This document shows positions 1-64,000 of a DNA stretch of 64,000 bases, in pieces. Positions within the stretch are counted from its first letter, which is position 1. Each line of letters starts with the position of its first letter. The stretch comes from Zoogloea sp. (GTDB taxonomy: Bacteria; Pseudomonadota; Gammaproteobacteria; Burkholderiales; Rhodocyclaceae): contig NZ_JAFLDT010000004.1 of NCBI RefSeq assembly GCF_017302315.1, positions 62,001 to 126,000 of the forward strand. The letters run 5' to 3'. A model generated the notes under the pieces. The model saw only the letters and a list, made by a program, of their open reading frames with translations. It was not told where the DNA came from and searched no databases. The position numbers and the translations under genes were made by a program.

Positions 1-962
1 GCTGGCAGGGTGAGCATCAGGGTCAGGCGCAGACCCCAGTCGAGCAGGGCCGAGAACTCGGCGGGCTGCTCGTCGGCATGCATTTTGGAGAGGCTGGGCA
101 GCAGGATGGTGCCGAGGGCCACGCCGAGCATGCCGGCGGGGAACTCCATCAGGCGGTCGGCGTAATACAGCCATGACACGCTGCCGCTGGGCAGGAAGGA
201 GGCAAAGACCGTATTGATCAGCAGGGAGATCTGGCTTACCGAAACACCCAGCATGGCCGGGCCCATGAGTTTGAGGATGCGCCTTACGCCCGGGTCGGAG
301 AAATCAAGGGAGAAACGCGGCAGCATGCCGATCTGCGCCAGCGGACGCAGTTGCAGCAGCACCTGGGCCAGTCCGCCGATGAAGACCGCCCAGCCGAGTA
401 CGAGGATGGGTGGATCGAAATAGGGCGCTGCGAACAGCGCCATGACGATGAAGGACAGGTTGAGCAGTACGGGCGTGAAAGCCGGGATCGCAAAGCGGCT
501 CCAAGTGTTGAGCACACCGCCGGCAAGGGCCACCAGTGCCATGAAGAAGATGTAGGGGAAGGTGATGCGGGTCAGCTCGACGGTCAGTTCGAACTTCCTG
601 GCATCGGCCGAGAAGCCGGGGGCCGTGGCGTAAATGATGGCCGGTGCGGCCAGGGCGCCGAGGATGGAGACGATCAGCACCACCAGCCCGAGGGCACTGG
701 CCACATGGTTGATGAGGCGGCGGGTTTCCTCGTCTCCCCGTTTGTTCTTGTACTCGGCGAGGATGGGGACAAAGGCCTGGGAGAAAGCACCCTCGGCGAA
801 CATCCGGCGTAGCAGGTTGGGCAGCCGGAAGGCCACCACAAAGGCGTCCATCTCGATGCCGGCGCCAAAGGCCCGGGCCTGCACGAAGTCGCGTACAAAC
901 CCCAGGATGCGCGACAGCAGGGTCATGCCGCTGACCGTGGCGAGGGCGCGGAGGAGGTTCAT
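1..962 (-). CDS. murJ: MurJ lipid II flippase (partial, C-terminus beyond left edge)
   Basis: Translating the minus strand from the ATG at 962 gives [21 protein letters not shown], then FVRD and a long hydrophobic protein, about 320 residues of which lie in the window. The N-terminal segment and the repeated transmembrane helices (MOP superfamily) are typical of MurJ/MviN, which flips lipid-linked peptidoglycan precursor across the inner membrane. The full protein is usually a little over 500 residues, so the C-terminal third is missing because the window ends. An in-frame ATG at 971 would add three residues (MAS), but the 962 start matches the family better. The gene is divergent from accA across about 170 bases. 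Confidence 0.95.
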
Positions 963-1106
963 CGAGGCCATGGAGTCGGGGGCGTTGCGAGGGCAAAGAC
1001 TGTTGATGTTAGCGGCTTATGGCGCCTTGCAGCAATGCGATTTTCGGCCTTTGGCGGCGTTTGGGCCGGCCCTGGCGCCCGTCGCAGGGGGGGATGGGGT
1101 AAAATG

Positions 1107-1120
1107 GCAAAAATTTTTGC
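1107..1120. promoter_or_regulatory. 14-bp perfect palindrome in the accA leader
   Basis: GCAAAAATTTTTGC reads the same on both strands and ends 12 bases before the accA ATG. A -10-like TAAAAT lies just upstream at 1100-1105, without a convincing -35. The palindrome could be an operator or chance in an A/T-rich leader. The rest of the murJ-accA gap holds nothing else I can name. Confidence 0.3.
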
Positions 1121-1132
1121 GAGCTCGACCTG

Positions 1133-2101
1133 ATGAAAACCACGTTCCTAGATTTTGAACAGCCTATTGCGGAACTCGAGGCAAAGATCGAAGAACTACG
1201 CTTTGTGCAGGATGATTCGGCGGTGGATATCTCCGAGGAGATCGGCCGTCTTGAGCAGAAGAATTACGGCCTGACCAAGGAAATCTACGGAAAGCTCACG
1301 CCCTGGCAGTGTGCGTTGGTGGCCCGTCACCCGCAGCGTCCCTATACGCTCGATTACGTGCAGCACATCTTCACCGATTTCGAAGAGCTTCATGGGGACC
1401 GCAGTTTCGCCGACGACAAGGCCATTGTGGGTGGTCTGGCCCGCTTCAATGGTCAGTCGTGCATGATCATCGGCCACCAGAAGGGGCGCGATACCAAGGA
1501 GAAGATCCATCGCAATTTCGGCATGCCCCGGCCGGAAGGCTATCGCAAGGCCATGCGCCTGATGAAACTGGCCGAGAAGTTCAACCTGCCGGTGTTCACC
1601 TTCGTCGATACGCCGGGTGCCTACCCCGGCATCGATGCGGAGGAACGGGGGCAGTCGGAGGCCATCGGCCACAACCTGTTTGTGATGGCCGAACTGAAGG
1701 TGCCCTTGATCTGTACCATCATCGGTGAAGGCGGTTCGGGCGGGGCGCTGGCGATTGCCGTCGGTGACCAGCTGCTGATGCTTCAGTACTCTACCTACTC
1801 CGTGATTTCTCCGGAGGGGTGCGCCTCCATTCTCTGGAAGAGTGCCGAACGGGCTTCCGATGCCGCCGAGACCATGGGGATCACCGCTTCGCGCTTGAAG
1901 TCGCTCGGGTTGATCGACAAGGTCGTGAGCGAACCTGTCGGTGGTGCCCACCGGGATCACCGGGCCATGGCCCAGAACCTCAAGCGGGCGCTCCAGGATG
2001 CCCTGCGCCAAGTCTCCGAGCTTTCTCCCTCCGAGTTGCTGGAGCGGCGTTTCGAACGTCTGATGAGCTACGGCAAGTTCAAGGAAATTGCCGTCGACTG
2101 A
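1133..2101 (+). CDS. accA: Acetyl-CoA carboxylase carboxyltransferase subunit alpha
   Basis: This is the alpha subunit of the carboxyltransferase half of acetyl-CoA carboxylase. With AccD it transfers the carboxyl group from biotin (on AccB) to acetyl-CoA, giving malonyl-CoA for fatty-acid synthesis in the cytoplasm. The 322-residue length is normal for AccA. The N-terminus carries the typical [17 protein letters not shown] helix. The crotonase-like core includes PGAYPG (161-166) and GEGGSGG (198-204). The ATG at 1133 gives the standard family N-terminus, although its ribosome site is weak. The end overlaps the start of tilS, so the two are translationally linked. Confidence 0.98.
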
Positions 2102-3419
2102 GCCTGTCTCGGCTGTCGTCCGTCATTGGCGGCAGCTTCCGGTCACGCCGACCCGCCTCAGGATCGGCCTGAGTGGCGGACTTGATTCCACCGTTCTTCT
2201 GCATGTTCTCGCGGGTCTTCGCGAGGCGCTCGGCTTCGAACTCTCCGCTGTCCATGTCAACCACGGCTTGATTCCTGGGGCGAATGCATGGGCCGTGCGG
2301 TGTCGGCAGTTTTGCGACCGCTTGGGCGTGCCATTTCTTGTGCGGGAGGTCGTGGTCAGGCGCGACCATCCTGGCGGGCTCGAGGCGGCTGCACGGGAGG
2401 CCCGCCACGGGGCTCTGCAGGAGGATGCCGATGGCGCCTGCCTGGTCCTCGCCCACCACCAGGGTGATCAGGCTGAGACCGTGCTGTTTCGCGCCCTGCG
2501 GGGGGCAGGGATGCGAGGAGCAGGGGGCATGCGCGTATGGGATGCCCGCGCCGGTGGGGTGGCCATCTGGCGGCCCTTGCTGGATGTGCCCCGTCGTGAT
2601 CTTCAGGCTTACGCCGACGAGCACACCCTGCTCTGGGTCGACGATCCCAGTAACCAGGATCCACGGTTTTCCCGCAATTTCCTGCGTCTGGAGGTTCTGC
2701 CACGCATTGAGGCACATCAGGCCGGCGCCTCTGCCGGGCTGGCCCGTACCGGGCGCCTGTGCGCCGAGGCGGCGGATCTGCTGGACGATCTGGCCGACCT
2801 GGATCTCGCGGCCATGGGTGGCACGGCTGAGCGTCGCTTCAACCATTCTATGGCGCTGGGGCTCACGTCGCCCCGTTTGCGCAATGTTTTGCGCCGCGCC
2901 CTCCATGGGGCCGGGGCGCTGATGCCCGATGAGGACCGGTTGAGGGAGGCGGAGCGGCAGATGCGCCAGGAGACGGCGGCGACTGGCTGGCGCCTGGTGC
3001 TGGGGAGCCACGCCCTGTGTGTATATCGGGACGCCTGGTGGATCGAGCCTGCCGGCCTGCCCGTGATGGCCTTGCCGCAGGTTTGGGCGGGTGAGCCCCG
3101 GTTGGCGTGGGCAGGCGGTGCCGTGGCCTTCAACGCTGCCGTGGGGCAGGGCATTGCCGCATCAATGCTGCGTGGTGCGTGCTGCGAACTACGTCCACGG
3201 GTGGGGGGTGAGCGTCTCCGTCCGCGACCTGACGGCCCTGCACGGAGCATCAAGAATCTGCTGCAGGAGGCCGCCATCCCACCCTGGCGGCGTCGATCAC
3301 TGCCACTGCTGTGGGTGGAGGGACGCTTGGCGTGGGTCGCCGGGGGCGGCGTGGATGTGGCCTTCCGCTGCCCGCCCGGCGAGCCGGGTGTGGTGCCTGA
3401 CTGGTCCGAGACAGCCTGA
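2088..3419 (+). CDS. tilS: tRNA(Ile)-lysidine synthetase
   Basis: TilS uses ATP and lysine to convert C34 of the CAU anticodon of a tRNA-Ile to lysidine, so that it reads AUA. The N-type ATP pyrophosphatase P-loop SGGLDS is at residues 29-34, and the 443-residue length fits the long bacterial form with a C-terminal substrate-binding domain. The start is a TTG at 2088 with AAGGA five bases upstream, inside the accA end (14-base overlap); no better start lies before the P-loop. It ends one base from the convergent response regulator gene, leaving no room for a terminator between them. Confidence 0.96.
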
Positions 3420-3420
3420 A

Positions 3421-4026
3421 TCAGTCGCGCCCTGGCGCCAGCAATTGGGCCAGTTCCACCGCCGAGCGCACGCCCATCTTCTCGAAAACACGGGAGCGGT
3501 GCACCTCTACCGTCCGCATCGAGATGTTCAATTCGTCGGCGATCACCTTGTTGAATTTGCCCGTGAGGACCAGATGCATCACCTCGATTTCCCGAGGGGT
3601 CAGTTGCGCCAGGCGACTGCTCATGGTGGCCTGGGCCTCTTGGCTGGCCGTGCGCCTGGCGTCGCTTTCCATGGCCCGGATCACTACATCAACGAGGGCG
3701 TTGTCATCGAAGGGCTTTTCGAGAAAGTCGAAAGCCCCTTTTTTGAGGGCACCGACGGCCATGGGGACGTCTCCGTGGCCGGTGAGGAAGATCACCGGCA
3801 TGTTGTTGCCGCGTTCAAGCAGGACGTCGAAACACTCCAGGCCGCTCATTTCGCGCATCCGGATATCCAGCACGACGCATCCATGGAAGTCAGGCTGCCA
3901 GGCTGCAAGGAATTCCTCCGCCGATGACCAAGCCCGGGACGCTACGTTGCGGGTGCGGAGCAGCCAAGTAAGCGCATCGCGGATGGCCTCGTCGTCGTCG
4001 ACAATATGGGCAAGGGGTGGATTCAT
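3421..4026 (-). CDS. dctR: FixJ/NarL-type response regulator, DctR-like
   Basis: This 201-residue two-domain regulator has a receiver domain with acidic residues at 10-12, the phosphoacceptor Asp54 (VLDIRM), Thr82 and Lys104. A C-terminal LuxR-type helix-turn-helix follows from about residue 140 (LTPREIEVMHL, MRTVEVHRSRVFEKM). Its start overlaps the stop of the upstream kinase gene by four bases (ATGA), and the pair is divergent from a complete TRAP dicarboxylate transporter. By analogy with DctS/DctR of other Proteobacteria I infer that it activates dctPQM in response to C4-dicarboxylates. That role comes from context; the family assignment is certain. Confidence 0.9.
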   Translation of the reverse strand: MNPPLAHIVDDDEAIRDALTWLLRTRNVASRAWSSAEEFLAAWQPDFHGCVVLDIRMREMSGLECFDVLLERGNNMPVIFLTGHGDVPMAVGALKKGAFDFLEKPFDDNALVDVVIRAMESDARRTASQEAQATMSSRLAQLTPREIEVMHLVLTGKFNKVIADELNISMRTVEVHRSRVFEKMGVRSAVELAQLLAPGRD

Positions 4027-5996
4027 GGCAGAACAGGAAGCGAGAAGTAAAAAATCGTACCACCGCCCGGGTTCTCCTCGAAGCTCAGGCGGCCCCGGTG
4101 AAGTTCAGCGATGGAGCGGCAGATGTTGAGCCCCATGCCCATGCCTTCTTCCTTGGTGGTGAAGAAAGGGGCGAAGAGCTTTTCAGCCACTTCGGGAGCA
4201 ATGCCTTTGCCGCGGTCAGCGACGCTGAGAATCAGCATGTCGTCCTGCAGACGCGTGACGAGCTGGAGATTGCGCTGAGCCCGGGGGGCATCGGCCATGG
4301 CATCCATGCCGTTGCGGATGAGATTGACGGCAACCTGTTCGATCATCACGGGGTCGGCGGCGACGGGGGGCAGGGCGTCGGCCAGATCCTGGTGAATGTT
4401 CACACCACGCCGTTCGGCATCGGGCTCCACCAGTCCGACGGCTTCGCGCAGGATCGCGTTGAGGTCCACTGGCTCACATTTGGGTTCGCTGCGTCTGACG
4501 AAGGCATGGACCCGCCTGATGATCTGGCCTGCGCGCTGGGCCTGTTTGCCGATCTTCTCGAGAATGCCGGTGAGCTCGCGGGGAGACATGTCCCCGTTGC
4601 CGATCATGTTGATGCACCCCGTGTTGTAGCTGGAGATCGCCGCAAGGGGTTGATTGAGTTCGTGGGCCAGGGTGGAGGCCATCTCCCCCATGGTTACGAG
4701 CCGGGCCGTGGCCTGCAGGCGCTCCTGCTGCTGGCGGGCCAGCTCCTGGGCATTTTTCTGTTCGGTGACGTCCACCATGGAACCCATCCAGCCGATGTGC
4801 CGGCCCTCCGAGTCGATCAAAGGCGCTTCGATGAGCAGCGCGTCGAAGCGCTCACCATTCTTGCGCATCAGGCGGATCTCGATGCCCTGGGGTGGGGCAT
4901 GGCCGCCCAACACCATTTCGTGGACTGTCAGGGTTCGTTCCAGGGCCTCGGGTGCCCAGTAGGGCATGGGGGGGAGCAGACCGACCAGTTCCTCGGCGCT
5001 CCATCCGACCATGCGGCAGAACGCCGGATTGACATAGGTGATGCGCCCTTGAAGGTCACGGGCCCGCATGCCGGTGTTGAGGGAGTCCTCCATGGCCTTG
5101 CGGAAGGCGTGCTCGGCACGCAGAGCCTGCTCGGCGGCTTGGCGGCGCTGCATGTGGCGGCGTAGCTGCCACAGGCTCCAGACGATGGCGCCGGCCAGCA
5201 CACCTAGGGAGCCCATGAGGAGCAGGGGGATCCAGCGTACTTCGCTTTTGTATGCCGTCACATTGAGAGTCAGGCCGTGACCCGGAGGGTCGAAGGGGAT
5301 CTCATAGCTCAGGCCGGAAAGGGGGGAGACCCGTGACTTGGCTGCGATCTCGACCCCCAGGCTGTTGTCCACCGATACCCGGTAACGTTCGGAGAACCAC
5401 CAGGGCACCTGACGGGAGATCATGTTGTTGAGGGAATAGACACCGACGACCGAGCCCTGGTAACGCCCGCCTTCGAATATCGGCACGTGTACTTCGAACT
5501 GGGTCTGGTTCTCGATGACCGCATAGGCATCGCTGTACACCGGTCGGCCCATGGAGCGGGACAGGCGGTAGGCCGAACTGGAAGGGAAAGTGCCGCCGGT
5601 TTCGCCCACCAGATGGCTGTCTGTGTAGGGCGGCTGGGCGCCTTTCACGTCGCCGTTGCCGTTCAGCCACAGAATCCGGATCAACCCGCTCTCCGGGTCG
5701 AGGGCCTGGCGCAGGCGGGCCTCGGTGGTCGGGGTAAGTGGCGCGTTTTTGAGCAGCTCTGTGCCCAGTTGGGTGAGGTGGCTGTTGTTACGCTCGAACT
5801 GGAAGCCCAGGTTCTGCTCCATCCACAGCACGTCGTTGATCAGGGTGGCCCGTTGTTCTTCCGCGTCCTGCCGATGGGTCAGCCACAGTAGCGCCGCCAT
5901 GGTGGCCACAAACAACGCCACCGCCGCGTAGGGCAGGCTCCAGTACCAGCTCGGCGGTGGGGAGGGGGCAGGAAGAGGCAAGGGGTCAAGTATCAC
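4023..5996 (-). CDS. dctS: PAS-containing sensor histidine kinase, DctS-like
   Basis: This is a 657-residue membrane kinase. One transmembrane helix spans about 22-40, a periplasmic sensor region about 41-255, and a second helix about 256-277. A cytoplasmic PAS domain follows (about 305-410, with RITYVNPAFCRMVGW), then a HisKA domain with the phosphoacceptor His445 in AHELNQP, and a HATPase domain with GKGI and GMGMGLNICRSI motifs. The architecture matches DctS, which senses external C4-dicarboxylates and phosphorylates DctR. It is co-transcribed with the regulator through a four-base overlap and is divergent from dctP. The ligand is inferred from the neighbourhood. Confidence 0.9.
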   Translation of the reverse strand: MILDPLPLPAPSPPPSWYWSLPYAAVALFVATMAALLWLTHRQDAEEQRATLINDVLWMEQNLGFQFERNNSHLTQLGTELLKNAPLTPTTEARLRQALDPESGLIRILWLNGNGDVKGAQPPYTDSHLVGETGGTFPSSSAYRLSRSMGRPVYSDAYAVIENQTQFEVHVPIFEGGRYQGSVVGVYSLNNMISRQVPWWFSERYRVSVDNSLGVEIAAKSRVSPLSGLSYEIPFDPPGHGLTLNVTAYKSEVRWIPLLLMGSLGVLAGAIVWSLWQLRRHMQRRQAAEQALRAEHAFRKAMEDSLNTGMRARDLQGRITYVNPAFCRMVGWSAEELVGLLPPMPYWAPEALERTLTVHEMVLGGHAPPQGIEIRLMRKNGERFDALLIEAPLIDSEGRHIGWMGSMVDVTEQKNAQELARQQQERLQATARLVTMGEMASTLAHELNQPLAAISSYNTGCINMIGNGDMSPRELTGILEKIGKQAQRAGQIIRRVHAFVRRSEPKCEPVDLNAILREAVGLVEPDAERRGVNIHQDLADALPPVAADPVMIEQVAVNLIRNGMDAMADAPRAQRNLQLVTRLQDDMLILSVADRGKGIAPEVAEKLFAPFFTTKEEGMGMGLNICRSIAELHRGRLSFEENPGGGTIFYFSLPVLP

Positions 5997-6169
5997 GGGT
6001 TGGTTTGTCCACGTTATCGCCCGAACCGGTTGGCAATACCATCAGCGCTTTCCACACTGCGGATGACCACAATTGCTGCAGCATGGCGGCGTGCCGATAG
6101 TGCAGGGGTAGCCTGCTGTTGTTCTGAAGGCTCCAACTTCGCACCAATTCCAATGATGGAGACAGGAAA

Positions 6170-7174
6170 ATGAAACTGCGCACCGTACTTTTCAGCCTCG
6201 CTGCCCTCGGCTTCTGCGCCTCGGCGTCTGCCCAGGCCCCGATCGTGATCAAGTTCAGCCACGTCGTGGCTGTCGATACGCCCAAGGGCAAGGCTTCCGA
6301 GTTCTTCAAGAAGCGTGCCGAGGAGCTGACCAAGGGCAAGGTGAAGGTCGAGGTCTACGCCAATAGTGCACTGTACAAGGACAAGGAAGAACTGGAAGCC
6401 CTCCAGCTGGGCGCCGTGCAGATGCTGGCGCCGTCCCTGGCGAAGTTCGGGCCGTTGGGCGTGAAGGAATTTGAAGTCTTCGATCTGCCCTACATTTTTG
6501 ACGACTACACCGAGCTGCACCGCATCACCCAGGGCCCCGTTGGCGCCAGCATCCTGAAGAAGCTGGAGCCCAAGGGCATCGTTGGTCTGGCCTACTGGGA
6601 CAATGGCTTCAAGTCCTTCTCCGCCAATACCCCGATCCGCACCCCGGCCGACCTGAAGGGCAAGAAGCTGCGCATCCAGTCGTCCAAGGTGCTGGAAGAA
6701 GAGATCCGCACGGTGGGTGGTCTGCCCCAGGTGATGGCCTTCTCCGAGGTGTATCAGGCTCTGCAGACGGGTGTGGTGGATGGTACCGAAAACCCGCACT
6801 CCAACATGTTCACCCAGAAGATGCATGAGGTGCAGAAGCATCTGACCGTGACCGATCACGGTTACCTCGGCTATGCGGTCATCGCCAACAAGAAGTTCTG
6901 GGATGGCCTGCCGGCCGACATTCGCGGCCAGCTGGAAACGGCCATGAGGGAGTCCACGGTTTACGCCAACAAGATTGCCCAGGAAGAGAACGACAAGTCT
7001 CTTGAAGGCATCAAGAAGAGTGGCAAGACCCAGGTCTATGTGCCGACCAAGGAAGAGAAGCTGGCCTTCAAGAAGGCCATGGTCCCGGTGCATCAGAAGA
7101 TGGAAGGCCGCATCGGCAAGGATCTGATTCAGTCCATTTACAAGGAAACCGGCTTCGATCCCGCGAAGCTGTAA
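6170..7174 (+). CDS. dctP: TRAP transporter substrate-binding protein, DctP family
   Basis: This is the periplasmic solute receptor of a TRAP transporter, probably for C4-dicarboxylates such as succinate, malate or fumarate. A Sec signal peptide occupies the first 22 or so residues and ends in SASAQA. The mature protein has the DctP fold, with IKFSHV at its N-terminus and the conserved LKGKKLRIQSS segment in the middle that carries the carboxylate-binding arginine. The ATG follows GGAGACAGG. The gene is first in dctPQM and divergent from dctSR. The 173-base divergent gap showed no convincing sigma-54 or sigma-70 promoter by eye. Confidence 0.95.
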   Translation: MKLRTVLFSLAALGFCASASAQAPIVIKFSHVVAVDTPKGKASEFFKKRAEELTKGKVKVEVYANSALYKDKEELEALQLGAVQMLAPSLAKFGPLGVKEFEVFDLPYIFDDYTELHRITQGPVGASILKKLEPKGIVGLAYWDNGFKSFSANTPIRTPADLKGKKLRIQSSKVLEEEIRTVGGLPQVMAFSEVYQALQTGVVDGTENPHSNMFTQKMHEVQKHLTVTDHGYLGYAVIANKKFWDGLPADIRGQLETAMRESTVYANKIAQEENDKSLEGIKKSGKTQVYVPTKEEKLAFKKAMVPVHQKMEGRIGKDLIQSIYKETGFDPAKL

Positions 7175-7198
7175 GCACTCTCCGCTTCACGTCCGAAG

Positions 7199-7227
7199 GG
7201 CGTCTTCCCGCAGGCCGGGAGGACGCC
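7199..7227 (+). promoter_or_regulatory. Stem-loop between dctP and dctQ
   Basis: GGCGTC-T-TCCCG pairs with CGGGA-G-GACGCC around a 5-base loop, giving an 11-bp stem with one T-G mismatch. No T-run follows. It lies about 25 bases after dctP in a 107-base gap. In TRAP operons, hairpins at this point commonly let the binding protein be made in excess over the membrane subunits by partial termination or mRNA protection. That is the likely role here. Confidence 0.6.
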
Positions 7228-7281
7228 AGGCCCGGGTTCCGTCCCGACGCATCCAATCGCAATTCTCTGCGAGGCTAAATC

Positions 7282-7971
7282 ATGAAATTACTCGATCACC
7301 TGGAAGAGTGGATCATCACCTTCCTGATGGGCGGGGCCACGGCCATCATCTTCCTGTCCGTGGTTCACCGCTATCTGGCGGGTCTCAGCATTCCCGGTCT
7401 GCAGGACTGGTTGCTGTCCCTCAACTTTAGCTGGGCCCAGGAGCTGTGCATCATCATGTTCGTGTGGATGGCCAAGTTCGGCGCCGCCTATGGCGTGCGT
7501 ACCGGCATCCACGTGGGTGTCGATGTGCTCATCAACCGCCTGTCCGACAGCAACCGCAGCAAGTTCATCATCTTCGGCCTGCTGGCCGGCGCCCTGTTTA
7601 CGGGCATCGTCGCCACGCTGGGCGGCCATTTCGTGTGGGAGAACGGTGCCCACTACGCCTTCCTGGGCATGACCGGCGCCGAATTCGGCGACGTACCTGA
7701 AGGCCCCACCACGCCCGACCTCGAATGGCCGACCTGGATCGTGTATAGCGCGATTCCCCTGGGTTCCAGCCTGATGTGTTTCCGCTTCCTGCAGGTGACC
7801 TGGAACTTCCTCAAGACGGGCGAGTTGCCCCACCACGACCACGGTCATGTGGATGGTCTTGAAGACGAAGTCGCCGCGGTGGATGCGAATCCCTACTCGC
7901 TGGACGACAACCTCCACATCCACGACCTCAAGCACAAGCCGCTCGGCGACCGTGAAGGAGACCGCAAATGA
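7282..7971 (+). CDS. dctQ: TRAP transporter small permease subunit, DctQ
   Basis: This is the four-helix small membrane subunit of the TRAP transporter, which pairs with DctM. Of its 229 residues, the first 180 or so hold the hydrophobic DctQ domain, including the FSWAQELCIIMFVWMAKFG segment. The last 45 or so form a hydrophilic tail rich in His and Asp (HHDHGHVDG, HIHDLKHK). The ATG at 7282 follows GAGG. The stop overlaps dctM by four bases. The His-rich tail is longer than the minimal family domain and might bind metal, but no function can be assigned to it. Confidence 0.94.
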   Translation: MKLLDHLEEWIITFLMGGATAIIFLSVVHRYLAGLSIPGLQDWLLSLNFSWAQELCIIMFVWMAKFGAAYGVRTGIHVGVDVLINRLSDSNRSKFIIFGLLAGALFTGIVATLGGHFVWENGAHYAFLGMTGAEFGDVPEGPTTPDLEWPTWIVYSAIPLGSSLMCFRFLQVTWNFLKTGELPHHDHGHVDGLEDEVAAVDANPYSLDDNLHIHDLKHKPLGDREGDRK

Positions 7972-9251
7972 ACGCCGCAATCATCTTCGGGATCCTGCTG
8001 GCCCTGATGCTGACGGGGATGCCGATCTCCATTTCCCTCGGCCTCACCGTGTTGTCCTTCCTGTTCACGATGACGCAGGTGCCGCTTGAGTCGGTAGCCC
8101 TCAAGCTGTTCACCGGCATCGAGAAGTTCGAGATCATGGCGATCCCGTTCTTCATCCTGGCGGGCAACTTCCTGACCCACGGTGGCGTGGCCAAGCGGAT
8201 GATCAACTTCGCCACCTCCATGGTTGGGCACTGGTATGGTGGCCTGGGCCTGGCCGGTGTGCTGGCCTGTGCGCTGTTCGCGGCGGTGTCGGGCTCTTCG
8301 CCGGCCACCGTGGTGGCAATCGGCTCCATCCTGCTGCCGGCGATGGTCAGGGCGGGTTTTCCGAACAAGTTCGGGGCCGGCATCATCACCACTGCCGGCG
8401 CGCTGGGCATCCTGATCCCGCCGTCCATCGTCATGGTGATGTACTCGGTGGCCACCAACACCTCCGTCGGTGCGCTGTTCATGGCCGGCGTGGTGCCGGG
8501 CTTGGCCCTGGCGGCGACGCTCGGCGGCGTCACCTGGTACCGGGCGCGCAAGTTCAACTACCCCCGTCAGCCCAAGGCGTCGGTGGCTGAGCGCGTGAAG
8601 GCCTTCAAGGAGTCCGTTTGGGGCCTGCTGCTGATCGTGGTGGTGATGGGTGGTATCTACACCGGCATGTTTACGCCCACCGAAGCGGCGGCGATGAGCG
8701 CCATGTACGCTTTCTTCGTGGCCGTGTTTGTGTACCGCGACATGCCCCTGAAGGACGTGCCCAAGGTGCTGCTCAACTCGGCCAACATGTCGGCGATGCT
8801 GCTCTACATCATCACCAACGCGGTGCTGTTCAGCTTCATCATGACCAACGAGAACATCCCGCAGGCCCTGGCCGAGTGGATGCTGGGCAACGGGTTGGGT
8901 GTTGTCGCCTTCCTGCTCGCGGTCAACGTGCTGTTGCTGCTGGCCGGCAACTTCATGGAGCCCTCGTCCATCGTGTTGATCTTCGCGCCGATCCTGTTCC
9001 CGGTGGCCATTAAGCTGGGAATCGATCCGGTGCACTTCGGCATCATCATGGTGGTGAACATGGAAGTGGGCATGTGCCATCCGCCAGTGGGGTTGAACCT
9101 CTATGTGGCTTCGGGCATCACCAAGATGGGTATCACAGAGCTGACGGTGGCTGTATGGCCGTGGCTGCTGTCGATGCTGGTGTTCCTGGGGCTGGTCACC
9201 TATTGGCCGGGTCTGTCCCTGTGGTTCCCGCGCATGCTTGGGATGATCTGA
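7968..9251 (+). CDS. dctM: TRAP transporter large permease subunit, DctM
   Basis: This is the large, roughly 12-helix subunit that forms the sodium-dependent translocation path of the TRAP transporter. The 427-residue length is typical. Conserved features are GMPISISLGL near the N-terminus, GSSPATVVAIGSI around residue 110, and HPPVGLNLYVASGI near the C-terminus. The ATG has GAAGGAG upstream and overlaps dctQ by four bases, so the two subunits are translationally coupled. A strong intrinsic terminator follows 18 bases after the stop. Confidence 0.97.
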   Translation: MNAAIIFGILLALMLTGMPISISLGLTVLSFLFTMTQVPLESVALKLFTGIEKFEIMAIPFFILAGNFLTHGGVAKRMINFATSMVGHWYGGLGLAGVLACALFAAVSGSSPATVVAIGSILLPAMVRAGFPNKFGAGIITTAGALGILIPPSIVMVMYSVATNTSVGALFMAGVVPGLALAATLGGVTWYRARKFNYPRQPKASVAERVKAFKESVWGLLLIVVVMGGIYTGMFTPTEAAAMSAMYAFFVAVFVYRDMPLKDVPKVLLNSANMSAMLLYIITNAVLFSFIMTNENIPQALAEWMLGNGLGVVAFLLAVNVLLLLAGNFMEPSSIVLIFAPILFPVAIKLGIDPVHFGIIMVVNMEVGMCHPPVGLNLYVASGITKMGITELTVAVWPWLLSMLVFLGLVTYWPGLSLWFPRMLGMI

Positions 9252-9269
9252 TTCTCTCCTGCTGAATGT

Positions 9270-9305
9270 CCGAAAGCGCGCCCTTGTGGCGCGCTTTCGG
9301 CTTTT
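9270..9305 (+). terminator. Intrinsic terminator of dctPQM
   Basis: A perfect 13-bp stem (CCGAAAGCGCGCC with GGCGCGCTTTCGG) encloses the 5-base loop CTTGT and is followed by CTTTTG. It closes the dct operon and separates it from ccoI. Confidence 0.92.
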
Positions 9306-9320
9306 GCGGGTTCGGGGTGC

Positions 9321-9349
9321 GTTTTGCCGGGCCTGCGCTTTGTGATAAA
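9321..9349 (+). promoter_or_regulatory. Possible weak promoter for ccoI
   Basis: GTTTTG at 9321-9326 and GATAAA at 9344-9349 are 17 bases apart, between the dct terminator and ccoI. Both hexamers are poor matches, so this is a suggestion only. A promoter is needed here because the preceding operon ends in a strong terminator. Confidence 0.3.
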
Positions 9350-9402
9350 AGAACGTGTTTACTGCGGCCGTCCGGTCGCGCGTGTCGTCTGCGAGGCTCC
9401 TG

Positions 9403-11862
9403 TTGTCTGAATCTCTCCCGTCGTCCGAGCACGACTGCTATCACTGCGGGCTACCCATCCCCGCCGACGTGGATCTCCAGGTGGAGATCGAAGGGGTGCC
9501 GCACCGGATGTGCTGTACGGGGTGTCAGGCTGTTGCCCAGTCCATCGTGAGTAGCGGCTTGGTGGATTACTACAAGCGCCGCGACACGCTGCCCGAGCAA
9601 GCCCGCGAGGCCATGCCCGACGAGCTCAAGGAACTGGGGCTTTTCGATCATCCGGATTTTCAGCAAGGCTTCGTCAAGCCTATTGGTGAACACGAGCGGG
9701 AAGCCGACCTGATCCTCGAAGGCATCACCTGTGCCGCCTGCATCTGGCTCAACGAGCAGCACGTCGCCCATCAGCCCGGAGTCACGGCGGTGGACATCAA
9801 CTACGCCACCCGGCGGGCACGGGTGCGATGGGACGAGCGCCGGATCAAGCTCTCCGACATTCTCGGGGCCATCCAGGCCATTGGTTACCGGGCCTATCCC
9901 TATGACTCCGCCCGGTCGGAGCAGATTTCCCAGCGCGAGCGTCGTTCCGCCCTGTGGCGTCTGTTCGTGGCCGGCTTCGGCATGATGCAGGTCATGATGT
10001 ACGCCTTTCCGGTGTACGTGGCCGATCCTGGCGACATGACGGCCGACATCGAGTTGTTGATGCGCTGGGCCAGCCTGATTCTCACCGCGCCGGTGGTGCT
10101 GTACTCCGCAGCGCCCTTCTTCAGCCACGCCCTGCGTGACGTGCGCCTGCGTCGCCTGGGAATGGACGTGCCCGTAGCCCTCGGCGTGGGGGCGGCCTTC
10201 GTGGCAAGTTGTTGGGCCACCTTCACGGGCAAGGGGGAGGTGTACTTCGACTCGGTCACCATGTTTGTGTTCTTTCTGCTGTGCGGGCGTTACGTCGAAA
10301 TGCTTGCCCGTCAGAAGGCTGTGCGAGGGGTCGAGGAGCTGGGCAAGGCCTTGCCCGCCTTTGCTGAGCGACTGGCGGCCTACCCGCTGCCCGAGGGAGA
10401 GCGGGTGCCCGTCTCGCAGCTCCTGGTGGGTGACATTATCCGCATCAAGCCCGGTGAAACCGTCCCCGCGGACGGTGTGGTGGTTGGCGGCAGCAGCGAG
10501 GTCAACGAAGCCCTCCTCACGGGTGAGAGCCGGCCAGTGCCAAAGACGCCGGGGGGCGAGGTGACGGGCGGAAGCCTCAACATCGGAAGCCCCCTGACCG
10601 TGCGGGTCAGTCGCACCGGCGACAACACCCGGCTTGCGGCCATCCGCCATCTGATGGAGCGAGCGTCGGCAGAGAAGCCGAGGGTCGTCCAGCAGGCCGA
10701 CCGCGTCGCCGCATATTTCATCGTAGCGTTGCTGGTGCTTGCGGTGGTAACGGCCGCGTGGTGGTGGTGGACCGATCCAGACCGGGCTTTGTGGGTCTTT
10801 GTTTCGGTGCTGGTGGTGAGCTGCCCCTGCGCTTTGTCCCTTGCAACGCCGGTGGCCCTCACGGTGGCCACCGATGCGCTGGCTCGCATCGGTGTATTGG
10901 TGACCCGTGGGCACGCCATCGAAGCCCTGGCCCGCGCCGATCATTTCGTTTTCGACAAGACTGGAACCCTTACCTATGGCGAGATGCGGGTCGAGCAGAT
11001 CCGCCTGTTGGGCCGTGCCGAAGAGGCGGATGTCCTGGCGCTGGCTGCTGCGCTCGAACAGGGGTCCGAACATGCCATCGCTGCGGCGCTGCGTCTGCGG
11101 GTGGGGACCGCGGCCTTGCCGGTCCTCGTCGAACTCGCCGCGACCACGGGGCAGGGCGTGTCGGGTTCGCTGGCCGGTGTGCGCCATCGTATCGGGCGGC
11201 CGAGCTTCGTTGCCGACCTGACCGGTTCGCCGGTGCCCGAGGCTCTGCGTGAAGACGAACGCTCGGGCCGTACCGTGATTGCCCTGGGGTCGGAGAAGGG
11301 CTGGCTGGCTGGCTTCACCCTGTCCGATGGGCTCAGGGAGGATTGCCCCGCGGCTTTCGAGTCTCTGCGTAGAAAGGGTATCGCTCTTTCCATCTTCAGT
11401 GGCGATACGCCTTCCACCGTCGAGGAGTTGGGTCGCCGCCTCGGTGTAGCACAGGCCCTCGGCGGCATGACGCCCGAGGACAAGCATAGCGGCCTGGTGG
11501 CCCTGCAAAAGGGTGATGCCGTGATTGCCATGGTGGGCGATGGCGTGAACGACGCCCCGGTGCTGGCCCAGGCGCAGGTATCGGTGGCCATGGGCGGCGG
11601 TACCGATCTGGCCCGCAATCAGGCTGACATCGTTCTGCTGAACGGTCACCTCTTGTCTCTTGCTGACGGCGTCAGCCTGTCCCGGCGGGCGCTTGCCATC
11701 ATCAGGCAGAACCTATGGTGGTCGTTTGCCTATAATTTCACAGCGATACCCCTTGCCATGCTTGGGCTCGTCACACCCTGGATGGCAGGTATCGGCATGT
11801 CGGCGAGTTCACTCTTTGTCGTTCTGAACGCCCTGCGCCTCCAGCGCAGGCTGTCCCGCTGA
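9403..11862 (+). CDS. ccoI: Copper-transporting P-type ATPase for cbb3 oxidase assembly, CcoI/FixI
   Basis: This P1B-type ATPase exports copper to the periplasm for assembly of cbb3 cytochrome oxidase. The N-terminus has a Cys-rich metal-binding segment (CYHCG, MCCTGC), then an HMA-like domain with TCAAC, then the ATPase core with the membrane CPC motif (474-476), DKTGTLT (phosphorylated Asp518) and GDGVNDAP. I chose the TTG at 9403 because GAGG stands six bases upstream and the product begins just before CYHCG, as in homologues. A GTG at 9355 is in frame but has no ribosome site and would add 16 residues. ccoS follows closely. The oxidase genes ccoNOQP are not present in the window. Confidence 0.93.
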   Translation: MSESLPSSEHDCYHCGLPIPADVDLQVEIEGVPHRMCCTGCQAVAQSIVSSGLVDYYKRRDTLPEQAREAMPDELKELGLFDHPDFQQGFVKPIGEHEREADLILEGITCAACIWLNEQHVAHQPGVTAVDINYATRRARVRWDERRIKLSDILGAIQAIGYRAYPYDSARSEQISQRERRSALWRLFVAGFGMMQVMMYAFPVYVADPGDMTADIELLMRWASLILTAPVVLYSAAPFFSHALRDVRLRRLGMDVPVALGVGAAFVASCWATFTGKGEVYFDSVTMFVFFLLCGRYVEMLARQKAVRGVEELGKALPAFAERLAAYPLPEGERVPVSQLLVGDIIRIKPGETVPADGVVVGGSSEVNEALLTGESRPVPKTPGGEVTGGSLNIGSPLTVRVSRTGDNTRLAAIRHLMERASAEKPRVVQQADRVAAYFIVALLVLAVVTAAWWWWTDPDRALWVFVSVLVVSCPCALSLATPVALTVATDALARIGVLVTRGHAIEALARADHFVFDKTGTLTYGEMRVEQIRLLGRAEEADVLALAAALEQGSEHAIAAALRLRVGTAALPVLVELAATTGQGVSGSLAGVRHRIGRPSFVADLTGSPVPEALREDERSGRTVIALGSEKGWLAGFTLSDGLREDCPAAFESLRRKGIALSIFSGDTPSTVEELGRRLGVAQALGGMTPEDKHSGLVALQKGDAVIAMVGDGVNDAPVLAQAQVSVAMGGGTDLARNQADIVLLNGHLLSLADGVSLSRRALAIIRQNLWWSFAYNFTAIPLAMLGLVTPWMAGIGMSASSLFVVLNALRLQRRLSR

Positions 11863-11870
11863 GGATTCCC

Positions 11871-12065
11871 ATGGAAAGCCTTTACTTGCTGATACCGCTG
11901 TCCGTTGTGCTGGTTTTCGTGATCGGGGTCGTATTCTGGTGGTCGGTGCGGAGCGGTCAGTTTGATGATCTCGAAGGGCCGGGTTATCGGGTGGTGGTCG
12001 ACGATGACGCTCCGCCGTCGGCGAAGCCTCCGGTCAAGGGAGAGGAAGGCGCCGAGCCCCGCTGA
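11871..12065 (+). CDS. ccoS: cbb3-type cytochrome oxidase assembly protein CcoS
   Basis: This 64-residue protein has one N-terminal membrane helix (LYLLIPLSVVLVFVIGVVFWW) followed by SGQFDDLEGPG, the signature of CcoS/FixS. CcoS is needed for insertion of cofactors into cbb3 oxidase. It starts eight bases after ccoI and is certainly co-transcribed with it. The C-terminal tail is acidic and proline-rich. A perfect FNR box begins 36 bases beyond its stop. Confidence 0.95.
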   Translation: MESLYLLIPLSVVLVFVIGVVFWWSVRSGQFDDLEGPGYRVVVDDDAPPSAKPPVKGEEGAEPR

Positions 12066-12100
12066 CAAATCGAAAATTCACCCTTCTATCTGAATGGTTT

Positions 12101-12142
12101 TTGACCCAAATCAAGACGCCCGGGCAGGGAAGTGCGCATACT
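12101..12142 (+). promoter_or_regulatory. FNR/ANR-dependent promoter (class II) for a small RNA
   Basis: TTGACCCAAATCAA at 12101-12114 matches the FNR consensus TTGAY-N4-RTCAA at every defined base. CATACT at 12137-12142 fits a -10 element. A start site near 12149 puts the centre of the FNR box at -41.5, the standard position for class II activation. No open reading frame with a ribosome site follows. Confidence 0.8.
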
Positions 12143-12148
12143 TCGCTC

Positions 12149-12259
12149 CAAGTTGAAAACGCGAACACGAGCAACAACATGCGTTTTCGTGGCGCGATGG
12201 CGCCAAGACTGAAGTCTCTCTGTTGGGGTTGGGGGTGCGCGATGCGCACCCTTTTTTTT
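12149..12259 (+). ncRNA. Candidate FNR-induced small RNA downstream of ccoS
   Basis: The predicted transcript of about 110 bases has four clear stems. GAAAACGC (12155-12162) pairs with GCGTTTTC (12181-12188) around an 18-base A/C-rich loop. GGCGC (12191-12195) pairs with GCGCC (12200-12204). AGAC (12206-12209) pairs with GTCT (12214-12217). GGGTGCGC (12233-12240) pairs with GCGCACCC (12244-12251) and is followed by eight Ts, a classic terminator. A G-rich single strand (GTTGGGGTTGG) precedes the terminator. The only reading frame, from an ATG at 12179, lacks a ribosome site and runs through the terminator into ndk. The layout resembles anaerobically induced, Hfq-binding RNAs such as FnrS (enterics) and AniS (Neisseria), but I do not recognise the sequence as either. 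Targets are unknown. Confidence 0.72.
12233..12259 (+). terminator. Intrinsic terminator of the candidate sRNA
   Basis: An 8-bp, almost all G/C stem (GGGTGCGC with GCGCACCC) with a 3-base GAT loop runs directly into eight Ts. Confidence 0.92.
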
Positions 12260-12525
12260 GTTTCGTCGCCCCCCTGTCGCCACACGACGAATGCCCTCCA
12301 TGCGCCCTTGCTGTCCGACCGCCTTGTCGGACCCGAGATGGGGTCTTCAGTCGTTCCGTCCCTGGGTTTATCTCGTGCTCCGCCGGGCACTTGCCGCTGG
12401 CGTCCCTTGCTTTTCACTCGCTCTCATGGCGGCCTGCGCGGAAAAGCGCCGATCTGCAGCGCCAACCTGCTAAAATTCCGGGCTTTAGTTTTTCGACCAT
12501 CCCTTGTCTCACTGGAGTCTGCCTC
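12260..12525. other. Leader region of ndk, no gene seen
   Basis: This 266-base stretch lies between the sRNA terminator and ndk. Reading frames cross it but lack ribosome sites and family resemblance; one is just ndk read in frame upstream of its true start. It holds two overlapping hairpins: GTCCGAC (12313-12319) with GTCGGAC (12326-12332), and GACCC (12330-12334) with GGGTC (12341-12345). They share bases 12330-12332 and cannot both form fully. A weak -10 (TAAAAT, 12471-12476) may serve ndk. Confidence 0.5.
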
Positions 12526-12951
12526 ATGGCCATTGAACGTACCCTGTCCATCATCAAACCCGATGCCGTCGCCAAGAACGTGATCGGCCAGATCTACGCC
12601 CGCTTCGAAGGCGCCGGCCTGAAGATCATTGCTGCCAAGCTCGTGCACCTTTCCGAGCGTGAAGCCGGCGAGTTCTATGCCGTGCACAAGGAGCGTCCCT
12701 TCTTCAAGGATCTCGTTTCCTTCATGACGTCCGGCCCGGTGATGATCCAGTGCCTCGAAGGGGAGAACGCCATCGCCAAGAACCGTGAGCTGATGGGCGC
12801 CACGGACCCGAAGAAGGCCGATAAAGGCACCATCCGTGCCGATTTTGCCGAATCCATTGATGCCAACGCTGTGCATGGCTCCGACGCGCCCGAAACTGCG
12901 GCGGTCGAAGTTGCCTTCTTCTTCCCCGGCATGAACGTTTACAGCCGTTGA
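12526..12951 (+). CDS. ndk: Nucleoside diphosphate kinase
   Basis: Ndk equalises nucleoside triphosphate pools by moving the gamma phosphate between NTPs and NDPs through a phosphohistidine. The 141-residue protein begins [18 protein letters not shown], and the catalytic His117 lies in [12 protein letters not shown], as in the family. The ATG at 12526 has GGAG eight bases upstream. The reading frame is open far upstream, but that extension does not resemble any protein. It heads the ndk-rlmN-pilW-rodZ-ispG-hisS series. Confidence 0.98.
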
Positions 12952-12959
12952 TGATCTCT

Positions 12960-12992
12960 GGTTGCGGGGTGAGATGTCTTCTTCCCGCAACC
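12960..12992 (+). promoter_or_regulatory. Hairpin just before the rlmN ribosome site
   Basis: GGTTGCGGG (12960-12968) pairs with CCCGCAACC (12984-12992), a perfect 9-bp stem with a 15-base loop. It ends next to AAGGA. There is no T-run, so it is not an intrinsic terminator. It may shape rlmN translation or protect the ndk mRNA end. Confidence 0.5.
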
Positions 12993-12996
12993 AAGG

Positions 12997-14097
12997 ATGG
13001 AACTGCCCGTGGTCAATCTTCTCGATTTCGATGCCGAAGCCCTCACCGACTGGTTTGTCCAGCAGGGTGAGAAGCCGTTCCGCGCCAAGCAGGTGCTCCG
13101 CTGGGTGCATCGTTTTGGTGTCACCGATTTTGAGCAGATGACCGACGTGGCCAAGTCCCTGCGGGCCAAGCTCGCGGGGACGGCCCGCATCACGCCGCCG
13201 GTGCCGGTGCGTGACAGTGTTTCCACGGATGGCACACGCAAGTGGCTGCTGGATGTCGGTAACGCCAATGCGGTCGAAACGGTGTTCATTCCCGAAACCA
13301 ACCGTGGCACCCTGTGCATTTCCTCCCAGGCGGGATGTGCCCTTGATTGTGCGTTCTGTTCGACCGGCAAGCAGGGCTTCAACCGCAACCTCAGTGCAGC
13401 CGAGATCATCGGCCAGTTGTGGCTGGCCAATCGCATGCTGGGCGCCAATGGTGACGGCGAGCGGGTCATCAGCAATGTGGTGATGATGGGCATGGGCGAG
13501 CCCCTTGCCAATTTCGACAACGTGGTGTCGGCGCTCAAGCTGATGCTCGACGACAACGCCTATGGTCTGTCCCGGCGACGTGTCACGGTGTCCACGTCCG
13601 GCATCGTCCCGGCCATGGATCGCCTGCGCGACACCTGTCCCACGGCGCTTGCCGTGTCGCTGCACGCGTCCAATGACGCCCTGCGCGACAGGTTGGTGCC
13701 GATCAATCAGAAATATCCCCTCCGCGAGCTGATGGCGGCTTGCCGGCGTTATCTCGAGAAGGCGCCGCGTGACTTCATCACCTTCGAGTACGTCATGCTG
13801 GACGGAATCAACGATTCCGATGCCCATGCCCGCGAACTGATTGCCCTTGTGCGGGACGTGCCCTGCAAGTTCAACCTCATTCCGTTCAACCCGTTTCCGG
13901 GGTCCGGCTTCGAGCGTTCTCCGGCGCCGCAGATCCGGCGTTTTGCCGAAATACTCATTGATGCGGGCATCGTCACCACGACGCGCAAGACACGCGGAGA
14001 TGACGTGGATGCGGCTTGCGGTCAGCTTGCCGGTCAAGTGCAGGACAAGACCCGCCGTACGACGCGTATCGTGCCGATTGGGGAGGTCCGAACTTGA
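12997..14097 (+). CDS. rlmN: Dual-specificity 23S rRNA/tRNA adenine-C2 methyltransferase RlmN
   Basis: This radical-SAM enzyme methylates C2 of A2503 in 23S rRNA and of A37 in some tRNAs. The CX3CX2C cluster motif CALDCAFC has its cysteines at 114, 118 and 121. Other family marks are [16 protein letters not shown] and SLHASND. The length of 366 residues is normal. The ATG at 12997 overlaps the AAGGA sequence that should act as its ribosome site, so the GTG at 13009 ([10 protein letters not shown], 11 bases after AAGGA) is probably the real start. The difference is four residues. The stop overlaps the pilW start. Confidence 0.96.
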
Positions 14098-14882
14098 AGC
14101 GTCTTGTGCTCTTGTCCATTCCGCTCCTGCTGTCGGCCTGTGCCGGGCCACAGATCCCCGGGGGCGTGGCACGCCTTGAACGTCCGGTATCCGAACAGCC
14201 CGTTCAGAGTGACGGGCGGCGCAAGGCAAAGGTGCATGTGGAACTGGGGCAGGCCTACTTTCAGGCCGGGCGTTTCGGCGTTGCGCTCGATGAGGCCCGT
14301 GCCGCCGCGGCTTACGATTCCGGCTACGCGCCTGTCTATCAGTTAATGGGTCAGGTGCATATGTTCCTTGAGGAGAACGCGATCGCGGAGGCGAATTTTG
14401 CCCACGCCCTGCGTCTTGCTCCAGGCGACCCGGAAGTGATGAACTCGTACGGATGGTTCCTGTGCTCCGTCGGCAAGGAGCAGGCCGGGCTCGAACTCCT
14501 GAATACGGCGGCCCGGAATCCCTACTATCAGAGTCCGGCCCGGGCGTTCACCAATGCGGGCCTGTGCCATGTCCGGCTGAAGAACGACAGGGCGGCCGAA
14601 GAGCAGTTCCTGCGCTCCCTTGAGGCGGACCCGACGAATCTTCAGGCCATCTATCACCTCGCTGCCATTACCTATCGCCGCGGCGCTTACGAGGCCTCAC
14701 GGAGGTACGTCGCGGCCTTGCATGAAGGCGGGGAACCCACCGCTGAAAGCCTGTGGCTTGGTATCCGCGTTGAGCGCCGTCTTGGTGATCGTGCTGCCGA
14801 AGCGACCCTCGTGCAGCAGCTACGCCGACGTTTTCCCACTTCCCCCGAATATCAGGCATTTCTGCAAGGGCAGTATCAGTGA
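14094..14882 (+). CDS. pilW: Type IV pilus biogenesis lipoprotein PilW/PilF
   Basis: PilW/PilF is an outer-membrane lipoprotein with TPR repeats that helps the PilQ secretin assemble. The TTG at 14094 overlaps the rlmN stop (TTGA), has GGGGAGG upstream, and gives the lipoprotein signal [15 protein letters not shown] with the lipobox LSAC. TPR units follow across about residues 45-240 (for example [20 protein letters not shown] and [20 protein letters not shown]). The product has 262 residues. The frame is open further upstream inside rlmN but would bury the signal peptide. Position between rlmN and rodZ is the usual one for this gene. Confidence 0.92.
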
Positions 14883-15790
14883 CAGATTCTCAAGCTTTGC
14901 CGTCTTCCTCGAACCTGGCTGAGGAGCCCTCTGCTGGTGAAGGATTGCGACATACCCGTGAGGCCCAGGGGCTTAGTGTTCCCGAGGTTGCCCATGCGCT
15001 CAAGCTCAATCCGCGCCAGATAGAAGCCCTCGAGGCGGGCCGTTTCGATCTCCTGCCCGGATACGCGTTTACACGGGGCTTCCTGCGCAATTACGCTCGT
15101 CTGCTCAAGATGGATCCTGCGCCCTTGTTGGCGCAGCTTGATCCTCAGGAGGCTGGCGCAGATGTGGAGCTGGCGCCCAGCTCAAACGCCCAGGGGGAGA
15201 TGCCCGAGGTTGGGCGAGGGCGTTTCCGGCGTTCCGTGATTCCCGGCATCCTTGCGGCGCTTGCCCTGCTGGGTGTCGTTGTTGCGGGCTGGTACTACGA
15301 TACCCTTCGCTCCAGACCGGCCGAGGAGCTTGCCGCCAGTCTTCCTGCTCCTTCTGAGGCTGCCCCGCCGACCGAGTCATCTCCGCCGGTTGGGGCGGTG
15401 TCGGTGCCCGTGCCTGTGCTTGTGCCTCAAGTCGATTCGTCCGTGGTGCCTCCTCAGATTCCGGCGGCGACTTCGCCCGCGGCTGTTTCGGTTTCCGAGA
15501 CTGCGGCGGTGCAGGCGGCTGAACCTGCGGCGGCCGCAAAGACGCCCGATGGGATGGATCGCCTGGTTTTCGATTTCACCCAGGACGCCTGGGTGGAGGT
15601 CAAGGACGGAAACGGCAAGATCGTGTTCTCGCGTCTGGGCAAGGCGGGCTCGCGGGAGCAGGTCGAAGCACGTGCTCCGCTGTCTCTGGTCGTTGGCAAT
15701 GCCCGCTACGTGAAGCTCGAGCGCAATGGTAGTCCGGTCGACCTGGGGGCATCCACCAAGGTGCCGGTTGCCCGTCTTAAGCTGGAATGA
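14879..15790 (+). CDS. rodZ: Cell-shape protein RodZ (helix-turn-helix and DUF4115)
   Basis: RodZ links the MreB cytoskeleton to the inner membrane and helps keep rod shape. The 303-residue product has an N-terminal Xre-type helix-turn-helix (about 20-85, with [16 protein letters not shown] and [15 protein letters not shown]), one membrane helix at about 120-140 ([18 protein letters not shown]), a long Pro/Ala-rich periplasmic linker, and a C-terminal beta domain ([16 protein letters not shown]). It starts with GTG, overlapping the pilW stop by four bases, and ends overlapping ispG by four bases. Confidence 0.93.
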
Positions 15791-17052
15791 GTACACGAAC
15801 CATGGATCTACTGCTTTCCGGGCGGGCAGCCGCCCGCCGCGTCACCCGTGAAGTACGGATTGGCAGCGTTGTGATCGGATCAGCCGGCCCCATCGTGGTG
15901 CAGTCCATGACCAACACCGATACCGCTGATGATTTTGCCACCTCGATGCAGGTTGCGCAGCTCGCCCGGGCCGGGTCGGAGTTGGTGCGGATCACGGTGA
16001 ACACTGACGAGGCCGCCAAGGCAGTACCGAAGATCCGCGACAAACTGCTGTCCATGAATCTGGATGTTCCCTTGGTGGGGGATTTCCATTACAACGGGCA
16101 CAAGCTGCTGGCTGACAATCCCGCCTGTGCCGAGGCTCTTGCCAAGTTCCGCATCAATCCGGGGAACGTGGGGCAGGGGGCCAAACGCGATACCCAGTTC
16201 GCCTCGATCGTCGAGATGGCTTGCCGTTTCGACAAACCGGTCCGCATCGGTGTCAATTGGGGCAGTCTTGACCAATCCGTTTTGGCTCGGATCATGGATG
16301 AGAATGCCCGCAGGGAGATTCCTCGGGATGCCGGTGCAGTCATGCGGGAAGCCCTGGTGGCCTCGGCGCTGGAGTCGGCCGCGAAGGCGGAGGAGTACGG
16401 CCTGGGCGGTGACAAGATCATCCTGTCCGCCAAGGTGAGCAGCGTGCAGGATCTGATCGCGGTGTATCGGGATCTGGCCGCCCGCTGTGACTATCCCCTG
16501 CACCTGGGCTTGACCGAGGCAGGCATGGGTTCGAAGGGCATCGTCGGTTCGACGGCTGCGTTGGCTGTACTCCTGCAGGAGGGGGTCGGCGACACGATAC
16601 GTGTCTCACTGACACCTGAGCCCAATGGCAGTCGAACCCAGGAGGTCATCGTTGCCCAGGAGATCCTGCAGACAATGGGGCTGCGTGCGTTCACGCCGAT
16701 GGTGACGGCATGTCCCGGCTGCGGACGCACGACAAGCACCCTTTTCCAGGAGCTTGCTTCCGATGTGCAAAGCTATGTTCGCGACAACATGCCCATCTGG
16801 CGCGAGCAGTTCGATGGCGTCGAGAACATGAATCTCGCGGTGATGGGCTGCATCGTTAACGGCCCAGGCGAAAGCAAGCATGCCAACATCGGGATTTCCC
16901 TTCCGGGTACGGGCGAGTCTCCTGCAGCACCCGTATTCGAGGACGGCGTGAAAACGCAGACCTTGCGTGGCGACAATATCGCCAACGAATTCAAGACGAT
17001 CATCGAGCGGTACGTTGCCCGTACTTATCGCCGTAAGGTCGCCCCGACCTGA
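15787..17052 (+). CDS. ispG: 4-hydroxy-3-methylbut-2-en-1-yl diphosphate synthase
   Basis: IspG (GcpE) carries out the penultimate step of the MEP isoprenoid pathway, turning MEcPP into HMBPP with a [4Fe-4S] cluster. The three cluster cysteines are visible as CPGC (309, 312) and GCIVNGPGE (355). The N-terminal TIM barrel carries [10 protein letters not shown] and NPGNVG. The length of 421 residues is typical of the two-domain bacterial form. The ATG overlaps the rodZ stop. Position between rodZ and hisS is conserved in Gram-negative bacteria. Confidence 0.98.
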
Positions 17053-17086
17053 TAGAGCGGTCGTCTTCTACCCATACAAGACTGAT

Positions 17087-18382
17087 ATGAGCAAAGCCCT
17101 CCAGGCCGTGCGCGGGATGAACGATATCCTGCCCGACGAAGCCGAAATCTGGGAACAGTTCGAGGACATCGTCCGCAACTGGCTTCATAGCTACGGCTAT
17201 CGTCCCATCCGCATGCCGATTGTCGAGCCTACCCCGCTTTTCAAGCGGGCCATCGGTGAGGTGACTGACATCGTCGAGAAGGAAATGTACTCTTTCGAGG
17301 ATGCACTGAACGGTGAGCACCTGACCCTGCGACCCGAAGGTACCGCTTCCTGCGTGCGGGCTGCGATTCAGCACAACCTGCTTTTCGGAAACCCCCGTCG
17401 GCTGTACTATCACGGGCCGATGTTCCGTCACGAGCGCCCCCAGAAGGGTCGTTATCGCCAGTTTCATCAGGTGGGGGTGGAAGCACTGGGTTACGATGGG
17501 CCCGACATTGATGCCGAGCACATCCTCATGTGCGCCCGTCTGTGGGACGATCTGGGCCTGGACGACGTAAGGCTCGAGATCAATTCCCTCGGTAGCAGTG
17601 ACGAGCGTGCCTTACACCGGGCTGCGCTCATTACCTATCTTGAGCAGCACAAGGCACGTCTCGACGAGGACGCTCAGCGCCGTCTCTACTCGAACCCGCT
17701 GCGCATCCTGGATACCAAGAATCCTGAATTGCAAGATATCGTGGAGGCGGCGCCCCGTCTGGCCGACTTTCTGGGCGAGGAGTCCCTGCGGCATTTTGAC
17801 GGCGTGCAGACGCTTCTGAAGGATGCGGGCCTGCCCTATCGCATCAATCACCGCCTGGTGCGCGGTCTGGATTATTACAACCGCACGGTTTTCGAGTGGG
17901 TGACGACCCGCCTTGGTGCTCAGGGCACGATCTGTGCCGGTGGTCGCTACGATGGGCTTGTGGCCCAGCTAGGCGGCAAGCCGGCGCCGGCGGCGGGTTT
18001 CGCCATGGGGGTCGAGCGGCTTTTGGCCCTGTGGCAGGAATGTGGCGGCGAAGCAGAGCGGGTGGTGCCGGATGTCTATGTGGTGCATGCGGGCCAGGAG
18101 GCTCAGCGGGCCGCCTTCCGCGTGGCAGAAGCACTGCGTGGTACGGGGTTTTCGGTCACCCTGCATTGCGGCGGGGGTGGTTTCAAGTCCCAGATGAAGA
18201 AAGCCGACGCATCGGGTGCGCCCTTTGCCGTGGTCATCGGTGATGACGAGGCCGCGGCGGGCGAGGTCAGCCTCAAGCCACTGCGCGATGGTAGTGAACA
18301 GATTCGCGTCCCCATGGATGCGCTCCCGGAAACCCTGGCGGACCGCCTACTCGAATCGGAAGAAGACGATGGCAGCATTTGA
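17087..18382 (+). CDS. hisS: Histidyl-tRNA synthetase
   Basis: This is a class II aminoacyl-tRNA synthetase that charges tRNA-His. The 431-residue protein starts at the ATG at 17087 ([16 protein letters not shown]). Motif 2 is [15 protein letters not shown], and the histidine-specific motifs [15 protein letters not shown] and GGRYDGL follow. A C-terminal anticodon-binding domain covers about 335-425. The frame is open upstream of 17087 but that part overlaps ispG and matches nothing. Its end overlaps the next gene by 14 bases. Confidence 0.98.
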
Positions 18383-19022
18383 CCTCGAAGAACAGGAACA
18401 GATTTCCCAGATCAAGGGTTGGTGGGAGCAGTACGGAACGGTCGTGACTGCGATCGCCGTTGTCGCCGCCCTGGCCTCCGTTGGCTGGCAGGGCTGGAAC
18501 TGGTACAGGGGGAAGCAGGGCGCCGAGGCGTCGGCCTTGTATGGCGTGGTTCAGCAGGCTGTCGCTGAGCGCAATGCCCAGAAGGCCCGTGAAGCGGCGG
18601 GTACGATCATTGAAAAATACAGCGGCACGCCCTATGCAGACCTTGCCGCCTTGATGTCGGCCAAGGTCCAGAGTGATGTCGGTGATCTCAAGAACGCTCG
18701 AGTGCCCCTCGCCTGGGCCGCCGAGAAGGCCAATGATCCAGCGCTCCGCAGCCTCGCGCGTTTGCGTCTGGCTTCGGTCCTGCTTGACGAGAAGGCTTAC
18801 GACGAGGCTCTTGCGCAAGTCCAGGCGCCGGTCGATGCGGACATGGCTGCGCGTTTTGCCGATTTAAAGGGCGACATCCTTGTGGCCAAGGGCAAGCCGG
18901 AAGAGGCGCGGGCCGCCTACAAGGAAGCGGTTGATGCCTTGGCTGGCGCGACCAAGTCCGAGGCATCGGCGTTGCGCGAGATTGCCCAGGCCAAGCTTGA
19001 TGCGGTCGGGAGCGTGAAGTGA
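18369..19022 (+). CDS. yfgM: YfgM/DUF2133-type periplasmic TPR protein (Sec ancillary subunit)
   Basis: The 217-residue product has a short cytoplasmic N-terminus ([19 protein letters not shown]), one membrane helix at about 22-44, and a periplasmic part built of TPR-like helices. This is the YfgM architecture. In E. coli, YfgM binds SecYEG and periplasmic chaperones and helps hand over secreted proteins. The gene stands between hisS and bamB as in most Gammaproteobacteria and Betaproteobacteria. The ATG at 18369 lies inside the end of hisS. Confidence 0.9.
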
Positions 19023-20155
19023 GCGCGCGTCGTCTTACGCTGCTTGTGGCGGGGGCTTTTTGCCTGGGCGCGTGTTCTTCCCTCAATCCATTTTCGTCAT
19101 CGAATACCAAGATCCCGGCACTGAAGCCCCTGACCCCGGTTGCAAAGACCGCGGAGGTTTGGCGCGGGCGGGTCGGGAGTGCGGGACGCTTCGTCTTCCA
19201 GCCGGCGGTCTTTGGTGATGCGGTGTTTGCTGCCGCAGCCGATGGTACGGTGGTCAAGTTGCAGGCCGGGCGCAATGTATGGAAGTCCTCCGCCGATATG
19301 CCGATCTCCGGTGGTGTTGGCAGCAACGGCCGGCTAGTTGTTGTCGGATCACCCAAGGGTGATGTGCTTGCTCTTGACGCCGAGTCGGGCAAGATGAAGT
19401 GGCGGGTGTCGGTCAATGCCGAGATACTCGCGGCGCCGGTCGTGTCGGATGGGATGGTCGTGGTGCGTAGCGCGGATAGCCGTCTCTTCGGCCTGGACCC
19501 TGCGGATGGCAAGCGGCGCTGGGTCTATCAACGGGCTCTGCCAGCATTGTCCCTGCGGAGTTCCGCCGGTGTGGTGCAGGAGGGGAATGCGGTTCTTGCT
19601 GGATTTCCCGGCGGCAAGCTGGTGGCGGTCAACGCGATCAATGGCAGCTTGATGTGGGAAGGTGCAGTCGCAGTGCCCAGGGGGGCTACCGAGCTTGAGC
19701 GTATTGCCGATATCACGAGCCTGCCAGTGCTGGGCAGTCGTGCCGCGTGTGCTGTGGCCTATCAGGGGCGTATTGCCTGCTTCGATTTGGCCAATGGATC
19801 GACCTTGTGGGCGCGGGACATGTCGAGCTCCAGGGGGCTTGATCAGGATGGCAGACATGTGTTTGTGACAGATGAAAAAGGGTCCGTGCATGCGCTGGAC
19901 CTGTCCACCGGTTCCAGTGCCTGGAAGCAGGATCAGCTGGTCGGGCGCGGTGCAGGGCGTCCCAGGGTGGTTCGGGAATATGTCGTCGTCGGGGATGTCG
20001 AAGGCTACATCCATGTCTTGCGCAAGGATGATGGGAGTATTGTCGGCCGCCTGCGTGCGGAATCCAGCCCGATTCTTGCCGATATCCAGCTTTCTGGCGG
20101 TGATGTCGTCGTGCAGACGCAGGACGGAAGTGTCTACGCCCTTGGCGTTCAATAA
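19019..20155 (+). CDS. bamB: Outer membrane assembly lipoprotein BamB
   Basis: BamB is a beta-propeller lipoprotein of the BAM complex that inserts beta-barrel proteins into the outer membrane. The signal peptide LTLLVAGAFCLGAC ends in the lipobox LGAC. Eight PQQ-like repeats follow, for example VLALDAESGKMKWRVSV and HALDLSTGSSAWKQD. The length of 378 residues fits the family. The GTG start overlaps the yfgM stop by four bases. Confidence 0.96.
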   Translation: MSARRLTLLVAGAFCLGACSSLNPFSSSNTKIPALKPLTPVAKTAEVWRGRVGSAGRFVFQPAVFGDAVFAAAADGTVVKLQAGRNVWKSSADMPISGGVGSNGRLVVVGSPKGDVLALDAESGKMKWRVSVNAEILAAPVVSDGMVVVRSADSRLFGLDPADGKRRWVYQRALPALSLRSSAGVVQEGNAVLAGFPGGKLVAVNAINGSLMWEGAVAVPRGATELERIADITSLPVLGSRAACAVAYQGRIACFDLANGSTLWARDMSSSRGLDQDGRHVFVTDEKGSVHALDLSTGSSAWKQDQLVGRGAGRPRVVREYVVVGDVEGYIHVLRKDDGSIVGRLRAESSPILADIQLSGGDVVVQTQDGSVYALGVQ

Positions 20156-20170
20156 CGGAGTCGCCGACGC

Positions 20171-21499
20171 GTGAAACCCACTCTCGTCCTGGTAGGACGC
20201 CCCAATGTGGGCAAATCGACCCTTTTCAATCGCCTCACCAAGACCCGTGATGCCCTCGTTGCCGATTTTCCGGGCCTGACCCGGGACCGGCGCTATGGTA
20301 TGGGGCGCGCACTTGAGCGAGAGTTCCTGGTCGTTGATACCGCGGGTTTCGACCCGGTCGCCAAGGACGGCATCGTTCATGAAATGGCCAAGCAGGCAGA
20401 GCAGGCCATTGCCGAGGCCGATGCGCTGGTCTTCATGGTGGATGCCCGTTCTGGACTGACTCCCCACGACGAGCAGATTGCCAGTCGTCTGCGCCGTACC
20501 GGTCGACCGACCTTTCTGGTGGTGAACAAGGCCGAAGGCATGAACCGGGCGATGGTATCGGCGGAGTTTCACGCCCTGGGGATTGGCGATCCCCTGTGCA
20601 TTTCGTCGGCCCATGGCGACAATGTAAACGCGTTGATGGAGTTGATTCTCGAGTCCTTCCCGGAGGACGACGAGGGCGATGTTCAGGATGAGAAGGGGCC
20701 GCGGGTGGCCATCGTGGGGCGGCCCAATGTGGGCAAGTCGACCCTTGTGAATACGCTGATTGGTGAAGAGCGGGTCATTGCCTTCGACATGCCGGGCACC
20801 ACACGCGACGCCATCGAAGTGCCCTTCGAACGCAATGGCCGCCACTACACGCTGATCGATACAGCGGGCCTGCGCAAGCGCGGCAAGGTTTTTGAAGCCG
20901 TCGAGAAATTCTCGGTGATCAAGACGCTGCAGGCGGTTGAGCAATGCAATGTCGTGGTTCTGGTGCTCGATGCAAGCCAGGAGATTTCCGATCAGGATGC
21001 ACATATCGGGGGCTTTGCCGTCGAAGCCGGTCGTGCGCTGGTTGTGGCAGTGAACAAGTGGGACAGCGTTGACGACTATCGTCGGGAGCGCATCAAGGAG
21101 GACATCTCCCGGAAGTTGCCTTTCCTGGGCTTCGCCAGATTCTTGTACGTATCGGCCTTGAAGGGGCAGGGTATTGTTCCCATGTTGAAAGCGGTTGACG
21201 GCGCTTACGAGGCGGCGATGACAAAGCTCTCGACACCCAAATTGACCCGCCTGCTTCTCGATACGATCATCCGTCAGCAGCCGCCCCGGCATGGGGGTTT
21301 CAGGCCCAAGATGCGTTATGCCCATCAGGGAGGAATGAATCCTCCCGTGATCGTGATCCACGGCAGCGCACTTGATCATGTGCCACCGTCATATGTCAGA
21401 TTTCTGGAGCGGAGTTTCCAGGAGGCGTTCAAATTGCAGGGCACGCCATTGCGGATACAATTCAAGTCGTCCCACAATCCTTACGCGACCAAGGATTGA
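20171..21499 (+). CDS. der: Ribosome biogenesis GTPase Der (EngA)
   Basis: Der is an essential GTPase that helps mature the 50S subunit. It has two G domains in tandem, each with the P-loop GRPNVGKST (about residues 9-17 and 182-190), the switch DTAG and the guanine-specificity motifs NKAE and NKWD, followed by a KH-like C-terminal domain. The length of 442 residues is normal. The GTG start has GGAG upstream, and the gene follows bamB in the usual order. Confidence 0.98.
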
Positions 21500-21538
21500 A
21501 GAACCGTTTTCCACACCATCGAGCGAATTGCTGCCGTT

Positions 21539-21568
21539 TTGTGGCAGTGCAGCAAAAAGCTCTATAAT
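21539..21568 (+). promoter_or_regulatory. Promoter of hfq
   Basis: TATAAT at 21563-21568 is a perfect -10, with TTGTGG at 21539-21544 as the -35 and an 18-base spacer. It lies 31 bases ahead of the hfq ATG. CTGCC/GGCAG (21531-21547) forms a small inverted repeat across the -35 region. This promoter can drive hfq-hflX and downstream genes independently of der. Confidence 0.75.
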
Positions 21569-21599
21569 TATTCCAAACTAAAACCATAGAGGTTCTACC

Positions 21600-21842
21600 A
21601 TGAGCAACAAGGGGCAACTCCTACAAGATCCGTTCCTCAACGCATTGCGGCGCGAACATGTGCCCGTCTCCATCTATCTCGTGAACGGTATCAAGTTGCA
21701 AGGACAGGTTGAATCCTTCGATCAGTACGTTGTTCTGTTGAAGAACACCGTAACCCAAATGGTGTACAAGCACGCCATCTCGACCGTTGTGCCTGCTCGG
21801 CCGGTCAATATTCAGCAGGAACAGAACGAGGCAGCAAGCTGA
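21600..21842 (+). CDS. hfq: RNA chaperone Hfq
   Basis: Hfq is a hexameric Sm-like protein that binds small RNAs and mRNAs and helps them pair. The 80-residue product has the Sm1 region ([19 protein letters not shown]) and the Sm2 motif YKHAIST at 56-62. It has a short C-terminal tail, as is usual in Betaproteobacteria. It has its own promoter just upstream and leads the hfq-hflX-hflKC group. Its presence makes Hfq-dependent action of the candidate FNR-controlled RNA plausible. Confidence 0.98.
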
Positions 21843-21892
21843 GTCCCGTTACCAAGGGCCGTATTTCGGTCCGGGAAGGAGTGGGTTGAGTC

Positions 21893-23029
21893 GTGTTTGA
21901 GCGACCCGCTGCGGGAAACCGGGCCGTCCTGGTTCAGGTTGATTTCGGACAGGGCAGCATCGAAGAACGCCTCGCGGAGGTAGCGCTGCTGGCCAGTAGC
22001 GCGGGCGCATCTGTCGTGGCCGTGGTTCAAGGGCGTCGGCAGGCGCCCGACCCGGCCTTCTACGTGGGCAAGGGCAAGGCCGATGAGGTCGGGCTTGCGG
22101 CCCAAGTGAATGGTGCGGATCTCATCATCTTCAACCACGACATTACGGCCGCGCAACAACGAAATCTTGAACGCAAGCTGAGTTGCAGGGTTGTGGACAG
22201 GTCGGCGTTGATCCTCGACATCTTTGCATTGCGGGCCAAAAGCCATGAGGGCAAGCTGCAGGTCGAGCTGGCCCAGTTGCAGCACCTGTCCACTCGCCTG
22301 GTCAGGGGCTGGACCCACCTAGAGCGTCAAAAAGGGGGGATCGGCTTGCGGGGCCCGGGAGAGAAGCAGCTCGAGACGGACCGTCGTCTCCTGGGTGAGC
22401 GCGTCAAGATGCTCAAGGGCCGCCTCGCCGCGCTTGAGCGTCAGCGTGCTGTGCGCAGGCGGGCGCGGGAGCGTAGAGATGTGCTGAGCGTGTCTCTGGT
22501 TGGTTACACGAATGCCGGCAAGTCGACCCTCTTCAATGCCCTGACAAAGGCAGGCGCCTATGCGGCCGATCAGCTATTTGCCACGCTGGACACGACCTCC
22601 CGTCGACTTTTTCTTGGTGATGCCGGGAACATCGTCCTCTCGGATACGGTCGGATTCATTCGAGATCTGCCCCATGCCTTGGTTGCAGCATTTCATGCGA
22701 CGCTGGAAGAAACGGTGTCGGCCGACTTGCTCCTGCATGTTGTCGATTCCTCCAGTGCTGACAGGGAAGGGCAGATTGCGGCTGTGAATGGTGTGCTGGA
22801 AGAGATCGGTGCCGGTATGCTTCCCCAGATTCAGGTCTGGAACAAGATTGACGCGGGTATGGCGAGTGCGGAAGTGCAACTGAATGCTTGTGGTAACATC
22901 TCGCGCGTTTTGCTCAGCGCCAGGTCTGGAGAAGGGCTTGGCCTTCTGCGTCAGGTTCTTGCAGACGTTGCGCTGAAACACAAGGCATCGCTGGCAGCCA
23001 TCTCGGAGTCCCGGGAAGAGTCCTACTGA
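21893..23029 (+). CDS. hflX: Ribosome-rescue GTPase HflX
   Basis: HflX is a GTPase that splits stalled or hibernating 70S ribosomes. The 378-residue protein has the N-terminal HflX domain (FYVGKGKADE, FNHDITAAQQRNLE), the GLRGPGEKQLETDRR glycine-rich linker, and a G domain with GYTNAGKST at 204-212, DTVGFIRDLP and NKID. It starts with GTG at 21893, with GGAG upstream at a rather long distance. It sits between hfq and hflK as in most Proteobacteria. Confidence 0.97.
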   Translation: MFERPAAGNRAVLVQVDFGQGSIEERLAEVALLASSAGASVVAVVQGRRQAPDPAFYVGKGKADEVGLAAQVNGADLIIFNHDITAAQQRNLERKLSCRVVDRSALILDIFALRAKSHEGKLQVELAQLQHLSTRLVRGWTHLERQKGGIGLRGPGEKQLETDRRLLGERVKMLKGRLAALERQRAVRRRARERRDVLSVSLVGYTNAGKSTLFNALTKAGAYAADQLFATLDTTSRRLFLGDAGNIVLSDTVGFIRDLPHALVAAFHATLEETVSADLLLHVVDSSSADREGQIAAVNGVLEEIGAGMLPQIQVWNKIDAGMASAEVQLNACGNISRVLLSARSGEGLGLLRQVLADVALKHKASLAAISESREESY

Positions 23030-23086
23030 CTGTTCCCATTACCTCACTTCCCGGAGCGGATACATACCGTGATCTCAGGCATTCTC

Positions 23087-24355
23087 ATGTCCCTCAATGA
23101 CCCCAAATGGGGCAACCGTGGCGGTGGCGACAATCGCGGCGGCGGTGACAACCAGGGTCCTCCGGACCTCGAAGAACTGTGGCGCGACTTCAATCGGCGC
23201 CTGTCCGGCATGTTCGGGCGCAATTCAGGGCGGCCCGGGGGTTCTGGTGGCGGGGACGGTGGAAATCGGCTTCCCGAATTCAATTTTCGCCAGTTTGGGG
23301 GTGGGATCGGACTGATTGCAGCCTTTGGGGCCGTGGTCTGGCTGGCCAGTGGGTTTTACATCGTGGACGCCAGTCAGCGTGGCATCGTCCTGCAGTTCGG
23401 GCGCTTCCAGGAGGCCACTGAGCCGGGTCTGCGCTGGCGTCTTCCTTACCCGATACAGACGCATGAGCTTGTGAATCTGACAGGGGTGCGCACGGTGGAG
23501 ATCGGCTACCGTGGCTCGGAGCGCAACAAGGTGCTCAAGGAAGCCCTGATGCTCACGGATGACGAGAACATCGTGAACATTCAGTTCGCAGTGCAGTACA
23601 TCCTCAAGGATCCACAGCAATATCTGTTCAACAATCGCGGTGCTGATGATTCAGTCATCCAGGCGGCTGAGACGGCCGTGCGCGAGATCGTAGGCAAGAG
23701 CAAGATGGACTTCGTGCTTTACGAGGGACGTGAGCAGGTGGCGGCGAATGCCCAGAAGCTTACTCAGGAGATCCTTGACCGTTACGCTACCGGGATCCAG
23801 GTGAGCAAGGTCACCATGCAGAATGCCCAGCCGCCTGAGCAGGTGCAGGCGGCTTTCGATGATGCGGTGAAGGCTGGGCAGGATCGTGAGCGTCAGAAGA
23901 ATGAAGGCCAAGCTTACGCCAACGATGTCATACCCCGGGCCCGCGGCGCGGCGTCACGCCTGCTTGAGGAGGCCGATGCGTACAAGGGCAAGGTCGTGGC
24001 CCAGGCAGAGGGTGATGCCTCGCGCTTCAAGCAGATCCTCACCGAGTACGCCAAGGCTCCCGAGGTCACCAGGCAGCGCATGTACATCGACACCATGCAG
24101 CAAGTTCTGTCCAATACCTCGAAGGTTATGGTGGATGCCAAAGGAAGCGGAAACCTGCTCTATCTTCCCCTCGACAAGCTGATGCAAGTCACTGCCGCAG
24201 CCGGCGTGCCGCCGAGTACCGATCCGACTCAAGTGGCGCGTCCGTCTTCCACCCCCGCGACGGAAAGCGCGGTTACACCGCCCCGTGTTGATGCCCTTTC
24301 GGGTGAAGCGAGAACCAGGGAATCCACACGTAATCGCGAAAGGGGAGAACGTTGA
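23087..24355 (+). CDS. hflK: FtsH protease modulator HflK
   Basis: HflK is an SPFH-domain inner-membrane protein that forms a large complex with HflC and FtsH and restrains proteolysis. The product begins MSLNDPKWGNRGGG with a Gly-rich cytoplasmic N-terminus, then one membrane helix near 85-105 (GLIAAFGAVVWLASGFYIV), then the SPFH domain. I chose the ATG at 23087 because it gives the usual family N-terminus; a GTG at 23069 would add six residues. The stop overlaps hflC. Confidence 0.96.
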   Translation: MSLNDPKWGNRGGGDNRGGGDNQGPPDLEELWRDFNRRLSGMFGRNSGRPGGSGGGDGGNRLPEFNFRQFGGGIGLIAAFGAVVWLASGFYIVDASQRGIVLQFGRFQEATEPGLRWRLPYPIQTHELVNLTGVRTVEIGYRGSERNKVLKEALMLTDDENIVNIQFAVQYILKDPQQYLFNNRGADDSVIQAAETAVREIVGKSKMDFVLYEGREQVAANAQKLTQEILDRYATGIQVSKVTMQNAQPPEQVQAAFDDAVKAGQDRERQKNEGQAYANDVIPRARGAASRLLEEADAYKGKVVAQAEGDASRFKQILTEYAKAPEVTRQRMYIDTMQQVLSNTSKVMVDAKGSGNLLYLPLDKLMQVTAAAGVPPSTDPTQVARPSSTPATESAVTPPRVDALSGEARTRESTRNRERGER

Positions 24356-25260
24356 TGAGAGAGCGTCTGTCACTTCTTGTCGGCATTGGCCTTTTCCTTG
24401 TTGCCGTGTTGTCGATGTCGCTGTTCACCGTCGATCAGCGTCAGCATGCGCTGGTATTTCAGTTGGGTGAGGTCAAGGAGCAGATCAGCGAGCCCGGGCT
24501 TCACATGAAGATTCCGCTGATCCAGAATGTGCGCTACTTTGATAGTCGCATCCTGACGCTTGATACGACCGAACCGGAGCGTTTCATTACTTCTGAAAAG
24601 AAGAACGTGCTGGTCGATCTGTTTGTCAAGTGGCGCATCGTTGATCCCAAGCTGTATTACATCTCGGTCGGTGGGGACGAAGCCCGTGCCAAGACGCGTC
24701 TTGAGCAGACAGTTAACGCGGGGCTGCGGGAAGAGTTTGGCAAGCGCACGGTACATGATGTTGTCTCTGGTGAGCGGAACAAGATCATGGATGAGATGCG
24801 CGTCAAGGCCGACCAGGATTCCCGCAAGATTGGTGTGCAGATTGTGGATGTCCGTTTGAAGCGGGTGGATCTGCCTGCGGAGGTTTCCGAGTCTGTCTAC
24901 CGGCGCATGGAGGCCGAGCGCAAGCGTGTGGCCAATGAATTGCGTTCGGAAGGCGGCGCCGAGGCGGAGAAGATCAAGGCCGATGCGGACAAGCAGCGTG
25001 AGGTGATTCTCGCTGAAGCCTACCGGACAGCCCAGATGGTCAAGGGTGAGGGCGACGCCAAGGCGTCTGCGATCTACGCTCAGGCGTTCGGGCAGAGCCC
25101 CGAGTTCTACGCCTTTTACCGCAGTCTTGAAGCGTACCGGAGCAGTTTCAAGAGCAAATCCGATGTCATCGTCGTCGAGCCGAACTCCGAGTTCTTCAAG
25201 TATCTCAAGAGCTCTGGCGGCCGCTCGGGTGGGTCTGATTCGGGCAAGAGCGGGAAGTGA
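24355..25260 (+). CDS. hflC: FtsH protease modulator HflC
   Basis: HflC is the partner of HflK in the HflKC-FtsH complex. The 301-residue protein has an N-terminal membrane helix (LSLLVGIGLFLVAVLSMSLF) and an SPFH domain with DQRQHALVFQLGE and PGLHMKIP. The ATG at 24355 has GGGGAG upstream and overlaps the hflK stop; a TTG three bases earlier is in frame but unlikely. The C-terminus is Ser/Gly-rich. Confidence 0.96.
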   Translation: MRERLSLLVGIGLFLVAVLSMSLFTVDQRQHALVFQLGEVKEQISEPGLHMKIPLIQNVRYFDSRILTLDTTEPERFITSEKKNVLVDLFVKWRIVDPKLYYISVGGDEARAKTRLEQTVNAGLREEFGKRTVHDVVSGERNKIMDEMRVKADQDSRKIGVQIVDVRLKRVDLPAEVSESVYRRMEAERKRVANELRSEGGAEAEKIKADADKQREVILAEAYRTAQMVKGEGDAKASAIYAQAFGQSPEFYAFYRSLEAYRSSFKSKSDVIVVEPNSEFFKYLKSSGGRSGGSDSGKSGK

Positions 25261-25445
25261 TGGGGCGAACCCTGATCATCGCATTTGCGCTGATGCTGGT
25301 GCTGGAAGGCATCATTCCTTTTGTCGCTCCCGCCACATGGCGGGAGACTTTTTCCCGCCTGATCCGCTTGGCGGACGGGCAGATTCGCTTTGTCGGTCTG
25401 GGTTCGATGGTTCTCGGCCTCGTCATTCTGATAGTTTTTTCCTGA
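25260..25445 (+). CDS. DUF2065 family small membrane protein
   Basis: This 61-residue protein has two hydrophobic helices (TLIIAFALMLVLEGIIPF and LGSMVLGLVILIVF) separated by a short polar stretch, which fits the DUF2065 (YjeT) family. The gene is regularly found between hflC and hisZ or purA. Its function is not known; location suggests a link to HflKC. The ATG overlaps the hflC stop (TGATG). Confidence 0.85.
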   Translation: MGRTLIIAFALMLVLEGIIPFVAPATWRETFSRLIRLADGQIRFVGLGSMVLGLVILIVFS

Positions 25446-25457
25446 GGCGCTTTGCCC

Positions 25458-26615
25458 ATGTTGCGTTGGGTTCTACCCGAATATATCCAGGATGCCCTGC
25501 CCGCCGAGGCGGCCAAGCTGGAAGATCTGCGCCGTCGCTTGCTTGATGCTTTCCGCTTGAGCGGGTATCAGCTTGTGGCGCCCCCTCTGCTTGAGTATCT
25601 CGAGTCCCTGCTGACCGGGGCTGGCCAGGATCTTCAGCTCAAGACGCTGAAGCTCGTGGATCAACTCTCGGGCCGTACCATGGGGGTGCGTGCTGACATC
25701 ACCACTCAGGTTGCCCGTATTGATGCTCATCTCCTCAACCGACGGGGAGTGGCGAGGCTCTGCTACTGCGGCACGGTGGCCCATGCGGTTCCTTCGTCAC
25801 TCACTGCCACCCGGGAGCCTCTGCAGCTTGGCGCGGAGCTCTACGGTCATGCAGGGCTGGAGGCAGATGCGGAGGTGATCCGACTGCTTGCCGAAACCCT
25901 CACGATTGCGGGCGTAGGCACTTCCCGGATAGATCTGGGGCATGTGGGCCTGTTCAGAGCTTTGTCCCGTAAGGCATGCTTGGCCGCTGATCGGGAAGAG
26001 GCTCTGTTTGATTGCCTTCAGTCGAAGGATCTGCCTGGCTTGCATGACTTGCTTGGTGATGTTTCTGCCGATGTCCGGGCAGGCCTGTTAGCCCTTCCGA
26101 CGCTTTATGGTGCCGCTGACGTGCTGACCAAGGCCCGGGCCGTTCTGCCGGACGACGTGGAGATTCGCGCGGCGCTTGATGATCTTCAGCAGCTTGCTAC
26201 CGATCTGGCGGATCTGCCTGTCAGTTTTGATCTGGCCGACCTGCGTGGCTATCACTATCACAGCGGCGTCGTGTTTGCGGCCTATGGCGGAAACTCTCCT
26301 GTCGCACTGGCCTTGGGGGGACGCTATGACAGTGTCGGTCGCGCGTTTGGACGCGGCCGCCCTGCGACAGGTTTCAGCCTGGATCTACGCGATCTGGCCG
26401 CTCAGGTGGCGGATCCCTTGATGCCCGGCGCCATCCTGGCGTCCGGATCCGGGGTCGCGGGCTTCAACGAGGCGGTAGCCCGTCTGCGCGAAGCGGGGGA
26501 GAATGTAGTCATTGAATTGCCAGGCCACGGGGGGACGTGGCGTGAGGCCGGTTGTGACCGGCATCTGGTTCTGCGGGGCGGTGCCTGGCAGGTTGAACCG
26601 CTTCAGGGAGAGTAG
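25458..26615 (+). CDS. hisZ: ATP phosphoribosyltransferase regulatory subunit HisZ
   Basis: HisZ is a paralogue of histidyl-tRNA synthetase that has lost aminoacylation and serves as the regulatory subunit for the short form of HisG, the first enzyme of histidine synthesis. The product begins [15 protein letters not shown] and retains the class II core ([33 protein letters not shown]). It has 385 residues. Its presence predicts that this organism has the short HisG. A TTG six bases earlier is also in frame. Confidence 0.95.
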
Positions 26616-26620
26616 GAATA

Positions 26621-27931
26621 ATGGCAAAGAATGTCGTGGTGGTCGGTACCCAGTGGGGTGACGAGGGGAAGGGCAAGATCGTCGATTGGTTGACTGATCA
26701 GGCCCAGGGGGTTGTGCGCTTCCAGGGGGGGCACAATGCGGGTCATACCCTTGTAGTGGGGACAACCGAGTACAAGCTCAACCTGGTCCCGTCGGGGATC
26801 GTTCGGGCAGGTGTGCAGTGTTATATCGGCAATGGCGTGGTGCTGGATATTCACCATCTATTGGCGGAAGTCCGCGGCCTTGAGGCCGGCGGCATCAAGG
26901 TCCGTGAGCGCTTGCGGATCAGTCCGGGTTGTCCAATCATTCTGGGCTATCACTCGGCCCTGGATCGTGCCCGGGAAGCCAAGAAGAGTGCAGGCGACAA
27001 GATCGGCACCACGGGAAAGGGCATCGGCCCGACCTACGAAGACAAAGTCTCTCGCCGTGCCCTGCGGGTTTATGATTTGTTTGACCCGAAACGTTTCGCG
27101 GAGAAGTTGACCGAGGTTCTCGATTATCACAATTTTGTGCTGACGAAGTATCTTGGGGCTGAGCCGGTCGAGTTTCAGGCCGTTTTTGATCAGGCGATGG
27201 CGGACGCGGATGAGATCCGGCCGATGGTGACCGATGTTTCTGCCGATCTCTACGCCATCAACAAGGCAGGCGGCAATTTGCTGTTTGAAGGCGCCCAGGG
27301 CACCCTGCTCGATATCGATCACGGTACCTATCCTTTTGTAACGTCGAGCAATTGCGTGGCCGGTCAGGCTGCTGCGGGATCTGGCGTGGGGCCGGGCCGG
27401 TTGCACTACGTGCTGGGCATCACCAAGGCCTATTGCACTCGCGTCGGCGGCGGTCCTTTCCCCACCGAGCTCGATTTCGAAACGCCGGGAACACCTGGCC
27501 ATCAGATGTCCACCGTTGGCAGGGAATTTGGCACCGTTACTGGCCGCAAACGCCGTTGTGGATGGCTGGATCTCGCTGCTCTGAAACGTTCCATCATTAT
27601 CAATGGTGTTTCAGGGCTGTGTATTACCAAGCTTGATGTGCTGGATGGTCTGACTGAACTCAAGCTGTGTACCGGCTACATGCTGGACGGCAGGCGCATC
27701 GACCTGCTGCCGATGGGGGCAGAGGAGGTGGTTCGTTGCGAGCCCATCCTTGAAACGATGCCGGGCTGGAGTGGGACTACCTTTGGTGCGCGAACCTGGG
27801 ATGCCCTGCCACCTGAGGCCCGCGCCTACCTGCATCGTATCGAGGAGATCTGCGAGATTTCGATTGATGTCATCTCGACCGGGCCGGAGCGAGACGAGAC
27901 GATTCTGAAGCGCCATCCTTTCGGCGCCTGA
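26621..27931 (+). CDS. purA: Adenylosuccinate synthetase
   Basis: PurA joins IMP and aspartate using GTP, the first committed step to AMP. The 436-residue protein has the P-loop-like GDEGKGK at 13-19, GGHNAGHT with the catalytic His, and the conserved [13 protein letters not shown] and [12 protein letters not shown] segments. The ATG has AGGAATA upstream and follows hisZ after five bases. It appears to be the last gene of the hfq-led operon; a large hairpin follows. Confidence 0.98.
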
Positions 27932-27948
27932 GTAGGCGTGTAGTTCGA

Positions 27949-28004
27949 CGCAACCCCCTTGGTGCAGATGAGATTGAATCATCGCCTGCGCCAAGGGGGT
28001 TGCG
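27949..28004 (+). terminator. Large hairpin after purA
   Basis: CGCAACCCCCTTGG (27949-27962) pairs perfectly with CCAAGGGGGTTGCG (27991-28004). The inside folds further, with GATGA (27967-27971) pairing with TCATC (27979-27983). The T-run after it is short (CGTTTG). It probably ends the purA transcript and faces the tRNA-Leu terminator coming from the other side. Confidence 0.7.
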
Positions 28005-28050
28005 CGTTTGTGCGTCGGTGAAGATGTTGACGCGACGGCCGTAGCGGACG

Positions 28051-28089
28051 ATAAAAACAGAAAGGCCGGTCACGAATGACCGGCCTTTC
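28051..28089 (-). terminator. Terminator of tRNA-Leu copy 1
   Basis: GAAAGGCCGGTCA (28060-28072) pairs with TGACCGGCCTTTC (28077-28089) around CGAA. On the minus strand the stem is followed by CTGTTTTTAT. It ends transcription of the leftmost tRNA-Leu gene. Confidence 0.88.
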
Positions 28090-28097
28090 GATGTGCT

Positions 28098-28182
28098 TGG
28101 TGCCCAGAAGAGGACTCGAACCTCCACGCCTCGCGGCACTAGTACCTGAAACTAGCGCGTCTACCAATTTCGCCATCTGGGC
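28098..28182 (-). tRNA. tRNA-Leu (anticodon CAG), copy 1
   Basis: The minus strand reads GCCCAGA at the 5' end, pairing with TCTGGGC at the 3' end, followed by the discriminator A and an encoded CCA. The anticodon loop is TTCAGGT with anticodon CAG, reading CUG, and the T arm contains GGTTCGAGTCC. The 85-base length with a long variable arm is typical of class II tRNA-Leu. All 85 bases equal those of copies 2 and 3. Confidence 0.97.
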
Positions 28183-28194
28183 AAAGAAGGCCTA

Positions 28195-28222
28195 ATTATA
28201 GACTATTCCTTCGTTTTTGCAA
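28195..28222 (-). promoter_or_regulatory. Promoter of tRNA-Leu copy 1
   Basis: On the minus strand TTGCAA (28222-28217) and TATAAT (28200-28195) are separated by 16 bases, and the -10 ends 12 bases before the tRNA. Confidence 0.85.
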
Positions 28223-28275
28223 GGAGATTGGCGGAGGTTTTCTATCGCTGGTCTGGTATAACTTTGGGAAGCAAA

Positions 28276-28311
28276 ATGAAGAAAGCCGGTCGCAATTGAC
28301 CGGCTTTCTTC
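28276..28311 (-). terminator. Terminator of tRNA-Leu copy 2
   Basis: GAAGAAAGCCGGTC (28278-28291) pairs with GACCGGCTTTCTTC (28298-28311), a perfect 14-bp stem with a 6-base loop. On the minus strand it is followed by ATTTTG. Confidence 0.85.
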
Positions 28312-28317
28312 ATGAAT

Positions 28318-28402
28318 TGGTGCCCAGAAGAGGACTCGAACCTCCACGCCTCGCGGCACTAGTACCTGAAACTAGCGCGTCTACCAATTTCGCCATCTGG
28401 GC
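28318..28402 (-). tRNA. tRNA-Leu (anticodon CAG), copy 2
   Basis: This is an 85-base class II tRNA identical to copy 1, with 7-bp acceptor stem, CAG anticodon, long variable arm and encoded CCA. It has its own promoter and terminator. Confidence 0.97.
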
Positions 28403-28413
28403 AATAAAGCGCT

Positions 28414-28441
28414 ATTATAGAACAAATTGATGCATACGCAA
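28414..28441 (-). promoter_or_regulatory. Promoter of tRNA-Leu copy 2
   Basis: On the minus strand TTGCGT (28441-28436) and TATAAT (28419-28414) are 16 bases apart, 11 bases before the tRNA. Confidence 0.85.
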
Positions 28442-28495
28442 AAGCCTTGCCGTCTGAAGCCCTCCGGCGTCATCTGTTCCAGATCGAAACGATCA

Positions 28496-28521
28496 AAGAA
28501 AAAGCCGGTCAAAAGACCGGC
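28496..28521 (-). terminator. Terminator of tRNA-Leu copy 3
   Basis: GCCGGTC (28504-28510) pairs with GACCGGC (28515-28521) around AAAA. On the minus strand the stem runs into TTTTTCTTT. The core stem is the same as in the other two tRNA terminators. Confidence 0.88.
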
Positions 28522-28536
28522 TTCCTCGAAACATCC

Positions 28537-28621
28537 TGGTGCCCAGAAGAGGACTCGAACCTCCACGCCTCGCGGCACTAGTACCTGAAACTAGCGCGTC
28601 TACCAATTTCGCCATCTGGGC
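28537..28621 (-). tRNA. tRNA-Leu (anticodon CAG), copy 3
   Basis: This is the third 85-base tRNA-Leu(CAG), identical to the other two and closest to rnr. It has a consensus promoter of its own. Three copies fit heavy use of CTG leucine codons in a GC-rich genome. Confidence 0.97.
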
Positions 28622-28633
28622 GACGAGCTGAGA

Positions 28634-28661
28634 ATTATAGAGTAGAAATTATCCGTGTCAA
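28634..28661 (-). promoter_or_regulatory. Consensus promoter of tRNA-Leu copy 3, overlapping the rnr start
   Basis: On the minus strand TTGACA (28661-28656) and TATAAT (28639-28634) are 16 bases apart; both hexamers are perfect. The -35 lies over codons 1-3 of rnr, which runs the other way. Confidence 0.88.
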
Positions 28662-31126
28662 TATCGAAAACTAAGAACACCAAGAAACTCAGCAAACTGC
28701 GTCGCAGTGACCCCTTCTTTGAAAGGGAGTGTCAGAAGTATGACTTTCCCTTGCCAAGCAGGGAGTTCATCATCCAGACGCTCGGAGAGCATGGTATTCC
28801 GATGCCGTTCTCCGATCTGGTCATCGCCCTGGATATCCAGGAAGGAGAAGTCCCGTTCTTCGAACGTCGCATGTTTGCGATGGAGCGGGACGGACAGGTC
28901 ATGCGCAACCGGCGCGGAGACTATCTGCTTCCGGCCAAGGCTGATTTGATCCGCGGGACAGTGCAAGGCCATCCCGATGGCTACGGATTCGTGAGCACCG
29001 AGGAGGAGGGGCCTGACGTCTTTCTTGGTCCCAATGAAATGCGGGAGGTTCTGCACGGGGATCGAGTGATGGTTCGCGTTGCGGGGCTGGATCGGCGGGG
29101 GCGGCCTGAGGGCAAGATCGTCGAGGTGCTCGAGCGAGCCAATACGCGGGTCGTGGGGCGCGTTCTAGTCGAGAACGGAGTCACCCTCGTGGTGCCCGAG
29201 AATCGGCGCATCTCTCAAGAGATCCTGCTGGCGCCCGGTGTCAAGGCGAAGGCAAAGGCAGGGCAGGTTGTGGTGGTTGAGCTCGTTCAGCAGCCGACCC
29301 GCTATGCCCAGCCCATCGGCAAGGTGGTCGAGGTGCTGGGCAATTATGCGGATCCGGGCATGGAAATCGAGATTGCCCTGCGCAAGCATGAGTTGCCGTT
29401 CGAGTTCGGCAAGGCGGCGAAGGAGCAGACACGTCGCCTGCCTGACAAGGTTCGCAAGATGGACTGGAAGGGCCGGGAGGATCTCACGGCCCTTCCGCTG
29501 GTGACCATTGACGGTGAGACGGCACGGGACTTCGATGATGCTGTGTATTGCGAGCGCCAGGGGCGTGGTTTCCGACTGGTCGTGGCGATTGCCGATGTCT
29601 CCCACTATGTAACGGTCGGTTCCGCTCTGGATGGGGAGTCGTATGACCGGGGTAACTCGGTCTACTTCCCGCGTCGGGTGATCCCGATGTTGCCCGAGAA
29701 GCTGTCCAATGGCCTGTGCTCTCTCAATCCGCAGGTGGAGCGTCTGTGCATGGTGTGTGACATGGCCATTTCCCAGACCGGCGTGATCAAGCAGTATCGG
29801 TTTTACCCGGCGGTGATGTTCTCCAAGGCGCGCCTTACCTACAATCAGGTTGCGGCAGCACTCTACGAAGGCGATCCGGCGGCGCTAGAGATTGTTGGCG
29901 GCCTGCTGCCCCATCTGCAGAACCTGGACAAGCTCTTTCGGGTGCTTCTCAAGGCTCGGGCGAAGCGGGGGGCAATCGACTTCGAAACCCAGGAAACACG
30001 GATGGTCTTCGACGATCAGGGCAAGATCGAGAAGATTGTTCCGGAGAGTCGCAACGATGCGCACCGCCTGATCGAGGAGTGCATGCTTGCGGCCAACGTG
30101 TGTGCCTCCGAGTTCCTGCAGGGGCAGGAGCATCCGGCCCTGTACCGGGTTCATGAAGGCCCCACACCCGAGAAGCTTGCCAAGTTGAGGGACTTTCTCG
30201 GTGAGTTCGGGCTGCAACTGGGCGGGGGAGATGAGCCCAAGGCCGGTGATTATGCCCGCCTGCTGGACAGCATCAAGGAGCGGCCGGATCTGCAGCTCCT
30301 GCAGACCGTGATGCTTCGCTCCCTGCGTCAGGCCGTTTACAGTCCCGACAACGTGGGCCACTTTGGCCTTGCCTATGAGGCCTATACCCACTTCACTTCG
30401 CCCATCCGGCGCTATCCGGATCTTCTGGTGCATCGGGCCATCAAGGCGGCCTTGTTGGGGCAGCGCTACGTGCCGGCACAGGAAGGCGGGGATTGGGAGG
30501 CGATCGGTATGCATTGCTCCATGACCGAGCGCAGGGCAGATGAGGCCGACCGGGATGTGGAGAACTGGCTCAAGTGCTATTACATGCAGGACCGGATCGG
30601 CGAGGAATTTGACGGCAGCGTGTCGGCGGTGGTTCCCTTCGGGCTATTTGTGGCGCTGCACGATGTGTTTGTCGAAGGCCTCGTGCATATCTCGGATCTG
30701 GGCAGCGATTACTTCCATTTCGATGATGCCCATCACGCCCTTGTTGGCGAGCGTACAGGCCAGCGTTACCGGCTGTCTGATCAGGTCAGGGTGCAACTGG
30801 TGCGGGTCAACATGGAAGCGAGCAAGATAGACTTTCGACTCGTTCGGGGCCCTGAGCGTGCAACCGAACGCGTGGGCAAGACCGCTCGCGCCCACCTTGC
30901 ACGGGACGCTGCTGCGGGAGCGCCGGCGAGTATGGATCCGACCCCGGCTGTTCCTCGCCGCCAGGCCAGCAGGGCGAGCCGCCCAGAATTGGTCCGGCCG
31001 ATAGTAGAATCGGCTCCCCCGCCAGCGGCTGTCACCTCCAAGGTGGCTGACAAGGTCAAAACCACCAAACCGCGAAAGAGCACCGCGGACAGTTCCAAGA
31101 AGAAGAAAGCCAAGCCTCGTGTCTGA
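28655..31126 (+). CDS. rnr: Ribonuclease R
   Basis: RNase R is a processive 3'-5' exoribonuclease that digests structured RNA. The 823-residue product has N-terminal cold-shock-type domains, the RNB catalytic domain with the metal-binding ETARDFDDAVY (about 288-298), an S1 domain (about 645-730), and a basic C-terminal tail rich in Lys and Ser. The GTG at 28655 gives the usual N-terminus (KLSKLRRSDPFFERE), but there is no clear ribosome site and only 33 bases to the divergent tRNA. The end overlaps rlmB by eight bases. Confidence 0.96.
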   Translation: MSISKTKNTKKLSKLRRSDPFFERECQKYDFPLPSREFIIQTLGEHGIPMPFSDLVIALDIQEGEVPFFERRMFAMERDGQVMRNRRGDYLLPAKADLIRGTVQGHPDGYGFVSTEEEGPDVFLGPNEMREVLHGDRVMVRVAGLDRRGRPEGKIVEVLERANTRVVGRVLVENGVTLVVPENRRISQEILLAPGVKAKAKAGQVVVVELVQQPTRYAQPIGKVVEVLGNYADPGMEIEIALRKHELPFEFGKAAKEQTRRLPDKVRKMDWKGREDLTALPLVTIDGETARDFDDAVYCERQGRGFRLVVAIADVSHYVTVGSALDGESYDRGNSVYFPRRVIPMLPEKLSNGLCSLNPQVERLCMVCDMAISQTGVIKQYRFYPAVMFSKARLTYNQVAAALYEGDPAALEIVGGLLPHLQNLDKLFRVLLKARAKRGAIDFETQETRMVFDDQGKIEKIVPESRNDAHRLIEECMLAANVCASEFLQGQEHPALYRVHEGPTPEKLAKLRDFLGEFGLQLGGGDEPKAGDYARLLDSIKERPDLQLLQTVMLRSLRQAVYSPDNVGHFGLAYEAYTHFTSPIRRYPDLLVHRAIKAALLGQRYVPAQEGGDWEAIGMHCSMTERRADEADRDVENWLKCYYMQDRIGEEFDGSVSAVVPFGLFVALHDVFVEGLVHISDLGSDYFHFDDAHHALVGERTGQRYRLSDQVRVQLVRVNMEASKIDFRLVRGPERATERVGKTARAHLARDAAAGAPASMDPTPAVPRRQASRASRPELVRPIVESAPPPAAVTSKVADKVKTTKPRKSTADSSKKKKAKPRV

Positions 31127-31880
31127 TAACACCAGTTCCCGTCTCATTTACGGTTTCCATGCTGTTCTTGCCAAGCTTCGTCAGGATCCGGAAGGTATCT
31201 TTGAGATCTTTACCGATGCGCAGCGTAATGATGCTCGGGCGAGGGATCTTCTTCGCCAGGCAGAGCAACTGGGAGCCCGTATCATTCCTTCCGAGGGGGA
31301 GCGGCTTGATCGCATGGTGGGGACACGTCGCCATCAGGGCGTTGTCGCGAGGGTGGATGGGCGCCGGAAGGAGCTGAAGCTACCCGATGTTCTCGATGGT
31401 CTGACCGAACCGGCCCTGTTGCTGGTGCTCGATGGCATTCAGGATCCCCATAACCTGGGGGCCTGTCTCCGGGTGGCGGATGCTGCGGGTGCCCATGCGG
31501 TCATTGCCCCCAAGGACAAAGCGGTGGGTTTGAACGCAACGGCCATCAAGGTTGCGAGCGGCGCGGCAGATACTGTTCCCTATATTACGGTTACCAACCT
31601 TGCCCGGGCCCTTCGGGAAATGCAGGAGGCGGGAGTCTGGATCTTGGGCGCCGCAGGCGAGGCGGAAAAATCCATCTACACCGTGGATCAGAAAGGACCG
31701 GTGGCTTGGGTGCTCGGTGCCGAGGGGGACGGTTTGCGAAGGCTGACACGCGAGACCTGTGATGAGCTGATCAGTATCCCCATGTACGGTACCGTCGAGA
31801 GTCTCAACGTGTCCGTTGCCAGCGGTCTGTGTCTGTTCGAGGCGCGTCGCCAGCGTGGCGGTGAACGTCTTCAGGCATGA
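31119..31880 (+). CDS. rlmB: 23S rRNA 2'-O-methyltransferase RlmB (Gm2251)
   Basis: RlmB is a SPOUT-class enzyme that methylates G2251 of 23S rRNA. The 253-residue protein has an N-terminal substrate-binding domain and the trefoil-knot motifs NLGACLRVADAAGA, VLGAEGDGL and IPMYGTVESLNVSVA. It starts with GTG inside the end of rnr, so the two genes form an operon as in many Proteobacteria. Confidence 0.96.
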   Translation: MSDNTSSRLIYGFHAVLAKLRQDPEGIFEIFTDAQRNDARARDLLRQAEQLGARIIPSEGERLDRMVGTRRHQGVVARVDGRRKELKLPDVLDGLTEPALLLVLDGIQDPHNLGACLRVADAAGAHAVIAPKDKAVGLNATAIKVASGAADTVPYITVTNLARALREMQEAGVWILGAAGEAEKSIYTVDQKGPVAWVLGAEGDGLRRLTRETCDELISIPMYGTVESLNVSVASGLCLFEARRQRGGERLQA

Positions 31881-32563
31881 AGCTCGACTACACGGAGGTT
31901 CGCCGCTTGCTGCGCACCGGGCGCAGCGGGGCGCTCGGCAGCATCTCCGTGGCCATGTCCGGCTATCCGTTTGTCAGTCTGCTGCCCTACGGGCTGGACG
32001 AGAGGGGCCGCCCTCTCTTTCTGCTCAGCCGTCTGGCAGAGCACACGAAAAACCTGCTGGCTGATCCCCGCGCCAGTCTGATGATTTCCGACGAGGCGCC
32101 AGGTAGTCCACTGGAGAGTGTCAGGCTGACTCTGTTGGGAACGGTGGGCAGGGTGGATCTGGATGAGTTCGGGCGCGCCCGCTTCCTGCGCTACAGTCCG
32201 AATTCCGCCGAATTCCTTGACTGGGGGGACTTCAGCTTTTTCAGGATGGAGCCCCAGAGGGCGCGATTTATCGGCGGTTTCGGGCGCATGGGATGGCTTG
32301 ATGCAGTGTCCTTGAATGACCCCCTTCAGCCTGGGGAGGAAACGGCTCTGCTTGAGGCTCTTGCCTGCCGGCTTCCTGCCGGTATGGGGGTCGAAGGGCT
32401 GGATCCGGAAGGGGTGGATCTCGTGGTCGCAGGGGTCCGTCGTCGGATTGCTGTTGAACCCATGCGAACAGGACCGGAGGCCCTGCTCGAGGCCGCATGT
32501 GATGCGCTTGACAGGGCAGGCTTGTTCGAATCCACCGATCCCCCGGCGGGGGGCTTTGTCTGA
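31877..32563 (+). CDS. HugZ-like pyridoxamine 5'-phosphate oxidase-fold protein
   Basis: The first 150 or so residues form a split-barrel flavin- or haem-binding domain of the pyridoxamine 5'-phosphate oxidase type (GALGSISVAMSGYPFVSLLPYGLDE), with GGFGRMGWLD in the middle. The C-terminal 70 residues resemble the DUF2470-type domain found in HugZ haem-utilisation proteins. A role in haem degradation or redox chemistry is possible, but the substrate cannot be read from sequence. The ATG overlaps the rlmB stop. It ends three bases from the convergent LolA-like gene. Confidence 0.82.
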   Translation: MKLDYTEVRRLLRTGRSGALGSISVAMSGYPFVSLLPYGLDERGRPLFLLSRLAEHTKNLLADPRASLMISDEAPGSPLESVRLTLLGTVGRVDLDEFGRARFLRYSPNSAEFLDWGDFSFFRMEPQRARFIGGFGRMGWLDAVSLNDPLQPGEETALLEALACRLPAGMGVEGLDPEGVDLVVAGVRRRIAVEPMRTGPEALLEAACDALDRAGLFESTDPPAGGFV

Positions 32564-32566
32564 TGC

Positions 32567-33349
32567 TCAATCAACCCGATTGAGTTTGTCCATGTATTGT
32601 TTGGTGAACACCCGGTCCGGTAGATCCTTCGCCGTCATTTGGGAATATCGCAGAACTGACACTTCACCCTTCTTGAGCGCATCCTCCATCACGAGCTGGG
32701 TGGGGCGGACTCGCCCCCCCAGATTCTGGAATTTTTCGTAACGTGCGACCTTGAGGAGGCGCTCGGAGAGCGAGTAGAACTCGGCTCGGTGAGGCCAGTT
32801 GTTCGATTGTCTGACCCAATAGAGGACTTTTGCATAGGTTACGCCGCGGTCGACTGCAGTCAGTTCAAGAACGTACATCTTCTCGCCGTCAATGGTCTCG
32901 GTTCGCAAGATCTTCGGCTCATAGTCACCAGAGAAGTTGGCTCGTGCCAAGTCGCCGTTGGCAACCTGGCCTGTCAGCCGCTGGGCGAGGGAAAGACGTA
33001 CGGGTTGGGAGATGTTGGGCATGAAGATCCAGAGGTCGCGACCACGCATGAGCATCGACTGACCGCGGTCAGTCGCGGGTTCAAGGGTCTGCACGATCGT
33101 GTTTTCATTTCCCTTGGAGAGAATCCGGTACTTTCTTTCTTCAGCAGGCTCGCCCGGGGTGGTTGACTCGATCGTGATCAGAACCTGAAAGCCATCTCGG
33201 GGGAAGCGCACTTCGTCGGAGCGGGCCACCACAGTACGGGCTGTATCGTCATCGTCTGCCAGTGCAGGGGTGGAAAGCCCCATCACTGAGGCAGCCATGA
33301 GTGCAATGCTGGTTGCGCGCAAGCCGGGCAGGTAAAACTTGAAGCTCAT
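32567..33349 (-). CDS. LolA-like outer membrane lipoprotein-sorting protein
   Basis: This is a 260-residue periplasmic protein with a signal peptide (ATSIALMAASVMGLSTPALA) and the fold of the large LolA-like family often annotated as outer membrane lipoprotein-sorting protein (GRDLWIFMPNISQPVRLS, MYVLELTAVDRGVTYAKVLYWV). Such proteins carry hydrophobic cargo across the periplasm and are often paired with transporters. The ATG at 33349 has AAGGA upstream; the frame is open 14 codons further without a ribosome site. It is divergent from an ABC ATPase, with 42 bases between the starts. Confidence 0.82.
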   Translation of the reverse strand: MSFKFYLPGLRATSIALMAASVMGLSTPALADDDDTARTVVARSDEVRFPRDGFQVLITIESTTPGEPAEERKYRILSKGNENTIVQTLEPATDRGQSMLMRGRDLWIFMPNISQPVRLSLAQRLTGQVANGDLARANFSGDYEPKILRTETIDGEKMYVLELTAVDRGVTYAKVLYWVRQSNNWPHRAEFYSLSERLLKVARYEKFQNLGGRVRPTQLVMEDALKKGEVSVLRYSQMTAKDLPDRVFTKQYMDKLNRVD

Positions 33350-33391
33350 GGTGTTATCCTTGGAAAGCAAACAACATAGTTCAGTGCGCAA

Positions 33392-34138
33392 ATGCCGATT
33401 ATCCGTGTTGACGATTTAAGCAAGACCTACCGACTTGGCGAGCAGGACGTCACTGCGCTGGAAGGGGTGTCGTTGACTGTTGAAGAGGGTGTTTTCATGG
33501 CCATTGCCGGGCCGTCCGGGAGCGGTAAATCGACATTGCTCAATATCATGGGGTGCATTGATACGCCAAGCAAGGGGCGCGTCGAGATTGAAGGAAAGGA
33601 CGTGTCCGGACAAAGCCCTGACGATCTTGCTGATGTACGCGCACGAACAATCGGTTTCATTTTTCAAACCTTCAATCTCCTGCCGGTGCTCTCAGCCTTC
33701 GAGAATGTCGAGTACCCGTTGCTGCAAATGCCTGAGCTATCGGCGCCGGAGCGGCGGGAGCGGGTGAATCATTATCTGTCGAAAGTGGGGTTGGCAAAGT
33801 ATGCCCATCACCGTCCAAATCAGTTGTCTGGCGGGCAGCGGCAGCGCGTGGCGGTTGCGAGGGCGCTGGTGACCCATTCGCGCGTTGTGCTGGCGGACGA
33901 GCCGACGGCCAATCTGGACCGACGTACCGGGGAGAGCATTCTCAATCTGATGCGGGATCTCAACCAGAACGACGGTACTACCTTCGTGTTTTCAACCCAC
34001 GATAAGCGAGTCATGAACCGGGCTGATCGTTTGGTCAGGATGGAGGATGGTCAGATCACCGCGCTAGGCCTGCGGCGCGACGGAGCCTGGAAGTTTGTTC
34101 AGGATCGACGCAAGCCGGAAGACGATCCTGAGATCTGA
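33392..34138 (+). CDS. ABC transporter ATP-binding protein, LolD/MacB type
   Basis: This 248-residue nucleotide-binding subunit has Walker A GPSGSGKST, signature LSGGQRQRVAVARAL, Walker B VVLADEPT and switch His (FSTHD). The type is that of LolD/MacB/FtsE exporters, which normally act with FtsX-like permeases. No permease gene lies next to it: upstream is the divergent LolA-like gene and downstream a DUF1302 protein. It probably energises movement of a lipid or lipoprotein together with those two neighbours and a permease encoded elsewhere. The cargo is unknown. Confidence 0.9.
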   Translation: MPIIRVDDLSKTYRLGEQDVTALEGVSLTVEEGVFMAIAGPSGSGKSTLLNIMGCIDTPSKGRVEIEGKDVSGQSPDDLADVRARTIGFIFQTFNLLPVLSAFENVEYPLLQMPELSAPERRERVNHYLSKVGLAKYAHHRPNQLSGGQRQRVAVARALVTHSRVVLADEPTANLDRRTGESILNLMRDLNQNDGTTFVFSTHDKRVMNRADRLVRMEDGQITALGLRRDGAWKFVQDRRKPEDDPEI

Positions 34139-34163
34139 TCGCAATCATTATCAAGAGGAATAG

Positions 34164-35456
34164 ATGAATCTTTTCAGGTCAAAGCCCACTTTGCTTGCCT
34201 TGGCCTTGGCGATGTTGGCCTCGGCTGGGTCCGCTACCGCAGCCACCGATGATCTTGATCTTGATCTCGACGCCGCCGGGAAAACCAGGGCCGGGGGTGT
34301 TCTCCAGTTTGATCTTGCGCGAACCTATGCTGACCGGGAACACTGGTCGATGGCCCGGTCCCGTGCGGAACTGTCTGCCCAAGGTAGCGGTTCGGGTTTC
34401 AAGTGGAAGATTTCCGGGCGGGCTGACGCGGATGCGGTCTTCGCCATCGATTCCGGCTTCTATCCCGATGCCGTGCGTCGGGATCAGCAGTATCAGTTTG
34501 ATCTTCGCGAAACCTACGTGGACTTCTCGGCGGGTGATGTGGATGTCCGGCTTGGGCGGCAGCACATCGTTTGGGGTGAGATGGTCGGCCTCTTCTTTGC
34601 CGATGTGGTCTCCGCCAGGGATCTGAGGACATTCTATCTACCTGATTTCGAACAACTGCGCATTCCCCAGTGGGCCGCGCGTGCAGAGTACTATTTCGGC
34701 GAGACCCATGCCGAGCTGGTCTGGATTCCCTCGCCCAGCTACGACAGAATCGGCAAGCCAGGCGCGGAGTTTTATCCGCTCCCTCGGGGAGCGAACGTTC
34801 GTGGTGAAGTCAAGCCGGATAGCTCGCTAGGGAACACCAATTGGGGGGGGCGTCTTTCCCGGCTTGTCGGGGGGTGGGACGTATCGGGTTTTTACTACCG
34901 TAGTCTTGATGTCGCCCAGACCTTCTATGTCGTTGGATTGAATGAGTTTGAGCCCCGGCATGACCGGATCACCCAGGTGGGCGGAACCGTCGCGAAGGAT
35001 TTTGGTGAGTTCGTGCTGAAGGGTGAAGTGGTGCACACGCGGGGACGGCAGTTCCTTTCGACCGACCCTGCGGCGCCAAACGGCTTGGTCCGGCAGGACA
35101 CCCTCGACTACGTCATCGGGGTTGATGTGCCCGCGTTCAATGATGGTCGGATCAACCTCCAGTATTTTGCCCGTCGGGCGGCAAACCACGATCCATCCAT
35201 CGGGACGGATCGTACCGAGGGCGGAGCCAGCATCCTGTTGGGTACCCGGGTGACCCAGGCATGGGAGACCGAAGCTCTGCTGGTTTCAATGCTGAATCGC
35301 ACGGATTTCATGTTCAGGCCGAAGCTGAAATGGACTGCAGCGAAGAACCTGAAGGTTACGTTCGGTGTAGATGTCTTCGGTGGAAAGCCTAGCGGTCTCT
35401 TTGGTCGCTATGACGATCGTGATCGTGTATACACCGAGGCACGCTGGTCCTTCTGA
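34164..35456 (+). CDS. DUF1302-like outer membrane beta-barrel protein
   Basis: This 430-residue protein has an N-terminal signal peptide ending in ASAGSATA. The rest is rich in alternating beta strands and ends in the aromatic residue Phe (ARWSF), as expected for an outer-membrane barrel. The segment VDVRLGRQHIVWGEMVGLFF resembles DUF1302 proteins. It follows the ABC ATPase by 25 bases and has AAGAGG upstream. With the ATPase and the LolA-like protein it may make an envelope lipid or hydrophobe trafficking route. The family call is moderate and the function is unknown. Confidence 0.75.
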   Translation: MNLFRSKPTLLALALAMLASAGSATAATDDLDLDLDAAGKTRAGGVLQFDLARTYADREHWSMARSRAELSAQGSGSGFKWKISGRADADAVFAIDSGFYPDAVRRDQQYQFDLRETYVDFSAGDVDVRLGRQHIVWGEMVGLFFADVVSARDLRTFYLPDFEQLRIPQWAARAEYYFGETHAELVWIPSPSYDRIGKPGAEFYPLPRGANVRGEVKPDSSLGNTNWGGRLSRLVGGWDVSGFYYRSLDVAQTFYVVGLNEFEPRHDRITQVGGTVAKDFGEFVLKGEVVHTRGRQFLSTDPAAPNGLVRQDTLDYVIGVDVPAFNDGRINLQYFARRAANHDPSIGTDRTEGGASILLGTRVTQAWETEALLVSMLNRTDFMFRPKLKWTAAKNLKVTFGVDVFGGKPSGLFGRYDDRDRVYTEARWSF

Positions 35457-35657
35457 CGTTTGTTCGCTCCAGTTTGCATCGCAAATATGACGAATCCCGG
35501 TGTTCGTGGTGGTTTTCTCGTTTACGAATCGTTGCGCCATGTGCCCATTGCGGGGTGGCGTGACGTTTTTCTCCAGAGCCGTGTTCGGGCTGCCGTAATA
35601 TCCGCTTGTTATCATCAGAAGGCTGCAGACGAGCCAAATTGAGGGAAAGGTTTTTTT
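35457..35657 (+). other. Leader of the exopolysaccharide locus
   Basis: This 201-base gap precedes the first EPS gene and should hold its promoter. I see a short inverted repeat, TTTGC-ATC-GCAAA (35473-35485), and the ribosome site AGGGAAAGG before the ATG. I found no good sigma-70 pair and no site matching the sigma-54 -24/-12 consensus. Confidence 0.4.
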
Positions 35658-36263
35658 ATGAAACGACTATTGACGATTGGTGCGCTGGCCTGCCTTGCAG
35701 CGGGACTGACCGGGTGCGCGACACCTCATCCCGCGGCGCCGGCTTCCGCCTCGAATGCCGAATACAACTACCTGATCGGGCCCGGTGATTCCGTCAATAT
35801 CGTCGTGTGGCGAAATCCCGAACTGTCCATGCAGGTTCCCGTGCGCCCTGATGGTCGGATCACCACGCCGCTGGTGGAGGATCTTCCGGCTGCTGGGCGT
35901 GACGCGTCCACGCTGGCCCGCGAGATCGAAAAAGCGCTTGCCAAGTACATTCGTGATCCGGTCGTGACCGTCATCGTCACTTCCTTTGTCGGCCCCTATT
36001 CGGAGCAGGTTCGGGTTGTTGGCGAGGCGGCTCGTCCGATGACGCTCCCGTTCAAGCAGAAGATGACGCTGCTTGACCTCATGATTGCGGTCGGCGGCAT
36101 CACCGATTTTGCCGACGGAAATCGGGCAACGCTGTTGCGTACGTCAGAGGGAAGCAAGCAGTATTCGGTTCGTCTCCGAGACCTCATCAAGCGTGGCGAC
36201 GTCTCTGCGAACGTCGAGCTCAAGCCGGGCGATGTCCTGATCATTCCCCAAAGCTGGTTTTGA
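35658..36263 (+). CDS. XrtA-type exopolysaccharide export lipoprotein (Wza/EpsE-like)
   Basis: This is a 201-residue lipoprotein with signal peptide KRLLTIGALACLAAGLTGC and lipobox LTGC. A polysaccharide export domain follows (YLIGPGDSVNIVVWRNPEL, VRPDGRITTPLVEDL), then a SLBB-type domain (VRVVGEAARPMTLPFKQKMTLLDLMIAVGG). It is the outer-membrane export component of the type found with exosortase A loci. It is the first gene of the locus, followed by the chain-length regulator after 59 bases that include a hairpin. Confidence 0.93.
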   Translation: MKRLLTIGALACLAAGLTGCATPHPAAPASASNAEYNYLIGPGDSVNIVVWRNPELSMQVPVRPDGRITTPLVEDLPAAGRDASTLAREIEKALAKYIRDPVVTVIVTSFVGPYSEQVRVVGEAARPMTLPFKQKMTLLDLMIAVGGITDFADGNRATLLRTSEGSKQYSVRLRDLIKRGDVSANVELKPGDVLIIPQSWF

Positions 36264-36281
36264 CCCATTCTTCTTGATTTC

Positions 36282-36303
36282 CTCCCCGGGGCATCCCGGG
36301 GAG
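36282..36303 (+). promoter_or_regulatory. Hairpin between export protein and chain-length gene
   Basis: CTCCCCGGG (36282-36290) pairs with CCCGGGGAG (36295-36303) around GCAT, a very stable 9-bp stem. There is no T-run. It lies 19 bases before the next ATG and may protect the upstream mRNA or lower expression downstream. Confidence 0.55.
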
Positions 36304-36322
36304 CCGCCTTCGGAATCTCCCA

Positions 36323-37882
36323 ATGGAAGACATACTAAGACAGCTGTCGGTGATCCTCCGCGGCATGTGGCTCTATCGCTGGTGGGGCTTGGCTGCGGCA
36401 TGGATTGTCGGCCCGATCGCTGCCGCGACGGTTTACTTGCTGCCTGACCGTTATGAGTCCTCGGCGCGGGTCTATGTGGATACCCAATCGATCCTCAAGC
36501 CCCTGATGTCCGGGCTTGCCGTCCAGCCCAACGTCGATCAGCAGATCAGCATTCTCAGTCGAACCCTGATCAGCCGTCCCAATGTGGAAAAGCTGATCCG
36601 AATGGCCGATCTCGATCTGACAGTCAAGACCAAGGAAGAGCGCGAAGCGCTCATTCTCGGTGTCACGAAGTCACTTGAGATCCGGGTTGCCGGTCGCGAC
36701 AACCTCTATACGCTGGCTTATACGGATACGGATGCGGAGCGTGCCAAGCGTGTCGTTCAGTCCATGGTGTCCATGTTCGTCGAATCCGGACTCGGCGACA
36801 AACGCAAGGATTCAGACACTGCCCGTAAGTTCATCGAAGAGCAGATCAAGTCTTACGAGCAGAAGCTTGAGGAAGCCGAGAACCGGCTCAAGGAGTACAA
36901 GCTGCGTAATCTGACCACCGTCGGATCTGGCGGGCGGGATTACTTCGCCAAGATGAACGAAGCCAACGAGCAGCTCGGTCAAGCCCGTCTGGCCTTGCGT
37001 GAAGCGGAGAACTCCCGTGATGCCCTGAAGCGCCAGATCGTTGGAGAGGAGCCCATCCTGCTGCCTGATAATGTCAGCAGCGCGTCGCTGGCGGCGGTGT
37101 CGGTGCCCGAACTCGACGGACGTATCGAAGCGCTGAAAAAGACGCTGGATGGTTTGCTGCAGCGCTACACCGACCAACATCCGGACGTTGTCGGAACCCG
37201 CAAGACCATCGAGACACTCGAAGCGCAGAAGATCCAGGAGATCCAGAATCGCCGGAAGACAGCACCTACCGGCATGTCGAGCTCGGCAGGTTCCAACCCT
37301 GTTTACCAGCAACTCAAGATGTCCCTTGCCGAGGCTGAGGCGAATGTGGCGTCCTTGCGTGCGCGGGTTGCAGAGTACGAGAGCCGTGTCCAGTCGCTGT
37401 CGGCGGCATCGCGCATGCTGCCGCAGATCGAGGCTGAATACACACAGCTTAACCGGGACTACGATGTCAACAAGCGCAACTATGATCAACTGGTTGCGCG
37501 TCGTGAGTCCGCCACGATGGCCGTCGAGATGGGGGCTACATCCGGTGTGGCTGACTTCCGCCTGATCGACCCGCCGACGGTGCCGAACAAGCCTGCCGCG
37601 CCGAATCGGCTGTTGTTGATGCCGGCTGCTGGCCTTGCTGCCTTGCTGATGGGGGCTGCGATCAGTTTCCTGATCAGTCAGATCCGTCCGACTTTCTCGG
37701 ACACAAACGTGCTGCGGGACGTGACGGGGCTTGCGGTGCTTGGTGCTGTCAGCATGATTGCCGATCCTGACCGGGCGCGAAATCAGCGTCGGGGCAAGAT
37801 CGCGTTTCTGGGTGGGGTGGGAGCCCTGGTGGGGCTGTTTGGCGCAATGACGGTCTGGTTGATGCTGGCCAGAATGGCTTGA
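36323..37882 (+). CDS. XrtA-associated polysaccharide chain-length determinant (Wzz-like)
   Basis: This is a 519-residue inner-membrane protein with an N-terminal Wzz domain and helix (about 20-40), a long coiled-coil periplasmic part (residues about 160-400, rich in EQKLEEAENRLKEYKLRN-like heptads), the GNVR-type segment YTQLNRDYDVNKRNYDQLVARRE, and a second helix around 430-450 followed by further hydrophobic sequence. It sets polymer length and couples to the kinase encoded next. The kinase domain is not fused, as is usual for exosortase A loci. Confidence 0.92.
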   Translation: MEDILRQLSVILRGMWLYRWWGLAAAWIVGPIAAATVYLLPDRYESSARVYVDTQSILKPLMSGLAVQPNVDQQISILSRTLISRPNVEKLIRMADLDLTVKTKEEREALILGVTKSLEIRVAGRDNLYTLAYTDTDAERAKRVVQSMVSMFVESGLGDKRKDSDTARKFIEEQIKSYEQKLEEAENRLKEYKLRNLTTVGSGGRDYFAKMNEANEQLGQARLALREAENSRDALKRQIVGEEPILLPDNVSSASLAAVSVPELDGRIEALKKTLDGLLQRYTDQHPDVVGTRKTIETLEAQKIQEIQNRRKTAPTGMSSSAGSNPVYQQLKMSLAEAEANVASLRARVAEYESRVQSLSAASRMLPQIEAEYTQLNRDYDVNKRNYDQLVARRESATMAVEMGATSGVADFRLIDPPTVPNKPAAPNRLLLMPAAGLAALLMGAAISFLISQIRPTFSDTNVLRDVTGLAVLGAVSMIADPDRARNQRRGKIAFLGGVGALVGLFGAMTVWLMLARMA

Positions 37883-37891
37883 GGGGCAGAT

Positions 37892-38863
37892 ATGAGCATT
37901 ATTGAAAAGGCCGTCGAGCGGCTCGAGCAACTCCAGCGAGCTGCCGGTAACGGCGATACCGCCGAGCGTCAGGAGCCTTCCGACCAGGCGCCGGCGGCCG
38001 CGCCAACCTCAACCCAGGCGCCGCCACCGGCTGCGGCAGTGACTGAGCAGCCCGCTTCGGCAGTACCGGCAGCTGCCGTATCCCGTGCGCAAAGTCCGGA
38101 TCGTTTTGTTGACATTGATCTTGATCGCCTCCATTCGATTGGAATCGTTACACCCAACGCCCCGCGTTCCTTGATTGGGGACGAATTCCGTATCGTCAAG
38201 CGCCCCCTGCTGCGCAACGTTCAGGGCAAAGGGGCTGCTGCGGTCAAGAACGCGAACTTGATCATGGTCACGAGCTCCCTTCCTGGTGAGGGGAAGAGCT
38301 TCAGTTCCATCAACCTCGCGATCAGCATGGCCATGGAGCTGGACCACACCGTGCTCCTGATCGACGCGGATGTCTCCCGTCCGTCCGTTCTCAATATTCT
38401 AGGTCTGGCGCCACGCAAGGGGCTGATGGATGTACTGACCTCCAATGACATGCATTTGGGCGATGTGCTTCTCAAGACGAATATTGAAAAGCTCAGCATC
38501 CTTCCCGCCGGGACGCCTCATCCGCGGGCAACCGAATTGCTGGCCAGCGATGCGATGAATCATCTTTTGGCGGAGCTTGCCGACCGCTATTCAGATCGGA
38601 TCATCGTATTCGACTCCCCGCCGCTTCTGGTGACCACGGAATCCCGTGTGCTTGCCACCCATATGGGGCAGATAGTGATGGTTGTTGAGTCCAATCGCAC
38701 CACGCAGGCTGCTGTCAAGCAGGCGCTGGGTACCATCGACACTTGTCCGGTCAGATTGATGCTTCTGAACAAGGCACAGCAAACCAGTGGTGGTTCCTAT
38801 GGCTACGGCTACGGCTACGGTTATGGCTATGGCTATGGTCAGGGGCCGAGGGAGGGCGCGTGA
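37892..38863 (+). CDS. XrtA-associated tyrosine-protein kinase (BY-kinase)
   Basis: This is a 323-residue cytoplasmic kinase domain. After a Pro/Ala-rich N-terminal linker it has Walker A (SSLPGEGKSFSS), Walker A' (VLLIDADVSRPSV) and Walker B (IIVFDSPP). Such kinases autophosphorylate a C-terminal tyrosine cluster and control chain length with the Wzz-like partner encoded just upstream. Here the cluster is a regular Gly-Tyr repeat with seven tyrosines. The ATG has GAGGGGCAG upstream, and the stop overlaps the next start. Confidence 0.93.
   Translation: MSIIEKAVERLEQLQRAAGNGDTAERQEPSDQAPAAAPTSTQAPPPAAAVTEQPASAVPAAAVSRAQSPDRFVDIDLDRLHSIGIVTPNAPRSLIGDEFRIVKRPLLRNVQGKGAAAVKNANLIMVTSSLPGEGKSFSSINLAISMAMELDHTVLLIDADVSRPSVLNILGLAPRKGLMDVLTSNDMHLGDVLLKTNIEKLSILPAGTPHPRATELLASDAMNHLLAELADRYSDRIIVFDSPPLLVTTESRVLATHMGQIVMVVESNRTTQAAVKQALGTIDTCPVRLMLLNKAQQTSGGSYGYGYGYGYGYGYGQGPREGA
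38798..38839 (+). repeat. Gly-Tyr codon repeat in the kinase tail
   Basis: Seven TAY codons alternate with GGY codons, giving a near-perfect hexanucleotide repeat of GGCTAC/GGTTAT type. It encodes the tyrosine cluster that should be autophosphorylated. A repeat of this kind can gain or lose units by slippage in steps of two residues without a frameshift. Confidence 0.9.
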
Positions 38864-40434
38864 AGCTCCGTCACTCTGCCTGTTGTCCTGGCTCCTTGCC
38901 GAGCCTATGTTTTGCTGCATTGTCCGCTGCGTTTGCCGGCCCGGCCTTTTCCCAAGTGCAGGAAAAGACACAGGTGCAGGCAATGGCGCCAATCTTCCAG
39001 ACTGCTGTCCGTGTAACGGAGACCATCACCGACAACGTTCAGCTACGCAGTGGTTCTGAGGCCAAAGGTGACTGGATCACGACGATCAGCCCGAGCGTTG
39101 CGATGAGATCCGATGGGGCGCGAGTCAAGGGAAATCTGCAGGCAGCGTTCAATGCGTCGCTGTATGGGCGTGACTCGGATCTGAGCCGGGGTTATCTGAC
39201 CCTGCGTGGAGACGGGAAGGTGACGGCCTGGGAAAATCTGGCTTTTGTTGATCTGCAGGCTTCGGTTTCCCAGGAAGCGCTGTCAAGTCTCGGCGTGCAG
39301 TCCGGAGATGGCGTTACCGGGCGGTCCAATCAGACCAGTGTTCGGAATATCGTTGTCAGTCCCTATCTCACAGGCCGATTCGCCTCTACCGGTAAGGCTG
39401 AATTGCGCTACACCCTGTCAGATACCGATACTTCCTCAAGTACCTTCCAGAAGTTGCAGAGTCGAACGCTGTCGGCGAATGTTTCCGACCCGAAGGCGTT
39501 TGGCAGAATCGGATGGTCGGTGGTCGCCGTTGATAGTGCCATTGAGGCAACTGATCGGCGTGATCTGAATAGCAATTCAGTTCGCGGAAGCGCCCTGCTT
39601 CAGATTGATCCCCAGCTTCAGATGCGTCTCATCGTTGGGTCGGAAGCCAATAACTACCGGACGGTCGACAGCGAACGCTCCACCATCACCGGTGTTGCCC
39701 TGGACTGGATGGCAAGCCCCCAGACGAAGTTTTCGGGGCTCTGGGAGGATCGCTTCTTCGGCCCAGGCTACTTGATGAGCGCCAGTCACCAGAGCGGGCG
39801 CTATATCGTTTCGGCGCGCTACTCCAAGGATGCGAGTTCCACGAATCAATCCCTGAGCTCGAGTGCTCAGCTGGATACTTATGGCCTTCTGATGGCCATG
39901 ACCGCTGCACGCTTCCCGGATTTCGCTGAGAGGGATGCCTTCGTGCGCTCCTACATCGCGGAGCGGGGACTTCCCAATCGTCTGGGAGTGAGTCAGGCTG
40001 TGCTCTCGAACGGAGTCTTTCTGGATCGACGAATCAATCTGGATATGATGGTGACGGGCCCCAGGAATACCCTCCAGTTTTCCGTTTATCGGTCCGAGCG
40101 CTCCACGCTGACCAATCAGGATTTTGCCTTGACCGGGGATTTTGCATCGAACTCGCGGATAACCGACATCAGTGGTACGGTGAGTCTTACGCGTCTGCTT
40201 ACGCCCGTCACTTCGGCAAACATCGGCCTGACACTGGTGCGCAGTCATCAGGACAGCGTCAGTACCGCCTCAAGTTTGGATCTGAGCAACCGGACGCGCC
40301 GCATCTATGCCGGCGTGATGACTCAGTTCACGCCCAAGGCCGATGGCTCACTGCAGATTCGCAACAGCGAGGGCAAAGGAACTAGCTCCTATTCCGAGAA
40401 TGCCATCATCGGTTCGGTTTCCGTAAGGTTCTGA
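38860..40434 (+). CDS. XrtA-associated outer membrane protein (TIGR03016-like)
   Basis: The GTG at 38860 overlaps the kinase stop, has GGAGGG upstream, and yields a 524-residue protein with a signal peptide ending in AFAGPAFS. The remainder consists of beta-strand-rich segments (ETITDNVQLRSGS, MRLIVGSEANNYRT) and ends in SVSVRF, with terminal Phe, like an outer-membrane barrel. Proteins of this kind are constant members of exosortase A loci and are thought to help export, although the precise role is not established. The open frame continues upstream into the kinase gene but that part is not real. Confidence 0.85.
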   Translation: MKLRHSACCPGSLPSLCFAALSAAFAGPAFSQVQEKTQVQAMAPIFQTAVRVTETITDNVQLRSGSEAKGDWITTISPSVAMRSDGARVKGNLQAAFNASLYGRDSDLSRGYLTLRGDGKVTAWENLAFVDLQASVSQEALSSLGVQSGDGVTGRSNQTSVRNIVVSPYLTGRFASTGKAELRYTLSDTDTSSSTFQKLQSRTLSANVSDPKAFGRIGWSVVAVDSAIEATDRRDLNSNSVRGSALLQIDPQLQMRLIVGSEANNYRTVDSERSTITGVALDWMASPQTKFSGLWEDRFFGPGYLMSASHQSGRYIVSARYSKDASSTNQSLSSSAQLDTYGLLMAMTAARFPDFAERDAFVRSYIAERGLPNRLGVSQAVLSNGVFLDRRINLDMMVTGPRNTLQFSVYRSERSTLTNQDFALTGDFASNSRITDISGTVSLTRLLTPVTSANIGLTLVRSHQDSVSTASSLDLSNRTRRIYAGVMTQFTPKADGSLQIRNSEGKGTSSYSENAIIGSVSVRF

Positions 40435-40442
40435 GGGCGCTC

Positions 40443-41513
40443 ATGTACGAAGCTTATTTCGGTCTGCGCGGAAAACCCTTTCAGTTGAACCCGGACCCGT
40501 CCTTTTTTTATGGTAGCCGAGGTCATCGCAGGGCGATGGCTTATTTGGAGTATGGGCTTCACCAGAATGAGGGCTTTATTGTCGTGACTGGTGAGGTCGG
40601 CGCTGGTAAGACACTACTGGTGCGTAGCCTGCTTGAGAAGCTCGACCCCAGCAGGATCGTTGCCGCCAACCTGGTGAGCACACAGATAGATGCTGATGAC
40701 ATACTTCGGCTGGTTGCGGCTGCCTTCGGAATACCGAGCAAGCATCTTTCGAAGAGTGATTTGCTACTGGCGATCGAAGCGTTTCTCGTATCAACCACTG
40801 CAGCCGGCAAGCGTGCGCTGCTGATCGTTGATGAGGCGCAGAACCTGACCCAACGTGCGGTCGAAGAACTGCGGATGCTTTCCAACTTTCAGCTGGAAGA
40901 TCATGCCCTGCTGCAGAGTTTTCTGGTCGGGCAGCCCGAATTCAGAAGCATCATGCAAAGTCCTGAAATGGTGCAGTTGCGTCAGCGTGTCATTGCGTCA
41001 TATCACCTCGGCCCCTTGGACGTGGCGGAAACCCAGGCCTACGTGGAGCATCGTCTTGGATGTGTTGGCTGGAAGGGTAACCCGGCTTTCGAAGCGGAGG
41101 CCCTGAAGGGGATATTCAATCATAGCCAGGGGATTCCCCGTCGCATCAATGCCCTTTGCGACCGAATAATGCTGGCTGCATTTTTGTCTGACAAGCACCA
41201 GGTTTCGGTGGAGCTCGTGGAGCAAGTCGCAGCCGAGATGAGCGAGGAACAGGTTGTGCCTTTAGCGCATCAGACCGAAACAGCCGTGCCTGATCAGGTC
41301 CATTCCGGGGGCCATCTTCTACGCCTGCTGGCTGATCCGGAGGCATCACGGACCCTTGCCGGTTTGGGGGCCGGCTATGACACGAGCCGCTTTGAGGACC
41401 GTCTGGCCCTCCTTGAGCGGACTCTCTCCACTACCCTGAACGCTCTCAGTCAGTTAATTGGTGCTGCTGAGCAGCGCATTGACGGAGAAGGGAAAGAGGT
41501 TGCCAGCAAATGA
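40443..41513 (+). CDS. XrtA-associated AAA ATPase (ExeA/GspA-like)
   Basis: This 356-residue protein opens with MYEAYFGLRGKPFQLNPDPSF, typical of ExeA-like ATPases. It has Walker A GEVGAGKT and Walker B LLIVDEAQN, and IPRRINALCDR in the AAA lid. The C-terminal 100 residues are specific and end in a helix (LLERTLSTTLNALSQLI). Homologues stand in nearly all exosortase A loci; the function is unknown, perhaps assembly of the export channel. It overlaps the deacetylase gene by four bases. Confidence 0.9.
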   Translation: MYEAYFGLRGKPFQLNPDPSFFYGSRGHRRAMAYLEYGLHQNEGFIVVTGEVGAGKTLLVRSLLEKLDPSRIVAANLVSTQIDADDILRLVAAAFGIPSKHLSKSDLLLAIEAFLVSTTAAGKRALLIVDEAQNLTQRAVEELRMLSNFQLEDHALLQSFLVGQPEFRSIMQSPEMVQLRQRVIASYHLGPLDVAETQAYVEHRLGCVGWKGNPAFEAEALKGIFNHSQGIPRRINALCDRIMLAAFLSDKHQVSVELVEQVAAEMSEEQVVPLAHQTETAVPDQVHSGGHLLRLLADPEASRTLAGLGAGYDTSRFEDRLALLERTLSTTLNALSQLIGAAEQRIDGEGKEVASK

Positions 41514-42379
41514 CCGTATCGCGAGATGACGGAGGAAACGTCACAAATGCCCTGACCATCGATGTGGAGGACTACTTCCAGGTTTCCGCCTTGGCATCCC
41601 ATTTTCCTAAGGATGTTTGGAACTCTACTCCGTGCCGAGTGGAGCGGAACGTGGAGCGTATTCTTGCGATTCTTGCGGAGCGCGGTGCCAGGGGCACCTT
41701 CTTCACATTGGGCTGGATTGCGGAGCGATATCCCGCGTTGGTGAGACGAATCGCTGCCGAAGGGCATGAACTGGCCAGTCATGGCTATGCCCACGAGCGG
41801 GCCAGCGACCAGTCACCGGAGGCTTTTCTAGCCGATATCAAGCTTGCCAAAGTAGTGCTTGAGGATGTGGCCAGCTGCGAGGTGCGGGGGTATCGGGCGC
41901 CCAGTTTCTCGGTCGGGCTGTCAAATCCCTGGGCTCATGGCTGCATCGAGGAGGCAGGCTATGCCTATAGTTCCAGTGTCTATCCGGTAAAGCATGACCA
42001 TTACGGCGTGCCTGATGCACCGCGTTTCCCTTACGCGGTTGGCGCGAGGCTTGTCGAAATCCCCATCACCACGGTGAGGCGTTTCGGACGCAACTGGCCA
42101 GTTGGCGGAGGAGGGTACTTCCGCTTGCTGCCTTACCCTGTTTCGGCTTGGGGTATCCGGAAAGTTAACCAGGAAGACCGAAAACCCGCCATCTTCTATT
42201 TCCATCCTTGGGAGATTGATCCCGGGCAGCCGGTCGTGCGTGAGGCTTCTGCCAAGGCGCGATTCCGGCATTACGTCAATCTCGCGCAGACCGAGGCACG
42301 TCTTCAGCGCCTTCTCCAGGATTTTTCCTGGGGCAGGATGGACGATGTGTTTCTGCCTGCGGCAAGTCAGTCTGTTTAG
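41510..42379 (+). CDS. XrtA-associated polysaccharide deacetylase
   Basis: This 289-residue NodB-type carbohydrate esterase has the metal-binding motifs LTIDVEDYFQ (Asp pair) and HELASHGYAHE (His pair), plus RGYRAPSFS (catalytic Arg region). It removes N- or O-acetyl groups from the polymer or its precursors. There is no signal peptide, which suggests action on the cytoplasmic face or on lipid-linked units. The DUF3473-like C-terminal extension (FYFHPWEIDPGQP) is typical of the exosortase-linked branch. Confidence 0.93.
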   Translation: MTVSRDDGGNVTNALTIDVEDYFQVSALASHFPKDVWNSTPCRVERNVERILAILAERGARGTFFTLGWIAERYPALVRRIAAEGHELASHGYAHERASDQSPEAFLADIKLAKVVLEDVASCEVRGYRAPSFSVGLSNPWAHGCIEEAGYAYSSSVYPVKHDHYGVPDAPRFPYAVGARLVEIPITTVRRFGRNWPVGGGGYFRLLPYPVSAWGIRKVNQEDRKPAIFYFHPWEIDPGQPVVREASAKARFRHYVNLAQTEARLQRLLQDFSWGRMDDVFLPAASQSV

Positions 42380-42389
42380 GGTTCCCGGC

Positions 42390-43427
42390 ATGGTTTCTGT
42401 AGTCAAAGTGCGTCCATTCGCAGAGGCTGACTCTGTACGCTGGAACGAGTTCGTGTTCGCTTGCCCCAGTGCAACCTTCTTTCACCGGATCGAGTGGAGA
42501 GGGATCATGCGGGACGTGTTCCGGCACAACACGCACTATCTGTTCGCCGAGCGTGACAACAGGGTCGTGGCTGTCCTTCCGCTGGCGGAGGTGAAAAGCC
42601 GGCTGTTTGGCCATGCCCTGACATCCCTGCCGTTTGCCGTTTATGGCGGGATTGCAGGAGACGATGCGGAGGCTGTGGCGGCCCTTGAGGCGGCGGCGGA
42701 GGAGCTGGCCCGCAAGATCGGCGTCCAGCATCTCGAATACCGGAATCTCGGCGCCCGACACGTGGATTGGCCGCGGCAGGAGGTCTATTTCACCTTCCGC
42801 AAGGAGATCTTCCCGGACGAAGACGCGAATATGGCGGCGATTCCGCGCAAGCAGCGTGCGATGGTCCGAAAGGGCATCAAGAACGGCTTGATGGCGACTT
42901 TCGACCCCACGCCGGATCGCTTCTTTGCCCTGTACTCCGACAATGTGTTGCGCCACGGTACGCCAGCATTGTCCAAGAGATTTTTCCAGACGCTGTTGTC
43001 GGTTTTCGGTAAGGACTGCGACATCCTTACGGTTTCCACCGCTGATGGCAAGCCGTTGTCGAGTGTGCTGAGTTTCTATTTTCGTGAGGAAATCCTTCCG
43101 TACTACGCGGGAGACGATCTGGCTGCGCGGGATCTGGCCGCCAATGATTTCAAGTACTGGGAGTTGATGCGTCACGCCTGCAACCGGGGTTGCCGCATCT
43201 TCGACTACGGCCGCAGCAAGGCGGGTACCGGACCCTTTAGTTTCAAGAAGAACTGGGGGTTCGAGCCGCAGCCCCTGTCTTACGAGTACCGTCTTTTCAA
43301 ACGGGACGCCATACCCCAGAACAATCCCCTGAATCCGAAGTACCGTGCCTTCATTGCCTTGTGGCGACGCTTGCCGATCGGAGTGGCCAACCGTCTTGGT
43401 CCGACGCTTGTGCGTAATCTCGGATAG
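42390..43427 (+). CDS. XrtA-associated FemAB-like acyl/aminoacyl transferase
   Basis: The 345-residue product starts at the ATG at 42390 (MVSVVKVRPFAEADSVRWNEFV). The N-terminal half contains ATFFHRIEWRGIMRDVFRH, and the C-terminal GNAT-like half contains DYGRSKAGTGPFSFKKNWGFEPQPL, both typical of the PEP-CTERM-associated FemAB family. FemAB proteins transfer amino acids from aminoacyl-tRNA to cell-wall precursors; the acceptor in exosortase loci is not known. The open frame extends upstream into the deacetylase gene but the extension is unrelated. Confidence 0.92.
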   Translation: MVSVVKVRPFAEADSVRWNEFVFACPSATFFHRIEWRGIMRDVFRHNTHYLFAERDNRVVAVLPLAEVKSRLFGHALTSLPFAVYGGIAGDDAEAVAALEAAAEELARKIGVQHLEYRNLGARHVDWPRQEVYFTFRKEIFPDEDANMAAIPRKQRAMVRKGIKNGLMATFDPTPDRFFALYSDNVLRHGTPALSKRFFQTLLSVFGKDCDILTVSTADGKPLSSVLSFYFREEILPYYAGDDLAARDLAANDFKYWELMRHACNRGCRIFDYGRSKAGTGPFSFKKNWGFEPQPLSYEYRLFKRDAIPQNNPLNPKYRAFIALWRRLPIGVANRLGPTLVRNLG

Positions 43428-43526
43428 ACACTTGCTCGATACCATGAACATGTCGTTCGTCGCCAAGTGCCAACCCTGCTGATGGCAGTCGACGTGTCCA
43501 TGCCGCATAAACAACAGGAAAACTCA

Positions 43527-45038
43527 ATGAGCCCTATCTTGCGGGTGTCTTCAGTCATGGCAGCCGTCTTGGCGTGGGTTGTTGCATGGTATTCAGGTAC
43601 CGCCCAGGAGGTGTTCTCCATCTGGTGGCGGTCCGAGACCTTTGCCCACGGACTTCTGGTGCTGCCGATCTCTGGCTGGCTGGTTTGGCGCAACAGGGAT
43701 CGCCTGATCGGACTGCAAATTGGGACTGCCCCGGTGATGGCCTTGCCGATCCTCGCCGCTGGCTTTGGCTGGTTGCTCGGAGAGCTGGCCAGTGTTGCTT
43801 CCGTAACGCATGCGGCTCTGGCCTTCATCCTCATCTTCAGTTTGGTAGGTGTGCTCGGTTTTCAACTCGCCCGCCCTCTGGCCTTCCCTATTCTGTTCCT
43901 GCTTTTCGGGGTTCCGATCGGGGAGTTCCTGCTGCCGGTGATGATGGATTACACGGCTGAGTTTACGGTCTCGGCAGTCCGTCTTTCCGGTGTCCCCGTC
44001 TATCAGGAAGGGCTCCACTTCGTTGTTCCCAATGGACGCTGGTCGGTGGTAGAGGCATGCAGTGGAGTTCGCTACCTGATGGCTTCCCTGATGGTGGGTA
44101 CCCTGTACGCTTACCTGAGTTACCGCTCGCTTCACCGGCGCCTGCTTTTCTTGGTTGCGGCAATTGTTGTTCCGGTCGTTGCAAATTGGTTGCGTGCCTA
44201 CATGATCGTCATGCTGGGTTTCCTCAGCGACAATCGAATCGCTACGGGCGTTGACCATATTTTGTACGGGTGGCTGTTCTTTGGCATTGTCATCATGCTG
44301 ATGTTCTGGATTGGGGGGCATTGGCGTGAGGATCTCGACCCGGTGGAAGCGGCTCGAAAGCGGCCTCCGGTGAAGGTGGGCGTGGCGCGCTCAGGTCTTG
44401 TCCGGCTCGTTCCCTTGGCACTGGCCGTTGCTGTTGCACCACTGGTTTTGCATCATCTCGAAAGCTCCGAGGCACTGCATCCGGCGACAGCTTCGCCCAT
44501 ACCTGCGCTGGCGGTCGCTGCACCTTGGCGTGAGCTTGCTGCTCCGCCCGTCAGTTTCAAGCCGTCTTTCATGGGCTATCGGGAGGACAGTCTTCGCCAC
44601 TACGCGAATGGCAAGCAGGTCGTGTCGGTTTACGTGGCAAGTTATGCCGATCAGCGGCCAGGTCATGAATTGGTGCAGAGCCAGAATGCCTTGTTGCTGC
44701 CGAACGACCCGCACTGGAACCGTCTGACTCAAAGTCGGGGGGCTGATTCCGGTGCAGGGCATTGGATGGCGACCAGTATGGCGCGGGAGTCGATCAGGGC
44801 ACTGGTGTGGTCGGGATACTGGATAAATGGGCGTCTCGTTACCAATGATTACCTTGCCAAGTCGTTGCTGGTGCTGGAGCGCTTGCAGGGTCACCCGGAT
44901 ACCTCTGTTTTTATTGCAGTTTGGGCGACGGCAGATGATCTGACTGCCGCTGCGTCGACGCTCCAGGCCTTCCATCAGGCGAACGGGCCGGCGCTCCTCG
45001 ACATGATTGCGAAGACCGTGCAGCCGGCCCCGAAATGA
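43527..45038 (+). CDS. xrtA: Exosortase A with fused EpsI domain
   Basis: Exosortase A is a multi-pass membrane transpeptidase-like enzyme that cleaves and sorts proteins with a C-terminal PEP-CTERM signal. The catalytic residues are Cys178 (VEACSGVRYL), Arg223 (NWLRAYMIV) and His244 (GVDHILYGW). Eight or so helices fill the first 290 residues; after another helix near 300-320 comes a soluble EpsI domain (about 335-500) that is likely periplasmic. The ATG at 43527 has AGGA eight bases upstream; three earlier in-frame starts lack ribosome sites. The stop overlaps the next glycosyltransferase gene by four bases. Confidence 0.96.
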   Translation: MSPILRVSSVMAAVLAWVVAWYSGTAQEVFSIWWRSETFAHGLLVLPISGWLVWRNRDRLIGLQIGTAPVMALPILAAGFGWLLGELASVASVTHAALAFILIFSLVGVLGFQLARPLAFPILFLLFGVPIGEFLLPVMMDYTAEFTVSAVRLSGVPVYQEGLHFVVPNGRWSVVEACSGVRYLMASLMVGTLYAYLSYRSLHRRLLFLVAAIVVPVVANWLRAYMIVMLGFLSDNRIATGVDHILYGWLFFGIVIMLMFWIGGHWREDLDPVEAARKRPPVKVGVARSGLVRLVPLALAVAVAPLVLHHLESSEALHPATASPIPALAVAAPWRELAAPPVSFKPSFMGYREDSLRHYANGKQVVSVYVASYADQRPGHELVQSQNALLLPNDPHWNRLTQSRGADSGAGHWMATSMARESIRALVWSGYWINGRLVTNDYLAKSLLVLERLQGHPDTSVFIAVWATADDLTAAASTLQAFHQANGPALLDMIAKTVQPAPK

Positions 45039-46198
45039 GCGCTTCAAGCAAGGATGGACGCCTCCTCGTGATGCACGTGGTATTCAGCTTCGCCGTCGGC
45101 GGGCTGGAGAATGGTGTGGTCAATCTGATCAATCGACTTGATGTGCGCCGCTTTCGGCACGTGGTCGTGGCTCTGACAAAATGTGACCCCGTGTTCTGCG
45201 CCCGAGTAAGCCGCCCGGATGTAGAATTTGTCGCATTGCACAAACCCCCCGGGCACAGCATCAGATTGTTTCCGGCGCTCTTTCGCCTGTTTCGCAAATA
45301 TCGCCCGGATGTTGTCCATACCCGCAATCTCGCTGCGCTTGAGACGACTCTGCCGGCTTGGTTGGCAGGCGTTCCCGTGCGGATTCACGGCGAGCACGGC
45401 TGGGACGTTACCGATCCGGACGGGACCAACCCGACCTATCGTCTGATCCGTCGCCTGCACCGCCCTTTTGTGACCCACTACATCGCGCTCTCCGGACATC
45501 TTGAGTCCTATCTGCGCGATGCCATCGGGGTTCCCGGAGGACGTGTTACCCGGATCTGCAATGGCGTGGATCTGACGCGCTTTGTGCCGCGAGGGCTCCA
45601 GAGGGCCGCGATTGCAGGGTCTCCGTTCAACGATCCGAAGTTCTACGTCTTTGGCACGGTCGGGCGTCTGCAGGAGGTGAAGGACCAGATGAATCTGCTT
45701 CGGGCCTTCGTCCTGCTCATCCGGCGTCAGCCGGAACTGGCAGCGCTTGCCCGGCTGATCCTCGTCGGTGAGGGGCCGCTCCGGAAAGTGCTTGAGGCAG
45801 AAATTTCCCGGGAGTGTGTCGATGGTCACGTCTGGTTGTCCGGCGAGCGGGGTGACGTGCCGAATGTCATGTCGGGGTTCGATTGTTTTGTGCTTCCCTC
45901 CAAAGCTGAGGGGATTTCCAACACCATCCTTGAGGCAATGGCGGCCGGCCTGCCGGTCGTTGCGACCGCGGTCGGTGGCAGTGGAGAGCTGGTCGAGGAC
46001 GGGGTGACCGGTGTGCTGGTCCCTCCTCAGGATGCGGATTCGCTGGCCGGCGCACTTGAGCCTTACCTGATCCGGCGCGAACTCGCTGCCGAGCAGGGTA
46101 GGGCAGGACGCAAGCGCGTCGAAACGTTCTTCAGCATTGATGGCATGGTGGGGCAGTACGCAGGTTTGTATCAATCCCTGTCGGGACTTTCAAATTGA
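45035..46198 (+). CDS. XrtA-associated GT4-type glycosyltransferase (TIGR03088-like)
   Basis: This 387-residue GT-B enzyme has an N-terminal domain beginning VMHVVFSFAVGGLENGVVNLINRL and a C-terminal GT4 domain with NGVDLTRF, GTVGRLQEVKDQMNLLRAF and the nucleotide-sugar-binding EGISNTILEAMAAGLPVVAT (EX7E). The N-terminal GGLENGVVNL pattern is that of the glycosyltransferase regularly found beside exosortase A. It adds a sugar to the lipid-linked repeat unit on the cytoplasmic side; donor and linkage cannot be told. Confidence 0.92.
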   Translation: MSASSKDGRLLVMHVVFSFAVGGLENGVVNLINRLDVRRFRHVVVALTKCDPVFCARVSRPDVEFVALHKPPGHSIRLFPALFRLFRKYRPDVVHTRNLAALETTLPAWLAGVPVRIHGEHGWDVTDPDGTNPTYRLIRRLHRPFVTHYIALSGHLESYLRDAIGVPGGRVTRICNGVDLTRFVPRGLQRAAIAGSPFNDPKFYVFGTVGRLQEVKDQMNLLRAFVLLIRRQPELAALARLILVGEGPLRKVLEAEISRECVDGHVWLSGERGDVPNVMSGFDCFVLPSKAEGISNTILEAMAAGLPVVATAVGGSGELVEDGVTGVLVPPQDADSLAGALEPYLIRRELAAEQGRAGRKRVETFFSIDGMVGQYAGLYQSLSGLSN

Positions 46199-46212
46199 CT
46201 TGCCCGGGCAAG
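46199..46212. promoter_or_regulatory. 14-bp palindrome before the first amidotransferase
   Basis: CTTGCCCGGGCAAG is a perfect palindrome in the 38-base gap between the glycosyltransferase and the amidotransferase gene. It can form a 5-bp hairpin with a CCGG loop or act as a binding site. No function can be assigned. Confidence 0.35.
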
Positions 46213-46236
46213 ACGACGGAATAAGGGTTAGCAACT

Positions 46237-48162
46237 ATGTGCGGCATTGCCGGACTTTTCGATACACGAGCGAAACAGACCTTCCCGCGCGAACTCATGC
46301 AGCGCATGAACGACATCCAGCTTCACCGTGGGCCGGACGAGAGCGGATATCACTTTGAGGCGGGGGTCGCGCTGGCGCACCGACGTCTTTCCATCATCGA
46401 CATTTCAAGCGGGCAGCAGCCCCTGTTCAACGAAGATGAGTCGGTGGTCGTGGTCTTCAACGGAGAGATCTACAACTTCCAGGAGCTGATTCCCGAACTC
46501 ACCGCCCTTGGCCATCGCTTCCACACCCGCAGCGACACCGAAGTGATCGTCCATGCCTGGGAGTCCTGGGGGGAGGCATGCGTGGAGCGCTTCCGTGGCA
46601 TGTTTGCGTTCGCCCTGTGGGATCGCAACCGCCAGACCTTCTTCATGGCCCGCGACCGGATGGGCGTCAAGCCCATGTATTACGCGATTCTGGACGATGG
46701 CACCCTGATGTTCGGATCCGAGCTGAAGGTGCTGATGCAGCATCCTGGCCTTGACCGAAGCATGGACCCCCTGGCGGTCGAAGAGTACTTTGCTCTTGGC
46801 TATGTGGCTGAGCCACGTACCATCTTTTCAGGTGCCCGCAAGCTTGAGCCCGGATTCTCCCTGTGCATTCGTCACGGCCAGCCCGTTCCGGAGCCCAAGC
46901 CCTACTGGGACGTGCGTTTCACCCTCGACAATAAAGTGTCCCTTGCCGACGCGCAGGCCGAAATGGTCGAACGCCTGCGCGAGTCGGTGCGTCTGCGCAT
47001 GGTCGCCGAGGTGCCCCTGGGGGCTTTTCTGTCTGGCGGGGTGGACTCCAGTGCCGTGGTGGCGACCATGGCCGGCCTGTCATCAGAGCCCGTTAATACC
47101 TGTTCCATCGCCTTTGAAGATCCGGCGTTCAACGAGTCGGCGTTTGCCCAGATGGTGGCCGACCGTTACAAGACCAATCATCGGGTTGAAACCGTTCAGT
47201 CCGATGACTTCGATCTGATCGATACGCTGGCGGCCCTGTATGACGAGCCCTACGCCGACAGTTCGGCGATCCCCACCTACCGGGTATGCCAGCTCGCCCG
47301 CAAGCACGTGACCGTGGCTCTGTCGGGTGACGGGGGGGATGAGAACATGGGGGGCTACCGCCGCTATCGTTTCCACATGATGGAAGAGAAGATGCGCGGT
47401 GCTCTTCCCCTGGGGGTGCGCAAGCCGGTGTTCGCACTTCTCGGGAAGGTCTATCCAAAGGCTGACTGGGCGCCCCGCGTCTTTCGTGCGAAGACCACCT
47501 TTCAGGCGCTCGGCCGGGATTCGGTCGAGGCTTACTTTCACTCCGTCTCCATCCTGCGGGGCGATATGCGTGCGCAGCTTTTCTCGCCGGATTTTCAACG
47601 CCGTCTGGCGGGCTACAACGCGTTGGAGGTATTTCGGCGCCATGCCGCGAACGTCGGTACCGACGATCCGTTGGCGCTCATCCAGTATCTGGACATCAAG
47701 ACTTACCTGGTGGGTGACATCAACACCAAGGTAGACCGGGCGAGCATGGCCCATTCGCTGGAAGTCCGTGAGCCCCTCATGGACCATCCCTTGGTCGAAT
47801 GGCTGGCCAGCCTTCCGAGCACCCACAAGATCCAGGGCCAGGAAGGCAAGTACCTGTTCAAGAAGGCGATGGAGCCCATGCTGCCCAATGATGTGCTCTA
47901 TCGCCCCAAGATGGGGTTTGCCGTGCCGCTGGCCAACTGGTTCCGTGGCCCCCTCAGGGAAAGGGTGCGTAGTGCCCTGACCGGAGAGATCCTGGCGGCG
48001 ACCGGCATGTTCGATCCGGCGTATCTCAGGCATCTCGTGGACGCCCATCAGAATGGGAGCCGTGATTACAGTGCGCCGCTGTGGACACTGCTCATGTTTG
48101 AGGCTTTCCTGCGCAATTGTCAGGCCGTCACGGGTAGTGTTCCAGCAATGAGGGCGGCTTGA
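46237..48162 (+). CDS. XrtA-associated asparagine synthase-like amidotransferase 1
   Basis: This 641-residue protein has an N-terminal class II glutaminase domain with the nucleophile Cys2 (MCGIAGLFD) and FNGEIYNFQEL, then an ATP-pyrophosphatase domain with SGGVDSS at about 266-272. It uses glutamine and ATP to turn a carboxylate into an amide. In exosortase loci such enzymes are thought to act on a sugar carboxylate rather than on aspartate. The downstream GDP-mannose dehydrogenase supplies a candidate uronate. The stop overlaps the next glycosyltransferase start. Confidence 0.94.
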   Translation: MCGIAGLFDTRAKQTFPRELMQRMNDIQLHRGPDESGYHFEAGVALAHRRLSIIDISSGQQPLFNEDESVVVVFNGEIYNFQELIPELTALGHRFHTRSDTEVIVHAWESWGEACVERFRGMFAFALWDRNRQTFFMARDRMGVKPMYYAILDDGTLMFGSELKVLMQHPGLDRSMDPLAVEEYFALGYVAEPRTIFSGARKLEPGFSLCIRHGQPVPEPKPYWDVRFTLDNKVSLADAQAEMVERLRESVRLRMVAEVPLGAFLSGGVDSSAVVATMAGLSSEPVNTCSIAFEDPAFNESAFAQMVADRYKTNHRVETVQSDDFDLIDTLAALYDEPYADSSAIPTYRVCQLARKHVTVALSGDGGDENMGGYRRYRFHMMEEKMRGALPLGVRKPVFALLGKVYPKADWAPRVFRAKTTFQALGRDSVEAYFHSVSILRGDMRAQLFSPDFQRRLAGYNALEVFRRHAANVGTDDPLALIQYLDIKTYLVGDINTKVDRASMAHSLEVREPLMDHPLVEWLASLPSTHKIQGQEGKYLFKKAMEPMLPNDVLYRPKMGFAVPLANWFRGPLRERVRSALTGEILAATGMFDPAYLRHLVDAHQNGSRDYSAPLWTLLMFEAFLRNCQAVTGSVPAMRAA

Positions 48163-49367
48163 TGCGTATCCTTCACGTTCTCGATCACTCCCTGCCCTTG
48201 CATAGCGGCTATGCCTTCCGCACGGTTTCTATCCTACGGGAACAGCGCCGCCTGGGCTGGGAGACCTATCATCTGACCACGCCCAAGCAGGGCACGGGTG
48301 ACGCCCTTGAGCAGGAGGCGGATGGCTGGCATTTCCATCGCACCCCGAGCGATGGCAACGAAGGGCTAGTGGCCCAGATGCAGCTGACGGCCCGTCGGCT
48401 CGACGAGCTCGTCATGCAACTCCGGCCGGATGTCATTCATCCTCATTCCCCGGTGCTCAACGCCTTGCCGGCTCTTTGGGTGGGGCGCAAGCACCGGATA
48501 CCTGTGGTCTACGAGATGCGGGCCTCCTGGGAGGACGCAGCGGTCGATCACGGCACGACTACGGAGGGAAGCCTGCGTTACCGCATTTCCAGGGCGCTGG
48601 AGAGCTTCGCCCTTCGGCGGGCCGATCAGGTCACGACGATCTGCGAAGGCCTGCGGGGCGACATTCGGAGCCGGGGTGTACCGGACAGCAAGATCACGGT
48701 GATTCCGAACGCGGTGGATGTGGCAACCTTCACATTCGGCGCCGAGCCGGACCCGTCCTATCAGGCCCGGCTCGGCGTGACCGGAAAGACCGTGCTGGGC
48801 TTTGCCGGCTCGTTCTACGGGTACGAGGGGCTGGATCTGCTGATTGATGCAGCCCATAGGCTGGTGGGCAGGTATCCCGATCTACGGGTCTTGCTTGTGG
48901 GGGGCGGGCCGCAGGAGGCCAGCCTGAAGGCCCAGGTCGCCCGCTTGGGGCTGGATGACCGGGTGATCTTCACCGGTCGGGTTCCCCATTCCGAGATCCA
49001 GCGCTACTACGAGTTGATCGATGTGCTGGCTTATCCGCGCATCCCGATCCGGCTGACCGAACTTGTGACGCCACTCAAGCCGCTTGAGGCCATGGCGCAG
49101 GGCAGGATGTTCGTCGCGTCCGATGTCGGCGGTCATCGCGAGCTGATCCGTGATGGTGAGACAGGTTTTCTTTTCAAGGCCGGCAGCGTCGATGCCTTGG
49201 CCACGTCGATAGACGATGTTCTCGCGAAGCGCGAGGACTGGCCCCGCATCAGGATGCAGGCACGCCACTTTGTGGAGGTGGATCGGACCTGGGCGAACAG
49301 CATTTCCCGCTATCGGGGTGTGTATCAGCGGGCGCTTGCCACTTACGGCCGAATCGTCAAACTTTGA
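48162..49367 (+). CDS. XrtA-associated GT4-type glycosyltransferase (TIGR04063-like)
   Basis: This is a 401-residue GT-B glycosyltransferase. It begins MRILHVLDHSLPLHSGYAFRTVSILREQ, with the LPLHSGYAFR pattern typical of the exosortase A branch. The C-terminal domain contains NAVDVATF, LGFAGSFYGYEGLDLLIDA and RVPHSEIQRYYELIDVLAYPR. The ATG at 48162 overlaps the stop of amidotransferase 1; a TTG three bases earlier is in frame. It should build the EPS repeat unit. Confidence 0.92.
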   Translation: MRILHVLDHSLPLHSGYAFRTVSILREQRRLGWETYHLTTPKQGTGDALEQEADGWHFHRTPSDGNEGLVAQMQLTARRLDELVMQLRPDVIHPHSPVLNALPALWVGRKHRIPVVYEMRASWEDAAVDHGTTTEGSLRYRISRALESFALRRADQVTTICEGLRGDIRSRGVPDSKITVIPNAVDVATFTFGAEPDPSYQARLGVTGKTVLGFAGSFYGYEGLDLLIDAAHRLVGRYPDLRVLLVGGGPQEASLKAQVARLGLDDRVIFTGRVPHSEIQRYYELIDVLAYPRIPIRLTELVTPLKPLEAMAQGRMFVASDVGGHRELIRDGETGFLFKAGSVDALATSIDDVLAKREDWPRIRMQARHFVEVDRTWANSISRYRGVYQRALATYGRIVKL

Positions 49368-49376
49368 GGTGGCATT

Positions 49377-51305
49377 GTGTGTGGAATTCACGGGATTTAC
49401 CGATTTGACGGGCTGCGGGTTGAGCCTGCAATGCTCACTGCCATGGGCGACCGGACCGTCCACCGGGGGCCGGACGATGAAGGTCAGTACGTTGATGGCC
49501 CCTGCGGAATCGCGATGCGCAGGCTGTCCATCATCGATCTGGCGGGGGGGCACCAGCCCATCTCCAACGCCGATGACAGCGTTTGGATTGTCTGTAATGG
49601 CGAGATCTACAATTTTCGGGAACTCAGGGCCGAACTGCAGGGGATGGGCTTCACGTTCAAGACCGGCTCCGACAGCGAGGTGTTGCTCCATGCCTACGAT
49701 GCCTTTGGCGATGATTTCGTCCTCCGCCTCAATGGCATGTTCGACTTTGCCCTTTGGGACCGCCGCCGTCGCCGGCTGCTGATTGGTCGTGACCGAATCG
49801 GTGTAAAGCCGCTCTACGTGCTCCAGGATGCCCATCGCCTGGCGTTTGCCACCGAGGCAAAGGCCTTGCTTGCCTTGCCCGGGGTGAGCGTCGAGCTGGA
49901 CACGGCTCAACTTCCCGGCTATCTGCATCTTGGTTATGTGGCCGCGCCGGGGTCCATGTTCAAGGGGATTCGCAAATTGCCTCCCGCAACGCTGCTCTCC
50001 ATCGAGAATGGCGAAGTAAAGGAATGGCGTTACTGGCGCCTGCCAGCGGGGATTGATCGTTCGTTGTCGGAAGCCGAATGGCGGGAACGGGTACGTGCGC
50101 GGATAGAAGAGTCGGTGCGCATGCAGATGGTCAGCGATGTTCCGATTGGTGCCTTCCTTTCGGGCGGTGTTGATTCCAGTGCAGTCGTCGGGCTGATGGC
50201 CCGCCATTCGGACCAGCCCATCCGCACCTATGCCATTGGGTTCGAAGGGGGCGAGGCGGAAACCCTCTACAACGAGTTGCCTTACGCTCGGCAGGTTTCA
50301 CGGCTTTTTGGCACGGAGCACCATGAGATCGTGGTCAAGCCGGATGTGGTGGATCTGTTGCCGAAGCTCTTGTGGCACATGGATGAGCCCATTGCCGATA
50401 CAGCGTTCATCACGACCTTTCTGGTCTCGGAATTTGCACGCAAGGACGTGAAAGTGATCCTCTCCGGCGTGGGTGGAGACGAGCTGTTCGGAGGCTATCG
50501 GCGTTACCTGGGTGGGCACTATGCCCAGCGTTTCCAGCAGCTCCCTGGTGTCGTTCGAGGATTGATGTCCAGCGTGGCGCGACGCCTGCCTAGTGATCGG
50601 CATTCCGGGTTGCTGAACACCCTGCGATTGGCAAAGGGTTTCATCGCCACGGCCGAGATGAGCCCGGATGAGCGTTATCGCAGCTACCTCCAGGTTCTGG
50701 GCCGTGAGACAGTGAACAGCCTGTTGTGCGCACCTTCGGCAGCATTTGCGGCGGATTCCCTCTCGCAGGCCTTCGCGGCGGCGGGGAGCCAGGATGACTT
50801 GAACCGCATGTTTGCCGTGGATGCGGAAACACAGCTGCCTGACGATCTGCTGTTGCTGACCGACAAGATGAGCATGGCAGTATCCTTGGAATGTCGGGTT
50901 CCCTTGCTCGATCACGAGCTTGTGGAGCTTGCGGCCGCCATGCCAGCTTCGATCAAGGTCAAGGGTGGGCGCCTCAAGCACCTGATGAAGGACTCCCTCA
51001 GCGATCTCCTGCCCGCTGACATACTCGATCGCAAGAAACGCGGTTTTGGCACGCCGATGGGGGCGTGGCTCAAGCGCGAACTTGCCCCTGTCCTCAAGGA
51101 ACTGCTATCGCCCCGGGTCGTGGCGCAACGGGGCCTGTTCCGCCATGAAGTGATAGCGGGGCTCATGAACGATCATGAAGCCAACCGCAGTGATGGTACG
51201 GATGCGCTGCTGTCCTTGATGAATCTTGAAATCTGGAGCCGTATCTATCTCGACCGACGTGAGCCCGGCGATGTTGCCGCCGAGTTGAAGAGCTACATTC
51301 AATGA
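49377..51305 (+). CDS. Asparagine synthase-like amidotransferase 2
   Basis: This second class II glutamine amidotransferase of 642 residues is clearly paralogous to the first but diverged. The GTG start is followed by Cys2 (MCGIHGIYRFDG), and NGEIYNFREL and the pyrophosphatase motif SGGVDSS are intact. GAGGT lies upstream. Two such enzymes in one locus suggest two amidation sites or substrates in the polymer. It overlaps the next gene by four bases. Confidence 0.92.
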   Translation: MCGIHGIYRFDGLRVEPAMLTAMGDRTVHRGPDDEGQYVDGPCGIAMRRLSIIDLAGGHQPISNADDSVWIVCNGEIYNFRELRAELQGMGFTFKTGSDSEVLLHAYDAFGDDFVLRLNGMFDFALWDRRRRRLLIGRDRIGVKPLYVLQDAHRLAFATEAKALLALPGVSVELDTAQLPGYLHLGYVAAPGSMFKGIRKLPPATLLSIENGEVKEWRYWRLPAGIDRSLSEAEWRERVRARIEESVRMQMVSDVPIGAFLSGGVDSSAVVGLMARHSDQPIRTYAIGFEGGEAETLYNELPYARQVSRLFGTEHHEIVVKPDVVDLLPKLLWHMDEPIADTAFITTFLVSEFARKDVKVILSGVGGDELFGGYRRYLGGHYAQRFQQLPGVVRGLMSSVARRLPSDRHSGLLNTLRLAKGFIATAEMSPDERYRSYLQVLGRETVNSLLCAPSAAFAADSLSQAFAAAGSQDDLNRMFAVDAETQLPDDLLLLTDKMSMAVSLECRVPLLDHELVELAAAMPASIKVKGGRLKHLMKDSLSDLLPADILDRKKRGFGTPMGAWLKRELAPVLKELLSPRVVAQRGLFRHEVIAGLMNDHEANRSDGTDALLSLMNLEIWSRIYLDRREPGDVAAELKSYIQ

Positions 51306-52519
51306 ACATCCTTTACGTTTGTCACCGTTTTCCGTATCCCCCCAAGCGGGGCGGGAAGATCCGTCCCTTCAACATGGTTCGCCACCTCAGCAGCAATGGG
51401 CACCAAGTAACAGTCTGTTCGCTGGCCCGTTCCGAGGCGGAGGCGGAGGAGGGGAGGGGGATCGCCCCCCATTGCGCAGGCTTTGAAATGGGAATGGTGA
51501 GCAACCCGGTCCAGGTCTTGCGGATGGTTGCCCGCCTGCCGTCGCTGACGCCCTCGTCCATGGGGTTCTTCTATTGCCCGGACCTGCAGCGGAAGGTCAA
51601 CCAGTTGTTGTCGAGCCGGAAGTGGGATCTGATCTTTGTACACTGCTCATCGGTCGCCCAGTACGTTGCCCATGTGCGCGACGTCCCCAAGATACTGGAC
51701 TACGGCGACATGGACTCCCAGAAATGGCTTGAGTACGCGAATTACAAGCCTTGGCCCTTGTCGTGGGGCTATCGTCTTGAAGGGCTCAAGATGCTTGCCG
51801 CCGAAAAGCGGCTGGCCCGTAGCTTCGATATGGGTACGGCAACAACCCGGGCCGAATGGGAAACGCTTGAGAGCTACAGCACAGGGCTGGTTTCCGACTG
51901 GTTCCCGAACGGGGTTGATGCTGAGTTTTTTTGTCCGGATGAGACTGTGTCATATGATCGCGACACGATCAGTTTCATCGGGCGGATGGATTACTACCCG
52001 AACCAGGAGTGCATGTTCCGGTTTTGTCGGGATGTCTGGCCACGGCTGAAGGCCGTTCGCCCGAGCCTGAAGCTGCTGATCGTCGGTGCCGACCCATCGC
52101 CGGCAGTGTGGAAGCTCGCTGAGCTGGATGGCGTGACGGTGACCGGTTCGGTACCGGACGTCCGCCCTCACGTGCGCGCCTCGGCGCTGATGGTTGCCCC
52201 CCTCAATATTGCCCGCGGTACCCAGAACAAGATCCTTGAGGCGATGGCCATGGGTGTGCCGGTCGTCACGAGCCGCGTTGCGGCGGGCGGTGTCGATGCG
52301 GAATCCGAGAAGCATTTCCTCGTCGCGGAAACTCCCGACGACTATGCTCGGCAAGTTCTTCGGGTGTGCTCCGATGACGACGAGCGCCGGCGTCTTGCAG
52401 ACGCAGGGCGGGCGCGCATGCTGAGCAACCATGCCTGGCCTCGCTCCATGGACCGGCTGGACAAGATCATCACTCGCTGCATTCAACAGTTTCACGAGAA
52501 CAAGGGACAACAAACATGA
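51302..52519 (+). CDS. XrtA-associated GT4-type glycosyltransferase (TIGR03087-like)
   Basis: This 405-residue GT-B glycosyltransferase starts MNILYVCHRFPYPPKRGGKIRPFNM, the hallmark N-terminus of the exosortase-linked family. The C-terminal half has SFIGRMDYYPNQECMFRFC and ARGTQNKILEAMAMGVPVVTS. The protein is cytoplasmic or membrane-associated and adds a sugar to the repeat unit. It overlaps the neighbouring genes on both sides by four bases. Confidence 0.92.
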   Translation: MNILYVCHRFPYPPKRGGKIRPFNMVRHLSSNGHQVTVCSLARSEAEAEEGRGIAPHCAGFEMGMVSNPVQVLRMVARLPSLTPSSMGFFYCPDLQRKVNQLLSSRKWDLIFVHCSSVAQYVAHVRDVPKILDYGDMDSQKWLEYANYKPWPLSWGYRLEGLKMLAAEKRLARSFDMGTATTRAEWETLESYSTGLVSDWFPNGVDAEFFCPDETVSYDRDTISFIGRMDYYPNQECMFRFCRDVWPRLKAVRPSLKLLIVGADPSPAVWKLAELDGVTVTGSVPDVRPHVRASALMVAPLNIARGTQNKILEAMAMGVPVVTSRVAAGGVDAESEKHFLVAETPDDYARQVLRVCSDDDERRRLADAGRARMLSNHAWPRSMDRLDKIITRCIQQFHENKGQQT

Positions 52520-53832
52520 AGATCAGCATTTTTGGCCTCGGTTACGTGGGCGCCGTCTCGCTGGCCTGTCTGGCTCGAGATGGTCACGAGGTGATTGGGG
52601 TGGATATCGACCCCACCAAGCTGGATCTGATCCGTGAAGGCAAGACGCCGGTGGTGGAAGAGGGCATGGTCGATCTGATGCAGGCCACGGTGGCGAGTGG
52701 CCGGGTCACCGTCACCACCGATGTGGTCGCAGCCGTGCTCGCCAGTGACATTTCCCTGGTTTGCGTGGGAACGCCCTCGGCCTTGAACGGTAGTCAGGAT
52801 CAAGGGGCTGTGCTGCGCCTTGCCGAAAGTGTGGGAATGGCTCTCCGCGAGAAGGCAGAGCCTCATGTGGTGGTGTTCCGCTCCACCCTGGTGCCCGGTA
52901 CGGTTGAAGAAACCCTTCGTCCGATCATCGAAGCAGGTTCCGGCAAAAAGGATGGTGAAGGTTTTCACCTCTGCTTCCAGCCCGAATTCTTGAGGGAAGG
53001 GTCTTCGATCCGCGATTACGACAAACCGCCCTTTACGGTGGTCGGCGCAAATCACGACTATCCTATCGAGCGGCTTCAGCAACTGTTTGGTCATCTCCCG
53101 TGCAAGTTCCTGCGTACTTCGGTACGGTCCGCCGAGATGATGAAGTATTGCTGCAACAACTTTCACGCTCTCAAGATCACTTTCGCCAACGAGACCGCGC
53201 GTCTCTGTGAGGCCCTGGGTGTAAACCCGTTCGAAGTGATGGATCTCGTCTGTCAGGATACGCAGCTGAACATTTCCCGCGCTTACCTGCGTCCGGGGTA
53301 TGCCTTCGGCGGCTCCTGCCTGCCCAAGGATCTGCGTGCCACCACCTACCTTGCCAAGACTCACGACGTTGATATTCCCATGCTCGCCGGTATCATGGCG
53401 TCCAACCGCAGTCATGTGGACCTCTCCATCACCAAGCTGCTGGAAACCGGCAAGCGGAAGATCGGTTTCGTTGGCTTGTCGTTCAAGACAGGTACGGATG
53501 ATTTGCGTGAAAGCCCCTTGGTGGCGCTCGCGGAGCAACTCGTCGGCAAGGGCATCCAGCTCTCCATCTACGACCCCGAGGTCCATCTTTCCCGCCTGCT
53601 TGGGGCCAACCGCCGTTTCATCGAGCAGCATGTACCTCACCTCGGTGCGCTGATGAAGCCGCATCTTGCCGATGTGGTTGCCGAATCGGAGGTGCTTGTG
53701 GTCGGCCTTGCGACGGCGGAAATTTTCAAGACCCTGGCCGAGACGGTGAAGCCGGGTCAATACGTTCTTGACTTGGTGGGTTTGCCGGCGGATCTGAAGC
53801 TGCAGGGCGAGGTGGAAGGACTCTGCTGGTGA
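52516..53832 (+). CDS. algD: GDP-mannose 6-dehydrogenase (AlgD-like)
   Basis: This NAD-dependent enzyme oxidises GDP-mannose to GDP-mannuronate in two steps. The N-terminal Rossmann motif is FGLGYVGAVSLACLA. The catalytic Cys lies in FGGSCLPKD at residue 268, the same number as in Pseudomonas AlgD as I recall it. KTGTDDLRESPLV and the C-terminal EGLCW also follow AlgD closely. The length of 438 residues agrees. UDP-glucose dehydrogenases share the fold, but these segments favour GDP-mannose. The product would give the EPS a uronic acid that the two amidotransferases might amidate. Confidence 0.9.
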   Translation: MKISIFGLGYVGAVSLACLARDGHEVIGVDIDPTKLDLIREGKTPVVEEGMVDLMQATVASGRVTVTTDVVAAVLASDISLVCVGTPSALNGSQDQGAVLRLAESVGMALREKAEPHVVVFRSTLVPGTVEETLRPIIEAGSGKKDGEGFHLCFQPEFLREGSSIRDYDKPPFTVVGANHDYPIERLQQLFGHLPCKFLRTSVRSAEMMKYCCNNFHALKITFANETARLCEALGVNPFEVMDLVCQDTQLNISRAYLRPGYAFGGSCLPKDLRATTYLAKTHDVDIPMLAGIMASNRSHVDLSITKLLETGKRKIGFVGLSFKTGTDDLRESPLVALAEQLVGKGIQLSIYDPEVHLSRLLGANRRFIEQHVPHLGALMKPHLADVVAESEVLVVGLATAEIFKTLAETVKPGQYVLDLVGLPADLKLQGEVEGLCW

Positions 53833-54857
53833 GTGCTTCACGACGGCGCGTCTGGCTGGTCCGGTTGTTGAAGCTGGACTTGGCAGTGTTGCTGCTGCTT
53901 GTCGCCTGGGTGTTGTCCCAGGCGGTACCCAGCAGCGAGGCCGTACGTCTGCGCAATGCGCTGGTGCTCGACGGCACGGTTAGTGCTGCCGGGGCGGAGT
54001 GGTCGCCTCAACAGGCACCGTCCGATTTCCGGTTTGAACAGCATAAGCCGAGCGAGTTCTTTCAGCGCTTGACTGATCGCCCGGAGTTCAAGCTTGAGGG
54101 TTCATGGGTCCGCGCTCAGGCCTTGGGTCGCAGCCTGCAGGTGAAGCTGGAGGACAAGGGCGCGATCATGAAGGGCCTTGAGGAGAGCTATACCCGGATA
54201 GTTGAGCGCGGGGAGGGCTATTGTGGCGATTTCGCAGACGTTTTTACGGCAATGGCCTACGCCAGCGGTATCGCGACCCGTCAGTGGAGTTTTTCCTTTG
54301 ATGGGTATGGAGGGAACGGACACATTTTTAATGAGGTCTGGGACGACAAGGCAAACAAGTGGCGTGCGCTCGACATCTTCAATAACTACGTCTTCTTGGA
54401 TCCCGAGTCGGGTGAGGCGCTGTCGGCACTGGAGTTCAGGGCGTCTTTGCGCGGTGAGCGCCCCATGGCGCGGATCGCCCAGTTCAATCCGGCGGCCCGG
54501 GTGGGTTTCGTGATTCCCGAGAAGGCCGTGGCCTATTACCGTAAGGGAATGGACCAATGGTATCTGTGGTGGGGAAATCACGTTTTTACGACCGATGCCA
54601 ATCCGGCTGTCGACATGCTTGGCAGGATTTCCCGCCATGCGGGGCAACTTGCGGCTATTGCTGAAGGCGTCCAGCCCAGAATGCGGATTGTTGAGACACC
54701 TGCAAGCTCCGCCGAGATTGCCCGCATGCTCGAACTCAAGGAGCGATTGCTGCTCATGGGAAAGCTTGCTGCGGGCCTGCTGATCATGGCCCTGGCAATC
54801 GGCATTGCGCTAAAGCTGCATCCGTCCAAGGGTGGAAGGGCATTTCATGGCCGTTGA
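53829..54857 (+). CDS. Membrane-anchored transglutaminase-like protein
   Basis: This is a 342-residue protein of unknown function. An N-terminal membrane helix lies at about 13-33 and a second near 307-328, so the middle is probably periplasmic. The middle resembles the transglutaminase-like cysteine protease fold, with a plausible triad of Cys132 (GEGYCGDFAD), His165 (NGHIFNEVWDD) and Asp182 (ALDIFNN). It starts with GTG overlapping algD by four bases and its end overlaps the next gene, so it is an integral part of the EPS operon. It could cleave or crosslink a protein or an amidated polymer. The fold call is inferred from motifs. Confidence 0.7.
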   Translation: MSASRRRVWLVRLLKLDLAVLLLLVAWVLSQAVPSSEAVRLRNALVLDGTVSAAGAEWSPQQAPSDFRFEQHKPSEFFQRLTDRPEFKLEGSWVRAQALGRSLQVKLEDKGAIMKGLEESYTRIVERGEGYCGDFADVFTAMAYASGIATRQWSFSFDGYGGNGHIFNEVWDDKANKWRALDIFNNYVFLDPESGEALSALEFRASLRGERPMARIAQFNPAARVGFVIPEKAVAYYRKGMDQWYLWWGNHVFTTDANPAVDMLGRISRHAGQLAAIAEGVQPRMRIVETPASSAEIARMLELKERLLLMGKLAAGLLIMALAIGIALKLHPSKGGRAFHGR

Positions 54858-55935
54858 GCCCCGGGTCGCTGTCGTCGGCCCCCTGCCACCGCCGTCCGGC
54901 GGGATGGCGAATCAATGTCGTCAATTGGTGCGTCTGATGGAGTCGGAGGGTATTCCGATGGAGCTGGTACGCACCAACGCGCCGTACCGACCGACCTGGG
55001 TGGGCGGTATTCCCGTGCTGCGAGCCTTCGCCCGTCTGCTGCCCTATATCTGGACCCTGTGGCGGGCTGCGGGGCGCAACCAGATTTTCCATATTTTCGC
55101 CAATTCAGGCTGGGCTTGGCACCTGTTTGCCGCGCCGGCGGTGGTAATCGGTCGGTTGCGTGGGGTGAAGATCATCGTCAATTACCGGGGAGGGAACGCG
55201 GAACCCTTCCTGCAGTCGACCACACCCTATGTGGTCAGGATGTTGGGGGCGGTGGATAGGTTGGTGACACCGTCCGGGTTTCTCAAGGATGTGTTTGCGC
55301 GCTTCGGGCTCCAGGCCCAGATTGTCTCGAACATTGTGGACCTCACGCGCTTCCGGGCTCGGGAAAGAGACACTACCAACGACGCACCGCACCTCATCGT
55401 GACTCGCAACCTTGAGCCGATCTACGACATTCCTACGGCGATTCGTGCCTATGCACGGGTTCGATCACAATATCCGGCAGCGCGCTTGACCGTCGCGGGG
55501 ACGGGGCCGGATCTGGCGAAATGCGAGTCCCTGGCGCAGGGGTTGGGGGTGGCGGACGGCGTGCGCTTTGCCGGGCGGATCGACAATGACCAGATTCCGG
55601 AACTCTATGCCAGTGCAGATGTTGCCCTGAATCCAAGCACGGTGGACAACATGCCCATCTCGATACTGGAGGCATACGGAAGCGGGGTGCCTGTGGTGAC
55701 GACCGATGTGGGCGGTATCCCCTACATTGCCATCCATGATCGTACGGCCTTGCTGGTTCGTCCGGGAGATGATGCGGCGATGGCCGCGTGCATTTGCCGG
55801 CTGCTGGGTGATTCTGCTTTGGTAAATCGCCTCGTGGAGGCCGGGCAGACTGAAGCCCGGGCTTACGCCTGGCCCCATGTGAAAGAACAATGGCTCGCTG
55901 TGTACCGGAGTGTCCTCGACACGCCGGTCCGCTGA
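54847..55935 (+). CDS. GT4-type glycosyltransferase
   Basis: This is a 362-residue GT-B glycosyltransferase with the N-terminal glycine-rich PLPPPSGGMANQCRQLV. Its C-terminal domain has TRNLEPIYDIPTAIRAYARV and NMPISILEAYGSGVPVVTTDVGGIP. The ATG at 54847 has GGAAGGG upstream; a GTG 15 bases earlier is in frame. It overlaps the transglutaminase-like gene. Unlike the three others it is not one of the named exosortase-associated subfamilies I recognise. Confidence 0.88.
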   Translation: MAVEPRVAVVGPLPPPSGGMANQCRQLVRLMESEGIPMELVRTNAPYRPTWVGGIPVLRAFARLLPYIWTLWRAAGRNQIFHIFANSGWAWHLFAAPAVVIGRLRGVKIIVNYRGGNAEPFLQSTTPYVVRMLGAVDRLVTPSGFLKDVFARFGLQAQIVSNIVDLTRFRARERDTTNDAPHLIVTRNLEPIYDIPTAIRAYARVRSQYPAARLTVAGTGPDLAKCESLAQGLGVADGVRFAGRIDNDQIPELYASADVALNPSTVDNMPISILEAYGSGVPVVTTDVGGIPYIAIHDRTALLVRPGDDAAMAACICRLLGDSALVNRLVEAGQTEARAYAWPHVKEQWLAVYRSVLDTPVR

Positions 55936-55956
55936 CCATGACGACGTCCGATATCC

Positions 55957-57321
55957 ATGAGTCTATACACCTCCTTGTGTTCCGGTCTGCTGTTCCCCCT
56001 GCATGAACGCCTGAAGCACCATGATTCGGTTGCCGTTCGAAAGCGGCTGGAGGCGCAGGAGCGTCTGTCGAGTGAAGCGCTCGATCAATGGCGGGTTCAG
56101 CGTTTGCGGGAGTTTCTGGTCAATGTTGGGAAGCATGTTCCCCATTATCGGGATCTCTTTCAGTCCGTCGGCTTTCATCCGGAACGACTGAGTTCCCTGG
56201 CAGACCTGCAGGCACTGCCCCTGTCCGACAAGGCCACCATGCGTGCCGCAGGTGAGCGCTTGCGCGCAGACGGGGCGATCAACCTGAGCCGCTACAACAC
56301 GGGCGGTTCGTCTGGCGAGCCCTTGATCTTCTATATCGGCAAGGCCCGCAAGAGCCATGATGTTGGTGCCAAGTGGCGGGTGACCCGCTGGTGGGGCGTG
56401 GACATTGGTGACCCAGAAATCGTGGTCTGGGGAAGCCCCATTGAGCTTGGCACGCAGGACCGTGTGCGGATGGTCCGGGACACGGTCTTGCGCACCGAAC
56501 TGCTGCCAGCGTTTGAAATGTCCGAGGCCAATCTGGATCGATTCGTCGCGACCATTCGGGCAAAGCGGCCGACCATGCTGTTCGGCTACCCATCCTCCCT
56601 GTCCCTCATTGCCGCCCATGCGCGGAAGAAGGGGATTCGGCTTGATGCCCAGGGAATCAAGGTTGTGTTTGTCACCAGTGAGCGTCTCTACGACGAGCAG
56701 CGCGCCACCATCACTCAGGTGTTTGGCGCCAGGGTGGCCAATGGGTATGGCGCGCGCGATGCCGGCTTTATCGCCCACGAGTGCCCGGCCGGTGGAATGC
56801 ACGTTCAGGCCGAGGATATCATCGTCGAGATCGTCGGTCCGGATGGGGCTGTCCTGCCGGCAGGCCAGGCCGGCGAAATCGTGGTGACTCACACCGCGAC
56901 TGCGGACTTCCCTTTTATCCGTTACCGCACTGGTGATGTTGCGGTCATGAGCGATGAGACCTGCAGCTGCGGACGGACGCTCCCCTTGCTGAAAGAGATC
57001 CAGGGCCGAACGACCGATTTCGTCGTTGCTGCCGACGGTACGATCATGCATGGTTTGGCGCTGATCTACACCGTGCGTGATGTGCCGGGCGTGGAGCGTT
57101 TCAAGATCATCCAGCATTCACTGGATCACACCGAGGTGCTGCTTGTGACCACTCCCGTTTTCAATGATGCGGGTGCCGACCGTATTGTAAAAGACTACAA
57201 GGCCCGCCTTGGTGCATCGGTCCAGGTCAGCCTCACCCGGGTGGACGAGATACCCCGGGAGGCGTCGGGCAAGTTCCGCTACGTTGTCAGCAAAGTTCAG
57301 GCGGGGGCGCCCCATGCGTGA
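55957..57321 (+). CDS. CapK/phenylacetate-CoA ligase-like AMP-binding protein
   Basis: This 454-residue member of the adenylate-forming superfamily has the ATP-binding YNTGGSSGEP at about 112-121, GYGARDAGFIAHEC, YRTGDVA and a C-terminal lid with PREASGKFRYV. Homologues named CapK occur in capsule and EPS loci and are thought to activate a carboxylic acid as an acyl-adenylate. The acid here is unknown. It may supply an acyl group for polymer decoration, with the FemAB-like or CelD-like proteins as possible transferases. Confidence 0.87.
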   Translation: MSLYTSLCSGLLFPLHERLKHHDSVAVRKRLEAQERLSSEALDQWRVQRLREFLVNVGKHVPHYRDLFQSVGFHPERLSSLADLQALPLSDKATMRAAGERLRADGAINLSRYNTGGSSGEPLIFYIGKARKSHDVGAKWRVTRWWGVDIGDPEIVVWGSPIELGTQDRVRMVRDTVLRTELLPAFEMSEANLDRFVATIRAKRPTMLFGYPSSLSLIAAHARKKGIRLDAQGIKVVFVTSERLYDEQRATITQVFGARVANGYGARDAGFIAHECPAGGMHVQAEDIIVEIVGPDGAVLPAGQAGEIVVTHTATADFPFIRYRTGDVAVMSDETCSCGRTLPLLKEIQGRTTDFVVAADGTIMHGLALIYTVRDVPGVERFKIIQHSLDHTEVLLVTTPVFNDAGADRIVKDYKARLGASVQVSLTRVDEIPREASGKFRYVVSKVQAGAPHA

Positions 57322-58642
57322 CATCGTCCTGATGGGCCTGGTCTTGCTGGTGCTGCCCAGTGCCCTCATGCACACGACTACGGCGGTGATGCTATGGACC
57401 TGGGTGAGTATCATGAATCCCCATCGGCTCGCCTTCGGCATTGCACACAGCTTCCCTTTTGCCATGGTGGCCGCAGGCTGTGCAGCGATTTCCCTGTTGC
57501 TGACGAAGGATCCCCTGAAGATCCCGTACAAGTCACCGGTCAAGTATCTGATCTTCTTTCTGATATGGGTCTGCGTCACGACAGCCATGGCCTTCTATCC
57601 TTCGGAGTCGATGGTTCAACTCAACAAGGTACTGAAGATCCAGCTCATGACCGTGGTGGCGTTGGCGGCGCTTCACGAGCGCAAGCACATCGAGATGTTT
57701 GCCTGGGTCAATGGGCTGTCCATCGGCTTTTATGGGTTCAAGGGTGGTTTGTTCACCATTTCAACAGGCGGTGGCAGCCGGGTCTGGGGCCCTCCCGGCA
57801 GCTTTATCGAGGGAAACAATGAGCTCGCCGTCGCCCTGATAATGGCGATCCCGCTCCTCAATTACTTGCGCCTGGTGTCTCCCCACCCGTGGGTACGTCG
57901 CCTTCTCCTGGCTGTCTCGATCCTGTCGGCCGTGGCGGCGATCGGAACCCAGTCACGGGGGGCGCTGTTGGCCATTTCCGCAATGGGATTCGTGCTGTGG
58001 TTGCGCTCCCCGAAGAAGCTGGTAGCGGGCATCACTGTTGTGGTGATGGCCACATTGCTTGTCGCGTTCATGCCTTCCAGCTGGAGTGAGCGCATGAACA
58101 CAATACAGTCCTACGAGCAGGATGGATCGGCAATGGGCCGGATCAATGCCTGGATGCTGTGTTTTAACGTGGCGAAGAGTCATCTTTTTGGTGGAGGCTT
58201 TGAGATCTACACCTTTGAGATGTTTGCCCAATATGCCCCGGACCCCCTGGATCTGCACGTGGCTCACAGTATCTATTTCCAGGTCTTGGGAGAGCACGGC
58301 TTTATCGGCTTGTTCCTGTTCCTGGCGATCTGGTTCTATACCTACAAGACGGGAACCCAGATCCGCAAAGTTGCGAAGGGTAGACCGGAACTCGATTGGG
58401 CTTACAACTTGGCTGGCATGTGTCAGGTGGCTATTGTCGGCTACGCGGTGGGCGGTGCGTTCCTGAGTCTCGCCTATTTCGATCTGCCCTATAACGTGAT
58501 GGTCATATTGGTCTGCACTCAGCGCTGGATTGAAGCGAAACGCTGGGAGGTGGATACCCAGGGTGCTTTCGGGGCGACTGCGCCCGTGGCTCGACTTGAT
58601 CTCCAGGCGGGATCCGCTTCCGCTGTCACACATAAGACATGA
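57314..58642 (+). CDS. XrtA-associated O-antigen ligase/polymerase-like membrane protein
   Basis: This is a 442-residue protein with about ten membrane helices and a large periplasmic loop containing HVAHSIYFQVLGEHG, the region where WaaL/Wzy proteins keep a functional His. It matches the type annotated as putative O-glycosylation ligase, exosortase A-associated. It could polymerise the EPS (Wzy role) or attach glycan to PEP-CTERM proteins. The ATG at 57314 overlaps the CapK-like stop. The frame is open upstream within that gene, but the membrane protein clearly begins at MRDIVLMGLVLL. Confidence 0.88.
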   Translation: MRDIVLMGLVLLVLPSALMHTTTAVMLWTWVSIMNPHRLAFGIAHSFPFAMVAAGCAAISLLLTKDPLKIPYKSPVKYLIFFLIWVCVTTAMAFYPSESMVQLNKVLKIQLMTVVALAALHERKHIEMFAWVNGLSIGFYGFKGGLFTISTGGGSRVWGPPGSFIEGNNELAVALIMAIPLLNYLRLVSPHPWVRRLLLAVSILSAVAAIGTQSRGALLAISAMGFVLWLRSPKKLVAGITVVVMATLLVAFMPSSWSERMNTIQSYEQDGSAMGRINAWMLCFNVAKSHLFGGGFEIYTFEMFAQYAPDPLDLHVAHSIYFQVLGEHGFIGLFLFLAIWFYTYKTGTQIRKVAKGRPELDWAYNLAGMCQVAIVGYAVGGAFLSLAYFDLPYNVMVILVCTQRWIEAKRWEVDTQGAFGATAPVARLDLQAGSASAVTHKT

Positions 58643-59607
58643 TCGCCAAGCTGCTAACCGGGGCCATGGCCCCTGGGGGTTCCCAGGGGCGCCTGAGTAC
58701 CCTGATCTTTCATCGCGTGCTCTCCGAGCCCGATCCGATCTTTCCCGGCGAGCCCGATATCCGTCGATTCGACGAGATGCTGGGTTGGGTCAAGCGTTGG
58801 TTCAACGTGCTTCCGTTGGATCGCGCAGTGCATCTGCTCGCTCGCAACGAGTTGCCCGCGCGGACGCTGACCATCACCTTCGACGATGGCTACGCCGATA
58901 ACGCAGAGAACGCGTTGCCAGTGCTGCAGAAGCATGGGATGTCAGCTACGTTCTTCATTGCCACCTCGTTCCTGAATGGGGGGCGGATGTGGAATGACAC
59001 TGTAATCGAGGCGGTGCGAAATACGGATCGATCGGAGCTGGACTTGATCGAGATCGGGCTGGGAAGGCACACCATCTCCTCACCGGATGAAAAGCGGGCT
59101 GCAATTGAGAGCATTCTGCGGCAAATAAAATACGAATTACCTGCAGATCGACTGGAAAGAGCGGCGGCTATTGCGAAGGTGGCGGGCAGCCGTCTTTCGG
59201 ACAGGCTGATGATGCGTTCCGATCAAGTTCGGGTGCTGCGTGATTCAGGTATGCAGATCGGTGCTCATACACTGAACCATCCGATTCTTGCACGTCTTTC
59301 CGACGCGGATGCGCGTTTCGAGATGCAGGGCAGCAAGGCCTTTCTCGAAGATCTGCTGGGCGAAGAAATCCCGCTGTTTGCCTATCCGAACGGCCGGCCC
59401 GATCAGGACTACCTGAGCCGTCATGCGATCATTGCGCGGGAGGTGGGCTTCGCAGCAGCCGTGTCTACGGCCCCCGGTGTTGCGCTCCCGGATGCAGATC
59501 TGTTCCAGATCCCCCGGTTCACGCCGTGGGATCGGACCCCGATGCGCTTCGGTCTGCGAATGCTGATGAACACTCGGGTCACTCGCCCCACAGTGGCGAC
59601 GACTTGA
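58639..59607 (+). CDS. Second polysaccharide deacetylase (NodB family)
   Basis: This 322-residue carbohydrate esterase has LTITFDDGYADN (Asp pair) and IGAHTLNHPILARLSD (His pair), followed by LFAYPNGRPDQDY. It differs from the exosortase-linked deacetylase at 41510 and belongs to the general branch. No signal peptide is apparent. It overlaps the ligase-like gene by four bases and is the last gene of the long plus-strand run, before a convergent gene. Confidence 0.92.
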   Translation: MIAKLLTGAMAPGGSQGRLSTLIFHRVLSEPDPIFPGEPDIRRFDEMLGWVKRWFNVLPLDRAVHLLARNELPARTLTITFDDGYADNAENALPVLQKHGMSATFFIATSFLNGGRMWNDTVIEAVRNTDRSELDLIEIGLGRHTISSPDEKRAAIESILRQIKYELPADRLERAAAIAKVAGSRLSDRLMMRSDQVRVLRDSGMQIGAHTLNHPILARLSDADARFEMQGSKAFLEDLLGEEIPLFAYPNGRPDQDYLSRHAIIAREVGFAAAVSTAPGVALPDADLFQIPRFTPWDRTPMRFGLRMLMNTRVTRPTVATT

Positions 59608-59621
59608 GGCGTCAGGAGCAT

Positions 59622-59639
59622 GGGCGCCGAAAGGCGCCC
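59622..59639. terminator. Hairpin between convergent genes
   Basis: GGGCGCC (59622-59628) pairs with GGCGCCC (59633-59639) around GAAA, 15 bases after the deacetylase stop. The following T-run is poor on both strands, so it is at most a weak or bidirectional terminator. Confidence 0.5.
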
Positions 59640-59667
59640 TTCACTGCTGGTGGTCGGACGGGAGGGG

Positions 59668-60783
59668 TCAGTCCCCAGCGGGGGCCGTCGCTGGGCGCAA
59701 CCGGGCTTCAAGGCGGCTGCGCAGGTGCTTGATCCGCTTGCCCAGAAAGTGCTTGCTGCCGGCAATGAAGCCCCCGATGGTGCGGGGGTTGAATGCGATG
59801 ATGCCGAATCTTTCCCGCCGTCGTGACATCCAGTGGCGCTTATAGCTGTCATCGCCGCTCAGATAGTCCACTTCCTGGACCTTGTCACCGTCGATCACCC
59901 GACGAATCATGTCTGCTGTCAGTACAGCTCCGGCAGAGAGGGCCGCATGGGCCTGATCGTAAGCGATCTTGTAGATCAGGGCACGGCCATTGACCACGAA
60001 CCATAGTTGCGAAGCGATGGTCTGGCCTTCGACATTCAGCAGGCCGAGGCGCAACCAGCCTTGGCGGGCGGCCAGCCTGCAGAGGCTGGGGATGAACTCG
60101 GGGTAAGGTTCAGGCTGTTTCCAGCTCAGATTGTAGACGCGCTCGAACTCCGCGATTGCTGTCTCCAGCGCAGGCCCCTCGTCCGTGACGACTTCGATGT
60201 TCCAGGAGCAGGTGGTGTCGAGCTTTTTCCTTGCGCGCGAAATATTGCTGCGCAACTTGGATGTACGGGATGCGAGGTACTGGCTGTAGTCACGTCCTTC
60301 GACTTCAAAGAACCAGTTGCCAAAGCAGAAAAGGGTGTCTGTCCAGTAGCCCTCAGCCTTGAGGCCTGCCAGCATGCCACTGAAGAACTCACTTTCCGTG
60401 TCCAGCGGGTGAAAGTCGATGACTGGCCAATGGTCGGGATGCTGTCGTATCGCCCGGGCGAGGGCTGCCCAAGCATCCGTAGGAAGTGCTTTCCCTGGAA
60501 CGATAGGTCCGTAGAGGCAGCTATAGTAGTTGCTGAGACTGGCGAGCGTTGTGCCCACGGGGGCATCGCTGCGGAAGCCGTCAGCCATCGGCACGCAGCC
60601 GACGATGCGATCGTCTTGCTCGAACGCCCATAACCGGGGCCGGGCCGCGCTATCGAAACCTGTGGCAGCCAGGTTTGCAAACCATTCCTGGGTCAGAAAT
60701 ACATCATTCACCTGGTGCCCGGAGCCCGATGCACTGAGGTGCTTTCCAATGTCTTCAAAGTTGTCGAGCAACAGAATCTGCAT
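59668..60783 (-). CDS. CelD/BcsL-type GNAT acyltransferase
   Basis: This 371-residue protein has an N-terminal part with NDVFLTQEWFANLAATGF and a C-terminal GNAT domain with GQTIASQLWFVVNGRALIYKIAYDQAHAALSAGAVL and YLSGDDSYKRHW. This is the CelD/BcsL (Acetyltransf_6) family found in cellulose and EPS loci. It may acylate the polymer. It is the only minus-strand gene in the EPS locus and shares a 606-base upstream region with the flippase. Confidence 0.82.
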   Translation of the reverse strand: MQILLLDNFEDIGKHLSASGSGHQVNDVFLTQEWFANLAATGFDSAARPRLWAFEQDDRIVGCVPMADGFRSDAPVGTTLASLSNYYSCLYGPIVPGKALPTDAWAALARAIRQHPDHWPVIDFHPLDTESEFFSGMLAGLKAEGYWTDTLFCFGNWFFEVEGRDYSQYLASRTSKLRSNISRARKKLDTTCSWNIEVVTDEGPALETAIAEFERVYNLSWKQPEPYPEFIPSLCRLAARQGWLRLGLLNVEGQTIASQLWFVVNGRALIYKIAYDQAHAALSAGAVLTADMIRRVIDGDKVQEVDYLSGDDSYKRHWMSRRRERFGIIAFNPRTIGGFIAGSKHFLGKRIKHLRSRLEARLRPATAPAGD

Positions 60784-60954
60784 GGGATTGGACGTGTGGA
60801 GGGATTTGGCTGCAAGCAGTCTATTTCAAGATCGCGCATTATCCTCGATAAGCAGGGCGCAGGCTTTGGAAAAATGTCACGGAGCCCATGGCTCAAGTAT
60901 GCTTCGTCATGGTGAAGAAGCGGTATGACGAATGCTGATTTATTTCACGATTTT

Positions 60955-60976
60955 GCGCATATTTTGCAATATGCGC
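60955..60976. promoter_or_regulatory. Perfect inverted repeat, possible operator
   Basis: GCGCATATT and AATATGCGC flank TTGC. It lies about 170 bases from the acyltransferase start and 410 from the flippase start. It may bind a dimeric regulator or form a hairpin; it is not followed by a usable T-run on the plus strand. Confidence 0.45.
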
Positions 60977-61137
60977 GTGGTAGCACCCGGAATGTTTAGT
61001 GAGTCCCCGTCAGACCGCTCGGCTGTCCGCCGGATGCCTGAATTCAGGTTGATCCAAGGAACGCATGCCTGAGAATGTAATTCACGTGTTGTTTGCTTCT
61101 GTGTGTGTCATTTCACGCGACTTTTCTGGATATCCCC

Positions 61138-61143
61138 TATAAT
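61138..61143 (+). promoter_or_regulatory. Consensus -10 element upstream of the flippase
   Basis: TATAAT is perfect, but the sequence at the -35 position (ACGCGA) is not a sigma-70 match, so an activator would be needed. Transcription from here would give a leader of about 240 bases before the flippase gene. Confidence 0.45.
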
Positions 61144-61389
61144 TTGGCGCTATCGGATTGATGGCCGGATCTGTCTGGTTTCTTTCCACGGCTGGCGGAC
61201 TTCGATGCAGGATCGCCTCGCCTTCATCCATCTATCAAGGGTTTCCCGTTGTGTCTCCGGCAGTCTGACCAGAGCACTTTCAGCGTGCCTGCGGGCTCTC
61301 GAAGCATTTCGAACGATGGGGTGTTGCTAGCTTACTTCACGCGTTCTTGGTGCAGAGATCGGCACTTTTTTTGAGACTATGACGATTTG

Positions 61390-62904
61390 ATGGCTGAAAC
61401 ACATCGCAAGTTGAGTTTTGTCCAGCGTGCCTTTCGCCCCAAGCCCGATGATCTGGGGCGGAGCGTGGCCCAGGGGGCTGCACTGACCTTTCTTGGTATC
61501 GGTATTCGCACTGCGATTACCTTTGGATCGATGGCTGTGCTTGCTCGTCTGTTGACGCCTGCTGACTTTGGTCATGTGGCGATGGCAACAGTTGTTACCG
61601 AACTGGCCGCTCTTTTTGCAAATTTCGGTTTTGGCGCCATCCTGATTCAGCGTCTGCGCATATCCCGTATCCAGATCGATACGATGTTCTGGTCTGCCTG
61701 CGTGCTCGGCGTTCTTCTGACCCTGGCTGTGCTGGTCACTTCCTTGTTTGCGGGGAAGCTCTTCAACGATCCGGTGGTGGGAGAGTTGTTGCAGGTCATG
61801 GGGGTGATGTTCATCCTGGAGGAGTTGACGGTCGTTCCCCGTAGTCTGCTTACGCGCATGCTCATGTTCCGGCAGGACATGGTGGTGCAGATCGGCATGA
61901 TGTTGATCCGCGCTGGTGCCGGTATCTTCCTGGCGTGGTCTGGCTGGGGCGTTTGGAGTCTAGCCATGGCCTCCCTCGCGGGCTCCACGGCACAGATGCT
62001 GGCCTATACCTTTGTCACCGGGTATCGTCCGAGGCTGCGCTTCAGCCGCAGTTTTCTGGCGAATACCTGGCGTACCAACGGGGGCTATTTCGGGAATGGC
62101 TTTCTTTTCTATGCCAATGCCAACCTCGATCTGTTCTTGATTGGGCGTTTGCTGGGAGCAGGGGCGCTTGGTTATTACCAGAATGCCCGTGCGCTTACGG
62201 ATGAAATCCGCGCCCGTATTGCCATTCCGTTGCAGCAAGTGCTGTTTCCGGCATTTTCGGCACTCCAGCATGACATGGATCGATTTCGCGCAGGTATCCT
62301 GCGCAGTGGGCGCCTGCTGTCCCTGGCTGTCGTGCCAATCGGCTTCGGGATCGGTGCCGTTGCCGATGAGCTGGTGCCGCTGTTGTATGGTGATCAATGG
62401 CTGGAGATGATTCCCATCCTGAAAATCATTTCGGTCGGTTCCGGTCTGCGCGCGGCGACGACCATCGGTATCCCCATTTTCAACGCCACCAATCGCTTGG
62501 GCTTGTCATTCCGCCTGTACCTCGCCAATACCGTCATTTGCCTTGGCGCGATCGTGGTGGGGAGCCTGTGGGGGCTCACCGGTGCCGCCTATGCGGTATT
62601 GTTCGGGACCGGGGTGGCTCTGGTGTTCTTTCGCATATCGATCGGGTTGGTGGGTATGGATACCCGCGATCTGGGACGTATCCTCGGTGCGCCGACCGTG
62701 GCTTCCGTCCTCATGTTCGTGGCGGTGGCGGTGGTGCGCGTCCCGGTGCTTGCTGTGACCGACTCGATCGCGCTGCAGATGGCTATCCTGGTGACAGTCG
62801 GCGTGGCAGCCTATGTTGTCTCCATATTGCTGATCGCTCCTGCCTATGTGGGTGACTTGCGAGATTTGTTGACTAAGTTTGCGTCCCGCCACAAGGCGGC
62901 GTGA
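61390..62904 (+). CDS. MOP-superfamily polysaccharide flippase (Wzx/PST type)
   Basis: This 504-residue protein with about 12-14 membrane helices belongs to the polysaccharide transporter family (LARLLTPADFGHVAMATVV, GYYQNARAL, YGDQWLEMIPILKII). It moves the lipid-linked repeat unit to the periplasmic face and is the likely Wzx of this locus. The ATG at 61390 lacks a clear ribosome site. A three-codon frame (ATGACGATTTGA, 61379-61390) ends on the first base of this ATG and may couple translation. Confidence 0.92.
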   Translation: MAETHRKLSFVQRAFRPKPDDLGRSVAQGAALTFLGIGIRTAITFGSMAVLARLLTPADFGHVAMATVVTELAALFANFGFGAILIQRLRISRIQIDTMFWSACVLGVLLTLAVLVTSLFAGKLFNDPVVGELLQVMGVMFILEELTVVPRSLLTRMLMFRQDMVVQIGMMLIRAGAGIFLAWSGWGVWSLAMASLAGSTAQMLAYTFVTGYRPRLRFSRSFLANTWRTNGGYFGNGFLFYANANLDLFLIGRLLGAGALGYYQNARALTDEIRARIAIPLQQVLFPAFSALQHDMDRFRAGILRSGRLLSLAVVPIGFGIGAVADELVPLLYGDQWLEMIPILKIISVGSGLRAATTIGIPIFNATNRLGLSFRLYLANTVICLGAIVVGSLWGLTGAAYAVLFGTGVALVFFRISIGLVGMDTRDLGRILGAPTVASVLMFVAVAVVRVPVLAVTDSIALQMAILVTVGVAAYVVSILLIAPAYVGDLRDLLTKFASRHKAA

Positions 62905-62938
62905 AGGTCTTGGCCCACAAGGTGATTTGAGAGAGTTC

Positions 62939-64000
62939 ATGTCGCAGCCCACCGTTAGCGTCCTGGTTCCCACGTTCAACCGGGTCAACTACATCGCTGA
63001 ATGCCTTGATAGCCTTCTTGCCCAAACGGTCCCACCGCTTGAGGTCATCGTGATTGATGATGGCTCGGAAGACGGTACTGCCGATCTGCTGGCGTCCTAC
63101 GGTCATCGGATCCGCCACATCCGGAAGGAGAATGGTGGCAAGCCGACCGCCGTGAATCTGGGTATCGAGGAGGCCCGGGGAGACCTGATCTGGATCTTCG
63201 ATGATGATGACGTGGCGCTGCCCGATGCCATCGAGACCCGGCTCGCGGCCCTGGCTGGCTGCCCGGACGCGGGTTTCGTCTATAGCCCGCATTACTACGG
63301 GAGCGATGGTCCGGACGGACGCATCGTTCGGGGACGCCTGCATGCGGTGCCGGAGCACGACCCTGACTGCTTCTTTGCCGAGCTGATGCTGGGCTGCTTT
63401 TTCCATCTTGCGACTGCCCTTGTGAAACGTGAGGTGTACCTGCAACTGGGTGGCTTTGATACGCAGCTACTCAGTTCAGAGGATTACGATATGCAGCTTC
63501 GGCTGGCCTGCACCCAGAAGGCCGTGCGCTCGTCGGCACCCTGCTTCATATTTCGTCAGCATTCGGGGCTGCGCGGTGCCAAGGCGATCCGCTATGTGGG
63601 GGCCGATCGCAGCAAGGTGTTTCGCCGCTTCGACCAGCGAGTCGGGCGCAAGCTCAGGGCCGATGTCGATCTCCGGGACTATCTGCCGCGTCATGCGGGG
63701 AAGGGTGACGAGGGTAGTGTGCGCGAGGCCGCGTTACTGGCCCGGATGCAGGTCATGGCAAGCAAGGGATGCCTCCCGGAGATGCTTGAGGACTTGCGGG
63801 CCGTGCTTGCGCTGACGGATGGAAAACCGGCGCAGGGCGCCGCAATGGTGCGCAAGGCCGTATGCACTGGCTACGCCTGGTCGGCGATGGAGGACAACTG
63901 GCCGGACTTCCTGGCCTCGCTTTCGGAGCTCAAGGCCATGCCGGGTGGGCGAGGCATGGTCCGGGCAATGGCCCTTGGATGCCTGGCTATGGCAAAAGGC
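62939..64000 (+). CDS. GT2-family glycosyltransferase (partial, runs off right edge)
   Basis: The frame from the ATG at 62939 stays open to the window end (354 codons). The N-terminus VSVLVPTFNRVNYIAECLDSLL and the acidic IDDGSEDGT and WIFDDDDVAL motifs are those of a GT-A family 2 inverting glycosyltransferase that uses a metal-bound nucleotide sugar. The C-terminal part beyond about 230 residues is less typical, perhaps an additional helical domain. GAGAG stands upstream. It follows the flippase and belongs to the EPS locus. Confidence 0.9.
   Translation, partial: MSQPTVSVLVPTFNRVNYIAECLDSLLAQTVPPLEVIVIDDGSEDGTADLLASYGHRIRHIRKENGGKPTAVNLGIEEARGDLIWIFDDDDVALPDAIETRLAALAGCPDAGFVYSPHYYGSDGPDGRIVRGRLHAVPEHDPDCFFAELMLGCFFHLATALVKREVYLQLGGFDTQLLSSEDYDMQLRLACTQKAVRSSAPCFIFRQHSGLRGAKAIRYVGADRSKVFRRFDQRVGRKLRADVDLRDYLPRHAGKGDEGSVREAALLARMQVMASKGCLPEMLEDLRAVLALTDGKPAQGAAMVRKAVCTGYAWSAMEDNWPDFLASLSELKAMPGGRGMVRAMALGCLAMAKG

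Follow-up and report, generated by a model that had tools for sequence, protein, structure and literature searches.

Does the DNA that follows the oxidase assembly gene ccoS in this Zoogloea genome carry a gene of its own? In the window, which is the whole stretch of 64,000 nucleotides that was analysed, a heavy-metal P-type ATPase gene (9355–11862, ccoI by its domains and position) is followed by ccoS (11871–12065, cbb3 oxidase assembly) and then by ndk (12526–12951), all on the plus strand. A predicted sRNA of about 111 nt (12149–12259, plus strand) falls between ccoS and ndk. It is very probably the product of a stand-alone gene for a trans-acting repressor sRNA, activated by FNR, likely to depend on Hfq, and similar to FnrS in its mode of action.

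The promoter region begins with an FNR/ANR-type box, TTGACCCAAATCAA, on the plus strand at 12101–12114 (centre 12107.5). The FNR consensus is TTGAT-N4-ATCAA. The box agrees with it at 9/10 positions, and its description as perfect in the initial annotation was a slight overstatement. It is the sole match to TTGAYN4ATCAA with 0 mismatches in the 64 kb; when ≤1 mismatch is allowed there are 7 matches against a chance mean of 4.84, which is near chance. The hexamer CATACT (12138–12143, plus strand), which shares 4/6 positions with TATAAT, lies at the class II distance from the box, and a class II start is therefore expected near 12149. The genome contains an FNR gene (256.6 bits against a cut-off of 228), and we infer that the predicted RNA is transcribed from this promoter under FNR activation. 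The presumed chaperone gene, hfq, is located outside the sRNA locus at 21600–21842 on the plus strand, in the window and approximately 9 kb away as had been stated, a distance that is by itself uninformative.

The signals of the locus rise well above chance because they are conserved in homologous loci. A DNA search of 60 genomes, with strong homologues defined by E≤2e-6, found them in 21/23 Zoogloea genomes and in 8/13 other genera of the family, and in 0/24 genomes outside the Rhodocyclaceae as GTDB defines the family. The predicted RNAs of the homologues are 69–127 nt long. A TTGAN6TCAA box is kept in 29/29 homologous loci, and ccoS is found just upstream in 28/29, the remaining locus beginning at a contig edge. 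A -10-like hexamer, sought between 13 and 33 nt from the box centre, occurs 28–29 nt from it in 28/29 loci, in agreement with the class II spacing that the initial annotation had proposed. Comparative genomics thus strongly backs the original reading of the segment as an FNR-controlled sRNA gene directly after ccoS. Alignment of the box and stems among relatives had been set beforehand as a test that could overturn this reading, and with the box present in every homologous locus it did not do so.

A covariance model of the 3' core (R1, the last 54 positions) extends this distribution. At E≤0.01 it matches 240/297 genomes of the family, representing 58/68 genera, although in 8 of the 240 no match is better than E 3e-4. 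At the level of the order, 83/399 genomes score; the matches outside the family are mostly weak and terminator-like, with two strong exceptions (G478 and G497) and one intermediate (G374). The covariance-model search that had been suggested as a check therefore came out in favour of a family-wide 3' core, whereas the 5' half of the predicted RNA diverges between genera.

A separate set of loci was chosen solely by the 18-base core in named genomes and comprises at least 118 loci. Among the matches listed, 112/118 have a terminator; the other 6 lack one, look chance-like and were removed before boxes and ccoS were counted. An FNR-type box lies within 200 nt upstream of 108 of the 112 terminator-bearing loci listed, compared with a background of about 0.05 per 200 nt over the same loci, and in 103 of the 112 ccoS precedes the core in the same orientation, no more than 450 nt away. 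These counts score as misses three loci whose upstream sequence does not reach far enough to look for ccoS (L101, L167 and L186); in two of them (L167 and L186) it is also too short for the box test. A strict -10 pattern is found in only 74 of the 108 boxed loci among the matches listed. The genera represented among these matches include Azoarcus, Aromatoleum, Thauera, Dechloromonas, Azonexus, Azospira and Accumulibacter, as well as Sulfuritalea, Denitromonas, Uliginosibacterium, Tepidiphilus and Hydrogenophilus. The last two genera account for three loci with the core (L122, L184 and L186), and two Tepidiphilus loci retain the core with a terminator stem of different sequence. Six MAG loci (L102, L115, L125, L148, L175 and L182) have the core and terminator with no ccoS within reach; five of them carry an FNR-type box, and they are relocated or second copies.

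The predicted RNA consists of stems in series, all read on the plus strand. Its fold has a z of -2.46, with 4/200 shuffles equally or more stable. Stem-loop 1 (12155–12188) pairs 12155–12162 with 12181–12188 around an A/C-rich loop of 18 nt (12163–12180), and stem-loop 2 (12190–12205) is paired in 84.3% of cells, in a part of the alignment that is uncertain. These are followed by a short AGAC/GTCT stem (12206–12217), which is weakly conserved, and by the intrinsic terminator (12231–12259), a hairpin at 12231–12253 with a T tract, which is covered by R1. The strong terminator of the initial annotation is thus present. There are 5 terminator-like sites in the 4.5 kb around the locus compared with 4.1 in shuffles, and the hairpin at 12231–12253 has the longest stem. 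Among 21 Zoogloea sequences the named structure is paired in 94.0% of cells. Covariation scores 0.242, compared with 0.151 in shuffles (0/500 as high), an excess that kinship among the sequences can produce even without structure. The 6 pairs with a two-sided change and the 16 further pair types in these sequences do not exceed the shuffles (176/500 and 361/500). Four pairs of stem 1 have changed on both sides within Zoogloea, as has part of stem 2. The terminator is invariant in the genus and is therefore uninformative about pairing either way. Of the four stems originally described, two-sided changes are thus seen in the first and in some of the second; the third is short and poorly kept, and the terminator does not vary in the genus.

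The most strongly conserved parts of the RNA are the terminator arms and a core, UCUCUCUGUUGGGGUUGG (12215–12232, plus strand), both of which are near-invariant across genera. Conservation of the core extends to every base irrespective of reading frame; when the predicted RNA is folded as a single sequence, some of the core is paired. It is the proposed seed for target pairing and is complementary to ribosome-binding sites. Two regions had been put forward earlier as likely to pair with targets. The G-rich strand at about 12222–12232 forms part of the near-invariant unit at 12215–12232, and this proposal is borne out. The A/C-rich loop is kept in part of Zoogloea only and is replaced in some species; this narrow conservation makes a role as the main seed improbable, and we have set the loop aside.

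The antisense of the core is found at ribosome-binding sites of other genes. In the 23 Zoogloea genomes an antisense 12-mer occurs in 21 sRNA genes and at 8 other places, compared with 3 for the reversed control, so that the bare 12-mer signal is only modestly above control. When a shorter antisense site followed by an ATG is sought in these genomes, 22 rows result, including 3 from the sRNA gene itself, and the control yields 5. Across 199 genomes of the family, an 11-base site with an ATG 2–18 nt downstream gives 52 rows, and its reversed control gives 7. The sRNA gene itself accounts for 19 of these rows, leaving 32 distinct sites, and 25 of the 32 lead into an ORF of 100 aa or longer, a count that has no control of its own. 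As read from the sequence, the ORFs encode a TusE/DsrC-like protein (three genomes), sucA (two), hmp, a MOSC-domain protein, erpA-like and DsrE-like proteins, PEP carboxykinase and others. Protein family searches, confined to flavohemoglobin, MOSC, HbpS-like, NifS-like (aminotransferase class V) and TusE/DsrC, agreed with these readings in each case. The seed thus appears to have several predicted targets. Antisense sites at the ribosome-binding site of the MOSC-domain gene occur in three Zoogloea genomes (G022, G020 and G021; L252, L261 and L265), and this gene is a second candidate target in the genus.

The best predicted target is the TusE/DsrC-like sulfur-relay gene. Its protein belongs to the TusE/DsrC/DsvC family but does not reach the equivalog cut-off for TusE, and most members carry only the penultimate Cys. 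Orthologues, defined by E≤1e-42, occur at 53 places in 52 of the 297 family genomes searched, covering 14 genera. For 49 of them, in genomes that bear the sRNA, the median duplex energy is -28.6 kcal/mol, and in 43/49 the duplex is matched by no more than 2/200 shuffled cores. The six that fall below this threshold are in G309, G071 (where the start is uncertain), G095, G083, G181 and G329. Four further orthologues in three genomes with no sRNA match pair more weakly, though not negligibly: -20.2 kcal/mol in G063 (3/200), -22.5 in G110 (1/200), and -17.6 (24/200) and -16.1 (42/200) in G225. Since these orthologues still pair, part of the signal from C-rich sequence and the Shine-Dalgarno (SD) motif is independent of the sRNA. 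Among TusE/DsrC-like paralogues only 1/13 reaches 2 of 200 shuffles. The gene was not found in 12 Zoogloea genomes searched at E≤1e-42 or in 3 searched at E≤1e-10, and it is therefore not the target in the window's own genome.

The TusE/DsrC-like gene is also preceded by an operator resembling IscR type 1 (L320–L335 and L354–L375). When scored with the IscR type 1 consensus, 33/34 upstream regions reach 19–23 of 25, with no more than 1/100 shuffles as good; no such operator was found in the remaining one of the 34 (L361). The operator starts 53–79 nt before the start codon in 32 regions, and in L364 the best match is at -114. The sRNA site comes directly after the operator. It may be that FNR, acting through the sRNA, overrides IscR-type transcriptional control at the same mRNAs as a family-wide oxygen switch, a tentative proposal to which we give somewhat less than an even chance. 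If true, iron-sulfur status would set the transcription of a sulfur carrier and oxygen status its translation.

In the window's own genome (G000), hmp is the only target found with the strict site patterns. One of the 8 places outside the sRNA genes where the antisense 12-mer occurs belongs to this genome and is where a full flavohemoglobin gene has its ribosome-binding site; the gene product scores 425 bits, slightly short of the cut-off set for the NCBIfam flavohemoprotein model (432 bits). The site forms 18 bp with the core at -35.4 kcal/mol, and no shuffled core does as well (0/300). The hmp genes of G020 and G021 pair at -30.2 kcal/mol (0/300), pairing in G022 is marginal (17/300), and the remaining 7 of the 11 hmp genes in Zoogloea pair less strongly or have no site, with 23 to 299 of 300 shuffles as good. 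The gene occurs at E≤1e-60 in 11/121 family genomes, and outside Zoogloea its best pairing is equalled by 8/300 shuffles. The predicted targeting of hmp is lineage-specific, with strong pairing in 3/11 Zoogloea hmp genes. As a family-wide target hmp was rejected, the 0/300 sites being confined to G000, G020 and G021.

Taken together, these features suggest the following course of events. As oxygen falls, FNR would bind the box at 12101–12114 and activate the class II promoter, and RNA polymerase would transcribe about 111 nt before stopping at the intrinsic terminator. The 5' hairpin or hairpins would act as spacer and stability elements, variable between genera, and the core would probably be presented by Hfq, bound via the U tract of the terminator. 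The core could then pair over the Shine-Dalgarno region of a target mRNA (sense site CCAACCCCAACAGAGAGA, a few bases 5' of the start codon) and block translation. Among the predicted targets are the TusE/DsrC-like gene, in many genera, and, for the window's genome, hmp. The core matches ribosome-binding sites, and the sRNA therefore probably shuts its target genes down in low oxygen.

Each of the other explanations fits these observations less well than an FNR-activated repressor sRNA. The segment is flanked by ccoS and ndk, all three on one strand, has an FNR promoter and then a terminator, and could be read as a cis element in which the end of the ccoI-ccoS transcript is joined to an FNR promoter with an attenuated leader for the downstream gene. 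However, ndk is near the predicted RNA in Zoogloea loci only, yet the core is near-invariant across genera, and complementary sites exist at other genes; we consider a cis element very improbable. That the transcript codes for a small protein is barely credible. ORFs do span the region (e.g. 12101–12583, plus strand), but a predicted length of 69–127 nt among the homologues, a divergent 5' half, and conservation of the core at each base whatever the frame all argue against translation.

Two further explanations accept the RNA and differ in what it would do. The near-invariance and unusual G-richness of the core, together with the presence in the same genome of CU-rich sRNAs of the RF02278 family, would be compatible with titration of a protein or another RNA in place of mRNA pairing. 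The core, however, shows no advantage over shuffled cores in pairing with the two RF02278 RNAs (407/500 and 236/500 as good or better), leaving a sponge for these sRNAs unsupported. By eye, the core also lacks the GGA motif of CsrA/RsmA-type binding, and conserved mRNA sites exist, so that titration has a slim chance of being correct. Computed pairing carries no sign, and the same mRNAs could be activated or stabilised. Nevertheless, there is overlap between these sites and the Shine-Dalgarno region, a few bases 5' of the start codon, where pairing is usually repressive. Activation is thus improbable, and repression by an FNR-activated sRNA is the reading that we infer.

Among the Rhodocyclaceae, a family with Zoogloea, Thauera, Azoarcus, Dechloromonas and Accumulibacter, are major denitrifiers and phosphorus removers of wastewater, whose way of life depends on changing between oxic and anoxic conditions. 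The predicted sRNA occurs in most of the family genomes searched, usually adjoining an oxidase assembly gene, with a nearly invariant seed and a conserved predicted target. Through it, sulfur relay would be tied to low-oxygen signalling, as would the detoxification of nitric oxide in some Zoogloea.

No Rfam family matches the region at its gathering score. The FnrS model gives no match at its gathering threshold and is absent from the 7 matches at E≤10 in 11900–12500. The best of the weak matches is SorX (E 0.016, 20.8 bits against a gathering score of 46.6), and SorY is also among those at E≤10 (21.5 bits against 111); neither was accepted. The RF02278 model has 7 matches in the window's genome; the region is not one of them, and the model does not appear among the region's matches at E≤10. 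Two RF02278 (S17/bdhR1-type) sRNA genes, both CU-rich, are above the cut-off elsewhere in this genome (L031 and L032). Within the window, three tandem tRNA genes of equal score lie at 28101–28621 on the minus strand with a spacing of about 220 nt. A search of the open-licence literature found no description of this sRNA and no FNR-controlled sRNA for the Rhodocyclaceae; in the part of an Aromatoleum systems paper that was available, small RNAs are mentioned once and in general terms (PMC9765128).

The predicted RNA can nonetheless be compared with several known systems. FnrS of the enterobacteria is an FNR-activated sRNA that acts on mRNAs in low oxygen. The present RNA is also aimed, by prediction, at mRNAs in low oxygen under FNR activation, but its neighbour (ccoS), seed and targets differ. 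In Neisseria, AniS of meningococci and FnrS of gonococci are sRNAs made under oxygen limitation, whose targets were termed elusive in 2017 in the portions consulted of PMC5362039; the predicted RNA would resemble them in its response to low oxygen. S17, bdhR1 and other members of RF02278 are described, in the part of PMC11722255 available, as sRNAs of betaproteobacteria that target ribosome-binding sites through a short pairing segment, itself highly conserved. The predicted RNA shares this arrangement; identity with the family was rejected because RF02278 does not match the RNA, which is G-rich where members of RF02278 are CU-rich. With a class II FNR site, a terminator with a U tract, a conserved seed and conserved target sites all found, the predicted RNA has the features of the functional class of FNR-activated base-pairing sRNAs.
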